Assembly: GCF_014898055.3 (NCBI RefSeq)
Contig: NW_023601212.1
Span: 44,504,329-44,568,328, forward strand
DNA: 64,000 nucleotides
DNA from: Talpa occidentalis
Taxonomy: Eukaryota; Chordata; Mammalia; Eulipotyphla; Talpidae
Reading direction: 5' to 3'
Positions within the stretch are counted from its first letter, which is position 1, and each line of letters begins with the position of its first letter. Shown piece after piece: positions 1 to 64,000 of the stretch. Made by a program: the position numbers and the translations under genes. The notes below the pieces were generated by a model. The model was not told the DNA's origin. It made no database searches and saw only the letters and a program-made list of their open reading frames with translations.

Positions 1-983
1 AAATATATAAGACAAATAATCAATGAACTGAAGAACAAAACTGAGAACTTAAGAAAGGAAATAAAAGAGAAGGAGGAGACCGAAAGATTACTAGAAGTGA
101 CAGAGATCTTGGAAAATCATTGACAAGAGAATTGAAGAAATGGAAGAGCAGATAAGTACTCTCAACGATACAGAAATTTAAAGAGAGAGAGAGAGAGACA
201 GAGAGAGACGAGAGAGAAGTACAAAGGAAGAAGAATGAGGACACTCTTCAACAATTATCAGACTCCATGAACAGAGGGCATATAATAATTACAGGCATTC
301 CAGAAGGTGAGGAGTGAGACAAAAGATCTAAGAAAATATTCAAGGAGATAATTCAAGAAAAATTCCCAAACATGAAAAAAAGACAAATATAGACATAAAA
401 GAAGCAAGAAGAACACCCAATTACACCATTAAAAAAAAACTAGAGCAAGGCACATAATAGTGAAGATTGCAAGAGATCAAGACAAGGAAAAATAAAGAAA
501 CTGGCAAAGGGAGAAGAAACATATAATTTATAAGGGAAAACCAATGAGGTTAACTTCTTCAGAGAAGTTCTGAAGAAATACAATGGGCAAGAAGAGAATA
601 GAGTAATATATCCAACAAACTTCAAGACAGCAAATGACAACCAAGAATACTTTACCCTGCAAAACTCTCCTTTCTCTATGAAGAAAAAAATAAAGACCTT
701 CTCAGACAAACAGAAACTCCAGAAATGCATTACAAAACTAAACCCCCACTCCAAAAAATTCTACAAGAAGTCCTAAAGCCAAAACCAACAGAGGAATAAA
801 TAAGAAGAACAGAAAAAAGCAAGGAATAAAATCACAAAAAGGTAAATACAGATGCCAACATATTAACTCTAAATGTAAATGGACTAAATTCATATATAAA
901 TGGACACAGAGTAGCAGGCTGGAATAGAAAACAAAATCCAACCTTCTGCTGTCTCCAGGAAACACTATTAAAAATAAAAGATA

Positions 984-1305
984 CCATCCAGTATTTTTTC
1001 TTTTTCTTTTTGGCTTATTTCGCTGAGCATGATCCCTTCCAGCGCCATCCATGTTGCTGCAAATTGCATGTGTTTATCTTTTTTGAATGCTGAGTAATAT
1101 TCCATGGTATCTATGTACCACAAGAAAACTTAAATAAGGGACCAGGAAAATGAATAACTATAAGAAAGTGAAAATCAAAATCAACAAAAAACTATGAACC
1201 AGAGAAATTTTTGGGGGGTGGGGGCCGGGAGGGGAGGGATTGGGGTCAGAATGGGGCATTTGCAATTGTATGGGGGAATATAAAAATAAAATTTATTATT
1301 AAAAA
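984..1305 (+). mobile_element. Nested L1 3' end with inverted 5' part
   Basis: Bases 984-1120 match the L1 3' region in antisense. From about 1121 the L1 3' UTR continues in sense to the tail after AATATAAAAATAAAATTT. A 14-bp duplication, AAAAATAAAAGATA, lies at 970-983 and about 1306-1319. An inverted 5' part with one target duplication is the signature of twin-primed L1 insertion. The sequence is close to the young L1 consensus seen elsewhere in the window. Confidence 0.85.
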
Positions 1306-1977
1306 AAAAATAAAAGATAAACATAAACTGAAAGAAAAAGGTTGAGAAACAATGCTACAAGCAAATGGACCAAAAAAGGCAAGAACAGCTATATTTATAT
1401 CAGATGAAATAAACTTCAAATTAAAAAAGGTAAAAAGAGACATAGACAGACACTACAAAATGATCAAGGGAACAATACAACAGGAATATATAGCACTCAT
1501 CAACATATACTCGCCAAGTGAAGGAGCACCAAAATATATTAGACAATAATTATCACCTCTGAAAACAGACATTAAAAATGAATATGTAGTAGAAGACTTG
1601 AACACCTTCCTCTCACTAATAAACAGATCAATGAGACACGAATAAGCAAAGACACTAGAGCCCTAAATAAAGACATAGAACTCATGGCCCAACAGATATC
1701 TCTAGGACACTACACACCCCAAAATCCAAGTAAACATTTTTCTCAAGTGTATATGGATCATTCTCCAGTACAGATCACATACTAGGCCACAAGACAGAAA
1801 CATGAAGTTCAAAATCATTTCAGCTATGTTCTCTGATCATATAGGTATCAAACTAGAAATAAATCATGAAAAGAAAACAAGAAACTCTCCCACCTCATGG
1901 AGACTGAAATCCACAATATTAGATGACCACTGGACTAATGAGGAGATCAAACAAGAAATTAAAAAAATACTTTGAGT

Positions 1978-2240
1978 GCCTCCCTGTTGGTGCAGGTGGT
2001 TGAGCGCCAAGCTGTGAAGCTGTCCACAGCCTCTGCAGTGCAGGTTCAATACTGGCTGGCCAGTGAGGATCTCACATGCCGTGGCAGACCTCTCCTTTCT
2101 CACCCACTGCTCCCCTCAGCAGTATATTTTGTCAGTCTGCTTGTTCTGTTCCCTGCTCTGTCTCTGGTGAATACTCTTGCTCTCCCAAGCATCTGGCCTG
2201 TGCTCTGGTTCTCGTATAAATAAATAAATCTTAAAAAAAA
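1978..2240 (+). mobile_element. tRNA-derived SINE
   Basis: A tRNA-like head (CCTCCCTGTTGGTGCAGGTGG) is followed by the family's unique body (CTGCTCCCCTCAGCAGT) and a tail of TAAATAAATAAATCTT plus A's. An imperfect duplication around CTTTGAGT flanks it (about 1968-1977 and 2241-2250). It lies in the L1 ORF2 region. Confidence 0.85.
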
Positions 2241-2577
2241 TTCTTTGAGTTTAATGACAAAGATAACACCAATTTCCAGGATCTAGGGGGCACAGAAAAA
2301 TCAGTAATAAGAGGAAAAAATATAGCAATACAGGTTCACATCAAGAAACAAGAAAGAACTGAAAAAAAAAAAAACCTAATCTTGCATCTCAAAGAACTAG
2401 AAAAAGAACAACAATAAAAACAACAACAAAACTAAAACCAGTAGAAGAGAGGAAATAATAAATATCAAAGCAGAAATAAATGAAATAGAAACTCAAAAAA
2501 ATCTAAAAGATCACTGAAACTAAAAGTTGGTTCTTTGAAAAAATAAATAAAATGGACAAACCAGTAGCCAGGCTCAC

Positions 2578-2918
2578 TGTCCGGGCCAGCCGGGGAGATC
2601 AACGCGGTACCCGGGGGAGGAAGCAGGGGCTTGGTATAGGACAGGGGTACATGAGGAGTGGAGACAAAGCCAGGATCATCGCCAGTCTCATTTATTCAGG
2701 AATGTGTACAAGGTTATATAGGGTTCAGAGGGGGAGGTCTCTTGTTATCTCGAACAAGGAGAGACCACCAATGCAAACAAGCCACAAGGAGCAAGCAGGG
2801 GGAAGGGTTCAGTCGTCACAATAGGAAACTTGAAACCTTTACTGGAGCTAACATTCAGTACCTGCTTCAGGCAAGAACCCGGATGTTCAGGTCTGGGCCC
2901 CAGGACTGGGCCCCGACA
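2578..2918 (-). repeat. 3' LTR of the ERV
   Basis: This 341-bp partner of the 5' LTR begins TGTCGGGG and ends GGCCCGGACA on the minus strand. It carries TATATAA at 2714-2720 and AATAAA at 2691-2696. A polypurine tract abuts its start at 2919-2932. Confidence 0.95.
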
Positions 2919-2932
2919 GATCCTCCTTTTCT
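2919..2932 (-). promoter_or_regulatory. ERV polypurine tract
   Basis: The minus strand reads AGAAAAGGAGGATC immediately upstream of the 3' LTR. A purine run at this exact place primes plus-strand DNA synthesis in retroviruses. Confidence 0.8.
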
Positions 2933-3109
2933 ATTATTTCTAATGGGAGAGCAAGAAGACAAAACCCCTCGGGGACTGCGCCTGTCTTAGGTCGTCAGGA
3001 GTCACAGACGTGTGGCGATTTAGCACCTCAAGCCATTTTGAGTCTGCCCCCGATCTTACCCGTCATTGGCTGACCAGTCCATCGCACAGGGGAAGGGGGT
3101 CTTATTTCT

Positions 3110-4980
3110 TCAGACTAAGCATAAGTCTGAGTAAGAGCCTCCCTTATCTCGCATCTCCAACTTATGGTAATGTACCTGAATGGGTTTTGCTTGAAGGGCC
3201 TGAATCTGTTGTCTTACAAAGGTGATTATTCTGTTAAAAATTCAAGGACCCAGGACAACCAATATCAAAAGGGATAACAGGGGACCCATGAGGGGAAGAA
3301 GATAGGGTAAGAGTCCATTGAGACCAGTCCAGAGTGGGTTTTCAGCTAGTTCCTGGCGTCTTCTTTCCAGGTCATTTGTAACTGTTGGATTTTATTGCGG
3401 ACGATTCCTGATTTGTTGGCGTAGAAACAGCATTTCTCCTGCAGGACCAAGCAAATACCCCCCTTTTTCGTTGTTAGCAAATCAAGGCCCTGTCGATTTT
3501 GAAGGACTACCTCAGCTAAGGAGTCAACCTGATCCTGAAGATCCTGAATAGTACTAGAAAGAGCATGAACATCATTAATAAGTTGTTGAGACAGTTTAGT
3601 ATATTGTGAGAGCGATATGCCCAATCCAGCTGTCCCTGAGGCCACGGCAGCAGTTATACCCAGGCCTGCAAATAAGGGAATAAGGTGTACTGCTCTTTTA
3701 CTTTTACTGAAAAAATGGTCAACCGTTGGAATGGGCATGACTCACTTCCAGGAACAACGTCTATGTCGGGTAGGAGAAAACCCAACACGTATTGACCGGT
3801 CTAGTTAGCCGGCAATGGATGCGATTCATTTCCAGAATGCCGGAGGTGCCTCTCTCTGTGCTCCGAACGGTACCGACCTGGGCCGGCCGGTTTACGCAGG
3901 CTGCCTGGTGTGGTACCCCCGCCCCCGGAGGGGTCACCACGTCTGAGGAGGTGAACGTGCGGACACACTTGGGTGCAGCGCACTGTGGCCCAGAACTGCC
4001 GATCAAGCCATCCTCCTGCCTCAGCCTCCCATGTAGCCTGGGATTACAGGCGCGCGCCACTGCACCTGGCGTATCAGAAAACTGGATAGGCTGAACCAAA
4101 ATGGGAACCATGAAGGAGCAATTATGGTCGGGTGCAAGTGAGGTATTGGTTTTTGGAAAGGCCAAAGGCACAGGGAAACCCATTTGTAAGCATAACCAAC
4201 AATTATTGGCCAGTGAGGAATTTGTTAAATTAAGTAGATTGAAAGAGGAGTGGAGGATATTAAAAGTATTATAGTTAATGCCCAACTTTTGTCCTTCAGC
4301 AGGAAGGGCAAGTGGATGGTAGCTAAGCGCAGTGCAAGCTGTTTTAAGATTGTACTGACAAAATGATTTCTGGCTTTGTCTTGAGGACCTCCTCCATTGG
4401 TGACATGTATTGGGGCAGTAGTTGCCCAGCACACTGTGTCACCCACCTTTTTGTTAGCACCACAGGTGGTCAGCAAGGTAGAGGCCTGTGGCTGACTTGC
4501 AGGGGATGTCTTGATAAGAACAGCAGTATAATAACTCTTATTAGTATTGGCCGTACATTTAGAAAAAGTCTTGTAACATGAGGAGTGTACTGACTCAGCA
4601 AAGGAAGTGCAGGTACACTGCCCTCCATGTGAGGGGCCACCTATAGCTGTCCGGAGGCATTTATAGCTGGACTTACGCCTGGAGCCTGCAACAGTGACCA
4701 AATATGCGATGTGGCCAGGTCAAGTAATGTAAGAGACATACCCATTAGGAGCGGTAGAGAAATAGCCCCACCTGTACTCACAAGGTTTACCATGAAGATG
4801 TTGAGTCAAAGACACAATCTTGCCTGGATCCTTGAAGCCGGCAAAGGCCGAAGAGAAAATTAACACCTCAGCATAGAGGATGAACCAGAAAGCGGTCACC
4901 ATGCTGTAACAAATCTGTAACAAATCTGACAAGCCATTCAGGCAACCATCGGGCTGCATCATGAGTCTGTGAAGAGACAC
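3110..4980 (-). pseudogene. env: ERV env, type-D (RDR-like) envelope, broken and carrying a 7SL segment
   Basis: Env overlaps the end of pol, as in betaretroviruses. A hydrophobic leader runs from a Met at 4902 (VTAFWFILYAEV) and is followed by surface-subunit sequence. An in-frame TGA lies at 4720-4722. A frameshift occurs near 4280-4300. A CWLC motif lies downstream (about 4185-4200). From 4070 to 3859 the sequence is 7SL RNA, not env. The transmembrane subunit then resumes, with a furin-like KSKR followed by a hydrophobic fusion peptide, then an immunosuppressive-type region and a CX6CC motif (3346-3738). A frameshift near 3348 and a stop near 3236 interrupt the membrane span; the likely final stop is at 3110-3112. 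It cannot encode an envelope. Confidence 0.85.
3859..4070 (-). pseudogene. 7SL (SRP) RNA fragment inside ERV env
   Basis: On the minus strand the segment starts GCCAGGTGCAGTGGCGCG and continues with CTGTAATCCCAG and GGGAGGCTGAGGCAGGAGGAT, the 7SL/Alu 5' domain. It then keeps the S-domain landmarks absent from Alu: AGTTCTGGGC, GTGTCCGCAC, GGTGACC, ACCAGG and AACCGGCC with CCCAGGTCGG. These appear in 7SL order and with 7SL spacing, covering about nucleotides 1-208 of the roughly 300-nt RNA. The start coincides with 7SL nucleotide 1. The 3' third is missing, with no A-tail and no target duplication that I can find. Divergence from mammalian 7SL is clearly larger than the LTR divergence. It lies in the same orientation as the provirus. 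Confidence 0.85.
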
Positions 4981-5700
4981 ATACTGATCCCCTTCCCCAG
5001 ATCAGAAATGGGTCAGGGCCGTACCAAGCATTGTCCAAAGGGTCCTTCCATTTTACCATTGCTAATTGATTTTGCGTTTCCGTATGCCAGAAACGATCGG
5101 CCGCACTTTTTGCCTGAGCATCAAGCCTTAAGAAATTTAGGATGAACAGAGCATGGTTTAGCGTGTTGCGGGGGTTACCTTTAGAGATGTACCAGGAACC
5201 ATGTAAAATCTTTTGGATGGTGGTTTTTAATGAAAGATGGGCACGCTCAACTATGCCTTGTCCTTGAGAATTATAAGGGATGCCCGTGGCGTGGTGAATG
5301 GACAGGGTAGAGCAAAAATTTTTGAAGGCCTTTGCAGTGTAGCATGGGCCATTATCAGTTTTAATACGTTTTGGGATCCCCAAAATTGAGAAACAGTGGA
5401 GCAGGTGTGCAATAACATGTCTAGAGGTTTCACCTGTTTGAAGGGTGGCAAGGAGAAACCCACTGAAGGTATCCACAGTAACGTGGATATACTTAAAATT
5501 ACCGAATTGAGAATTATGGGTAACATCCATTTGCCAGAGGGTGTTGGGGATGAGGCCCCTGGGATTAACACCAAGATGGGGCACAGGAAGACCTGTCGCG
5601 CAGGTGGAGCAGGCTTTTACAATTTGTCTGGCTTGGCCACGAGTAATCTTAAACAAAAGCCGTAATGAGCAAGAGTTGAGATGGTGAAGGTCATGAGCAG
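4868..5700 (-). pseudogene. pol: ERV pol remnant: integrase only
   Basis: The open frame ending at 4868 holds most of a betaretroviral integrase. An HHCC-type zinc finger is visible (His pair in HDLHH, Cys pair in CSTC). The three catalytic acidic residues are present in context: WQMDVTH, KTDNGPCY and IVERAH. A C-terminal segment with WYGPDPFL follows. The frame starts upstream at 5812, but its first part is out-of-frame gag capsid, so integrase begins near the junction at about 5700. Protease, reverse transcriptase and RNase H have been deleted. No stop interrupts the integrase core, but without the rest of pol it has no way to be made normally. Confidence 0.9.
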
Positions 5701-5704
5701 CCTG

Positions 5705-7110
5705 TGAGCATTTCAAAAGTCCATGGGTTTCCAGCCCATTTATTTTCTCGGCCCAGGTCCCTACAGAGATTCTGAAATTTAGTCCTTCAAAGTAAGTGAT
5801 CTCTGCTGTCAAGGACAGTCTTTACTAAAGTTTGTCAATCTAGGGGAGTGAGCCACCCTTCTGCAATAGAATCAAGAATTGTGAGAGTGAAAAGGGCACT
5901 AGCACCATACTGGGTAACAGCGGTTTTTAATTCTTTTAAATGTTGAAAATCATGTGGCTGGTGATAACGGTGGCATTGGCCTTGAACATCTGGAGCTTTG
6001 ATAACAGGGAAGACACAAGCCGCGGATAAGGGCTTTTTGGGAGGCAGGAAAGCAGACAAAGCGGCGGGAGCCTTGGGGGGAGGAGATAAAATGACCTTGG
6101 CGCTAACCCTGCCCCATAATGGCGGCTTTAAGGTGATGTTGGCTTCAAGCCAACCCCATAACAGGCGGCTTTGAAGTGGCCTCAGCATCACCCCTCCCCC
6201 GTAATGGCGGAGCAGGATCTGAGTTGGATGAAGAAGTTAATTGGATCTGTTGAAGTTGAAAGGAAAGTTTATGATAACGAGCCTGTAGGCAGATGTGCTC
6301 CTCAAGGTGGGCGATTTTGGTTTTAAGGTCGAGATTAGGGTCAGCGAGTTGTGAGGGTGCAGAGGCAACAGCGGCTGTGTAATAAGGAGGAGAGTGGGGA
6401 TTGTAACAGACAGCCTCCTCCCCCACATTGCCCCAATCTACCTCGCCAGCCTCAGGATCCTACCCTTTATTGAGAGGGGGAGGGAGTTGCGAAGCAACTT
6501 TTGTGTTGCTATTGGAGTTAAGCAGTAGAAAAACTCCGTCCTCTACTTCAGATGAGCAAGGAGGGTTTGTAGCCACAGAAGTAAACTTGCTCAAAGAAGG
6601 ATAAATTCTGTTTTTCTTTTCTATTTTGGGCCGGTCGGGAGAGGCCCTTTCATTTTTCCCTAAGGGTTCTTTTTGTTCTTCTTTGGATGGATTGTCCTCC
6701 ACATCACTGTGAAACGGAATTAAGTCCTCACAGTGATCATTGGGGGATAGGGCCCCTGCCGTGCTGGGGGAAGCACTTCTAAGCAGTTGTTCTGTTTGGC
6801 AACTGGTATCTTTAATATCAGGGTAGGCTTCCTTTTTTGAAATTAAATCATTAATGAGATTCCAGTATGAGAATGTCGTCACTGGAATTTTTTCAGGGCC
6901 AAAGGCTTCATAGAAGTCATTTAAAGCATCTCCTACCCGTTTCCACCTTTTTTGATCTATTGTGCCCTCTTGAAGGAACCAAGGACACAGGTCTTGAACA
7001 AAATCAAAAAAGTGGAGTAGATCCTTTTTTGTGACCCTGACTCCTCGCGTCCTAAGTGCCTCTTTTAATTGCTTCACATATATCTCATGCTGGCTTATTG
7101 CCTGTCCCAT
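5705..7110 (-). pseudogene. gag: ERV gag, matrix to partial capsid, broken
   Basis: The reading frame opens at 7110 with MGQAISQHE, a glycine-2 myristoylation context, and shows a betaretrovirus-type matrix domain (CPWF near residue 48, then FGPEKIPVT and SYWNLI). An in-frame TAG stop lies at 6460-6462, after 216 codons. The same frame then continues to about 6145 and includes SPPYY, a PPxY-type late-budding motif, followed by a glutamine-rich stretch. A frameshift between 6145 and 6191 moves to a frame with the start of capsid (HLKELKTAVTQYG). More stops follow, including a TGA at 5835-5837. Capsid homology ends near 5705 at the deletion junction with integrase. Nucleocapsid is missing. Matrix alone (216 codons) is uninterrupted. 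Confidence 0.88.
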
Positions 7111-7241
7111 GATTCAGACGCTGTACCTGAGCTTACCTTATCCACGACGTGGCAGGGTCCCACGTCGGTAAGGCTTCCTCCTGAGCTAGCTAGCTTCCTT
7201 TTCGGGTGTCTTCTCCCTCTGTAGTTCTTCCTCGTACCCGG
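7111..7241 (-). promoter_or_regulatory. ERV leader with likely major splice donor and hairpin
   Basis: This is the untranslated leader between the primer-binding site and the gag start. The minus strand has AAG/GTAAGC with the GT at 7136-7135, a near-consensus donor for env mRNA. Just upstream, GACGTGG (7146-7152) and CCACGTC (7160-7166) form a perfect 7-bp stem with a 7-nt loop, placed where dimerisation and packaging hairpins occur. The roles are inferred from position. Confidence 0.55.
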
Positions 7242-7259
7242 GCCCCACGTTGGGCGCCA
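7242..7259 (-). promoter_or_regulatory. Retroviral primer-binding site, tRNA-Lys(1,2) type
   Basis: The minus strand reads TGGCGCCCAACGTGGGGC two bases after the 5' LTR. This is complementary to the 3' end of tRNA-Lys(1,2), the primer used by type-D betaretroviruses such as MPMV. All 18 positions look intact. Confidence 0.93.
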
Positions 7260-7261
7260 AA

Positions 7262-7603
7262 TGTCCAGGCCCGCCGGGCAGATCAAAGCGGTACCTGGGG
7301 GAGGAAGCAGGGGCTTGGTATAGGACAGGGGGTACATGAGGAGTGGAGACAAAGCCAGGATCATTGCCAGTCTCATTTATTCAGGAATGTGTACAAGGTT
7401 ATATAGGGTTCAAAGGGGGAGGTCTCTCGTTATCTCGAACAAGGAGAGACCACCAATGCAAACAAGCCACAAGGAGAAAGCAGGGGGAAGGGTTCAGTCG
7501 TCACAATAGGAAACTTGAAACCTTCACTGGAGCTAACATTCAGTACCTGCTTCAGGCAAGAACCCAGATGTTCAGGTCTGGACCCCAGGACTGGGCCCCG
7601 ACA
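7262..7603 (-). repeat. 5' LTR of the ERV
   Basis: On the minus strand this 342-bp repeat starts TGTCGGGG and ends GGACA, the expected TG...CA ends. It contains a TATATAA box (7399-7405) and an AATAAA polyadenylation signal (7376-7381) in the right order. It is directly followed by a two-base gap and the primer-binding site, which marks it as the 5' LTR. It matches the other LTR except at about 12 positions and one indel. Confidence 0.95.
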
Positions 7604-8120
7604 GCTCACAACCAAAAAAAAAAAAAAAAAAAAAACTGGAGAAAACATAATATAAATAGAATTATAAATTAAAACAGAGAAATCACAACAGACTCCTTGA
7701 AAATCAAAATAATAATCAGAGATTACTATGAACATTTATATGTAATCAAATTCAACAATCTAGAAGAGATGGGCATATTCCTAGAATGATATAGTCATCC
7801 AAAGCTAGATAGAGAAGAAACAGAACACCTTGTCATACCAATTACAGGCAGCGAAATTGGAGTAGTAATCAAAGCACTCCACAAAGACAAAAGCACAAGC
7901 CTAGACAGCTCCACAAATGAATTCCACCAAATGTCCACCAATGAATTAGTGCCTATCCTGCACAAACTCAAAAAATTGAAAAAGAAATACTACCAAATAA
8001 GTTCTATGAAGCCAACATTACATTAATGCCAAAACCAAAGACACCATGAAATAAGAAAATTATAGGCCAATCTCCCTAATGAACACATATACAAAAATCC
8101 TCAACAAAATTCTCGCCAAC

Positions 8121-8411
8121 ATAGGCCTCCCTGGTGGTGCAGCAGGTTGAGCGCAGTGCTGTGAAGCTGTCTGCAGGCTCTGCAGCACTGGCTGGATTTC
8201 CAGACGGCCAGGGAGATTCCCACATGGTGAGGTAGACTTCTCCTGTCTTGCCCACTTCGCCCCTCAGCAGTGTACTTTGGTCCTTCTGGCTGTTCTGCTC
8301 CCTGCTCTGTCTCTGGTGAATTCTCTCACCTCCCGCTACTCTGGCCTATACCCAGGTGCTTGTATAAATAAATAAATATTAAAAAAATAATATTCATAAA
8401 ATATATTTTTT
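8121..8411 (+). mobile_element. tRNA-derived SINE
   Basis: A full-length copy from the head (GGCCTCCCTGGTGGTGCAGC) to a long A/T tail. It is flanked by AAATTCTC(G/A)CCAAC at 8107-8120 and 8412-8425, and lies in the L1 reverse-transcriptase region. Confidence 0.88.
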
Positions 8412-8560
8412 AAATTCTCACCAACGGAATCCAACAATGCATGAAAGGAAAAATACCCACAATTATTTGGATTTATCCCAGGGGCACAAGAATGGTTCAA
8501 CATATGAAAATCGATCAGTATAATCCAACATATCAATAAAAAGAAAAATAAAAAAAACAT

Positions 8561-9112
8561 ATGATCATATCAATAGATGCTGAGAGAGAATTTGACAAAG
8601 TCCAACATCCATTTATGATGAAGGCCTATGAAATTCTCAGGATAGAAGGTACATACCTGAACATGATAAAAGCCATATACGACAAACCCACGGCCAATAT
8701 TATTCTCAATGGCGAAAAGTTGAAGGCCTTTCCTATAAGATCAGGAACAATACAAGGATGTCCTCTGTCATCACAGCTCCTCAATATAATACTGGAGGTC
8801 CTGGATAGAGCAATAATAAAAGAGAAAGATATAAAAGCAATCCAAATAGGGAAAGAAGAAGTAAAATTATCACTATTTGAAGATGATATAATATGCAACG
8901 AAAAACTACTCAAAATAATCAACCAGTTTAGTCAAGTAGCACGACACAAAATCAACACACAAAAATCGGTGGCCTTCCTATACACAATCATTCTGAAGAA
9001 GAAGAAATCAAGAAAACCATCAGAATTGAATTCAGAATTGAAACAAAAAAATCAAAAACTTGCGAATAAACCTAACAAAAGAGGTGAAGGAGTTATACAA
9101 AGAAAATTATAA
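8561..9112 (+). pseudogene. L1 ORF2 reverse-transcriptase remnant
   Basis: A 183-codon open stretch matches the L1 reverse-transcriptase core: [16 protein letters not shown], then GTIQGCPLS. The catalytic FADD box reads FEDD, a change that should abolish activity. Stops and frameshifts border it on both sides. Confidence 0.88.
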
Positions 9113-10196
9113 AATTTTGTTAAAAAATAGAAGAAAAAATGAAGTAATGGAAAGGCATCCCCTGCTCATGATTGGAAGAATTAACATTATCAAAATGGTC
9201 ATACTACCAAAAGCAATTTAGAGATTCAACACTATTCCAATAAAAATCTCAATGACATTCTTCAAAGAAATAGAACAAATATTGATGGAATTCATATGGA
9301 ACCACAAAAAAACTGTGAATAGCCAAAACTCTACTGATGAAAACAAAGGATAATGGAGATATCACACTTCCAAATTTCAAGCTATACTACAAAGCCATAA
9401 TAATAAAAACAGTATGGTTTTGGAACAAAAACAGAGAAACAGACCAATGGAACTGAATATAGAGGCCAGAAATAAAGCCACATTTACATGGAAAACTAAT
9501 CTTTGATAAAGGAGTGAAGAATATGCACTGGAACAAGGACAGTTTGTTCAATAAATGGTGCTGGGAAAACTGCACCACCACATGCAAAAGAATGAAACTA
9601 GACCACTAACTCTCACTAACTCGCACAAAAATCAACTCAAAATAGATAAAAGAACTGGACATAAGATATGTAGAAGAAAGTACAGGTAAAACACTACAGG
9701 CATACATCTCAATAACATCTTTAAAGACTCATCACCCAAAGAAAAGAAAGTCAAGGAAAAGATAAATGTATCAAACTGAAAAGGTTTTGTACAGCAAAAG
9801 AGACATTAACCAAAACAAAGAGATACCCCAATGATTGGGGGAAAAAAATCTTGTACTCCATATAACTGATAAGGGACTGATCACAAAGATATACAAAGAA
9901 CTTACATTACTCACCAAAAACAAATTAAACATCCAGTCAAGAAATGGACAGAAGATTTTGATTTTTACTTTATTATAATTAGTATTTTTCCTGGTCCCTT
10001 AATTAGGTTTTCTAAATTCTTGCTATGAGTGAAAAAAAAAAAGATGATCCAATCAAATGCTTATGGGTCATATCTACTCCATTTGGAAGAATGATACAAT
10101 ATCTAATACAACCCCTCCCCTCCTTTTTCTCCCCCATCCAGTAAGTCTAGGTCCTTCCTATCAGTATTTTCCTATGTTAATAGGTCCCATATTTTA

Positions 10197-10419
10197 TTTT
10201 ATTTATTTTATTTTTTTAAATAATAAATTTTATTTTTATATTCCCCATACAATTGCAACCCTCCCATTCGGAGTGCAAACTGGTCCAACCACTATGGAGA
10301 GTGGTGTGGAGATTTCTGGATCTACTAAACATAGAGCTTCCATATGATCCAGCAATTCCACTCCTAGGTATTTACCCAAAGGACACAGAAACATCAATTC
10401 CAAAGAACACCTGCACCAC
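10197..10419 (-). mobile_element. Small twin-primed L1 fragment
   Basis: A minus-strand L1 3' end (T-rich start, then the ATATTCCCCATACAATTGCA block) is followed from about 10268 by an inverted ORF2/3' UTR piece. TAGGTCCCATATTTTA flanks it at 10181-10196 and 10420-10435. It is nested in the composite insertion. Confidence 0.85.
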
Positions 10420-10516
10420 TAGGTCCCATATTTTAAAATATCTTTTAGTGATATGTTGTCTTCTATCTCTACCCTTTTCTGCTTATCTTGAATAAATACT
10501 TAAATTTGTAAAAAAT

Positions 10517-10524
10517 AAAAAGGA

Positions 10525-10596
<72 letters not shown>

Positions 10597-10597
10597 G
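10517..10597 (+). repeat. (AAAG)n microsatellite
   Basis: About 20 uninterrupted GAAA units, following an A-rich tail. Confidence 0.95.
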
Positions 10598-11630
10598 GCA
10601 GAACTTAAAAATTGTTTCTCCAAAGAGGAAATGCAAATGGCCAACAGGCATATGAAAAATGATCAACATCTCTTATAATCAGGGAAATGCAAATCAAAAC
10701 CACATTGAGATACCACCTTGTACCTCATACCACCTTTTTGATTTGTAATAATGGCACATATCAAAAAACTAGCAACAACAAATGTTGGTGAGGATGTGGT
10801 AAAAATAGAATTCTCCTACATTGGTGGTGAGAGTGCAAACTGGTCCAACCACTGTGGAAAGATGTCTGGAGATTCCTCAGTCTGCTAAAATGGAGCCACC
10901 AGATGACGCAGCAATTCTACTCATGGGATCCACCCAAAGGTCACAAAAACATTGGTTCAAAAGAACACCTGTACCTGTAAGTTTTTTTGCAGCACTATTT
11001 ATAATAGGTAAAACCTGGTAACAACCCAAATGCCCAAAAATCAATGACAGGATCAAGAAGGTGTGGTATATATACACAGTGGAATACTGTTCAGCAATCA
11101 AAAAATATAAACTCATGCCATTCCCAGCAACATAGATGGAGCTAGAAGAAATTATGCTCAGTGAAATAAATCAGAAGGAAAAAGATAAATATCAGATGGT
11201 TTAACTTATAAGAGGAATATAGGTGAACCAAATAAGACATCAGGGGAAAATAATAACAATACAAGACACAACAAAACAAAAACAGACAATTATAAATCAG
11301 TCATCCTGCAGGGGAGCAGGAGGGGGAGGGATCGAGGGTGGAAAAGAGGAGCGCAGGGGACTGTGGTAATGTGCATTGGTGAAAGTAATTCTATGGGGAC
11401 TACATCTTGGGCGGCAGAGAGGGAAGCAAAAATTGTTTAAAAATGAACAATAATGTAAAATATATATATAAATAATAAAATTAAATTTAAAAAATCTTGA
11501 ATGATAATGAGGACACAACTCTCCACAATGTATGGGACACAGCAAATGCAGTTATAAGAGGAAAATACATAGCAATACAGGCTCACATCAAGAAACAAGA
11601 AAGAACTCAAAGAAACAACCTAATTTCTCA

Positions 11631-11897
11631 TGGGCCTCCCAGGTAGCACAGTGGGTTGAGTGCAGGGCTGTGGAGCTGTCCACAGTCTCCGCAGCACTGG
11701 TCCGATTCCCCGCCAGCCAGGGAGAAACCCACATGGCAAGGCAGACCTCTCCTGTCTCACCCGTTGCTCCCCTCAGCAGTGATTTCAGACTGTCTGCCTG
11801 TTCTGCTCCCTGCTCTGTCTCTGGTGAATCCTCTCACCCTCCTGTGAATCTGGCCTGTACCCCAGCTCTTGTATACATAAAAATAAATCCTAACAAA
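11631..11897 (+). mobile_element. tRNA-derived SINE
   Basis: A full-length copy with a 22-bp target duplication: AAAGAAACAACC then TAATTTCTCA, at 11609-11630 and 11898-11919. Confidence 0.9.
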
Positions 11898-12277
11898 AAA
11901 GAAACAACCTAATTTCTCACTTTAAAGAACTGGAAAAAGAACAACAAAAACAATCCAAAAGCCACTAGAAGAAAGGAAATAATAAAAAAATCAAAGCAGA
12001 AATAAATGAAATAGAAATAAAAAAAATAATCAATTAGATCAATGAAACCAAAACTTGGTTCCTTGAAAAAAATAAAGAAAATAAATGAAACTCTAGCCAG
12101 GCTAACAAAGCAAAAATTGGGTTAAAGCAAAAATAAATAGGATCATAAATGAAAGGTCAACACTCCAGAAGAGATGGACAGAAGAGATGGACAAATTTAT
12201 AGAACAATATAAGCATCCAAAGCAAGATAAACAAGAAATAGAACATTTAAACAAACCAATTACAAGCACTGATTTTG

Positions 12278-12548
12278 TTTATATTTTTAAATGTTTATTT
12301 ATTTTTATACAAGAACTGGGGTACACGCCAGACACAAAGGAGTGTGAGAAGATTCACCAGAGACAGAGCGGGGAACAAAACAAGCAGACTGACGAAATAT
12401 ACTGCTGAGGGGAGCAGCGGGCGAGACAGGAGAGCTCTGCTTCACCATATGGGACTCTCTTCAGCCAGCCAGGGTGGAATCCATGCTGCAAAGTCTGGGG
12501 ACAGATTCACAGTGTGGCGCTCAACCGCCTGCACAACCAGGGAGGCCC
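12278..12548 (-). mobile_element. tRNA-derived SINE
   Basis: A minus-strand copy, with its tail (TTTATTTATTTTTATACAAG) on the left and its head (ACAACCAGGGAGGCCC) on the right. ACAAGCACTGATTTTG flanks it at 12262-12277 and 12549-12564. Confidence 0.9.
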
Positions 12549-13264
12549 ACAAGCACTGATTTTGAAAGAGTAATCAAAACCTTCACCAGAAACTAAAGCC
12601 CAGGACTAGATGACTTTACAAATAAATTCTTCCAAATGTTCAGAAATGCCTATCCTATAAAAATTCTTTCAAAAAATTGAAAATGAAAGAATACTACCAA
12701 ATAAGTTCTACAAAGGACAAGGACAACACAAAAAAGTAAAACTATACCCTAATCTCTCTAATGAACATGGACACAAAAATCCTCAATAAAATTCTACAGA
12801 ATCCAACCATATATATCATTCTCAATGGAGAAAAGCTAAAAGCCTTTCCCTTAAGATCTGGAACAAGGCAAAGATGTCCATTTTAACCACTGCTTTTTGA
12901 TATAATACTGAAAGTCTTAGCCAGAGCAATAAGACAAGAGAAAGATATACAAGGAATTCAAATAGGAAAGAAGAAGTAAACCTATCACTATTTGCAAATT
13001 ACAGGTAATATACATAGAGAACCCTAAAAACTCCACAGGAAAAAAAAACTAATCAAGATAATTAACCAGTTTAGAAAAGTAGTAGGATACAATATCAATA
13101 CACAAAAATTAGTAGCCTCCTTACATGCAAACAATCAATCTGAAGAAGAAATCAAGAAAACCGTTCCTTTTAGAACTAAAACCAAAAAATTCAAATACTT
13201 GTGAATAAACCTAACAAAAGAGGTGAATGACCTATACAAAGAAAATTATAAAACTTTGTTAAAG

Positions 13265-13384
13265 GAGGGCCTCCCCTGGTGGTGCAGTGGTTGAGCGCTG
13301 GGTTGCAAGGCTGCCCACAGCCCCTGAAGCACTAGTTTGATCACCAGCCACCAGCAAGGGTCCCACCAAAAAAAAAATAAAAAA
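13265..13384 (+). mobile_element. Short SINE form: tRNA-like head plus A-tail
   Basis: The head runs from GGCCTCCCCTGGTGGTGCAG to GGGTCCCACC and then directly into an A-tail; the family body is absent. TTGTTAAAG flanks it (13256-13264 and 13385-13393), so it inserted in this form. Two other copies end at the same place (36945-37080 and 56686-56798). Confidence 0.8.
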
Positions 13385-13740
13385 TTGTTAAAGTAATAGA
13401 AGAAGACCCAAAAAACGGAAAGACATCCCCTATTCATGGATTGGAAGAATTAACATCAAAATGGCCATACTATCAAAAGCAATTTACAGATTCAACAATA
13501 TTCCAATAAAAAATTCAATGACATTCTTCAAAGGGATGGACCAAATATTGATGAAATTAATATGGAGTCACAAAAAGCCTTGAATAGCTAAAGCTTTCCT
13601 GACTAAAACAAAGGGAATGGTGATATCACACTCCCAAACTTTATATTATACTACAAAGTCATAATTATTAAAATAGTTTGCAGGGACTACACCTGAAAGG
13701 AGAAAGCATGCATTGTACAAAAAGGTAAGAATTATGTGTG

Positions 13741-13743
<3 letters not shown>

Positions 13744-13780
<37 letters not shown>

Positions 13781-13817
13781 TATATACAGACATATATATA
13801 TGCACACACATATATAA
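13744..13817 (+). repeat. (CA)n/(TA)n microsatellite
   Basis: A run of CA followed by mixed CA/TA dinucleotides. Confidence 0.95.
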
Positions 13818-14210
13818 ATTAATAAACAAAATTATTAGACTTTTATATATTCCTTTTTTTTACTCATATGTAAGTCTGCAGTATACACTTTTAAGTCTGT
13901 ATCTTTATATGTATGTGGAATTCTTGGGGGAAGATTTCTAGTAATGAGCTTTTAAGGTCAAAAGATTAGTATGGTACGTTCTTAGGACTTATTTCTACCT
14001 CCAAAAATCCTGTATTCTGACTAAATTCTAAATAAATGTTGACACTCAATACCAAAAAAAAAAAAAAAACCAAAAAACAACAACAACAAAAACAACACGA
14101 TAAGACACTAAAGTAAAATTTTATCCCCACTATAATGCACAAAAATAATGACTGGAAAAATCAGATGTTGGCCAGGATGGGGTACAAATACCATTGCTAA
14201 TGGGAGGTTT
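13818..14210. other. Non-coding, partly old L1-like
   Basis: No gene is seen. An A-run at about 14054-14070 is followed by sequence resembling a diverged L1 3' region (ATGACTGGAAAAATCAGATG, about 14147-14166). The rest is unassigned. Confidence 0.4.
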
Positions 14211-14475
14211 TTTTTAAAGATTTACTTACTTATGCATACAAGAACTGGGGTATAGGCCAGAGGTGCATGGGATGAGAGGATTTACCAGAGACAGAGTGGG
14301 GAGCAGAATAGGTGGATTGACTGATATACACTGCTGAGGGGAGCAGCAGGTGAGACAGGAGAGGTCTGCTGCACCATGTGTCTTAGCTTCCTGGTCTGGG
14401 ATTGAAATTGTACTGCAGTTACATGGGATTCCTTCATAGTCTGAGACTTCATAGTCTGCACCACCAGGTAGGCCC
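14211..14475 (-). mobile_element. tRNA-derived SINE
   Basis: A minus-strand copy, tail on the left (TTTTAAAGATTTACTTACTT) and head on the right (CCACCAGGTAGGCCC). An imperfect ATGGGAGG(T)TTT duplication flanks it. Confidence 0.85.
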
Positions 14476-15029
14476 ATGATGGGAGTTTTATAAGCATAAT
14501 CAGGTTGTCACCAGTTAATTATAGAGTTATACCTACACCTACCCTTTGCTGTCACACTCTACTTCTACTCGTATATCAGAGAGAAATTAACATATTTGTA
14601 TATATAACAAGAATAAGTATTTTACATGATAATACAATGTATGACTAAAATTTTGCTCATCGTAACATAGAGTCGTCTATGACTCTAAGCTATTTTGTCA
14701 GTCTCTATGTTAAAATGTGTATTTCCATGTAGATTTCTTGGAAATCTGTGTTTCATTGACAGCTTTTTGTCAGTGATTTTGGTAGGCATGTGAACTGCCA
14801 GATGAATAAGAAAATGAAGATATTAACACCAGGAGACCAGAAAGAAAACTGCATTATCAGGTAGACCAGTTAGATAGCACTAGAGCAATGAAAGATGAAT
14901 TCAGGAGTCACACTTGAGGCCTAAGTTTCCTTTGCAATAAAGTTATGTAAATGCCCTTAGTGAAGTGAAGTTTTATTCCATAAAAATAATAAAAGCCATG
15001 ATTATTCTTTCAAGTAATCAAGTAAAACA
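14476..15029. other. Unassigned non-coding sequence left of unit A
   Basis: AT-rich single-copy-looking DNA without an open frame of note. By comparison with units B and D an OR coding exon would be expected here, but no OR motif is present on either strand. Confidence 0.5.
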
Positions 15030-15986
15030 AAAGAAACATTTCTTGGGAAAATATATGTCATTTGAGAAGAAATTATTAAATGTCTCTATTTTTGTAAGAA
15101 GTTAATTATAATATTCTGTGTATGGTTACCTTTAGGAGATTCTCAGTGCCCCCTATGTTACAGATATTTGACCAATTAATTTTTCCCTTTAGTATCATTT
15201 GCTAAATTATTTTAGTAGTAAATCCTTTATTTCAGGAAAAAAAATTGAATGTTGTCTATACTTTAGTCACTGTCTTGGCAATGAGACAGTGTAAACATAA
15301 TTTGAGCATTGTAAAACAAAATTCCAATTCAATGGTGGAGAAAGGATGTAGAAGCACACAATAAAATTATATAACACTTTATAAGTTGACACATAGTATG
15401 AAGCATAGGAAGACAACTATGAAGAGAGAGTGAATAGGAGCCCTAGTTTTTCTTGGGTATTTAGATAAGACCTATAGACATGTCACATTTGAACAAAGAC
15501 ATCAGATGGTAAGAGAGGGAAGGGAGATGCAAGGTTATGTGCCCAGCTTAGGGAACAGCCAGTGCAAAGTACATGAAAGATGCTAGTTTCAAATATTCAA
15601 GACAAAAAATGTAAAGCAATCTGCACAGTAAAAACCTATCAATAAATTGAGACATATACTGAATGGGGGTTGAGTGGAGACAAACAGGAGGAGAAGGAGG
15701 AAGAGAAATGGATGAAGAAGGAGAGGAGGATTGAAAGAAGGGGAGAGAGTGGGAATGATATAAATCAATGAATAAAGAGGAAAAACATTTTAATAAATTA
15801 GGTGTTTCCTCCGAGACTGGGCTGGGCTCTGGTGGTCTTCTCAAGCCTTATTATACTTTCTTGATACCCAAGAAAAAGGGTAAAGAATAAAAACAAAATT
15901 GTCAGTTAAGAAATAGTGATATTTTTATGATCTATTTGGGATAAATACCTTACATATTGTACACCGAAGAGAAAATGGGCCATGTT

Positions 15987-16172
15987 TCTGCATGTCAGCA
16001 TGAGTGACATTTGGGCAAGGACTTTCTCTGTGGTGAAGTATGTCCTGTGCATTGCAAGGTGTTTGAAACATTCTGGCACTCCCCTGCCCCCCACTACCGT
16101 GAACCTGAAATATCTGTGGACATTGCTCAGAGTCCCTGGGGACAAAATTCCCCATTTAGAACCACATTTTGA
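15987..16172 (-). mobile_element. MER5A-like hAT relic (unit A)
   Basis: ATTTGGGCAAGGACTTTCTC, GTCCTGTGCATTGCAAGGTG and GTCCCTGGGGACAAAATTCC match the order of the ancient hAT-Charlie element MER5A in reverse orientation. The same relic is in unit B, so it predates the duplication. Confidence 0.6.
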
Positions 16173-16439
16173 ACTTAATCTCAACATATTTTCCAAACAT
16201 TGCTATAAAAACAATTCTGTGATGATAACAATTTAATGATATAAAAATTATCAACATTGTATTTCACACTGAAACATTACATGGTGATTGAAATCAATAC
16301 ATCAATTATTAATCAAGCAAAATGAACTAACACAGTATTACCTTGCCTTTGGGTAAAGGTAAATCCCCTCTCAGATGACAACATGTAAGTGTTGGCCTCA
16401 TTTCTCTCTCCAGAGGGTCAGCTGAGTTGCTGGGCTCAC

Positions 16440-16601
16440 CTGGACTGGTTCTACTAAAGGGTATCGTGTGGAGATCTGAATTCATTATTGGGTGGAAGTG
16501 ATAGAGACCTGAGCCCTGTACCCCATAAGAGGAAATAGGGCCCACACAAACACAAACATCCCTCAGAAGTATGCCCCTTCCAACCCAAAGCTATATATGC
16601 C
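16440..16601 (-). promoter_or_regulatory. Putative OR 5' non-coding exon and promoter, unit A (orphan)
   Basis: On the minus strand a TATA-like CATATATAG (about 16592-16600) lies about 150 bp upstream of a consensus splice donor, CAG/GTGAGCCC (exon end 16440, GT at 16439-16438). Upstream are a homeodomain-type site within CTCATTAGTC (16641-16650) and an O/E-like TTTCCCTGTGGAAA (16688-16701). The same arrangement recurs in units B and C and partly in D. In unit A no receptor exon remains downstream. Confidence 0.45.
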
Positions 16602-17339
16602 AGATTTGGGTGGATGTGTTTATGATGCTCTCTCTATCTGCTCATTAGTCACATTTCCACTTGTTACTTCAACCTCAAAGCACACAGTTTCCCTGTGGAA
16701 ACCATTCTGGACATCAATAGAGGGTTTATCTGTTCCAAAGAGATCAGGTTAGAAATCAGATTAATTCAATTTTTTTTCACTCCTCTAGAACTTGCTTCCT
16801 TTTCAGTACTCCAAATTTCCTAGTACATTTTTTTATTTCTGAGTTGAAATTTTTAACCAAGTCCAAGACTGAGAAATGGGTGCTGGTTAGGTTCCCATTG
16901 TCTTCAAAGCTTTGGCTTGTGCTGGGAACATAACTCTGGTATCCAAACATTTATCAAACATTCTTCTCAGCAAGGAATCAAGCTGACTTCTTGTGACAAT
17001 AGAACATGACACTGAACTCATAAGTTTCATGAACCTTTGCTTAAACAATTAGAAGATTTTATTTTCATCAATTTAACATTAATTTAGTCTTTAATTATAC
17101 TGTTTTCAATTATTTATTGCATAGGTTGATTTGTACACTATACCGAACATAGAATTATATAAGGACTCTGATTCAATTTTGAAGAACACCCATTCCCTGT
17201 GAAGTACATGCATGAACTCTATCCCTGATGTCAGACTGGGGCTTAGAGGGATTTAGTCACCTGCCCAAAGTTAAATCCATCAAAGTGAAGGTCATTAATT
17301 GCAGTTCTGTGAGGATACTTCCAGGACTCAAACTCTGGG

Positions 17340-17510
17340 TAACGGTTCTCAACCAGATATAGGTTTTTTCAGTGGGGATATTTGACAGTTTTTGACAGGC
17401 TGCTGCAGAACACCTACAATCCACAGGAGAGTGACTCCTCAGACCCAGAACTATTATATTATGTCACAACTATCAATAGTTAGCAGGTGTAAAAAACTAT
17501 CAAAACGAGA
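17340..17510 (+). mobile_element. MER5A-like hAT relic, second copy (unit A)
   Basis: GGTTCTCAACCAG, a GGGGATATTTGACAG block and CACCTACAATCCACAGGAGA follow the MER5A consensus in forward orientation. Homologous copies lie at 29818-29980 and 38812-38960. Confidence 0.55.
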
Positions 17511-17734
17511 AATCACCCAACTACAAGTGCATGAGCTGCAGCATCAGATCCTGCAAGCCAAACATTCTAACATCTCTAGCATTCCAGCATTTCTAACTAG
17601 TTCCTGGTGATGTTAACACTGTAGGTCCCAGTCTGCGGACTTCTCTCTGAGAAGTAAGAATATGCTCCTGTGTCAGAGTCAGGTTAATAGTTTCAGGCCT
17701 TCTGTACAAAAGCCATTTTGCATGTAATTTTATG

Positions 17735-18395
17735 TTTTTTTTAAAGATTCATTTATTTATACAAGAACAGGGGTACAGGCTGGAAGCACAGGAGGGTGAG
17801 AGAATTCACCAGAGGCAGAGTGGGGAGTAGAACAGGCAGACAGACAGAAATCACTGCTGAGGGGAGCAGCGGGTAAGACAGGAGAGGTCTGCCGTGCCAT
17901 GTGGGTATCTTCCTGGCCAGCTGGGAATAGAACACACGCAGCAGGGCCTCCCTGGTGGCGCAGTGGCTGAGGACTGGGCTGCAAAGCTGCCCGAAGCCTC
18001 TGCAGTGCCAGTTTGATCCGTGGCCACCGGCAAGGGACCCACATGGCGCGCAGACCTCTCCTGCTGCACCAACTGCTCCCCTCAGCAGTGTATTTTGTAG
18101 TCTGCCTGTTCTGTTCCCCTTCTGGCTCTGGTGAATTCTCTCACCCTCCCACACTTCCAACTGTACCCAGTGCTTGTATAAATAAATAAATAAATCTTTT
18201 TTTAAAAAAGATACTATTGGGCATGGGGGGCGGGGAAAGTTGGGTTTGGGGTCAATATAAGGGGGTTGTAATTGTATGGAGAATATAAAAATAAAGTTTA
18301 AATTAAAAAAAAAAAACACGAAGCAGAGGCTATGGACAGCTTCACAGCACTGCACTTAACTTCACAGTGCTGCAGGGCCACCAGAGAGGCCCTGC
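17735..18395 (-). mobile_element. Minus-strand SINE split by a SINE+L1 insertion
   Basis: The minus-strand SINE occupies 17735-17942 (tail and body) and resumes at about 18318-18395 (head, ending CACCAGAGAGGCC). Between the halves are a plus-strand SINE and an L1 3' end. Confidence 0.8.
17943..18312 (+). mobile_element. SINE joined to an L1 3' end
   Basis: A plus-strand SINE (17943 to about 18205) runs directly into an L1 3' UTR piece (about 18206-18312, with GTAATTGTATGGAGAATATA and an A-tail). One imperfect duplication, AACACACGCAGCAG against AACACGAAGCAG, appears to flank the pair. They may have inserted as one chimeric molecule, or the L1 may have landed in the SINE tail. Confidence 0.65.
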
Positions 18396-19817
18396 ATGTA
18401 ATTTTGAAGGAAGAGTGTAATTGCTCACATCAGTGGCTATGACAGATTCTTTGTTTATTTCTTTCAGATAACATTCCTTGAATGACAAAAATAAATACCT
18501 TCATGAAAAGAAAACTAGCAGGTACAGTAAAGGTCCCCAAATTTGTGTACATACCAATACCTGAATATTGTATGTGTTTTTTATAGCAATGGAGGAGTTA
18601 TGAGATGCAATAACATCTCTAATATTAAAACAAGAGGAAAAGGAGATAGTAAAACAAGGAATCCTGAAATAGATTCATCCAAACAATATGAAATTTCCTT
18701 AGCTGATCGCTGGTTTCTAGAGGAAAGAATTCCACCAAAGAGAGGAAATGAGAAGAAATATGAAACCTGTGTGTGTTATTGGAGACTGAATAACTAAATC
18801 AGTTACAAGGGTGTTCAGCGTTCACCCCCAGGCACGCCCAGGTACGTTCAGTCTTGTCAGGCACATTCATCTTTGGAAACCAGCTGAAACAAAGTTGGCC
18901 TGCTATAGACCATGAAGGATTGAAACTCAAACAATCATTGATCAATTAACTCTTCATCTGGATGTCATTTGATGAGATGTTGTGTTCCTTGAGCAGGGTC
19001 CAAGGGCTACTGCTGGAAAAGTTTCATCAGTTCCCCTTTCAGCAGCACAAGTTGAGTTTCTCCAGTAGACAAAGACATTTGCACAGACACAGGCAGGCAA
19101 AACTTATTTTAAAAGGAATATAACCAAGATGAAAATGCATACATTGTACAAAAATGAAAAATGTTGTAAAAATATATTTTTAAAATTATTTAAAAATCTG
19201 AGATAAAATAAAAAAAGGACAGGTTTATTAGGAAAAGGAAAAAAGAAAGAGTGGTACCTGCATGGTCACTAGGGGGGCAGGAAAGATGCATCTTCCCAGT
19301 GCAGAAATTGTACTAACACAGTATCCTTTTAAGGGAAGGGGTATATTCTTTTGTGGAAGTGTTATCTAATGTTAATTATTTTGAGGGTGTGACTAAACTG
19401 ATAAGTAAGGACCAGTCATTCTCTACAATGGCCCTCCATCTCCATATTACCACCTCTGGTTTGCAATCCAGACACTTTCTCCTGTGCTTTCATACATGCT
19501 ATAGCAGTTGGAACTAAGGAGTTTGCATTTCTATAGCTGCTTTATATTGCATAGTCATTTCTACCCCTCCCCCAGTGCCTGGTCTTGGGACACCTCCCAC
19601 CTAAATTTTCTATTATTATCATGTAGAATTGAAACTCATCTCGCCATTGCCTAATTAATATTCCATCTGATTTGCATGTTATTTGACCAATTAGTACTTA
19701 GTTTATCTAACCTGATTTTCATAGTTGACCACCAATAAGAAAGAGAGAGACTTCCAATCCTGATTTGTATAGTAGTTCAGAGAGAAAACTAACTGCCTTT
19801 TTTTTTTTTAGAGGTCA

Positions 19818-20400
19818 CAAGTACTATTTTTTTTTAAAATAAATTTTATTTTTATATTCCCCATACAATTGCAACCCCCTTATTTTGATCCCAATCCCTC
19901 CCCTCCTCGCCCCCCACCCCCATAGAGTGTCTCTGGTTCATAGTTTTTTGGTGATTTTAATTTTCACTTTCTTATAGTTATTCATTTTCCTGGTCCCTTA
20001 TTTAAGTTTTCTAGATCCCTGCTATGAGTAAGACCATCCAGTATTTTTCTTTTTCTTTCTGGCTTATTTCGCTGAGCATGATCCCTTCCAGCACCATCCA
20101 TGTTGCTGCAAATTGCATGTGTTTATCTTTTTTGAATGCTGAGTAATATTCCATGGTGTATATGAACCACATCTTCTTGATCCAGTCATCTATTTTTGGG
20201 CATTTGGGTTGTTTCCAAAGCTTAGCTATTGTACACAGTGCTGCTATAAACATAGGGGTGCAGGTGCTCTTTGGAATTGTTGTTTCTGTGTCCTTTGGGT
20301 AAATGCCTAGGAGTAGAATTGCTGGATCATATGGAAGCTCTATGTTTAGCAGGTCAAGAAATCTCCACACAGCTCTCTATAGTGGTTGGACCAGTTTTCA
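19818..20400 (-). mobile_element. 5'-truncated L1 3' end
   Basis: A minus-strand L1 tail and 3' UTR (TTTTATATTCCCCATACAAT, about 19850) run to the ORF2 C-terminus (119 codons open, 20011-20370, with KTFIPKSTC-type L1 motifs). Truncation is near GACCAGTTTT at about 20400. Confidence 0.9.
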
Positions 20401-21330
20401 CCATAAGTCCTACCCAATCCAGGGAGCTCAGACATATTATTCAAATAATCATGAGTAAAATATCCCAGCTACATGCCTAATAAATCCCCATGCAATCATA
20501 TTTTACCTCATAAAAAGAAAGATTAGCCATGATTTTCCATTAATACAATTATCCTCTTAAACGTGAAGAGAGAGAAAAAATCACAGATATCAGTGTTTTG
20601 AAAATGCTACACTCAGTCTTGGAATCTGGAGGAAAGGCCATTAATCAAGGACATAGAAGGACAACAATTCAACCTGGAGTTAGAAAAGTCACAGTCTCTC
20701 CTGAACTTCCTGAAGTAACCCAGTCTTGTAGGCATTTTGATGTTAATCCAATGAGACTCCAGTTTCTGACATCAACAACTATAAGAGCACGTGCGTGTCT
20801 GCTTTAGTGTACACACATTTTAGGGAAGCAATGAGAATTTAATTGTAGTGCAGGAAGGTCATGGAGCAGGTTTTTTGATCTAGAAGACAGAGTAAAGGAG
20901 AGTCTTGGAGCCCTCAGTGGGTTTCTCATGCTTTCATTGAGCTTTTACATGTAGAGCAGCAACCAGGTACACAGAAGGCAGGACTGCCGGGGCACCAGGA
21001 GGCCGGCAGGCCTCCAAGCCCCCAGCAAGCCTCACTCTGGGCTACTCTGGCTTCTTTCTCCCCTTTTCTCTCCTGCATCTTCTCCTTCTTCGCTCCTGCT
21101 TCTCTTCTCCTGGTGACTATCTCAATACTCCTCCCATGGTCCATAGAAGTAAACAAGACAGCTTACAACAATGTAATAACTGCAGGTGCCCCATCAGGCA
21201 GGGCAATCCTAATGGTGGGAGGGCAGAAAAGCCTGAAAAACATTTACTCTACACCAATACAGACAAATATTGAATAAAATTTGGAGAGGTGGAGCAAAGA
21301 CATGGCAGAATAACATTTACCTGCAAACTC
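20401..21330. other. Unassigned non-coding sequence
   Basis: No gene or clear repeat is recognised. A GC-richer pyrimidine stretch (about 20990-21120) stands out, and the bases around 21280-21310 faintly resemble an old L1 5' UTR. Confidence 0.4.
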
Positions 21331-21649
21331 TCCTTCAAGCACAACTAAAATAACAATTGTGGCACACACATCTCAACAGCTCATTGGCAGCATGGCTGGA
21401 TTGACTCACTTATTTTTCTAAGGTGTCCATTTTATGATTGGGTTATTTGTTTAGTTATAAGGTCTCTGAATATCATCAATATCAATCACTAGTTTCAAAG
21501 CAGGGAGAGGTGAGGAGAGTCTTAGCAACAGGAGCAAACATTCCTGGCAGACTGACAAACTTGGGGCACTTATAGGCTTTAGTGCTCCAAAACAAGAAGA
21601 GAGTGTGTATGGTACTGAATAGACACATAAACCACTGGAAGGGAACTCA

Positions 21650-22990
21650 GAGCCAGGAAATGAAACCATACATTTACAAACAAAAACCTACAATAAAGGA
21701 ATGAAGTATATATACTGGAACAAAGAAAATTTCTTCAATAAATGGTAATGGGAAAACTGGACTGCCCGAAGCTAAAGAATGAAATTTGACCACTGTCTCG
21801 CACCATACATGAAAATCAACTCTTAATGGATCAAAGACTCAGATGTAAGATCTGAAACCATTACATATATAAAAGAAACAAAAGAAAAACACTCATGCAC
21901 AAACTTCAGAAATCTCCTCAAGAAAACATTTCAGGCAGCAAGGAAAACAAAGGATAATATGAAAAACTGGGACTTCATCAAACAAAAGTCTTCTGTAGAG
22001 CACAAAAAAACAGTAACCAAAATGAAGGGACAACCTACTGAATGGGAGAAAATATTTGCATATCATCCATATGATAAGGATTGGTATTGATGATATTCAG
22101 AGGCCTTAAATCTAAACAAATAACCCAATCACAAAATGGACAGAAGATCTTATTAGAAATTCCTCCGAAGAAGACATGCACTTGTCCAATAAACATGAAA
22201 ACATGTTTCTCTTTGTCATCACTTTGCAACAAGGAAATGCAGATCAAAAACACAATGAGATACCATCTCACAGCTGTGAGAGTGGCCATAATAAAAACAC
22301 CAATTATCAACAAGTGCTGGAGAGGGTGTGGGGAAAAAAGGAAACTCGGACACCGTTAGTGGAATCTAGGCAAGTCCATATTTTCTGGAAGTTGTTCTGA
22401 AGTTCCTCAAAACACTAAAATAGAATGTGCCCTATGACCAAGCAATTTTACTCCTAGGAATCAACCCAAAAAACATGAAAAACACTAAATCAAAAGGGAA
22501 CCTGCACTCCTATGTTTATTGCAGGATATTTACAATAGCCAAGGTATGGAAACAATGTCTAAAGTCCCAAAACATATGAATGAATGTATATGGCATATAC
22601 TCAGCGATTAAAAAAGATAGAATAATGACATTGATGACAACATAGATATAGCTGGAAGGGATTACAAAAAGGAAATGTCATAAGGAGAAAGATAAACACC
22701 TGATAGTTTCATTTATATGTGGAATATAGAGAGACCAAATGGAAGATCATAGAAAGTCTTAAAAGTTGACTATAGATCTGGGCATTCAGGACTGGAAGAG
22801 AAGGGGGAGGAGTGAAAACAGGAGTGGGACTAACATATTGAACTATGAGTGAGGGTCCCAGAAGGGGGGATGTGGTGGGTTGGGAGCAAAGGGGAGTTGG
22901 GGATCTAAGGGAGGATTCCTGGGGTTTAGGTGGTGAGTATGGTGAAATAGCATGCAATTTTTGAGGTGTAAACCTATACCCTTAAGACAT
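21650..22990 (+). mobile_element. Old L1, ORF2 3' half and 3' UTR
   Basis: AATAAATGGTAATGGGAAAA, CAATCACAAAATGGACAGAA and AGATACCATCTCACAGCTGT are diverged versions of the L1 ORF2 C-terminal region in order. Many stops are present and it is older than the L1 copies around it. Confidence 0.8.
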
Positions 22991-25183
22991 ATGCCATGAT
23001 ATAAATCAGTATTTCTCATACATAAAGCAAAAATTTATATAAATAAGAAAAAAATTGACAATAAGATAGTCAGTAGATAAAAAGTTAATTCGTTATTGAA
23101 TATATGTCCACCACTTGCTTTATGTCTCTGTGTCTAAATTTTATATATTTTTATTATGTTAATTCAAATATTGTTTTTGTTTCTAACATTGCCAACTTTC
23201 TTTCAATTTTCCTTTTAACTTAAAATGTGACATTATATTTGTCTATCATATACATATATCTGTGTATGATTATATAGAGTAAAACTTTTTACAAATATAT
23301 ACACAAATACACATGCAAAAAAATTTAACTATAAACATTTATTTTGTATTCAATGAATTATATCCACACATATCATTTATTGCTGGCAACGTTCATATAA
23401 AGTGATATTTCTTATTCCAAATTACCTTCAGAAATAGGGAAACTGAGATTCTGGGAGAATACATTTCTAAGAATTCACAAAATTCCATTAAATCTTACCA
23501 CACATTTTCTTGTATTAGACACAAACGGAAAAATACAACATGTACTGTAGCTTTGTATAGCTCTTTCTATTCAACAAAATGTACATTGTAAATATGTATG
23601 ACATAGTATTCATGTATACACTAATGAATCCTTAAAAGGAAAAAGATTTTAGATGTCTGGGTCAGAATAAGATTCACAGCACAGGTGACTGATTCATAGT
23701 GAACAGTGGTGAAAGCCATAACATCTACTTGAGAAAAAAGGGAAATATCAGATATGAAATAGGAATCACATAATTAGAAAGAAATTCACATTCCATACTG
23801 TGTTTCTGCAAAAATAGAAGACAAGAGTAGATACATAAATCTAGTGAACTGAGCATATATTCCAGGGAGAGACCCCTGGAACAGGCATCACCCTGGATGA
23901 TCCTCAGAAGCACAATGTAGACTCAAACTGCTTGTGGAGCCCTGCAGGGCCCAGTGAATCACAGCAGCTAATCACACCCTCTTCCTGGTCCTTAAGGCCA
24001 GATATTAACTCACTTACGTGTAGGATGGCCTGTCAGTAGCAGCTAACTGATACTACAGTCACAGTGAATATAAGTGAGGAGAGTTATAATAATCTGGACT
24101 GGTTTGGGTTTTGTTTGGCTTTCAGTCTTACACTTAATTCTGACAACTTTATTTAAAAATTCTATGCAGCTAATTTCTAGGTAACTAGAAGAGATTTTTT
24201 TTTTTTGTAGGAAAACGGTGACTCTGATTCCATTTCCAGACAGGGATTTAAGTTCTGTCATAGTCATCCTTTGATCACAAAAGATTATACAATTCTGTGT
24301 ATAATGCAGATATATAAAGTATGATAATATAATAGCATTAACACACCATTATTTCTTTATGAAAAAATGAGAAGAGCAGTTGTTTCCTTAAGAGCAAAGA
24401 AAGCAATCCTGGCTTTAGCAACATTGGAAGGTTTCAAGCAGAGACAGGATAATAACTCAAAAACATTTTCTTTTTCAATTCCCATCAGATTAATCCCACA
24501 GACATTTGAAGTAGATGTAAAACCTGAAATCAGAATATTTTGCATTGGAATATAATATGTGATTTATTTTTTTTCCATCATGTTGAAGAAATTTGTGATT
24601 CTAAGATCATATTAGTTCAATGTATTCACAAAAACATGTATCTCAGTGAAGATTCCCCTGTGTGATATTCATGTTGGCCTGGACTAAGGGAGTCACTTGG
24701 TATACTGAGCTGAAGGAGAACAGGAATCTAAGGAGAAGAATAAAACCTATGGTGTTATGTAGCCCACTGTATGTTTGTGTCTTTCTTGTCAGGAGGGTGT
24801 TTAATGTAGTGAAAACAAAAGGATGACCCACTGAAAACTGAAAAGCTTTGTTACCATACTCCCTCTGTTATAAAAATATGTACACTTCCTTGGTCATCAG
24901 GTGTAGTTTGTTTGGCATAGGAGTAGCAGAACTTGATGACTTTTAACTACAACAAACAAAAATGTCTTTGGTATGGCATTGGGAGAAATTGATCTAGGAA
25001 GTCAATGTTGTTGTTGTATTAAGTGAATTAGGAGTGTCTAAATTTTCCTGGTTTAAGATTGGAATAAATTTGGGAAAGTAGGAAAACAATAAAGGGAAAA
25101 GCAGTTGAACAACCAAAAGGGCTGAAAGTTTAATAATGTTACATAAATAGAAAAATTGAGTACATGAGTGAACTCTATGATGT
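22990..25183 (-). repeat. OR duplication unit B, receptor 3' flank
   Basis: This AT-rich block aligns by eye with 33770-34760 (unit C) and 50990-53640 (unit D). Shared landmarks include GTGTAGGATGG with GCTAACTGATAC (about 24017-24054), and GCAAAGAAAGCAATCC with TTTAGCAACATTGGAAGG (24394-24432). No coding sequence was found. Confidence 0.7.
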
Positions 25184-25202
25184 AAAAAAAAGATCAAGTT
25201 CT

Positions 25203-26165
25203 TTTTTGAATGCTGAGTAATATTCCATGGTATATATGTACCACATCTTCTTGATCCAGTCATCTATTTTTGGGCATTTGGGCTGTTTCCAAAGCTTAGC
25301 TATTGTAAATAGTGCTGCTATAAACATAGGGGTGCAGGTGTTCTTTGGAATTGATGTTTCTGTGTTCTTTGGATAAATACCTAGGAGTGGAATTGCTGGA
25401 TCCTGTGGAAGCTCTATGTTTAGTAGGTCCAGAAATCTCCACACAGCTCTCCATAGTGGTTGGACCAGTTTGCACTCCCACCAACAGTGCAGAAGAGTTC
25501 CTTTTTCTCCACAACCTCGCCAACATTTGTTGTTGCTAGTTTTTTTAATATGTGCCATTCTCACTGGTGTAAGATGGTATCTCATGGTAGTTTTGATTAG
25601 CATTTCCCTGATGACAAGTGATGTTGAACATTTTTTCATATGCCTGTTGGCCATTTGCATTTCCTCTTCAGAGAAGTTTCTTTTTAGCTCTTCTGCCCAT
25701 TTATGGACTGGATTATTTTCTTTGCTGTTGTTGAGTCTCATCAGCTCTTTGCAGATTTTTGTGATCAGTCCTTTATCATTAGTGTTGGGTGCAAAAATGT
25801 TCTCCCAGTTGGTGGGGTTTCTCTTTGTTTTTGTTATTGTCTCTTTTGCTGTGCAGAAGCTCTTTAATTTGATGTAGTCCCAGCTGTTGATTGCAGCAAC
25901 ATGGATGGCACTGGAAGGGATCATGCTCAGTGCAATAAGCCAAAAAGAAAAAGAAAAATACCGGATGGTCTCACTCATAGCAGGAATCTAGAATACTTAA
26001 ATAAGGGACCAGAAAAATGAATAAGTATAAGAAAGTAAAAATCAAAATCAACAAAAACTATGAACCAGAGACAATTTTTTGGGGGTGGGGGGCGGGAGGG
26101 GAGGGATTGGGGTCAGAATGGGGGGATTGCAATTGCATGGGGAATATAAAAATAAAATTTATTAA
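25203..26165 (+). mobile_element. Twin-primed L1 insertion
   Basis: Bases 25203-25895 are antisense L1 ORF2 C-terminus and 3' region (267 codons open in the L1 frame, 25175-25978). From about 25896 the sequence is sense L1 3' end to the A-tail. A's plus AAGATCAAGTTCT flank both ends (about 25184-25202 and 26168-26187). It is a young-looking copy, dropped between the unit B receptor and its 3' flank. Confidence 0.9.
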
Positions 26166-26274
26166 TTAAAAAAAAAGATCAAGTTCTACTTAGTTTGCTC
26201 AATTAAGTATAATTTCTGACTATTTGTCTCCAGTGTCTAAAATTATGGGTGCTACTTCAGCCCTGGGGCAATTA

Positions 26275-27197
26275 TCATTTTGTAGTTTTCATTACAAAAA
26301 ATGTGGTCAGCGACCTCTTTATGTCTTTGTTCCTCAAACTGTAGATGAAGGGGTTCAGCATGGGTGTGATCACAGTGTACATCACTTGAACTTGAGTCAT
26401 GGGGAGCAGCAGAGCTAAGATACACTCCCAGGCCTGTGCAGTAAAATAAGGAGACAACTGAGAGGTGAGATGCACAGGTGGAAAATGCTTTATACTTGCC
26501 CTGAGCTGAAGAGATTCTACGAATGAAAGAATCTATCTTAGAGTAAGAGTAAACGATAACAAAGAGGGAACCACCACCGATTAGGATAGTCTCAATATAT
26601 ATCACCATATTATTGACAAAGGTGTCAGAACATGCCAGATTGATCATCTGATTGAGTTCACAGAAAAAGTGTGGGATTTCCACATTTGTGCAGAAGGGCA
26701 GCCATAACAACATTAAGCTTTGCATTAAGGAATACATTGCACTGATTATTCAGACCACCAAAACCAACAGCCCACACAGCTGAGGGTTCATGATGACCAT
26801 GTAGTGCAAGGGGTGACAGTTTGGCCACATAGCGGTCATAGACCATCACAATCAGGAGAAAGTTGTCCAACCCTGCAAACAGTGTGGAAAAATACACCTG
26901 GGTGATGCAACCTTTATAGGTAATGACTTTGCTGTGTGTCTGGATGTTCACCAACATGTTTGGGATGGTGGTGGAGGTAAAACAGATGTCAGCAAAGGAC
27001 AGGTTGGAGAGAAAGAAGTACATGGGTGTCTGAAGGTGGGAGTCAGAGCTGACAACCAGGAGGATGAGCAGGTTTCCTAACACAGTGATCAGATACATGC
27101 CGAGGAATAGTCCTAATAGGAGGGACTGCTGTTCTGCTTCCTCTGAAAATCTCAGCAGAAGAAATTCTGAAATTTGTGTATCATTGACTGGTTTCAT
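26275..27197 (-). pseudogene. Olfactory receptor pseudogene, OR7-like (unit B)
   Basis: It starts at a Met at 27197 ([12 protein letters not shown]) with an N-terminal NDT glycosylation site. TM1 ([10 protein letters not shown]), [10 protein letters not shown] in TM2 and MVYDRYVA at the end of TM3 follow. One extra base straight after YVA shifts the frame in the CHPL box. The next part (FCELNQ, then [18 protein letters not shown]) is in another frame. A second frameshift near SSAAPHD precedes the seventh-helix [16 protein letters not shown], which ends at a stop at 26275-26277. Length without the shifts is normal (about 308 codons). The unit has a promoter-like exon upstream (28611-28798) and an AG acceptor at 27212-27211. 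Two frameshifts make it non-functional as a receptor. Confidence 0.92.
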
Positions 27198-28159
27198 GTG
27201 GTACAGTTGACTTCCAGGAAAAAGGGAAATAACAAAACTTATTTCAAAAACATATATCACTAACCTACTTAAAATGCCTTCATTTATATTTTTGTAAGAA
27301 TTTAAATATAATTATTTTATGGTTTCCTTTAGGGGGTCTCAGTGATACCTCTGATATAGAATTTTTGCCCCAGTGAATTTTTCTTTTACCTATAGGAACA
27401 TAGGAACATGTGTTAGACAGCATTAATAATAAATTGATTTATTTCAGGAATATATCAATAAATTAAATTCTGACTGTGATTTAGGCACTTTCTAGGCAAT
27501 GACTTAAGGCATTGTTATTACAAAATTCGAATTCAATGGTGGAGCAAGAATACATCAGCAAACAATAAAATTATATAACATTTTAGATGGTAAATGTTGG
27601 GACCAAGAGAAGGAAACCAGTTATAAAGTAGAGAATGAATAGGGGATTTAGTTTTTCTTTGGTATTTTGATAGGAGCTGGAATGTACAGACATGCCACAT
27701 TTGAGCAAAGACCTCAGGGGAGAGAGGGGAGGGAGACCAGTTTGTGTGGCTTCGTATGTGCCCAGCAGAGAGAACAGTGAGAGCACAGATGAAAATGATT
27801 CTTGTGTCAAATATTCAAGTTAAAAAATGTGAAGACATCTGCACAACAAAAGAAAATATCAGTAGAACAAAAAGACATACTACTGAACGTGGGGAAGGAG
27901 AAGCAAGTAAAGGACAAGGAAGATAGATGGGAGAAAAGGGAGAGGGGGAAATATAAGGGAAACAAACTGAATAAAGAGTAAACAATGTTTAATATGCCAG
28001 GTGGTCCCTCAGAGACTGAACTCAGTGGCCTTCTCAACCCTGATTGTATTCCCAACAAAAATGATAATAGAATAACAACAAATTTTTGTCCAAGTAAGAA
28101 ATAGTGATATTTTACAAACTACTTATGATAAATACCTTACATATTGTACACACAAGAGA

Positions 28160-28352
28160 AAATGGTCCTGCTTCTGCGTGTCTCAGGAGTGATATTTGGG
28201 CAGGTCATTCTCTGTGGTGAAATCTGTCTTGTGTATTGTAAGATGTTTGGAGCATTATGGTCTCTCCTGCCCCTCACTGTGAGCCTAAAATGTCTGTGGA
28301 CAGTGCTCAGTATCCCTGGGGGACAAAGTTGCCCACTAAGAACCCCAGTTTG
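28160..28352 (-). mobile_element. MER5A-like hAT relic (unit B)
   Basis: ATTTGGGCAGGTCATTCTCT, CTTGTGTATTGTAAGATGTT and ATCCCTGGGGGACAAAGTTG follow reverse MER5A order. It is the partner of 15987-16172. Confidence 0.65.
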
Positions 28353-28610
28353 AACTAAATCCCCACATATTTTACGAGCCTTGTTATAACAATTTACTGA
28401 TAACAATTTATAATATAAAAAATGATCAACATTGTATTTCACACTGAAAGTTACATAGCCATAAAAATAATTATATTCATTATTGAATAAATGAACAAAC
28501 AAATGTTCTCTTGTCTTTGGGTAAAGGTAAATTGCCTCTAAGGTGATAGCAGGCAATTGTTCTTGGCCTCATTTTTCTCTCCTGAGGGTCAACTGGGTTG
28601 CTGGGCTCAC

Positions 28611-28798
28611 CTGGACTGGGTTTCTGAGAGGGTCTCGTGTGGAGATGTGAATTCCTTATTGGATGGAAGTGACAGAGTCCTGAGTTCTGTACCCAGACAA
28701 GACATCAGGGAGAAGAGAACCATCTGTCCCCTCAGCAGGAATAGGACTCCACACAAACACACACACAACTAAAGCATGCCCCTTCCAGCTCAAGGTTA
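28611..28798 (-). promoter_or_regulatory. Putative OR 5' non-coding exon and promoter, unit B
   Basis: The minus strand has TATATAA (28792-28798) and, about 185 bp further on, the donor CAG/GTGAGCCC (exon end 28611, GT at 28610-28609). Upstream lie CTCATTAGTC (28844-28853) and CTCCCCTCTGGGAAA (about 28889-28903). The intron to the receptor acceptor would be about 1.4 kb, typical for ORs. Support is conservation between units plus motif order; there is no transcript evidence. Confidence 0.5.
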
Positions 28799-29038
28799 TA
28801 TATGGCAGGAGTCAGTCGATGTGTTTATAGCTCTTTCTATCTGCTCATTAGTCACATTTCCTCATTACTCCAACTTCTATGCACACAACTCCCCTCTGGG
28901 AAACTGTTCTGGACGACAATGGAAGATTACCCTGTTCCCAAGAGGTCAGGTTCAAAATCAAATTAATTCCATTTGTTCACTCCTCTATGAACTTGCCTCC
29001 TTTTCAGATCTCTAAATTTCTAGTACATTATCTGATTT

Positions 29039-29315
29039 CAGATTTATATTTTATTTATACATACAAGAGCTGGTGTACAGGCCAGAGGTGTGGGCGGCGG
29101 GGGCACGGGTGTGAGAGGATTCACCTAGGACAGAGTGGGGAACAGAACAGGCAGATTGACCAAAGTATACTGCTGAGGGGAGCAGCGGACGAGACAGTAG
29201 AGATCTGCTGCGCCATGTAGGTTGCTCCCTGGCTGGCTGGGGGATCAAACTTGTGCTACAGAGGATGCAGACAGCTTCATAGGTTGCGTCTTAACAACTT
29301 GCACCACCAGGGAGA
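29039..29315 (-). mobile_element. tRNA-derived SINE
   Basis: A minus-strand copy with its tail at left (TATATTTTATTTATACATAC) and head at right (CACCACCAGGGAGACC). An imperfect CTGATTT duplication flanks it. It is absent from unit A at the same place. Confidence 0.85.
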
Positions 29316-29817
29316 CCCTGATTTACATTTTCTAACCAAGTTTAAGGCTGATAATTTGGTCTGGATTAGGTTCCTCATGTATCCCAAGCTTTGGCTGGTG
29401 CTGGGAACATAACCCCTGGTATCCATTTGTCACCCTTAACAGTGTGGGATCAACCAGAGATCTTGTGATAGTAGAACATAGCACTGAACTCATAAGCTTC
29501 ATGACCCTTTGCTAAAATTATAGGAACTTTATACTTCTGTCACTTTAATAGCTATAATTTAGTCCCTAATTAAAATGTTTATCAACTATATATTACATAG
29601 GTTATTTTATTCACTATAATCTGATTTTAGAATCATATAGGGAGTCTGTGATTTAATTCTTAAGAACATCCATTCAATGAGAAAGTACTTTTACAAACTC
29701 TATTCTTCATTGCAGACAGGGTTCTTTGTGGGGCTTAGTCATTTGCCCAAATTAAAATCAATCAAAGTGATAGCCCTTAATTTCAGTTCTGTAAATACTG
29801 CCAGTACTCAAATTCGA

Positions 29818-29980
29818 CATTGGTTCTCATCCAGAACTTGGTTTTCCACTAGGGGATACCAGTGTCTGATGGGCTGTTGCTGAACTTACAATTCACAAGC
29901 CAGAGACATCCCCAACCCCAAACATTTTTATTCTGCCCCAACTCTCAATAGTGAGGAGGAGAGAAAACACATCTAGACCA
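29818..29980 (+). mobile_element. MER5A-like hAT relic (unit B, second)
   Basis: GGTTCTCATCCAG, ACAATTCACAAGCCAGAGAC and CTCAATAGTGAGGAGGAGAG follow the forward MER5A consensus. Confidence 0.6.
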
Positions 29981-29999
29981 GCATTCACCCTACTTCTGT

Positions 30000-31730
30000 T
30001 ACAGGGCAGGAAGAAGTGCACCCTGGGACACCCAAACCTGCCTGCTCTAAATAAATTTTGCCACCCACCACATTAAGTCAAAACATACTGTAGTTCATAT
30101 ACCTTTAATGAAAATGGACTTAATGAAATTAATGTGCAATAGAGAGAAGAGAGGAAAAGAATATAGTTTACAAATCAGGCACCCAAAGTTACCCCATTCC
30201 TCATGTGTAAATGTCCAGCCAAACAGGGTTGCCATAAAGAAAGCTACTGAGGCACAAAACCTTTCCACAATCTAAGTACATTCTGGCGGTGATACATAGG
30301 AAATGTGCAGAGGGGCCAGGCAAGTCTGGGGCAAAATGCACAAAATCAAAATCAAGATAAAGGCTGCCATCATCAGGCTGCTCATGGGTCTTTCACACAC
30401 ACATCCTTTTCAAGAGTTTCCTTCCTTGTCCTTCAAATTCTTGGTGCTAGTCCAAGGCCGAGAAGCAAGCACAGCTTCTTCACATAACTCTCTTCCATTA
30501 TACACTCTAAAATCTATGTCCACTAGTTAACAGAAGCCAGCAGAGAGCAGAAGCTGTGGTGTTCTCTCACCCTGCTCTACCACAGGCCAGTTGTGATAGT
30601 TTCTTCTCAGTGCCCAGCAATGGCCCTTTTGTCAGTTGTGGTAGTTGCTTCCCAGGGTGCTTTTACGCAGCTGCACACTTCCTGTTTGTGGAATGGACCA
30701 ATGAGGTTTGAGCTATGAGCTGATTGGTGTTAATGGTCCAATCACCCTGAAAGAGGATATAAGCCATTGTCAGAAGGACCTGAGGGTCAGGGGATTCTAG
30801 TCTCCAAAGAAGAAGAAGGACCAGAAGCTAAAAGAAGAAAGAGTGAAAGAAGCATCCAGCAGCCAATCTCTGAGGAAGAAAGAGACTGAAAACCTCTGTC
30901 AGAGACTGGACTTCTGGTGCTGTGAATACATTGCCTGAAAGGACCACCTAAGGCCCGGGGGCCTGGTGTCTCAAGAGCCATTTGTTGTTGGTATAGACCA
31001 AAAACTCAAAAAGAGCTGCTAACACTTGGTGTGTCTGACAAGCCAGAGGGACTGTTGGTGACTTTCACTACTGGGCAGTGCCATCCAGCAATCCTGGTGA
31101 CTGCTGGTGACCATCATTGACATTATCTATGCGAGATAGCCAGTCACTTGTGGATACAGCAATTTCTTTGTTTCCCCAATTTTGTAAAACATACCCCATG
31201 TTTGTTCCTGGAGTCTGATGTCTCTGACAATTATGTCCATGGGTGAGAACCTACAGAATGTGACTTGTCCACTTATTGGCACTGTGCTTTGTTTGGTTCT
31301 AGCTTTTGGGCCCATATTGTGTGGGTGTTGTATTGCTATAGCCCTTGGTTTTGTTTTTGTCCTTTTGGCTTTTTGAGGCTTTTCAGCAACATTCTTGATT
31401 CAAAGCCTAGGCAGGTGGATAGAGCACTCTGGCCTACCCTGGCATCCTAGCCTCCTACTGCCCTACCTACTGTCCGTTTCACAATAACCGGAAAGTATCA
31501 TTTCCACAGCATGATCAATTTTACTCAACTTTCTCCTTACATCTGGAGCAAATTATAACATGAATAACATTAACCATTCTAGATTTCTCTGTCACTTTAG
31601 GACCTATATCTGTGTATGTGTGATATGCCTGCATTTTGCTTTCTAATAATTCTTAAAGATCTTCATTGCCTTTTTTTGAAGCTCCATGAACTTATTGAAA
31701 ATTTACTGTTTTGGGATCCTCTTTCACTCC
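30000..31730 (+). other. Unit B-specific 1.7-kb insertion, promoter-like, unidentified
   Basis: Units A and C read straight across this point, so about 1.7 kb has been added in B (or lost from both). It begins near TGTTACAGGG. Around 30690-30770 it has three CCAAT-type boxes (ACCAATGAGG, TGATTGGTG, CCAATCACC) and then GATATAAG, the layout of an LTR promoter. No retroviral coding motif, clear LTR end or long open frame is visible. It could be an old LTR element or a fragment of an unrelated transcription unit. Confidence 0.4.
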
Positions 31731-33174
31731 ATTATACTACAAAATCTGCTTTACCTGATCCTGAAAGGCCAGCAATTCTAACATTTCTAGCATTCCAGCA
31801 TTTCCAACAAGATTCTGGGTAATGTTAGTGCTGCTGGTCCTTGGTGTGTAGAGCACTCTCTTAGTAGTAAGACTATGCTCCTGTGTCAGAGTCAGGTTAG
31901 TAGTTTCAGGCCGCCTGTGCCATGCCATTTTTGATGTAATGTTTAGGGAATGGCATATTCACTCAGAGCAGTGTATGTGACAAATTCTTTGTTTATTTCT
32001 TATAGATAACAGTCCTTGAGTGAAAAATAATAACTTTTTGAAAAACAAAATATATCAGGCAGAGTAACACTCCCCAGATATGTGCACATCCCAGCCCCCA
32101 GAAACTTTGAATGTTATTTTTGTAGCATGGAGGAATAAGCAGGTGGAATTAGATTGCTAATCTTAAAACAAGAAGATAAGACATTTAATACATGGAATCC
32201 CGGAATAGAACCATCCAAACAATGTGAGGAAAGATCTAAACCTAAGGGAGGAGATGACAAGTATGAAATGTGGAGTTGCTGGATACTGGGTAACTAAATC
32301 AGAGTTAGGAAGGTGTTCAGCTTTAGCCCCCGGGCATGCCCAGCCATGTTCAGCCATGTTCAGGCACATCCATTTCGGGAAACCAACTCAAACAAAGTTA
32401 GCCTGTACAGACCATGAATGATGAAACTCAAAGAATCATTGATCAATTACCTCTTCATATCAATGTCATTTGATGAGGTGTGGGGTTCCGTGAACAGGGT
32501 CCATAGGTTGCGTCTGGAAAAGTTTCATCAGAGTTCCCCTTTAAGCAGCACACAGTGAGTTTGCCCAGGAGATGAAGCCCTTTGTGCAGACACACATAGG
32601 AAAAGGTTACATTTTAAAATGGCAGGTTTATTGGGAAAAGGATAAAAGAACAGAGAGGCACCTGCATATTCACAGGTGGGCAGGAGAAGTGCATCTTGCC
32701 AGTGCAGAAATTGTACTGGCACAGTATTCTTTTGGGGAGAGGAACATTCCTTTGTGTAATTGTCATCTAATGTTAAATTAATTGTTATCTAATGTTAAAT
32801 TAATCACTTTTGGGGTGTGATTATGATAATTTGTAAGGACCAGTGATTCCCCACTATGTCCCTCAATCTCCATATCCCCACCTCTGATCTGTATCTCCAG
32901 ATAATTTCCAGAGCAGTTGGATATTGCTATAGCCATTGACCCTAAGGATTTTTCATTTCTATAGCTAGTTTAATTCTGATTATCATTTCTACCTACACAT
33001 CAACTTCTGGTCTTATGATGCTGCCATCCTAAATTTTCTACTCTTACAATTAGGATTGAAACTGATTCATTACTTAATTAAAATTTCATCTAATTTGCAT
33101 GCTACCGAACCAATTGGTACACAGTTGATCTAACCTGAGTTCCATAGTCAACCTTCAATAAGAAGTAGATGGAG

Positions 33175-33745
33175 GGGTCTCCCTTGTGGCACAGGTGGTT
33201 GAGCACCATCACCATAGTCCCCTGTGCTCCTCCCTCCCTCCCGCTCATTCTCCCTCCTCCTCCTCCCCTGCAGTATGTCTCTGGTTTATAATTGTCTGTT
33301 TTTGCTTTGTTGTGTTTTGTGCTGTTATTATTATTTTTTATACTGATGTCTTATTTGGTTCCCCTATATTCCTGTTATAAGTGAAACCATCTGATATTTT
33401 TCTTTTTCTTTCTCACTTATTTCACTGAGCATAATCTTTTCCAACTCTATCCATGTTGCTGTGAAGGGAATGACTTTACATTTTTTCATTGCTGAAGAGT
33501 ATTCCCTTGTGTATACCACATCTTCTTGATCCAGTCATCTATTTTGGGGCATTTAAGTAATTTCCATATTTTAGCTATTATAAGTAGTGCTGTAATGAAT
33601 ATAGGAGTTCAGTTTTACTTTTGAATTAATGCTTTAATGTCCTTTGTGTAGATTTCTAGAGTGGAATTGCTGGATCATATAGTTGTTCCATTTTCAGTAA
33701 ATTGAGGGTCCTCCACACAACTTTCCATAGCATCATACTCTCTTC
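33175..33745 (-). mobile_element. Old L1 3' end, with a SINE head stub at its left
   Basis: About 35 bp of SINE head in plus orientation (TCTCCCTTGTGGCACAGGTG, 33178-33197) abuts a minus-strand L1 3' region (33209-33745, with TCCATGTTGCTGTGAAGG and CCACATCTTCTTGATCCAG). The L1 is diverged. Confidence 0.7.
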
Positions 33746-34907
33746 TTGGTATGGAAGGAATGATATTAAATCACTGACATGTAGGATGGTCTTCTAGTAA
33801 CATCTAACTGATGCTACAGTCAAGTGACTAGAAGTGAAAGATTAAAGAGAGAGTAAAATAATATTCACAGGCGTGGGAGTTTTTGGCATTCGTTGTTATA
33901 TTTGTCAAACTACTGTACTTAAAAATCGGTGTAGACAATTACCAGGTAACTAAGAGAGGTGGTCTTTTTGTAGTAAAATAGTGAATCTGATTCCATGACC
34001 AGACAGTAATTTAAGTTTTCTCATAGTCATCATTTCATCAAAAAGAAGATAGAATGCTTTGTATATGGTATGCTAGTGATAATAACATTAACTCATCATC
34101 CTTTTATTTACCAAAAAAATGATAATAAGGTGATTTTTTTTCCTTTAGAGCTAAGAAAGCAGTCCTAGCTTTAGCAGCATTGGAAGGATTCAAGAAGAGA
34201 CATGATAATAACTCAATAACATATTTTTTTCAGTTCCCATCACTGTTAACCCCCATACTCATAGATATGAATCCTCCATATTTGAAGAAGTTGATGTATG
34301 AAATGAGAACATTTTGCATTGTAATATATGATTTAAATTTTGTTTCATTATATTGAAGATTATCTGTGATTCTAAGGTCATATTAGGTCAACATATTTAT
34401 GGAAATATGTCTCTCGGTGAAGACTCATGTGTGAAAATCATGTTGGCTTGGACTAAGGGAGGCTTTGCAGACACTGAGCTGAAAAACAAGTTCCTAAAGA
34501 GGAGAATAAACTTTGTGTGCTATGGAACTCATTGTATGTTAGCATCTTTGTTGTCCAAAGGGTGGTTAATGTAGAGAATACAGAAGGATGACACAATCAA
34601 AACTGAAAAGTTATGTTCGTACGTCCTCTGTTATAAAATTATATAAGCTCCTTGGTCATTGGGTGTAGTTTGTTTGCCGTAGGAGTAGCAGAACTCGATG
34701 ACTTTAAAGTACAACAAATATACAAGTGTATGGTATTTTCCATGACATTGGGAGAAAGTGTTTTCAGAAATCCATGTTGTCATATTAAGAGAATGCAAAT
34801 ATCCAGTTGTTTCTGATTTAATTAAACAATATTTAATTGTTCCTGTTTTGGGGAAAACAGGGAAACCACAAAGGAAAAAACTTTTAAATATCAAAAAGAG
34901 CAGATGG

Positions 34908-35147
34908 GGCCTCCCTGGTGGCGCAGGCGGTTGAGCACAGCACTGTGAAGCTGTCCGCGGCCTCTGCAGTGCCAGTTTGATCCCCTCCAGCCTTGGAGCA
35001 ATCCACATAGCAACAGACCTCTCCTGTCTCGCCCGCTGCTCCCCTCAGCAGTCTGCCTGTTCTGTTCCTCATTCTGTATTTGGTGAATCCTCTCACCCTC
35101 CTGTGCATCTAGCCTGTATCCCAGCTCTTGTATAAATAAAATAAATC
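34908..35147 (+). mobile_element. tRNA-derived SINE
   Basis: A nearly full-length copy (GGGCCTCCCTGGTGGCGCAG to AAATCTTAAAAA) flanked by AAAAAGAGCA. Confidence 0.88.
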
Positions 35148-35299
35148 TTAAAAAAAGAGCATAAATTTAATAAGCTGACTTATATAAATTGAATGGAAAA
35201 ATTGTGGTCCACAATGAAATTCCATGATGTGAAATAAAGAGCAAGTTCTACTTTTAGTTAGATAAATTAATCCAATTTCTGACTGTTTTGGTCAGAAAC

Positions 35300-35408
35300 A
35301 AGATTTATTTATTTATACAAGAACTGGGGTACAGGTCAGAGATGCGGGAGTGCGAGAGAATTCATGAGAGAGAGTGGGGACCAGAAAAGGCAGATGGACT
35401 GAAGTAGA
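35300..35408 (-). mobile_element. SINE 3' fragment
   Basis: Only the tail and part of the body of a minus-strand copy remain (AGATTTATTTATTTATACAA to GGCAGATGGACTGAAG). It is cut off directly at the 185-bp duplicated segment, so its head was probably removed by that rearrangement. Confidence 0.8.
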
Positions 35409-35415
35409 TTTGGTC

Positions 35416-35600
35416 TGACTGTGCTTTAGGCACCATCAGACAACAAGTTCAGGGAGTTGTAACATACAATTCCAAACCACTGGTGGAGCGAGAATGTATG
35501 AGCACACAATATATACCATTTTAGAAGTTGTCATGTGGCACAAAGCAAAGGAAGCCAAGTACAAAAAGAGAAAGAATTGAGGATATAGTTTCTCTTATTA
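35416..35600 (+). repeat. 185-bp segment duplicated from 37261-37445
   Basis: The 185 bases match 37261-37445 in direct orientation with a single visible mismatch (GGAAGCC against GGAACCC). The 37261 copy sits in the normal unit position; this one lies at the 3' end of the receptor pseudogene. Confidence 0.92.
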
Positions 35601-35649
35601 TATATATTATCCTACTTGAACCCTAGGACAATAGCCTTCTCACAGTTTT

Positions 35650-36851
35650 CTTTCCCATGAATGTTGTCAGAGTCACCTTTATGTCTTTGTTCCTTAGGCT
35701 GTAAATGAAGGGGTACAGCCTGGGTGTGACCACAGTGTACGTCACAGAGGCTATTATTGCATTTGAGCATGAGCTATGGGGAGCAGCAGAGCTAAGGTAC
35801 ACCCGAAAGCAAGTACCATAAAATAAAGAGACAACTGAGAGGTGAGATGCACAGGTTTAAAATGATTTATAGTTTCCCTGAGCTGATGAGATTATTCAGA
35901 TGGAAGAAACAATCTTAGAGTAAGAATAAAGAATACCATAGAGGGACTCCTGGTGGCACAGCAGGTTGAGTGCTGAGTTTTGAAGCTGTCCACAGCCTCT
36001 GTGGCATGGGTTCGATTCCCGGTCCACAAGGGAGAAACCCGCATGGTAAGGCAGACCTCTCCTGCCTCGCCCGCGGCTGCCCTCAGCAGTGTCTTCAGTC
36101 CATCTGCCTGTTCTGGTCCCCGCTCTCTCTCGTGAATTCTCTTGCACTCCCGCATCTCTGACCTGTACCCCAGTTCTTGTATAAATAAATAAATCTTAAA
36201 AAAAAAGAATACCAAAGAAGGAACCACCACCCAGTAAGACAGACTTAAAATATATCACCAGGCTGTTGAGAAAGGTGTCAGAAGAACAGGCCAGTTTGAC
36301 CATCTGATTGAGTTCACAGAAAAAGTGTGGGATTTCCATGTTTGTACAGAAGGACAGCTGTAACAACATTTAAGTTTGTATTAAGGAATATGTACCACTG
36401 ATGATCCAGGAGACCAATACCAGCAGCCCACACAGCCGGGGATTCATGATGACTGTGTAGTGCAGGGGGTGGCAGATGGCCACAGAGCCATCATAGGACA
36501 TCTTGGTCAGGAGGAAGATGTCAAATGCTGCAAACTACAAAAAAATACACCTGGCTGATGCATCCTTTGTAAGTTATGGCTTTTCTGTGTGTCTGGATGT
36601 TCACCAGCATCTTTGGAATGGTGGTAGTGGTGAAACAGATATCAGCAAAAGACAGCTTGGACAGGAAGAAGTACATGGGTGTCTGGAGGTGGAAGCCTGA
36701 GCTGACGGCCAGGATGATGAGTAGATTTCCAAGCACAGTGATCTGGCACATGGTGTGAAAAGCCCTAATAAGAGGGGCTGGAGTTCTGCTTCTTCTTGGC
36801 CTCATTCAGGAGAAGAAATTCTGAAATGCGTGTATCATTGACTGGTTTCAT
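35650..36851 (-). pseudogene. Olfactory receptor pseudogene, OR7-like, split by a SINE (unit C)
   Basis: The start Met is at 36851 (MKPVNDTRISEF). An early frameshift precedes TM1. The longest open part (36521-36805) keeps [26 protein letters not shown] and the TM3 approach. The DRY-type box reads YDGS instead of YDRF/Y, a loss of the key arginine. A plus-strand SINE (35943-36203) splits the region after TM5, and the C-terminal remnant with the seventh-helix box lies at 35690-35760. Other small indels are visible. An AG acceptor sits just upstream (36866-36865), but the putative first exon also contains a SINE. It is clearly dead. Confidence 0.9.
35943..36203 (+). mobile_element. SINE inserted in OR coding sequence
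   Basis: A full-length copy (ACTCCTGGTGGCACAGCAGG to AAATCTTAAAA). AAAGAATACCA, a piece of receptor coding sequence, is duplicated at 35928-35938 and 36204-36214. Confidence 0.92.
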
Positions 36852-36944
36852 GCAGTGCAGATGACTCCAGGAAAAAGGGAAATAACAAGACTTATTTTCA
36901 CAAACATGATATTATCCTACTTGAAATGCCCCCAGTTATATGTA

Positions 36945-37080
36945 TTTTTTTAATTTAAATTTAATTTTATTTTTTCTTTTGTGGGACCTTCTCCAGCGGC
37001 CGGGTAACGAACTGGCACTGCAGAGGCTGAGGGGAGCCTCGCAGGCCCGCGCTCAACCGCTGTGCCACCAGGGGAGGCCC
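36945..37080 (-). mobile_element. Short SINE form: head plus A-tail
   Basis: The minus-strand copy runs from GGGGCCTCCCCTGGTGGCAC to GGTCCCAC and then an A-rich tail with no family body. An imperfect CCCCAGTTATAT duplication flanks it. It ends at the same junction as 13265-13384. Confidence 0.8.
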
Positions 37081-37260
37081 CCTCCAGTTATATTTTTATA
37101 AGAGCTTTATTATAATATAATGCATATGGTTTCCTTTCAGGGATCCTCAGTGACACCTCTTATACAGAATTTGCACCAATCAGTTTTTTTCTCCCTATAG
37201 ATCACATGCTATACAATTTTACTAATAGATGATTTTATTTCTGGAATACAAATTGAATGT

Positions 37261-37445
37261 TGACTGTGCTTTAGGCACCATCAGACAACAAGTTCAGGGA
37301 GTTGTAACATACAATTCCAAACCACTGGTGGAGCGAGAATGTATGAGCACACAATATATACCATTTTAGAAGTTGTCATGTGGCACAAAGCAAAGGAACC
37401 CAAGTACAAAAAGAGAAAGAATTGAGGATATAGTTTCTCTTATTA
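37261..37445 (+). repeat. Source copy of the 185-bp duplication
   Basis: The parent copy of 35416-35600, in the unit's normal 5' flank. Unit B has a diverged version near 27470. Confidence 0.9.
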
Positions 37446-37606
37446 GACAGCCATCAAAATGCATGCATTCATTTTTTAATGGAACAAATTTACAAACACA
37501 GTGATCTTGCCTTTCGGTAGAGTTAAATTACCTCTCAGATGACAGCAGGCAAGTGTTCTTGGCCTCATTTCTCTCTCCTGAGGGTCAACTGGATTGCTGG
37601 ACTCAC

Positions 37607-38049
37607 CTGGACCAGATCTCTCGGAGAGGATCTTGTGTGGAGATATGAATTCCTTATTGGATGGAAGTGATACAGACCTGAGCTCTGTACCCAGACGAGA
37701 CAGTGGGGTGCAGTGAACCATCTGTCCCCTAAGCAGAAACAGGACTCCAGGGCCTCCCCTGGTGGCACAGTGGTTGAGCGCTAGGCTGCAAAGCTGCCCG
37801 CAGCCTGTGCAGCACTGGTTCAATCCCCAGCTGCCTGTCCCACATGGCACGCAGACCTCTCCTGCCACGCCTGCGGCTCCCCTCAGTAGTGTATTTCATC
37901 AGTCTGCCTGTTCTGTTCCTCACTCTGGCTCTGGTGAATTCTCTCACTCTTCCGCGCTTCTGACTGTACCCAGTGCTTGCATAAATAAATAAAACACACA
38001 CACACACACACACAACAAAAATATACCCCTTCCAGCCCAAGATTATATA
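37607..38049 (-). promoter_or_regulatory. Putative OR 5' exon and promoter, unit C, split by a SINE
   Basis: The donor CAG/GTGAGTCC has its exon end at 37607 and GT at 37606-37605. TATATAA is at 38043-38049. Removing the SINE (37751-37995) restores the spacing seen in unit B, about 185 bp. Upstream are CTCATTAGTG (38095-38104) and an O/E-like ATTCCCCTGTGGAAA (38139-38153). Confidence 0.5.
37751..37995 (+). mobile_element. tRNA-derived SINE with (CA)n tail
   Basis: A full-length copy (GGCCTCCCCTGGTGGCACAG to CATAAATAAATAAAA), followed by a CA run at 37996-38014 that probably grew in its tail. Confidence 0.9.
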
Positions 38050-38811
38050 TGCCAGGAGTCATCTGATGTGTTTACAAACCTCTCTCTCTCTGTGCTCATT
38101 AGTGACATTTCCTCATTACCCAAAATCTATACACACAATTCCCCTGTGGAAAATTGTTCTGGACAGCAATAGATTTCCCTGTTCCCAAGAAGTCAAGTTA
38201 GAAATCAAATTAATTCCATTTATTCACTACTCTATGAACTTGCCTCCTTTTCAGATCTCCACATTTCCTAGTACATTTTCTTATTTCTGAGTTGAAATTT
38301 TCTAACCAAGTCCAAGACTGAGGGGTGGGTCTGGATTAGGTCTCTTGTGTCTTCAAACCTTTGGCTTTTGCTGAGAATATAACTCCTTGCCAGGACAGTT
38401 GCTTTCATCCTTGACAGTGGGGAATCAGTCTGAGATCTTGCGATAATAGAACATGGCACTGAACTCATAAGCTTCATGACCCTTTGCTAAAAGAATTAGG
38501 TGCTTCATACCTCCATCACATTAATAGCTGTAATTTAGTCCCTCTCTATAGTGTTTATTAATTATATATAGTATGTATGTTGTTTTATCTACTCTAACAT
38601 GTCTTAGATTTATATAGGGATTCTGTGATTTAATTTTTTATGAACAGCCATTCCATGAGAAAGTACATTTATGAACTCTATCCTCTATGTCAAACAGGGG
38701 GATTGGAGGGGATTAGTCATCTGCCCAAAATGACTAAGACCCATCTATCACCTTGATGGCCCTTAATTGCAATTCTGTGAGGACACTTTCAGTAATCATA
38801 CACTGGGCTGT

Positions 38812-38960
38812 GGTTCTCAACCAGAAATAGGTTTCTCCTTGGGGATTTTTCTGAACATGGGCTATTGCTAAACACCTACAATACACAGGCCAGCAATTCC
38901 CCAATCTCAAACTATGTTATTCTGCCCCAACTCTCAATAGTGAGAAGGTGAGAAACCCTA
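38812..38960 (+). mobile_element. MER5A-like hAT relic (unit C)
   Basis: GTGGTTCTCAACCAG, AACACCTACAATACACAGGC and CTCTCAATAGTGAGAAGGTG follow the forward MER5A consensus. Confidence 0.6.
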
Positions 38961-39265
38961 TCAAGACCCATACTCGATCTACTACAAATGCAAAATCTGT
39001 TTCACCAGATCATGTAAGGCTGGAAATTCTAACATCTCTAGCATTTTAGCATTTCTAATAAGCTCCTGGTGGTGTTAGTGCTGCAGGTCCTGGTCTGTTG
39101 ACCACTCTTGATTCGTAAGAATATGCTCCTGTGCCAGAGTCAGGGTAACAGTTTCAGGCCTTCTGTACCATGCCATTTTTGATGTAATTTTTAAGGTAAT
39201 ATATTCACATACACCAGTGCTTATGACAGATTCTTTTTTTTATTTCATTTAGATAGCACTGCTTA

Positions 39266-39520
39266 GGCCTTGCTGGTGGTGCAAGGGGTTAAGACGCAAC
39301 AATATGAATCTATCCACAGCCAATGCAGAACGAGTTTGATCCCCAGCCAGGGAGGTGACCCACATGGTGCATGAAGCAGATCTCTACTGTCTCCACTCAG
39401 TAGAGTATTTCCGTAGATCTGCCTGTTCTGCTTCCCACTCTATCTCTGGTGAATCCTATCACCCCACCACCCCATCTCTGGCTTGCACCCCAACTCTTGT
39501 ATGCATAAATAAATCTTTTA
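39266..39520 (+). mobile_element. Diverged SINE, GGGGTTAAGACGCAAC head type
   Basis: The body and tail are as in the main family, but the head reads GGTGCAAGGGGTTAAGACGC, shared with the copy at 57128-57390. It is probably an older subfamily. Confidence 0.8.
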
Positions 39521-39747
39521 TTTTATTTTATTTTCAATTATTCACTCAAAAAGCTTTATTAAACGACTTCACTCTTTTTCTTCTTTCATGCCATCCATTT
39601 TATTGTACTTTTAGTGTAGATATTAGTTTGTTATCTTGTTTCATTTTTTTATTTACTTTTTATCTTTCAACATATTCTTTCATAATTTATTTAGTACCTT
39701 AACAGCACATTTTATGTGTATTTCCATCACTGCTGAATGGTTCCTTT

Positions 39748-40391
39748 TTTTAAATAAATTTTATTTTTATATTCCCCATAAAATTGCAACCCACTTATTT
39801 TGACCCCAATCCCTCCCTTCCCCGCCCACCACCCCCCATAGAGTGTCTCTGGTTCATAGTTGTTTGTTGATTTTGATTTTCACTTTCTTATAGTTATTAA
39901 TTTTCCTTGTCCCTTATTTAAGTTTTCTAGATTCCTGCTATGAGTGAGACCATTTGGTGTTTTTCTTTTTCTTTCTGGCTTAATTCTCTGAGCATGATCC
40001 CTTCCAGCGCCATCCATGTTGCTGCAAATTGCATGTGTTTATCTTTTTTGAATGCTGAGTAATATTCCATGGTGTGTATGTACCACATCTTCTTGATCCA
40101 GTCATCTATTTTTGGGCATTTGGGTTGATTCCAAAGCTTAGCTATTGTACACAGTGCTGCTATAAACATAGGGGTGCAGGTGCTCTTTGGAATTGATGTA
40201 TCTGTGTCCTTTGGGTAAATGCCTAGGAGTGGAATTGCTGGATCATATGGAAGCTCTATGTTTAGTAGGTCCAGAAATCGCCACACAGCTCTCCATAGTG
40301 GCTGGACCAGTTTGCACTCCCACCAACAGTGCAGGAGAGTTCCTTTTTCTCCATATCCTCACCAAAATTTGTTGTTGCTACTTTTTTTTTC
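39748..40391 (-). mobile_element. 5'-truncated L1 3' end
   Basis: A minus-strand L1 tail to ORF2 C-terminus (119 codons open at 39927-40286). Truncation is at TTGTTGTTGCTAC. It is a young-looking copy. Confidence 0.92.
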
Positions 40392-41203
40392 CATACCAAT
40401 CTTTCCATTTAATAAAAAATAATAATTATTAATGATCATTAAAAATTATAATCAATATTATATTGTTTCTATCATGCTATGAGTTCCCATGATTTACTTT
40501 TAAAATATGAACTATTTAATTGTTTTTATTTATTTATTTATTTTTTAATTTTTGCATTATATTTTTTTTAAATAATAAATTTTATTTTTATATTCCCCCA
40601 TACAATTGCAAATGCCCCATTCTGACCCCAATCCTTCCCCTCCCGCCCCCCACCCCCCAAAAAGTGTCTCTGGTTCATAGTTTTTTGTTGATTTTGATTT
40701 TCACTTTCTTATATTCATTTTCCTGGTCCCTTATTTAAGTTTTCTAGGTTCCTGCTATGAGTGAGACCATCCGGTATTTTTCTTTTTCTTTTTGGCTTAT
40801 TTCGCTGAGCATGATCCCTTCCAGCGCCATCCATGTTGCTGCAAATTGCATGTGTTTATCTTTTTTGAATGCTGAGTAATATTCCATGGTATATATGTAC
40901 CACATCTTCTTGATCCAGTCATCTATTTTTGGGCATTTGGGTTGATTCCAAAGCTTAGCTATTGTAAACAGTGCTGCTATAAACATAGGGGTGCAGGTGC
41001 TCTTTGGAATTGATGTTTCTGTGTCCTTTGGGTAAATACCTAGGAGAGGAATTGCTGGATCATATGGAAGCTCTATGTTTAGTAGGTTCAGAAATCTCCA
41101 CACAGCTCTCCATAGTGGCTGGACCAGTTTGCACTCCCACCAACAGTGCAGAAGAGTTCCTTTTTCTCCACACCCTCGCCAACATTTGTTGTTGCTAGTT
41201 TTT

Positions 41204-44200
41204 TTAATATGTGCCATTCTCACTGGTGTGAGATGGTATCTCATGGTAGTTTTGATTTGCATTTCCCTGATTACTAGTGATGCTACTTTTTTTAATATGT
41301 GCCACTCTCACCGGAGTAAGATGGTATCTCATGGTAGTTTTGATTTGCATTTCCTTGATTACAAGTGATGTTGAACATTTTTTCATATGCCTGTTGGCCA
41401 TTTGCATTTCCTCTTTGAAGAAGTTTCTTTTTAGCACTTCTGCCCATTTTTTGACTGGATTATTTTCTTTGTTGTTGTTGAGTCTCATCAGCTCTTTGCA
41501 GATTTTTGTGATCAGTCCTTTATCATTAGTGTTGTGTGCAAAAATGTTCTCCCAGTCGGTGGGGTTTCTCTTTCTTTTTGTTATTGTCTCTTTTGCTGTG
41601 CAGAAGCTCTTTAATTTGATGTAGTCCCAGCTGTTGATCTTTGCCTTCACTATCACTGCGTTGGATGATGTGTCTGTAAAGATGTCTTTGATGTGCATAT
41701 CACATAATGTTTTGCCTATATTTCCTTCTATGCATTTTGTGGTTTCTGGTCTTATGTCTAGTTCTTTAATCCATTTTGAGTTGATTTTTTTGTATGGTGT
41801 GAGGTAGTGGTCAAGCTTCATTCTTTTGCATGTAGCGACCCAGTTTTCCCAGCACCATTTATTGAGCAAACTTTCTTTGCTCCAATGCATAGTCTTTGCT
41901 CCTTTGTCAAAGATTAGTTGACCATAAATCTGTGGGTTTATTTCTGGGTTGTCTATTTGATTCCATTGGTCTGTGTGTCTCTTCTTGTTCCAATACCATG
42001 CAGTTTTGATGATTATGGCTTTATAGTATAGTTTGAATTCTGAGAGTGTGATGCCTCCGTTCCCTTCTTTTTTTTTTTTTTCAGGAGAGTTTTGGCTATT
42101 TGGGGGTTTTGGTGATTCCATATGAATTTCATCAATAATTGTTCTATTTCTTTGAAGAATGACATTGAAATTTTGATTGGAATAGCAATGAATCTGTATA
42201 TTGCTTTTGGATGGCCATTTCAATAATGTTTATTCTTCCAATCCATGAGCAGGGGATGTCTTTCCATTTCTTTGTGCCTTCTTCTATTTCTTTTAACAGT
42301 GTTTTATAGTTTTCTTTGTATAGGTCCTTTACCTCTTTTGTTAGATTTTTTCCCAAGTATTTGATTTTTTTGTTTGTTTCGATAATAAAAGGGAATTTTT
42401 TTTTATTTCTTATGCTTCGGTTTTAATGTTTGTGTATAGGAAGGCTACTGACTTTTGCATGTTGATTTTGTATCCTGCCACTTAACTGAACTGATTGATG
42501 AGTTGAATTAGTTTTTCTGTGGACTTTTTGGGGTTCTCTATGTATATTATCATATCATCTGCAAATAGTGATAGTTTGAATTCTTCTTTTCCTATTTGGA
42601 ATCCTTGTATGTTTTTCTCTTGTCTTATTGCTCTGGCTAGGACTTGCAGGATTATATTGAAAAGCAGTGATGAGAGTGGACATCCTTGTCTTGTTCTAGA
42701 TCTTTTTTTTTTTTCCTGTGAGAAAGACTTACTCTAATATATGTGTCTATAGATCTATAGATCTTAGAATAATGATTCCAAAATTTGGTTTTGCTGCTCT
42801 TTAGGATGTCTAAAGTTATTTCTTTGTTAGGAAAACCTCAAAAGAAAGTTGTTTCAATTTCTTTAATAGGACTGGTGGGGAGCAATCAAGAAAGAAAGAG
42901 TGAGGGATGGTACCATTCTCAATAGCTAGATTCAGTGCTTTTTGGGGTATGCAATAGTCTCCTATAAAACACACACTTTCCTTCCTCTGAGGTTCTAGAA
43001 CCAGGCCTCACATGGATTCTCATGGAACATGTCTGTGTCACTTATGCAAGGTCTCATACCCCTCTCGGAATGATTAATTTAGGAATGAAAGCTTCCAGGT
43101 CATCGAGTCTTGTAGAAATACTCAGACAAACATAGACGGCCAGTTTGTAATTTGACACAAACTCAACTGTAATTACTGATATGACTGATCACATCATGTG
43201 TTCTTTCAGGAACTGTTTCCTTTTCTATAAAATGTTCTAGTTTGAGCATACCAGGAAATTTATAGTCTAATCTATAGTGATTTTTTTTTAAATCTAGTAT
43301 ATTCATTTTATTTTATTTTATTTTTATATTCCCCCATACAAATGCAAACACCCCATTCTGACCCCAATCCTTCCCCTCTAGATCTTAATGGAAATGCTTT
43401 CAGCTTTTCACCATTGAGAATGATACTGGCTGTAAGCTTGTCATATATGGCCTTTATGATGTTAAAGTATGTTCCTTGTATCCCAAGAATTTCAAGGGCT
43501 TTTATCATGAATGGGTGCTGCACTTTGTCGAAAGCTTTCACAGCATCTATTGATATTATCATATGGTTTTTATATTTCTTTTTGTTGATGTGTTGGATAA
43601 CGTTGATTGATTTTTGGATGTTGAACCATCCTTGTGTCCCTGGAATGAATCCTACTTTGTCGTGGTGAATTATCTTATGGATACTTTGTTGGATTATGGC
43701 AGATAAAATTTTATTGAGGATTTTTGCATCAGTGTTCATTAGGGAGATTGGCCTGTAGTTTTCCTTTTTTGTGTTGTCCTTGTTCGGTTTGGGTATTAGT
43801 GTAATGCTGGCTTCATAGAACGTGTTTGGTATTGTCCCTTCCTTCTCAATATTTTGGAAGAGTTTGTGAAGGATAGGCACTAATTCGTCTCTGAATGTTT
43901 GGTAGAATTCATTTGTAAATCCATCAGGTCCTGGGCTTTTGTTTTTGGGGAGGTTTTTGATTACCATTTCAATTTTGCTGCTTGTAATTGGTCTTTTATG
44001 TGTTCTATTTCTTCTTTATCTAGCTTTGGGTGATTGTAGAGTTGTAGGAATTTGTCCATCTCCTCTAGATTGTTGAACTTGTTGCCATATAACTGTTCAT
44101 AGTAGTTACTGATTATTCTTTTGATTTCTTCTGTGTCCGTTGTGATTTCTCCTCTTTAATTCGTGATCCTGTTTATTTGTGCTTTCTCCCTTTTTTCCTT

Positions 44201-45049
44201 TGTGAGCCTGGCTAGGGGTTTGTCTATTTTATTGATTTTTTCGAAGAACCAGCTCTTGATTTCATTGATCCTTTGGATTGATTTTTTTAGTTTCAATTTC
44301 ATTTGTTTCTGCTTTGGTTTTTATTATTTCTTTTCTTCTACTGGTTTTGGGGTTTTTTTGTTGTTCTTTTTCTAGATCTTTGAGCTTTGAGATTAGGTTG
44401 TTTCTTTGAATTCTTTCTTGTTTCTTGATGTGAGCTTCTATTGGTATGTATTTTCCTCTTATTACTGCTTTTGCTGCATCCCATACATTTAGGAAATTGG
44501 TGTCCACATTTACCTTCAATTCAAAGAATTTTTTAATTTCTTCTTTGATCTCCTCATTAGTCCAGTGGTCTTTCAGTAATGTGGTTTTCAATCTCCATGA
44601 GGTAGGAGAGTTCCTTGCCTTCTTTTTATGGTTTATTTCTAGTTTGATGCCTTCATGGTCAGAAAAGATGGTTGGTATGATTTCAATCTTGGTGTATCTG
44701 TTGATGTTTGTCTTGTGCCCCAGTATGTGATCGATCCTGGAGAATGATCCGTGTGCGTTTGAGAAAAATGTGTACTCCATTTTAGGGGGTTTAGTGTTAT
44801 ATAGATGTCTGTTAAGCCCAAGTGCTCTAGGTCCTTATTTAGAGCTTTAGTGTCTTTACTTATATTTTGTCTCGTTGATCTATCCATTGATGATAGTGGT
44901 GCGTTGAAGTCTCCCACTACGTAGGCATTTTCTCTGATGTCTGTTTTCAGAGATGACAATAGTTGTTTGATATATTTTGGTGATCCTTCGTTTGGTGAAT
45001 ATATGTTAATGAGTGTTATTTCTTCTTGAAGTATTGTCCCTTTGATCAT
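41204..45049 (-). pseudogene. L1 ORF2 remnant
   Basis: Reading from high to low coordinates, the endonuclease is recognised (LINIYSPNEGSPKYI, then FSDHEGIKLEI near 44620-44700). The reverse transcriptase follows ([30 protein letters not shown], 43308-43967), then the C-terminal region (41204-42223, with [18 protein letters not shown]). The FADD catalytic segment falls at the insertion and in a non-open stretch. Multiple frameshifts make it inactive. Confidence 0.88.
42704..43376 (-). mobile_element. L1 3' transduction nested in an L1
   Basis: The 9-bp TCTAGATCT is duplicated at 42695-42703 and 43377-43385, and the host L1 is continuous when the insert is removed. Read on the minus strand, the insert starts with 70 bp of L1 3' UTR (43376-43307, with TTTGTATGGGGGAATATAAA). 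It continues through an A-rich stretch into about 570 bp of non-L1 DNA and ends in a 12-base A-tail (42714-42703). This is the structure of an L1 transcript that ran past its own polyadenylation site. Confidence 0.85.
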
Positions 45050-45619
45050 AATGTAGTGACCGTTGGGGTTTCTTTTTATCTTTTTGAATTTGAAGTCTGT
45101 TTTATCTGATATAATTATAGCTGTTCCTTCTTTCCTTTTTGGTCCATTTGCTTGTAGGATTTTTTTCCATCCTTTAACTTTGAGTCTATTTTTATCTTTT
45201 GTAGCTAAATGTGTTTCCTGGAGAAAGCAAAAGGTTGGGTTTTGTTTTTAATCCAGGCTGCACCTCTGTGTCTTTTTATTGAAGAGTTTAGTCCATTTAA
45301 ATTTAGAGTTAATATTGATATGGTAGCATCTGTATTTGCCATTGTGTTTGTCTTTCCTTTGATTTTATTTATTTATTCTTTTAGTAACTTTTTTTTATCC
45401 TTCTTTCGTTGTTATTTGTCCTTCTGAGGTTCTGGCTTTAGGATTTCTTGTGGTATTTTTTGGAGTGGTGGTTTAGTCGTAATGAAATTCCAGAGTTTCT
45501 TTTTGTCTGGGAAGGTCCTTATTCTTTCTTCATAGAGGAAGGAGAGCTATGCGGGATAGAGTATTCTTGGTTGGCATCTGTTTTCTTGGAGTCTGTTGAC
45601 TATGTCCCTCAATTCTCTC

Positions 45620-46436
45620 CTAGCCCGTAGTGTTTCTTTGGAGAAGTCTGATGTCAGCCTGATTGGTTTTCATTTGAATGTTATCTTTTTCTTCCCTCTC
45701 GTCAGCTTCATTATTTTTTTCCTTGTCCTGGATTCTTGGGAGCTTTACTATTATGTGTCTTACTGTATTTTTCCTTTCATCGTGGAAATTTGGTGTTTTT
45801 CTTGCTTCTTGTATATCAATTTTCAGCTCCTTCTTCACGTTTGGGAAGTTCTCTTCAATTATTTCCTTGAATATTTTCTCTGTTCCTACATCTCTCTCCT
45901 CTCCTTCTGGTATTCCTACAACTCTTATATTTCTCTTCCTCATGGAGTCAGATAGTTCCCGAAGTCTTTCTTCGGTCTTTTTCCTTCGTACTTCTCTTTC
46001 CTTTTCTGTTTTGGTTCTTTTTATTTCTGTGTCTTCAAGAGTACTTATTGTTTCTTCCATTTCATCTATTCTGCTTTCATTGCTTTTCTCAGAGTTCTTT
46101 AGTGCCTCCATCAATTCTTTGATCTCCTGCATTTCTTTTACTTCCCTTTTAGGGACTCATTTTATTCTTCTGATCGTTGATTATTTTTCCCTTATCATTG
46201 TTTTCCTTTATGACTTCTGACAGTTTTTTGATCATGGCAATTTTCAATTCTCTTTCTGGAAGTCTCAGTAGTTCTTCCAAGTTACTGTCGTTGCAATCTG
46301 GGGGGTGGTTTTCTTTTTGTGGTGTGCTTTTTTCCTGAGGAGTTGCTAGGTTGTGTGTGGTTCTTCTACTCCCTACTGTCTGTTTTCTAATTTGCCGTAT
46401 GCATTGGGACACTGTGTTGCTGGAACTGGCTGGCAT
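45620..46436 (-). pseudogene. L1 ORF1 remnant
   Basis: It begins at a Met at 46436 (MPASSSNTVSQCIRQIRK). The first piece ends at a stop at 46149 and the second opens at 46132 (MQEIKELMEALKNSEK). A charged coiled-coil region is followed by the RNA-binding domain (NIRVVGIPEGEE). A frame change in the coiled coil separates the two parts. Near the break the copy retains GTAAAAGAAATG, useful for judging the frameshift in the young L1 at the window's end. Confidence 0.88.
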
Positions 46437-46765
46437 CTTGGGTGAACTTCTCTGCTTCCCTCTGGCTCATCTGGGAGCCATCTATTGGTTTCAAGTAGTC
46501 TTTACTGAAGAAAGGTCCCTGTCATAAAATGCCAATGCAGGGGCATGCTCCCCTGCTTGCCTCGTCTGCCCCAGCCGTGGGTTCCCACTCCCCGTCTGGA
46601 CTTGGACTGCAGGCCAGAAGGGGCCTGTCATGGACGAACTTCCCAACTCTCTTCTGGTTCCTCTGGGAGCCTTCTGCAGGTTGCAGGCAGTCTTTACTGA
46701 AGAAATGTCCCTGTTCTAGAATGGCGATGTGGGACGCACTCCCGGCATGCCCGGTCTGCCGCAGG

Positions 46766-47074
46766 GGTGGGTTCTGTGATGTCCTACATTTTGGCATCAG
46801 AAAAATGTTGGCTTCAGAATAAGTGTTTACAAACATTCATCTTCAACATTTTGGAAGAATTGAAAAGAGAAGATAGCTATTTGAAAGTGTGAATCCCAGT
46901 CCTGTGCTTTTGTCTCTCCAGAGACTTGACAATTATTTCCATTTCCTTGCTTTTAACTGGTGTTTGGGGGGAGACAGGAAGGCAATAGCAATAAAGCATA
47001 AGCTACAGTAACTGATCTTTCATAACAATGAATAAAACCTCTCACTCATGATCATCATTTAAAAAAAAAAAAAC
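46766..47074. other. Unassigned non-coding sequence
   Basis: This is the flank of the large L1. No gene, repeat or long open frame was recognised. Confidence 0.4.
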
Positions 47075-48350
47075 TTTTGTTTTTGAAGAGTTGATGTTGG
47101 CTTGTAACATTGTATTTAATTTAATGGTACAGATTCACACCTTTTCAGATGCATGTTATCACATCACACCCACCACCAATTTCCCATATTCCTCCACCAC
47201 AGCCCACTGGCCACTTATTTCATTTGCTCCCCACCCTTATCCCCTGTAAGAGTATTAATTCTAGAGACAGAATTCTATAGACTTGTTTCAGTTGGTTTCT
47301 CCTTTGTTTTGTTTCTCTATATTTTACATGTGTGAAATTATTTGGTATTTGTCTTCTCCTTCTGACTTATTTCATTTAGAATTATCTCATCTATTCCATC
47401 CATGTTTTCTCAAATGGCAGTTTTCTCAAATTTTCTCAATTTTTCAACATTTTATCGCTGAATAGTATTTCAGTGTATGTGTGAGTATGTGTGCACAATA
47501 TCTTATTTATCCATTCATCTGTCATTGGGCACTTAAGTTGTTTCCATTATGCAGCTATTATAAATAGTGCTACAATAAACACAGGAGTGCACATGATCCT
47601 TTGAATTAGGATCTTTGCATTCTTTCAGTAGGCACTTAAGACTGCAAATGCTGGGCCATCTGATAGATTTATTTTTAACATTTTGAGAAACTTCCATACT
47701 TACTTCCACAGGACTGACCTACTCTGTATTGCCACCAACAATATAAGTGTATTCCTTTTTCTCCACATCCTCACCAACACTTCTCATCTTTTTAATATGT
47801 GTTATTGCTGTAGGTGTCAGTTGGTATCTTGTGCTTTTGATTTTTGTTCTTCCTGGTAAATGAAGAAGAGTATATATTCATGTATTGGTTGAGTGTATGT
47901 CTTCTTTTTAGAACTATCTTCTTAGTTCTTCTCTACATTTTGCTCTCTCTAAAAATTTTTTTAAAGATTTATTTATTTATTTATTTATTTATAAAGCACT
48001 GGGTACAGTCAGAAGCACTGGAGGGTGAGAGAATTCACCAGAGTCAGAGCAGGGAGCAGAACGGGCAGACTGACAAAATAAACTGCAGAGGGGAGCAGTG
48101 GGAGCAACAGGAGAAGTTTGTGCACCACACGGGACCCTTGCTGGTGGCCGGGGATCGAACCAGCACTGCAGAGGGTGCAGGCAGCTTCTCAGCCCAGTGC
48201 TCAACCACTGGGCCACCAGAGGAGGCCCTGCTCTCTTTATATTAAGATTGTTTTATTTATATTATGTTTTATGGATTATTTGTAGATCTTGGATATTTTC
48301 TCTTTGGCATTGACATTGATTTTCCATGATTTAATAAAAAACTGTACAGC
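47075..48350 (-). mobile_element. Old L1 3' region split by a SINE
   Basis: Antisense L1 landmarks, strongly diverged, run from an A-tail (T/A run at 47060-47075) through CATTCATCTGTCATTGGGCA and TTTCTCCACATCCTCACCAA. A SINE lies at 47957-48227. Confidence 0.7.
47957..48227 (-). mobile_element. tRNA-derived SINE
   Basis: A minus-strand copy with a (TTTA)n tail at left and head at right (GGGCCACCAGAGGAGGCC), flanked by an imperfect TGCTCTCT repeat. Confidence 0.88.
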
Positions 48351-48354
48351 ATAT

Positions 48355-50890
48355 TTTAAATCATTGTTCATTTTTTACACTGAATTCTTTCCTCAGATGT
48401 AGTCCCCATAGAATTTCCACCACCAATTCACCTGTACACCATCACTGTACTATCTTGCTTTGATCCCTCTCCCCCCAACAGAATGTCTTTGATTTATAGT
48501 TTTCTGTTTATCTTTCATTTTTTTGTGTGTTTTTTATTGTTATCATTCCTTCTTTGATCTTTATTTGATTCCACTATATTCCTCCTATAAGAGAAACCAT
48601 TTTTTTTCTTTTTCCTTCTGATTTATTTCACTGAGCATAATCCCGTCTAACTCCATCTATGTTGTGACGAATGACATTAGTTTATCTTTTATATTGCTGA
48701 ATAATATTAGATTTTGTATATGAACCACATCCTCTTGAGCCAGTCATCTATTATTAGGCAGTTGTATTGTTTCCAAGTCTTACCTATTATTATTTGCTTC
48801 AATAAACATACCAGTGGATGTATCCTTTTGAATTAATGTTTAATTTCTGGGTCATATGTAGTTCCATTTTTAGTATTCTGAGGAACATCCACACAGCTTT
48901 CCATAGTGGTTGGACCAGTTTCCATCCCCACCAACAGTGTAGTAGAGTTCTTTTGTTTCACATCCTCGCTAATATTTGTTGTTGCTAGTTTTTTTTAATA
49001 TGTGCCATTCTTACTAGTATAAGATGGTATCTCATAATGGTTTTGATTTGCATTTGCCTGAATATGAGGGATTTTGAACAATTTTTCATATGCCAGTTGG
49101 CCATTAGCATTTCCTCTTTGGAGTAGTGTCTTTTAAGTTCATTTGCCCATTGTTTGACTGGATTCCTTACTTTGTTTTTATTGACTTGTGTGAGTTCTTT
49201 ATATATCTTTGTGATCAATCCACATCAGTTGTATAGAGTGCAAAAATTTTCTCCCTATCAGTGGGGTGTCTCTTTGTTTTAGTTAATGTCTCTTTTGCTG
49301 TTCAGAATCTTTTTAGTTTGATGTATTCCCAGCTGTTTATCTTTTCCTTCACTTCCTTTTCTTTGTGAATGAATCTTTAAAGATGTTACAGAGATGTGTA
49401 TATCATAGTGTTTTACTTATGTTTTCTTCTATGTGTTTTTGGTATCATGTCTCACATCCAAATCTTTAATCCACTATGATTTATTTTTTTGTATGGTGTG
49501 AATTAATGATCTAGTTTCATTTTTGCTTGTGGTTGCCCAGTTTTCCCAATGCCATCGTTGAAAATACTCTCCTTCTCTAGTATATACTATAGGTTCCTTG
49601 GCATAATCATTGTGAAAATGAATCTGGGATTTATTTCTGGATTCTGAATACTATTTCATTGTCCTTTGTGTACATTTTCATTCAAATGCTATACCATATG
49701 ATTTTTACAGCTTTATCATATATCTTGAAGTCTAGGAACACAATATCTCCATTGTTTTCATCAGAAGCATTGGATTTTTGGAATGTATTTTGGGTCTGAA
49801 TTAATTTCAGTAATGTTGTTTTCTATTTCTTTGCAGTATACCATTGAAATTTTGATAAGGATTGCATTGAATCTGTATATTGCATTGGGTATGATGGCCA
49901 TTTTAAGAATGTTAACTCTTCCAATCCTTAAATGGATGATATCTTCCCATTTATTCTGTTTTATTTATCTTGACAATCTCTTATAGTTTTTCTTTTACAG
50001 TCCTTCACCTATTTTGTTATGTTTAACCCTAGTATTTAATTCTCTTTGATTCAGTTATTAAGGGTATCCTTTTCTTGATTTCTTCTTTTTTTTTAGTTCT
50101 TTATGTTGTATAGAAATGCAACTGTTTATGTGTTTATTTGTAGTCTAACACTTTACAGTAGTGATTTGTTATTTTAGTAGATTTCTTAGTTGAATCTTTA
50201 GGGTTTTCTATGCATGTGAGTGTGCTATCCACAAATGGTGATAAATTTTACTTCTATCCAATTTTTTATTCTTTATATAACTTTCTGATGCCTAATTGTT
50301 GTACTATAGTGGTCCAATGCTCATTGAATGGTAGTGGTCAAAGTGGACATCCTTGTCTTGTATCTGATCTTAGAAGAAAACTTAATTTTTTAACCATGAA
50401 GTCTGATGCTGACTGCAAGTTTTTTTTTTTTTTACTTTTGACTTTTATTGTGTTGTGGTATGTTCCTTTTAACCCCATTTTTGAGAGATTTTGATATAAA
50501 TGGATGTTGACTCTTATTAAATGGTTTATCTACATGTGTGCATAATATGATTTTCATTTATCTTTTAGTTGATGTGAGAATTACAATTTTCATTTTGTGG
50601 GTGTTGAACCCTCCTTGTGTTACCTAATAAATCCTACTGGGTCATGGTAGAATATATTTTTAATGTATTGTTGAAATAGTTTGCTAAGATTTTGTTGAGG
50701 ATTTTTGCATCTATGTTCATTGGGGATATTGGCCTGGAGTTTTCTTTTTCTGTAAAATCCTTATATGCTTTTAATATCAGAGAAATGTTGGTGTCATGTT
50801 TTTAGAAGAATTTCCTCTCCCTTTCCTTTTTGAAGATTTGTTAGAATCTGTAGTGGTACCAGCAGGTCCTTATAGGTCAGCTCCTCTGAG
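48355..50890 (-). mobile_element. Old L1, ORF2 3' half and 3' UTR
   Basis: Antisense L1 order is kept: CCATCTATGTTGTGACGA, ATGTGCCATTCTTACTAGTA, CATCCTTGTCTTG (50349-50361), and a reverse-transcriptase part near 50700 (TTTTGCATCTATGTTCATTG). It has many stops and is clearly older than 40566-46765. Confidence 0.85.
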
Positions 50891-51463
50891 CAGAAGATCA
50901 TTATTATACAATTTCTGGAATATAATGTTACACTTCAAAAAAGTTCTAGTGCTATAACACTATCGAAATGACTCCCTCTACATTACCCTGCCACCTATAA
51001 TTGTATCATATATAAAGATATATGAAGTCAAACATGTGAACAGAATATAAAAGTGATCTTTAATCTGAAGTAAACAAGAATATATTCCAGAGGAAGTTGG
51101 CGATGATGCAATATATACAAATAGATATAAATCACCAAAGGTCACAAAGAACACTAAGTAATGACAGAGAATAAAAACAAAAAACAAGTTGGAAATCTGT
51201 AAAAAAAATTCTACATTCTATAATTTGTAAATTTGAATGTACATTCTTGATATTTCTATCATGTCCAACTTTCTCAGATTTACTTTCAACATAAAATATG
51301 GGACTATAAATTAATGTTTTCATACATATATATGCTAGTTTATTTGAAATAAAAAATGCAAAAAACAACAAAAAGTTTATTTGTGAATATTGTTTTGGCT
51401 CAACAAAATCCACAATTTCTTTTATTTCTTGCAAAATTCCTTGCAGCGGTATTTACTATTTCC

Positions 51464-51530
51464 ACATTAACTGCAGAAGGAAATTAAGGTTCTAATTTCT
51501 AAGGAAATTAACTGCAGAAGGAAATTAAGA
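51464..51530 (+). repeat. Short tandem duplication
   Basis: TTAACTGCAGAAGGAAATTA occurs twice in direct order, about 43 bp apart. Confidence 0.85.
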
Positions 51531-51982
51531 GATTCAAACTTTAACATTACATTAAAATGTCATGATAATAGATTGTTCTTGAATTAAACACAAAAGAATA
51601 TATGTGCTATATATAGCAGTGTTTGATAAACCACTTTTGTTGCTCAAATTGTACATTTTAAACATATACAATTTTTAATATGGAATATTCTCCAATAAAT
51701 TTCACAGAAGGAGCAAAATATTCAACACTACATGCATCATAGTAGAATTCAAAACACAGTACATGATTCTCATTGAAGCAGTAGCAAGAGATATCTCTTC
51801 TACCTAGGAAGAAAGAAGAGTATCATATATACATTCAGACAAAAATAAGCAAATTTAAATAAATTCATATGCGATTCTCTCCTTAAATAAACCAGAAGAT
51901 AATGAGACAAACTGATCATATATTGGATCAAGGGAGAAGAGTACCATGATTCACATAACATCATGAATGTGTCTTAGAAACA

Positions 51983-52104
51983 CAGTCTGCCTGTTCTGTT
52001 ACCTGCTCTGTCTCTAGTGAATCCTGTCACCCTCCTACACATCTAGACTGTACCCTTGTTCTTATATAAATAAATAAATAAATCTTTAAAAAAATAAATA
52101 AAAG
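51983..52104 (+). mobile_element. SINE 3' fragment
   Basis: Body and tail only, from CAGTCTGCCTGTTCTGTTAC to AAATCTTTAAAA. The head is missing. Confidence 0.85.
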
Positions 52105-52869
52105 ACACTAAGCCAAAAAAAAAAAAAAGAAACACGATATTGGGATACACAGTGGAAAACACATGACAGAGAGCAGCAGAGCTCAGAAAAATACCCCACC
52201 ATGCAATCTCCTTTGGTAATTAAGCCATTATACTAAATAATTTGTTTCGCTTGTTATGCAGTAATAATTAACTGATACAATAATTCAAGTGAATAGAAGT
52301 GAGGGCAATTATAAAAATCTGTCACTGGCTATCATTTTGATTTGTTATTATGTTTGAAGAAAACATTTAGGGTTGCTTTGTTATTTCACTTTATTTCTAA
52401 CAATTGTATCTAAAATAAAATCAACTTCCACTTAGATTGATATTTAGGTAGCCAAAAATAGTTGAAATGATATGACTGTTTGTGTCATGAGCTGGTGACT
52501 AGACTGGAATTTACTTTCCTCCTGACCATAAATGTTGAATTGAATCCCAAGTGTAAAGGGGAAATAATGATCATTTACCACCCTTCTCTAGTTATGAAAA
52601 ACTAATAAGGGAAGGTATATTTCCTTCAAAGAAAGGAGTATTATTATAGGTGCACTGGAAGCGTCAAGGAGAAATATGATGATAATTCAATAAAAAATAT
52701 AAAGAATTGCCAATTAAATATTCATCCATGTGTATAAACTCAAACACATTGACACCAATCTCCATAATCCAATAAGTAGACATGGAGCATGACAAACAAA
52801 TATTTTGCAGAGTAATTGCAGACTTCTTGTGAATCTATAATAATAGTAGTTAACCTATTTATCAAAATG

Positions 52870-53019
52870 TGTCTCCTGTCTCATCCGCTGCTCCCCACAG
52901 CAGTGTATTTTGTCAGTTTGACTGTTCTGGTCCCCGCTCTTGCTCTGGTGAATCCTCTTACCCTCCTGCACTTCTGACTGTACCCAGTGCTTATATAAAA
53001 AATAAATCTTTAAAAAAAA
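52870..53019 (+). mobile_element. SINE 3' fragment
   Basis: Body and tail only, from TGTCTCCTGTCTCATCCGCT to AAATCTTTAAA. Confidence 0.85.
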
Positions 53020-53107
53020 TGAAGATTTATTTTAAAAAAGTGTGTCTCTCATGCATACTTCTTATGCATATCTTATAGAAAATTTTATGGTAAGAATACA
53101 TGATCTT

Positions 53108-53429
53108 TTTTTTTTTTTTTTTTTTTTTTTAATAGAGGCATGCTTTATTTATTTGTTTGCTGGTTTGTTTGTTTTTGTTTATACATGCACTGGGTACAGT
53201 CAGAAGCACGGGAGGGTGAGAGAATTCACCAGAGCCAGAGCGGGGAGCAGAGCAGGCAGAAGGACCGAAGTACACTGCTGAGGGGAGCAGCGGGCGGCAG
53301 GAGAGGCCTGCGCGCCATGTGGGACTCTCCTCCGGTGGCCGGGGAGCAGCCGGGGATCGAACCGGCGCCGCAGAGGCCGCGCGCAGTTTCGCAACCCAGC
53401 GCTCAACCGCTGCGCCACCGGGGAGGCCC
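53108..53429 (-). mobile_element. Young GC-rich tRNA-derived SINE
   Basis: A full-length minus-strand copy with a perfect 16-bp duplication, AAGAATACATGATCTT (53092-53107 and 53430-53445). Pol III promoter boxes are intact on the minus strand: A box TGGCGCAGCGG (53407-53417) and B box GGTTCGATCC (53354-53363). It is rich in CpG and nearly identical to 60952-61257, so both are recent. Confidence 0.95.
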
Positions 53430-54002
53430 AAGAATACATGATCTTAATGAAGAGAATAAAACCCAGTGACCAGCTATAAAACAGACTGTATGTTAGTCTG
53501 CAGGAAGTAATATAAAAGAAATGATGTACACAACTATGTAAAATTTTTGTCTGTGATTTCCTCCAATACAAAATTACATAAATTGCCTTGGTCATCAATT
53601 GCAGTTACTTTTCCGTAGAAGTAGTTGAACTTATTTACTTCTCTTAGTAAAACAAAAAAATTATTTGGTCTCTTATATGACAAATGAGACAGTAATTCAA
53701 AAAATAAAATCCACATTATTTCATTAGGCAAGTGGGAATTTCAAACTATATTTGTACCACAGTTGGGATAAATATGAGAAAGTATGAAACCAAAAAAAAA
53801 AGGAATAACTGCTGGGTATTACAAAGAGCAGAAAACTTAAAAAATAGGGCTACATAAATTGAGTAGAGAAGTTGAGGTGAAAGAATTGGAAATTCCAAGA
53901 AATAAATGGAAAGAGCAAATTCTACTTCCAGAGTCTGACCAAATAGTCACATTTTCTGAATCTGAAGTTTTCATCTCTACAATTATGGTCACTTCACCAG
54001 AA

Positions 54003-54947
54003 CTATGACAACTGCCCTTTTGTAATTTCTTTCACAAAGAATCTTTTCAGGGCCCTCTTTATGTCTTTGTTCCTCAGACTGTAGATGAAGGGGTTCAGCA
54101 TTGGTGTGACCACAGTGTACATCACTGAGGCTATTGCACTTGATTGTGAGCTGTGGGTAGCTGCAGAGCTAAGGTACACCCCTAGGATTGTACAATAAAA
54201 TAAAAGAACAACTGAAAGGTGAGATGCACATGTGGAAAATGCTTTATACTTGCCCTGAGCAGATGAGATTCTACGTATGGAGGAAACTATCTTAGAGTAA
54301 GAGTAAAGGATACAAATAAAGGGACCACCGCCCAACAAGAGAGCTGCAATGTACATCACCATGTTATTAACAAAGGTGTCAGAACAGGCAAGTTGGATCA
54401 TCCGATTGACTTCACAGAAAAAGTGGGGGATTACCAAGTCTGTACAGAATGAGAGTCGCAAAATCATTAAGCTTTCTAGCAAGGCATTCAGGGCACTAAG
54501 GATCCAGGACACCAGAACCAGCAGTCCACAGAGCCGGGGATTCATGATGACCATGTAGTGCAGGGGGTGACAGATGGCCACAAAGCGGTCATAGGCCATC
54601 ACAGTCAGGAGAAACATATCCAACACAGCAAAGAGTACAAAAAAATAAATTTGGGTGATACAGTGTTCATACATTATGACCTTGCTCTGTGTGTGGATGT
54701 TTAGCAGCATCTTGGGGATGATTGTAGAGGTGAAGCAGATGTCTACCAAGGACAGGTTGCAGAGGAAAAAGTACATGGGTGTATGGAGCCGGGAATCTGA
54801 GCTGACAGCCAGGATGATGAACAGGTTCCCAAAGATAGTGAGCAAGTACATGGAGAGGAAAAACCCAAAAATAAAAGACTGCAGTTGTGGTTCCTCTGAT
54901 AATCCCAGAAGAAATATTGAAATTTTTGTATTATTGCCTGTTTCCAT
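54003..54947 (-). CDS. Olfactory receptor, OR7 family-like, intact (unit D)
   Basis: A 314-codon class II odorant receptor, an odorant-binding G-protein-coupled receptor of the olfactory sensory-neuron membrane. The Met at 54947 ([12 protein letters not shown]) is chosen over the one at 55031: it gives the usual OR length, puts the NNT glycosylation site at the N-terminus, and lies 16 bases after a pyrimidine-rich AG acceptor (54965-54964). In order: GN in TM1 ([12 protein letters not shown]), [10 protein letters not shown] in TM2, [15 protein letters not shown] at TM3, cysteine-rich loop 2, SYSKIVSSI at TM5, [10 protein letters not shown] at TM6 and [16 protein letters not shown] at TM7. No stop or shift interrupts it. 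The wording is typical of OR7; the exact subfamily (A, C or G) is not settled. Its putative promoter exon (58175-58450) is the least conserved of the four units. Confidence 0.95.
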
Positions 54948-54963
54948 GTGGTGGAAATGACCT

Positions 54964-54975
54964 CTGGAAAAGAAG
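54964..54975 (-). promoter_or_regulatory. Splice acceptor before the intact OR
   Basis: The minus strand reads TTCTTCTTTTCCAG/AGG, with the exon starting at 54963, just upstream of the start codon. OR coding exons are normally joined to 5' non-coding exons at such a site. Confidence 0.6.
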
Positions 54976-55217
54976 AAAACAAAATAAAGTTTCATGCAAA
55001 ATTTCATTAACCACATCTCTGAATGCTGCACTATGTATTTTGCTCTTAATAAATTAGCTTTTGCATTCTGTATATGGCTTTATTTCGCCTGTATGATCCC
55101 AGTACCACCTCTAATATTGAATTGTGCCCTAACCAGCATTAAGAGTTCATGTACTCTACAGTTTTTAAGTTATTTTTTTTCATAGCAGAAGTATAAATTA
55201 ATTGCTCAGTTGATGTT

Positions 55218-55280
55218 GTAACTTGTATAGGATGCTGTATAGGATGTAACTTGTATAGGATATAACTTGTATAGGATGCT
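55218..55280 (+). repeat. Tandem repeat of about 16-20 bp
   Basis: Three to four imperfect units of TAACTTGTATAGGATG in direct order. Confidence 0.9.
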
Positions 55281-56423
55281 GAAGAACAAGTTCCCTCACT
55301 TCACTGATGGGGAAGGAATATATAAGCCACCAAAGTTTTTTGTGACATTTCTGATGGTGACATAGCTATCAGAAAAGACAGATGGTTTTAAGAAAAAGGA
55401 GAAGTGAATTTCCTTCTACATTTCATGGGTATTTTGGCAAAACCTATAAACAAGATTGACATTTGAACAAGCACCTCAAAGTAACAGGGGAGAGAGATGT
55501 AACATTCTGTGGGGAAATTTTTTTCCTGACATAGAGACCAACAGTATGGAAGTTCTGAGGAAAGTTTTTGTTTCAAATATTTTAGTTCACAAAGTGAAGC
55601 CCTGTGGTAAAGTGCATGAACATGAGGGACCATGATTACAAATGCTGTCAGATATATTGGAGAGTAAAGTGGCAACTCTTACTGCTGAAGCTTCAAGGAA
55701 GAATGAATTCCTTGTCCAACTACAAATCTTATGGAGTTTATTTATAGTGTTGCAAAGGAGTTCCCTGTCTAGAGATGACCTGGATTCATATATTCCATGA
55801 TAATTCTTATGACATATATGCTAAAACACAATCAATAGCCCAGGTACCCTTGCTCTGATGACTGTTAACACCACAGCATGTGCACACACACACAACCCAA
55901 GGAGTTATCTATGTCTGCAGAATCAGTAAAAAGGAGCTCCTAAAGCTGGGTGGAGGATCCTCAAAGCACTAAAACTGGATCGGGTGATTCCACTCCCGGC
56001 AATCTACCCAAAGGATACAAAAATATTAGTTTGAATGGAAAGCTGCTTTCCTATGCTTACTGCAGCACTATTTACAATAGCCAAGATATTGAATAAAACC
56101 CAAATGCCCCACAGATGAACGCCTCAAGAAGGTGTGATATGTATACACAATGGAATGCTACTCAGCAATCAAAAATGCAGCAATATAGATGCAGCAATAT
56201 AGATGCAATATAGATGTAGCAATATAGATGAAGCTGGAAGGGATTATGCTAAGCAAAATAAGTCAGAAGGAAAAAGAAAAATATCAGATGGTCTCTCAAT
56301 TATAGGGAGAATATAGGGAAACAGAAAAAATGGTCAGCAATAAGACAAAACTTGTAGGAAAACTGTGGGTCTGAGGGATATAGCAGGGGAAGTGGGGGGG
56401 GAAATGGGTCAAAACAGAGGACA

Positions 56424-56668
56424 GGTGACCTTCCTGGTAGCATAGGGTTTAAGTTTCAGCTCTATCATGCTATCACCACTGTGGCCTGTTCCCCAATCAG
56501 GGAGTTAACCCACATGTCTCTCAGCAGACATCTCCTGTCTCCCCAGAATCTCCCCTTAGCAGTATATTTTAGAAGATCCACCTGCTCTGCACCCCATTCT
56601 GTCTCTGGTGAATCCTCTCACCCCCCAACCTCTGGCTTAAACCCTAGTTTTTATGTATAAATAAATAA
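56424..56668 (+). mobile_element. Diverged tRNA-derived SINE
   Basis: The head is diverged (CCTTCCTGGTAGCATAGGG), with the family body (TCTCCCCTTAGCAGTATATT) and a TATAAATAAATAAC tail. Confidence 0.75.
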
Positions 56669-56685
56669 CTAGAAGTACTAAAACT

Positions 56686-56798
56686 TTTTTTTTTTTTTGG
56701 TGGGACCCTCGCTGGGGGCTGGGGAATGAATTGGAGCTGCAGAGGCTGTGGGCAGCCTCGCAGCCCAGCGCTCAACCGCTGTGCCACCAGGGGAGGCC
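56686..56798 (-). mobile_element. Short SINE form: head plus A-tail
   Basis: A minus-strand copy that goes from the head straight to the A-tail after GGGTCCCACC. ACTAAAACTTTTTT flanks it at both ends. It has the same junction as the copies at 13265 and 36945. Confidence 0.85.
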
Positions 56799-57127
56799 CA
56801 CTAAAACTTTTTTTAAAAAAGGAGGGTGGAGGAAAGAACATGAGGGATTATGGTGCTGATTCACTGGTGCCCTGGTGGTAAAAGAACTGTAGGGAGTACA
56901 TCTGAGGGGAGAAATCAAATATTTGATGAAAATGAACAACAATATCAAATAAATAATGAATGAATAAATGAATAAATAAATGAAACAAAGATCCTTCATA
57001 GTGGGAGGCAGTCTGGCTCATATCTAGCCCTATGGCTGGGATGTACTTGCATGTACTGGTTCACTTTTTCAAGAATACTTCAAGATTAAAGCTCAGATGA
57101 GGTTTCTGCATTTCAAAAAGAAAAGCC

Positions 57128-57390
57128 AGGCCCACCTGGTGTTGCAAGGGGTTAAGACGCAACCTATGAAGCTATCCACAGCCACTGCAGCATAAGTTCC
57201 ATCCCTGGTCGGCCACATGGTTCAGCAGGCATTTCTTGTCTCACCTACTGCTCCCCTCAGCAGTGTATTTTGGTCAATCTGCCTGTTCTGCTCCCCGCTC
57301 TGTCTCTGGTAAATCCTCTCACTGTCCCCCTGTTCCTCTGGCCTGAACCCCAGTTCTTATATGCATAAATAAATCTTATAAAAAAAAAGA
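57128..57390 (+). mobile_element. SINE, GGGGTTAAGACGCAAC head type
   Basis: The head matches 39266-39520 (TGCAAGGGGTTAAGACGCAA) and the body and tail are of the family. An A-rich end follows. Confidence 0.85.
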
Positions 57391-58174
57391 AAAAGAAAAG
57401 AAAAGCCAACCACTGGGTTTACATTACAGTGGCACAATACAATGGACTGGTATATGACTAACAAAATATTTCAACTTTAAATATTTCCCACAGTAATCCA
57501 TACACATATAAAGTAAATATCTGCAAAGCAACAAAGTAGAAAGAAACTCTTTCATTTGAAATGCACCATCGAAAACACTAACAAAAACTCAGATCTCAGT
57601 AAAGAATCTGTGCAAAACACTTGCATAGTTAGTTCACAATAGAAGTTCTATCAAATGGAAAATAGATTCAGCCTGAAGGGTAATGAAAAACTGCAAAGTA
57701 AAACTCTTTGGTATCCCTATTGACCTATTAAATAAAATGAACTGTCTTCCTAAGTAACATCTACCACCACTGGCCGAGACCTTTCAGTACAGTTCAGGTT
57801 GTGTTCAAATACACCTCACTTGTAAAAGAGCTTTTAAATGAGTTCAACACCTGCCATTCACACCTAAAAACTCTATTTTTCTCTTTCATCATAAACTGTA
57901 AAAATCCTTGGATATGTTCTAACTTTACTGGATCATAATAGTCTTCACATACTTCTTAGTCTCATCCAAATGGGCTTCTCCTATCCCTTAGTTTTCAACA
58001 ATGACCCTTGATTTCTGAGCACAATGGACAGTTCTCCTTTTAACAATTACATAAATTAATATGGCAATCTCTTGTCTCTAGGCTGATTAAGATCTCAGGT
58101 GAACTCTGGTAAAATCTCTCTGTTGCTTTCATAGTGAGTTACTTCTGAAGTAAGTCCTAGACTCTCTGACCCAC

Positions 58175-58450
58175 CTGGATGAGGTCTCTGAGAAGAAGGT
58201 CTCCAAATGAAAGTCCAAGTTCCTCCCTGTATAGTTGATAATGGAGGCTGAAATTGTTCCTAGACAAACTAGCAGGAAAGAATGAAATGTTGGTTGCAAT
58301 CGCTTCTCGGCCTTTTAGATAAAATCAAGTGAAGAATGAAATGTTGGTCCCTGAACCACATGTACGATTACAAACACAGCAATCACCTCCTGTGCACCTC
58401 AAGATGGTACAAGCTCTGGTTCTGCAAGAAAGAGATATTTACAGCTACAT
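58175..58450 (-). promoter_or_regulatory. Putative OR 5' exon and promoter, unit D
   Basis: The donor position is kept but changed, CAG/GTGGGTC (exon end 58175, GT at 58174-58173). The homeodomain-type CTCATTAGTC is conserved at 58458-58467. The TATATAA box of units B and C is not found, and the O/E-like site is degraded. A 33-nt U2 snRNA fragment lies inside (58299-58331). Since this is the only unit with an intact receptor, the real promoter may differ. Confidence 0.35.
58299..58331 (+). pseudogene. U2 snRNA 5'-end fragment (retro-inserted)
   Basis: ATCGCTTCTCGGCCTTTT, then a diverged stretch, then ATCAAGTG, match nucleotides 1-33 of U2 snRNA with about three mismatches. AAGAATGAAATGTTGGT (17 bp) is duplicated at 58278-58294 and 58332-58348, with four extra bases (TGCA) before the U2 start. 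It is too short to be functional. The target duplication shows insertion by target-primed reverse transcription. Confidence 0.88.
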
Positions 58451-58814
58451 GTAGCAACTCATTAGTCACATTTTTTTTGAACCTCCAACTATTAAGCACA
58501 TGATTTCCCTCTACTCTGGACTACTAGAGCAGATTTTTTTTCCTAATGACTCAGTTCCCAAGAGATCAGGTTAAAAGTCAAGTGAATTCACTCTTTATTG
58601 TTCCTTCTCTGTGAATTTTCTTGTCTCCAGTGTTCTAAGCCCCCAGCAGTGTATCACACCCATTAATTCAAGTTTAAAAAAAAATGTTTAAGACTGAAGT
58701 GAGGAACCAGTGTTAACTAGATCCTCTGAATTTAGACCACTGAAAGGGGTGGGACACTAACACTGATATTTCAAAAAACATTCTATTCCTCTATTCCACA
58801 AAGAATAGAATTGA

Positions 58815-59078
58815 GGGTCTCCCCGGTGATGCAGTGGTTGAGCTCTGGGTTGCAAACCTGCCTGCAGCCTCTGCAGCACCTATTCAATGCCCGGCTACCG
58901 GGCGAGGGTCCAACATGTCACACAGACCTCTCCTGCCTCCCGCTGCTCCCCTCAGCAGTGTATTTCGTCAGTCTGCCTGTTCTGCTCTCCACTCTGGCTC
59001 TGGTGAATTCTCTCACCCTCCCGCACTTCTAACTGTACCCAGTGCTTGTATAAATAAAATAAATAAATCTCTTTAAAA
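58815..59078 (+). mobile_element. tRNA-derived SINE
   Basis: A full-length copy (GGGTCTCCCCGGTGATGCAG to AAATCTCTTTAAA). AAGAATA(G/T)AATTGAG flanks it at about 58800-58814 and 59079-59094. Confidence 0.92.
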
Positions 59079-59300
59079 AAAGAATATAATTGAGTGTCTT
59101 AATAGAAATACTTGGTGAAATTTTGTCATTTCATGAGATGCTGAAACAACTAGAAACTTGATATGCATATCACAAGTTAGGAGCTGTCATTTGGTCCTTA
59201 ATTATAAAATGTTTGTTGACTATAATGGATAATTTTAGAACTTTTTAATGCCTTACAACCTAAGTTAGAAAACTGTAATTATGTAAGTTTTATAAAAGTC

Positions 59301-59865
59301 CTTTGTATGCAATAGTACAATTATTAACTAAATACTCCGTTACAAAAATGGGGCTTGTGAGGTTTTTTGCCCTGCCTATAATTACATTTTTTTGTTATAT
59401 CATTTAACAATATTGGTTGAATGCATTAAGCTCAAGTGCTGGGACTGAAAATATTTAGTTAGGATAATAAATGCCCCTCCTATTAAGTTATGATAATACC
59501 TGAAATGTTAATTAAGCTGAACAATCTATCAAAAAATTTTTAACAAAGTCAAAAATGTCTCTTGTACATTAGAGTGCATTGGGGGGACAATAATTGTATA
59601 ATATGCTGCTATAAAAATGGCTGTGAATATACTTTTTCTTAATATAATAAATAATGGCATGTCTAATAACAATAAAAGATCAATGAGAAAATAAGTTGGG
59701 CTAAGAACTAATTGTGGCTTCTATTAAGAAATTTTCACAGCAAGAATATTTTATAGAAAGTCTTATGAAACAGGTACATATCCATGTAAATATTTTTAAT
59801 TATTCCTATTTAAATATATATAGTAGAACATCCAGACAGACAGAAAATCTTTAAGGTGTGCTTGA
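59301..59865. other. AT-rich non-coding sequence
   Basis: No gene or recognisable repeat was seen. It may be the far end of unit D. Confidence 0.4.
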
Positions 59866-59869
59866 AGAA

Positions 59870-60160
59870 CACTAACAGCAAAGCAAATTAAGTCAGAAGA
59901 GAAAGACAAAAACCAGTTGATTTCACAGATATGTGGAATATAAAGAAACAGATAAAACAAAAGCAAAAAATGCCTAGAAAGACACTGCAGAATTGAAGCT
60001 ACCAGAAAGGGTGGGTGGTTTGTGGGATACTGACGGGAGAGGGGACTCAATGTTCTATAGTGGAGATTTACTGGTGCTTTGGTGGTGGGTAATGTGTGGT
60101 AACATATTTTTGAAACATTATGGCCATACATCTCCTAAGTAATATATCTCAATTTTTAAA
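59870..60160 (+). mobile_element. Old L1 3' UTR fragment
   Basis: AAATTAAGTCAGAAGAGAAA, GATATGTGGAATATAAAG and TTACTGGTGCTTTGGTGGTG follow the order of an older L1 3' end, as at 22700-22990. Confidence 0.65.
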
Positions 60161-60278
60161 AAGATACAATTAAAAGAGAAAACAACCCCAATTACAATAG
60201 TAATTCAATTAATAAAAAATGTCTAAAAAGTTTGGTATATGTTCTGTTTCTATTCCTGTTTTTGTCTGAAAATTTCCA

Positions 60279-60663
60279 GTGATGACAGCCCAAATGCCCA
60301 AAAATAGATGACTGGATCAAGAAGATGTGGTACATATATACCATGGAATATTACTCAGCATTCAAAAAAGATAAACACATGCAATTTGCAGCAACATGGA
60401 TGGCACTGGAAGGGATCATGCTCAGCGAAATAAGCCAAAAAGAAAAAGAAAAATACCGGATGGTCTCACTCATAGCAGGAATCTAGAAAACTTAAATAAG
60501 GGACCAGGAAAATGAATAACTATAAGAAAGTGAAAATCAAAATCAACAAAAAACTATGAACCAGAGACACTTTTTTGGGGGTGGGGGGAGGGAGGGGAGG
60601 GATTGGGTTCAGAATGGGGGTTTTGCAATTGTATGGGGGAATATAAAAATAAAATTTATTATT
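60279..60663 (+). mobile_element. 5'-truncated young L1 3' end
   Basis: It runs from GACAGCCCAAATGCCCAAAA through the ORF2 C-terminus and 3' UTR (GGGGGTGGGGGGAGGG) to an A-tail after AATATAAAAATAAAATTT. Confidence 0.92.
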
Positions 60664-60789
60664 AAAAAAAAAGAACAGAAATAAATGAAAGAAATACAAA
60701 AAAAAAAGTCTTTACATTCCCTAAATGAAATACCTCTCATTTTCTAAATTTGCATAACCACTATTGGGCAACTGATGAACATTATCAGC

Positions 60790-60794
<5 letters not shown>

Positions 60795-60863
<69 letters not shown>
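60795..60863 (+). repeat. (TG)n(TA)n microsatellite
   Basis: About 17 TG units followed by about 17 TA units. Confidence 0.97.
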
Positions 60864-60866
<3 letters not shown>

Positions 60867-60951
60867 TCCTTTATACATCTCCTCTAGGCTGAGGATCATC
60901 ACAAATCTTCATAATCAAAGGATGAATAACACAAAAGTTGAAGTCCTTCTT

Positions 60952-61257
60952 TTTTTTATTTTTTGCATGTTATTTATTTATTTATTTAGTTTTTTGTTTG
61001 TTTTGTTTATACATGCACTGGGTACAGTCAGAAGCGCAGGAGGGTGAGAGAATTCACCAGAGCCAGAGCGGGGAGCAGAGCAGGCAGAAGGACCAAAGTA
61101 CACTGCTGAGGGGAGCAGCGGGCGGCAGGAGAGGACTGCGCGCCATGTGGGACCCTCCTCCAGTGGCCGGGGAGCAGCCGGGGATTGAACCGGCGCCGCA
61201 GAGGCCGCGGGCAGCTTCGCAACCCAGCGCTCAACCGCTGCGCCACCGGGGAGGCCC
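60952..61257 (-). mobile_element. Young GC-rich tRNA-derived SINE
   Basis: A full-length minus-strand copy. TGAAGTCCTTCTT flanks it at 60939-60951 and 61258-61270. It is nearly identical to 53108-53429 except for the tail and single bases. Confidence 0.95.
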
Positions 61258-61270
61258 TGAAGTCCTTCTT

Positions 61271-62015
61271 AGACATGAGAATAAAGGTCACATGTTTTCC
61301 TGCACATATGCATATACTTCCTCTTTTTCTTGGTTACCTAGAAGAGAACTTCAGTAGAATCACCTTTAATACAGTTGTCTGAAAGAAAGGTGAGTAACAG
61401 AATAATCATGAATGTTGTCTTCAAATATCAGGACAAATGCTACTAATAATAAGTAGCAGGTTATTATAATTTCCTTTCATTTTATTCACTCTGCTCATTT
61501 AATCAGTTAGCTATTGCTTTATATCAAGCCATTCTAAAATTAATTAGATCAATATATTTCATTTTTAAAGGGTCTATATAGTCCAGAGGTGTTCTGATAT
61601 CTGTTGGTCCCCTTATGAGTCCATAGTCAAGTGGTGGATTAGCTGGAGTGTCTCTGCTGGTCTTGATTGGGGGCAATTAATATATTAATGGCTGATCTAA
61701 GGAAAACTTGTTGAGGCAAACCTGCTTGGATTTGTTCACCTGTTTCAACCAGGGTCCTGAGAGAGAACAACATCAATGCACTGGAGGAAATTTTATTGTT
61801 TTAAAAGCTAAAAATAGAAAAGAAACCCTGAAATTAATAAGTATTGACGTAAGAAGACAGAATGTGAGTAAATTAAACAGATAGCAGACTGATAAGCACA
61901 AAAATTGATGAAATGCAAAGCAGAAAAATCAATAAAACCTAAATCTGAATCTTTGAAGTGATTGATGATTGAATTTAGTCTAAGCTGGAATGTCCATTGA
62001 AAAAGGAGGGAACAG
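61271..62015. other. Non-coding sequence
   Basis: No gene is seen. Part of 61840-61990 faintly resembles old L1 ORF2 (AAATCAATAAAACC followed by TTTGAA); the rest is unassigned. Confidence 0.4.
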
Positions 62016-64000
62016 GGGGGGCGGAGCAACATGGCGGCGAGGAGACGCTGCGAGTAAGATCTCCCATTAAAAAAAGTTAATAGGGAGGAAAAGCAGCAGG
62101 TCCCAGTGAGAACTGGGACACGGAAGATAAACGGACGACTCCAGCAAACTGCCCGAAGAAGAAAGTTGCCATAAAAGAGGACGAGAAGGGAGGGAAGCGC
62201 AGAACCCTGCTCCCCTCCCCCGCCCACAAAGTCGGCACTCTCCGACCGGCAGAGAGGAGGAAACAACAAACCAAAACGGCCAACAAGAAAAACGGACACA
62301 GCAAGCGGGACTGTGAGTGGAAAGGAACTATTGCAGCCACCACACCCCGTGAACGGGAGCTGAGGCGAACCCTGCAGGATCCGCCGCGGAGGTGAGCGCC
62401 AGGCGCCATTAAAGAGAGCCCCGCCCAGGAGGAGACCAGCCCCAGCACACAGCCCCGGCCGCCCGGTAAGCTTGCGCGGAAAGTGGCGCGGATCCAGACC
62501 GGATCGCAGCTGCCCAGGTCCCCGCGCCTGCGACCTAGGCTTGCGGGGAGACGGAGGCGGAGGCCCTCCCTGAGTGAGCAGGAACAAGGCGCCCAGGCAG
62601 GGGAGCGGGATTCAAAAGGCGCCATTCCCGCGCCACTGATCTGGGCTACAGCCCGCGTCCTGGAACTGAGGGCTTTGGAACTGAGACCCGGGGCATGAAA
62701 TTAGGGGCGTGGGTTCCCCACGACGGTGGGGCACAAGGCAGACACAGCACCCCAAAGCCGTTGAGGTGTACCCTACCATCCCCGCTCTGCTCCCTGTCCC
62801 ACGGGGTGGAAAATCAGCTCCCCAAGGGCTCTAGGAGAGATCTCTGGCGCCACCTAGCGACTTGACCCCAGCACAGGCTACTGAAGGAGCTAGTGGCCAG
62901 CTGGGGAGTTAGCCCACACCTGGCTCCTTCCGAACAAGTAGTCTGAGCCCACAGGGAGAGCGAGCACCCACAGCCGGGGCAGACCAGGCGTGCAGAAGAG
63001 TGTGCCTGAGACCAGATGCGCAGGGAGTGTGTCCCACATCACCATTTTAGAACAGGGACATTTCTTCAGTAAAGACTACCTGCCGAAGGCTTCCTCAGGA
63101 GCCAGAGGTGAGCGGGGGAAGTTCGCCCACGCCAGACCCCCTCTGGCCTGCAGTCCAAGCCCAGAGGGGAGCAGGAACCCACCGCCGGGGCAGACCAGGC
63201 GCACAGGGGAGTGTGTCCCCACATCGGCATTTTAGAACAGGGACCTTTCTCCATTAAAGGCTGCTTGAAACTGACAGATGACTCCTGGAAGAACCAGAGG
63301 GGAACAGAGAAGCCCACCCAAGATGCCGGCCAGTCCCAACAACACAGTGTCCCAACGCATACGGCAAATTAGAAAACAGACAGTAGGGAGGAGAAGAACC
63401 ACACGCAACCTAGCAACTCTCCAGAGAAAAAGCACACCACAAAAAGAAAGCCAGCCCCCAGATTGCAAAGACAATAACTTGGAAGAATTTCTGAGCCTTC
63501 CAGAAAGAGAATTTAAAATTGCCGTGATTAAAAAACTGACAGAAGTCATAAAGGAAAACAATGATAAGGGAAAAATAATCAAAGATCAGAAGAATGCAAT
63601 TGAGTCCCTAGAGAGGGAAAACAATGGTCAGAAGAAAGAAATTGAGTCCCTAAAGAGGGAAGTAAAGAAATGCAGGAGATCAAAGAATTAATGGAAGAAC
63701 TAAAGAATTCTGGGAAAAGCAATGAAAGCAGAATAGACGAAATGGAAGAACGAATAAGTAATATTGAAGACACAGAAATAAAAAGAACCAAAACAGAAAA
63801 GGAAAGAGAAGTACGAAGGAAAAAGAACGAAGAAAGACTTCGGGAACTATCTGACTCCATGAGGAAAGGAAATATAAGAGTTATAGGAATACCAGAAGGA
63901 GAGGAGAGAGATGTAGGAACAGAGAAAATATTCAAAGAGATAATTGAAGAGAACTTCCCAAATGTGAAGAAGGAGCTGAAAATTGATATACAAGAAGCAA
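62016..64000 (+). mobile_element. Full-length-type young L1, 5' part (continues past the window)
   Basis: It starts with GGGGGGGCGGAGCAACATGG, the L1 5' end with a YY1-type AACATGGCGGC. A GC- and CpG-rich 5' UTR of about 1.3 kb follows, ending in two tandem blocks (62966-63170 and 63180-63320), each with CATTTTAGAACAGGGAC. ORF1 begins at 63323. The 3' part lies beyond the window, so ORF2 and the target duplication cannot be judged. Confidence 0.9.
63323..64000 (+). pseudogene. L1 ORF1, one-base frameshift, incomplete at window end
   Basis: L1 ORF1 encodes an RNA-binding chaperone that coats L1 RNA. The Met at 63323 (MPASPNNTVSQRIRQIRK) matches the start in the 46436 copy. A charged coiled coil follows, with a 42-bp in-frame tandem duplication (units from 63587 and 63629, IESLERE and IESLKRE). 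At about 63664 the sequence reads GTAAAGAAATG where the other L1 has GTAAAAGAAATG. One lost A shifts the frame and gives a stop at 63691. The downstream frame (from 63670) stays open to the window end and includes the RRM start, NIRVIGIPEGEE. A sequencing error in the A-run is possible. Confidence 0.85.

Follow-up and report, generated by a model that had tools for sequence, protein, structure and literature searches.

The window, that is the whole stretch of 64,000 nucleotides of Talpa occidentalis DNA analyzed here, carries on its minus strand a defective betaretroviral provirus with a segment of 7SL RNA sequence inside env. In proviral order, the following features were found:

7604..7609, minus strand: target-site duplication on the 5' side of the provirus (GTGAGC); the identical six bases stand right after the 3' LTR
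7262..7603, minus strand: 5' LTR, TG...CA, compared with the 3' LTR
6981..7259, minus strand: primer binding site region and MPMV-type packaging signal RF00459 (MPMV_package, 136.6 bits, E 5.7e-32)
6463..7113, minus strand: gag ORF with Gag_p10 (PF02337, E 1.3e-24)
5838..6236, minus strand: gag, start of the capsid, Gag_p24 profile positions 2-44 of 128 (PF00607, E 4.7e-10)
4871..5821, minus strand: ORF with the Zn-binding, core and DNA-binding domains of integrase (PF02022, PF00665, PF00552)
4071..5001, minus strand: env surface-subunit remnants spread over different frames, with a TLV_coat match on the last piece
3859..4070, minus strand: 7SL RNA segment in proviral sense, with nt 1 at 4070 and approximately nt 208 at 3859, by local alignment and Rfam
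3735..3858, minus strand: probable end of the env surface subunit, by collinearity with Syncytin-2 (E 0.14, weak alone)
3349..3741, minus strand: env transmembrane subunit (4jf3, E 4.1e-42; PF00429 profile positions 379-505, E 1.6e-56)
2578..2918, minus strand: 3' LTR, TG...CA, compared with the 5' LTR
2572..2577, minus strand: target-site duplication on the 3' side of the provirus (GTGAGC)

LTRs bounded by TG and CA with a 6-bp target duplication, together with the packaging signal and Gag p10, identify the element as a betaretroviral provirus. Over 340 aligned bases, its two LTRs show 12 differences, plus one indel, which corresponds to 3.5% divergence. Behind the 5' LTR, the primer binding site is located at 7259-7242 (minus strand) and presumably belongs to tRNA-Lys1,2. 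Just the first third of Gag_p24 is recognizable. Between p10 and p24 (6089-6210), gag also contains three diverged 37-nt direct repeats at a spacing of 42-43 nt, with 62% and 73% identity to the reference copy.

Seven ORF pieces were scanned against Pfam and gave no match to a protease or reverse transcriptase, and the capsid start is followed by integrase within about 130 nt (region 5640-5838), a space too small for both enzymes. They appear to have been lost through an internal deletion between capsid and integrase, and the provirus does not possess the protease and reverse transcriptase of a replication-competent betaretrovirus. The LTRs, primer binding site and packaging signal are kept. 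If both enzymes were already gone at integration, the element would have moved with the proteins of another virus. RF00459, Gag_p10 and a transmembrane subunit closest to 4jf3 are shared with MPMV-type betaretroviruses, from which the provirus differs by the two missing enzymes and by an env broken by 7SL.

The 7SL segment and its edges within env

As reference we employed a working version of human 7SL (299 nt), which may deviate in single letters, and not the host's own 7SL. Positions 3700-4150 (minus strand) were freely aligned to it by local alignment, with 200 mononucleotide shuffles serving as control. Positions 4070-3859 aligned with nt 1-208 of this reference, with 164 of 195 aligned columns being identical and 30 gap columns falling into 14 openings. 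The alignment reached a score of 194, compared to a maximum of 56 and a mean of 36 among the shuffles (n=200). With the Rfam model RF00017 (metazoan SRP), a scan of 5.2 kb scored 34.5 bits (E 2.4e-6) and a 231-nt stretch 41 bits (E 1.3e-9); in the latter, model positions 1-223 were covered and the match was cut at its 3' end. Both scores are below the gathering score of 70 and the default whole-window Rfam scan came without this match; with 41 against 70 bits, the segment falls short of a functional metazoan SRP RNA. What is present are the 5' strand of the Alu domain and S-domain sequence, collinear over nt 1-208. The 3' limit is uncertain by about 15 nt, since local alignment places it at nt 208 and Rfam, with low posterior, at 223.

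The first-pass annotation had described 7SL sequence at 3859-4070 in proviral sense, starting at the 5' end of the RNA and lacking its 3' third. Identity and coordinates hold, given the alignment score and the RF00017 match, and the run of the metazoan SRP model which it had proposed agrees, yet below the gathering score. The segment lies on the minus strand, as do the LTRs, gag and env. Local alignment starts at nt 1 and Rfam at model position 1, while the homology ends in the S domain: the remaining third of 7SL was not detected in 3600-3866, where its alignment scored 19, compared to a mean of 22 and a maximum of 35 among shuffles. Elsewhere in the window, a 7SL-type 15-mer did not occur with up to 2 mismatches.

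One might ask if the similarity arose by chance or if a SINE of the Alu, B1 or Tu type is seen instead of 7SL. The first 60 nt are Alu-like and include two bases that we take to be typical of Alu, one of which is the Rfam 7SL consensus as well, and the mir-1268 model, whose gathering score is 83, matches this portion with 25.8 bits (E 0.0066). However, S-domain sequence is present to nt 208, whereas Alu, B1 and Tu SINEs are not known to carry the S domain, and a score more than three times the shuffle maximum speaks against chance. The probability of either explanation is thus practically negligible.

Upstream of the segment, the last env piece (4073-4438) matches TLV_coat profile positions 208-303, and this match stops 5 nt short of the first 7SL base. 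The pieces 4228-4719 and 4723-5001 are without Pfam match and were assigned by position. With a longer ORF as query, the TLV_coat match ended at profile position 310, about six codons inside 7SL, which we take as an edge effect. Among solved structures, the env piece upstream of 7SL found no env relative at E 1, and a query of 53 aa found none. An 80-aa env piece upstream of 7SL matched residues 20-59 of Syncytin-2 at E 0.28, which is useless for sizing the gap in env.

On the downstream side, the 40 nt between the end of 7SL and recognizable env (3819-3858) matched nothing against which they were tested. Positions 3818-3741 are collinear with residues 308-333 of Syncytin-2 (E 0.14, weak alone), just before the transmembrane match that begins at residue 336, and a Pfam search of 3735..3858 gave no match. 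An env duplication just downstream of 7SL, suspected by eye, was rejected, as its score was reached by 38 of 2000 shuffles and the repeat search lists none; being collinear with Syncytin-2, this stretch is better read as env. The best solved relative of the transmembrane subunit is 4jf3, listed as Envelope glycoprotein and presumably that of MPMV.

Between both sides, TLV_coat positions 304-378 (or 311-378) are absent, 28 to 41 of which fit in 3735-3858. An estimated 27-47 env codons would consequently be missing at the site, based on the family profile and a weak downstream anchor (E 0.14). Since env codons were apparently lost according to this estimate, 7SL probably replaced env sequence rather than being simply inserted. 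At the edges of the segment, the longest word common to the 25-nt flanks comprises 4 nt and lies away from the edges, and there is no A-run at the 3' edge. Thus, the earlier observation that 7SL carries neither A-tail nor target duplication stands, unlike the situation of the provirus itself with its clean 6-bp duplication.

Divergence and origin of the segment

Compared to the human 7SL reference, the segment comprises 31 substitutions in 195 aligned bases plus indels. With an LTR divergence of 3.5%, i.e., about 1.8% per LTR, about 3.4 substitutions would be expected in 195 bases since integration. The segment must therefore have differed from (human) 7SL at most of these sites before integration, in line with the previous impression that its divergence exceeds that of the LTRs. 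It may have been carried along in earlier rounds, or else its donor had diverged beforehand.

The reading to which we attribute a probability of roughly 0.68 is that 7SL RNA of the host, packaged together with a betaretroviral genome, became part of it when reverse transcriptase switched templates. During minus-strand synthesis on env RNA, reverse transcriptase would have jumped from the transmembrane side of env to 7SL, at around nt 208, and copied it to the 5' terminus (nt 1). After running off at nt 1, the enzyme would have returned to env RNA at a point further upstream, so that the estimated 27-47 codons were skipped. The product would then have replicated for at least one, probably several, rounds before the present copy integrated. 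Both the sense orientation and the boundary at the 5' end of the RNA are as a template switch would leave them. The first-pass annotation had arrived at the same mechanism; its anatomy and its divergence stand and the loss of env, estimated from the profile, is added here, while template switching itself is what we infer from them.

In mammals, many 7SL copies were made by LINE-1, and such a pseudogene might have entered env of an older provirus, lost its tail and duplication and been copied here along with the altered provirus. Besides the abundance of such copies, the divergence of the segment, old relative to integration, fits this scenario. However, a LINE-1 copy begins at the 3' end of the RNA, is usually A-tailed, often 5'-truncated and flanked by a duplication. 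The segment shows no A-tail, no RNA 3' end and no 7-20 bp duplication; it is truncated at the wrong end, being 5' complete with its 3' part missing, and env was apparently lost at the site. With each hallmark of LINE-1 reversed or absent, a template switch fits better, as it accounts for the start at nt 1, the stop in the S domain with loss of the 3' part, the same sense as the provirus and the loss of env.

The CpG sites can be read in both directions. Changes are more frequent at CpG positions (8 of 34) than elsewhere (23 of 161), and three of the first five CpG sites of 7SL are now CA or TG, which speaks for a pseudogene made by LINE-1. In contrast, the segment comprises 16 CpG compared to 17 in 7SL, and 9 of the 17 original sites are intact. 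The expected number of intact sites depends on the assumed decay: 2.2 for tenfold (P 1e-4), 5.8 for fivefold (P 0.085), 8.5 for threefold (P 0.49) and 12.4 without any excess (P of 9 or fewer 0.063). The test is thus soft, and the CpG sites lean only slightly against the segment having long resided in the genome as a methylated pseudogene. Altogether, we regard a LINE-1-made pseudogene as an improbable source.

Another scenario starts from the donor: the RNA that a retrovirus took up, either via template switching or by read-through, might have come from a 7SL pseudogene that had diverged before. The 14 gap openings in 212 nt are many for a direct copy of 7SL RNA, which counts against capture of genuine 7SL, and a diverged donor would account at once for the strong divergence and the numerous indels. 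The base pairs of 7SL, whose retention does not clearly exceed chance (see below), are likewise compatible with such a donor. However, read-through should add flanking genomic sequence while the homology starts at nt 1, and the retention of CpG sites, soft as it is, points in the same direction. We give this scenario slightly less credence than the insertion of a pseudogene by LINE-1.

Function, precedents and relatives of the 7SL segment

No function of the 7SL segment could be demonstrated and it most likely helped to ruin env. A function as RNA was considered and found no support, as the retention of base pairs is not clearly beyond chance: from 59 pairs of the predicted, not experimental, human 7SL fold, 40 are the same, 5 are kept with one change, 9 are broken and 5 gapped, and the 9 broken pairs compare to 12.4 expected (P 0.13).

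One might further speculate that a betaretroviral lineage carried 7SL in env for many rounds, and that part of its surface protein was once read from SRP RNA. This idea is favored by the frame that enters the segment from env, which is open throughout, where unmutated 7SL has three stops in the same frame, and by a divergence that far predates integration. It is weakened since 6.4% of 20,000 simulated diverged 7SL copies were open in the env frame as well (with approximate indel sizes), which is not rare, and since the frame through 7SL is not continuous with downstream env in the present copy. We thus consider an Env-coding past of the segment unlikely. With env pieces in different frames and stops separating them elsewhere in the provirus, no full-length Env should be made from the present copy.

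A strong enrichment of 7SL in retroviral particles is described in PMC4997597. According to the same text, reverse transcripts of 7SL were patched into an experimental retroviral recombinant (Hajjar and Linial 1993, J Virol 67:7677, cited in PMC4997597). As far as described there, this recombinant resembles the present provirus in carrying 7SL sequence, yet it is experimental, whereas here a germline betaretroviral provirus is concerned, with env partly replaced and marked divergence. Patch repair, or capture of host sequence by template switching, as outlined in PMC4997597, likewise places a host segment between two viral sequences; in the present case, a structural RNA made by pol III would have served as donor and been copied as far as its 5' end. 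Among the open-access papers listed, no natural provirus with captured 7SL was found, and one may have been published elsewhere. Given the laboratory recombinant, we count the segment as a germline case of an established kind. As a fossil in the germline, it would demonstrate that viral reverse transcriptase can use packaged 7SL as a template outside the laboratory.

7SL-derived genomic DNA is otherwise represented by pseudogenes made by LINE-1 and by SINEs such as Alu, B1 and Tu. In contrast to these, the segment is 5' complete with its 3' part missing, has no A-tail or duplication, keeps S-domain sequence and resides inside a provirus.

If other copies shared its junctions, the entry of a structural RNA of the host into a viral gene could be dated with the segment as example. 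Searches of the window, the viral contigs and the protein set found neither a second copy nor a relative with uninterrupted env, and the putative capture event is therefore without a place in the history of its family. No further copies turned up elsewhere in the window when four provirus pieces and the 7SL segment were used as blastn queries (E 1e-3). In the viral contig collection, the transmembrane and integrase queries hit 38 and 4 pattern stretches, respectively, none of which encoded a relative. A 17-mer of the 7SL S domain hit 31 viral contigs. The 18-mer of the primer binding site occurred in one viral contig (L032), where six protein pieces gave nothing convincing (best tblastn E 0.035). 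For the 225-aa ORF across 7SL, the 259 candidates of the protein set included no relative (E 1 or better), and PHROGs gave no match. A search for a second captured RNA (Rfam, 2500-7700) gave, besides RF00459, RF00017 and mir-1268, three families with E 0.24-0.35, all under their gathering scores.

Other elements of the window were observed as well. LINE-1-like sequence, recognized by eye, adjoins the provirus, for example as an ORF at 8552-9112; in combination with the olfactory receptor ORFs named below, it points to a mammal as host. Copies of a SINE-like repeat, possibly tRNA-derived at a guess, are located at 1978-2240, 8125-8387, 11634-11896 and 13269-13329, and the first three end in an A-rich tail. 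Two olfactory receptors are present: one is apparently broken and lies within 26252-27311 (PF13853 on 26661-27311, E 3.4e-20), and the other is an open ORF of 358 aa at 54003-55079 (PF13853, E 6.2e-52).
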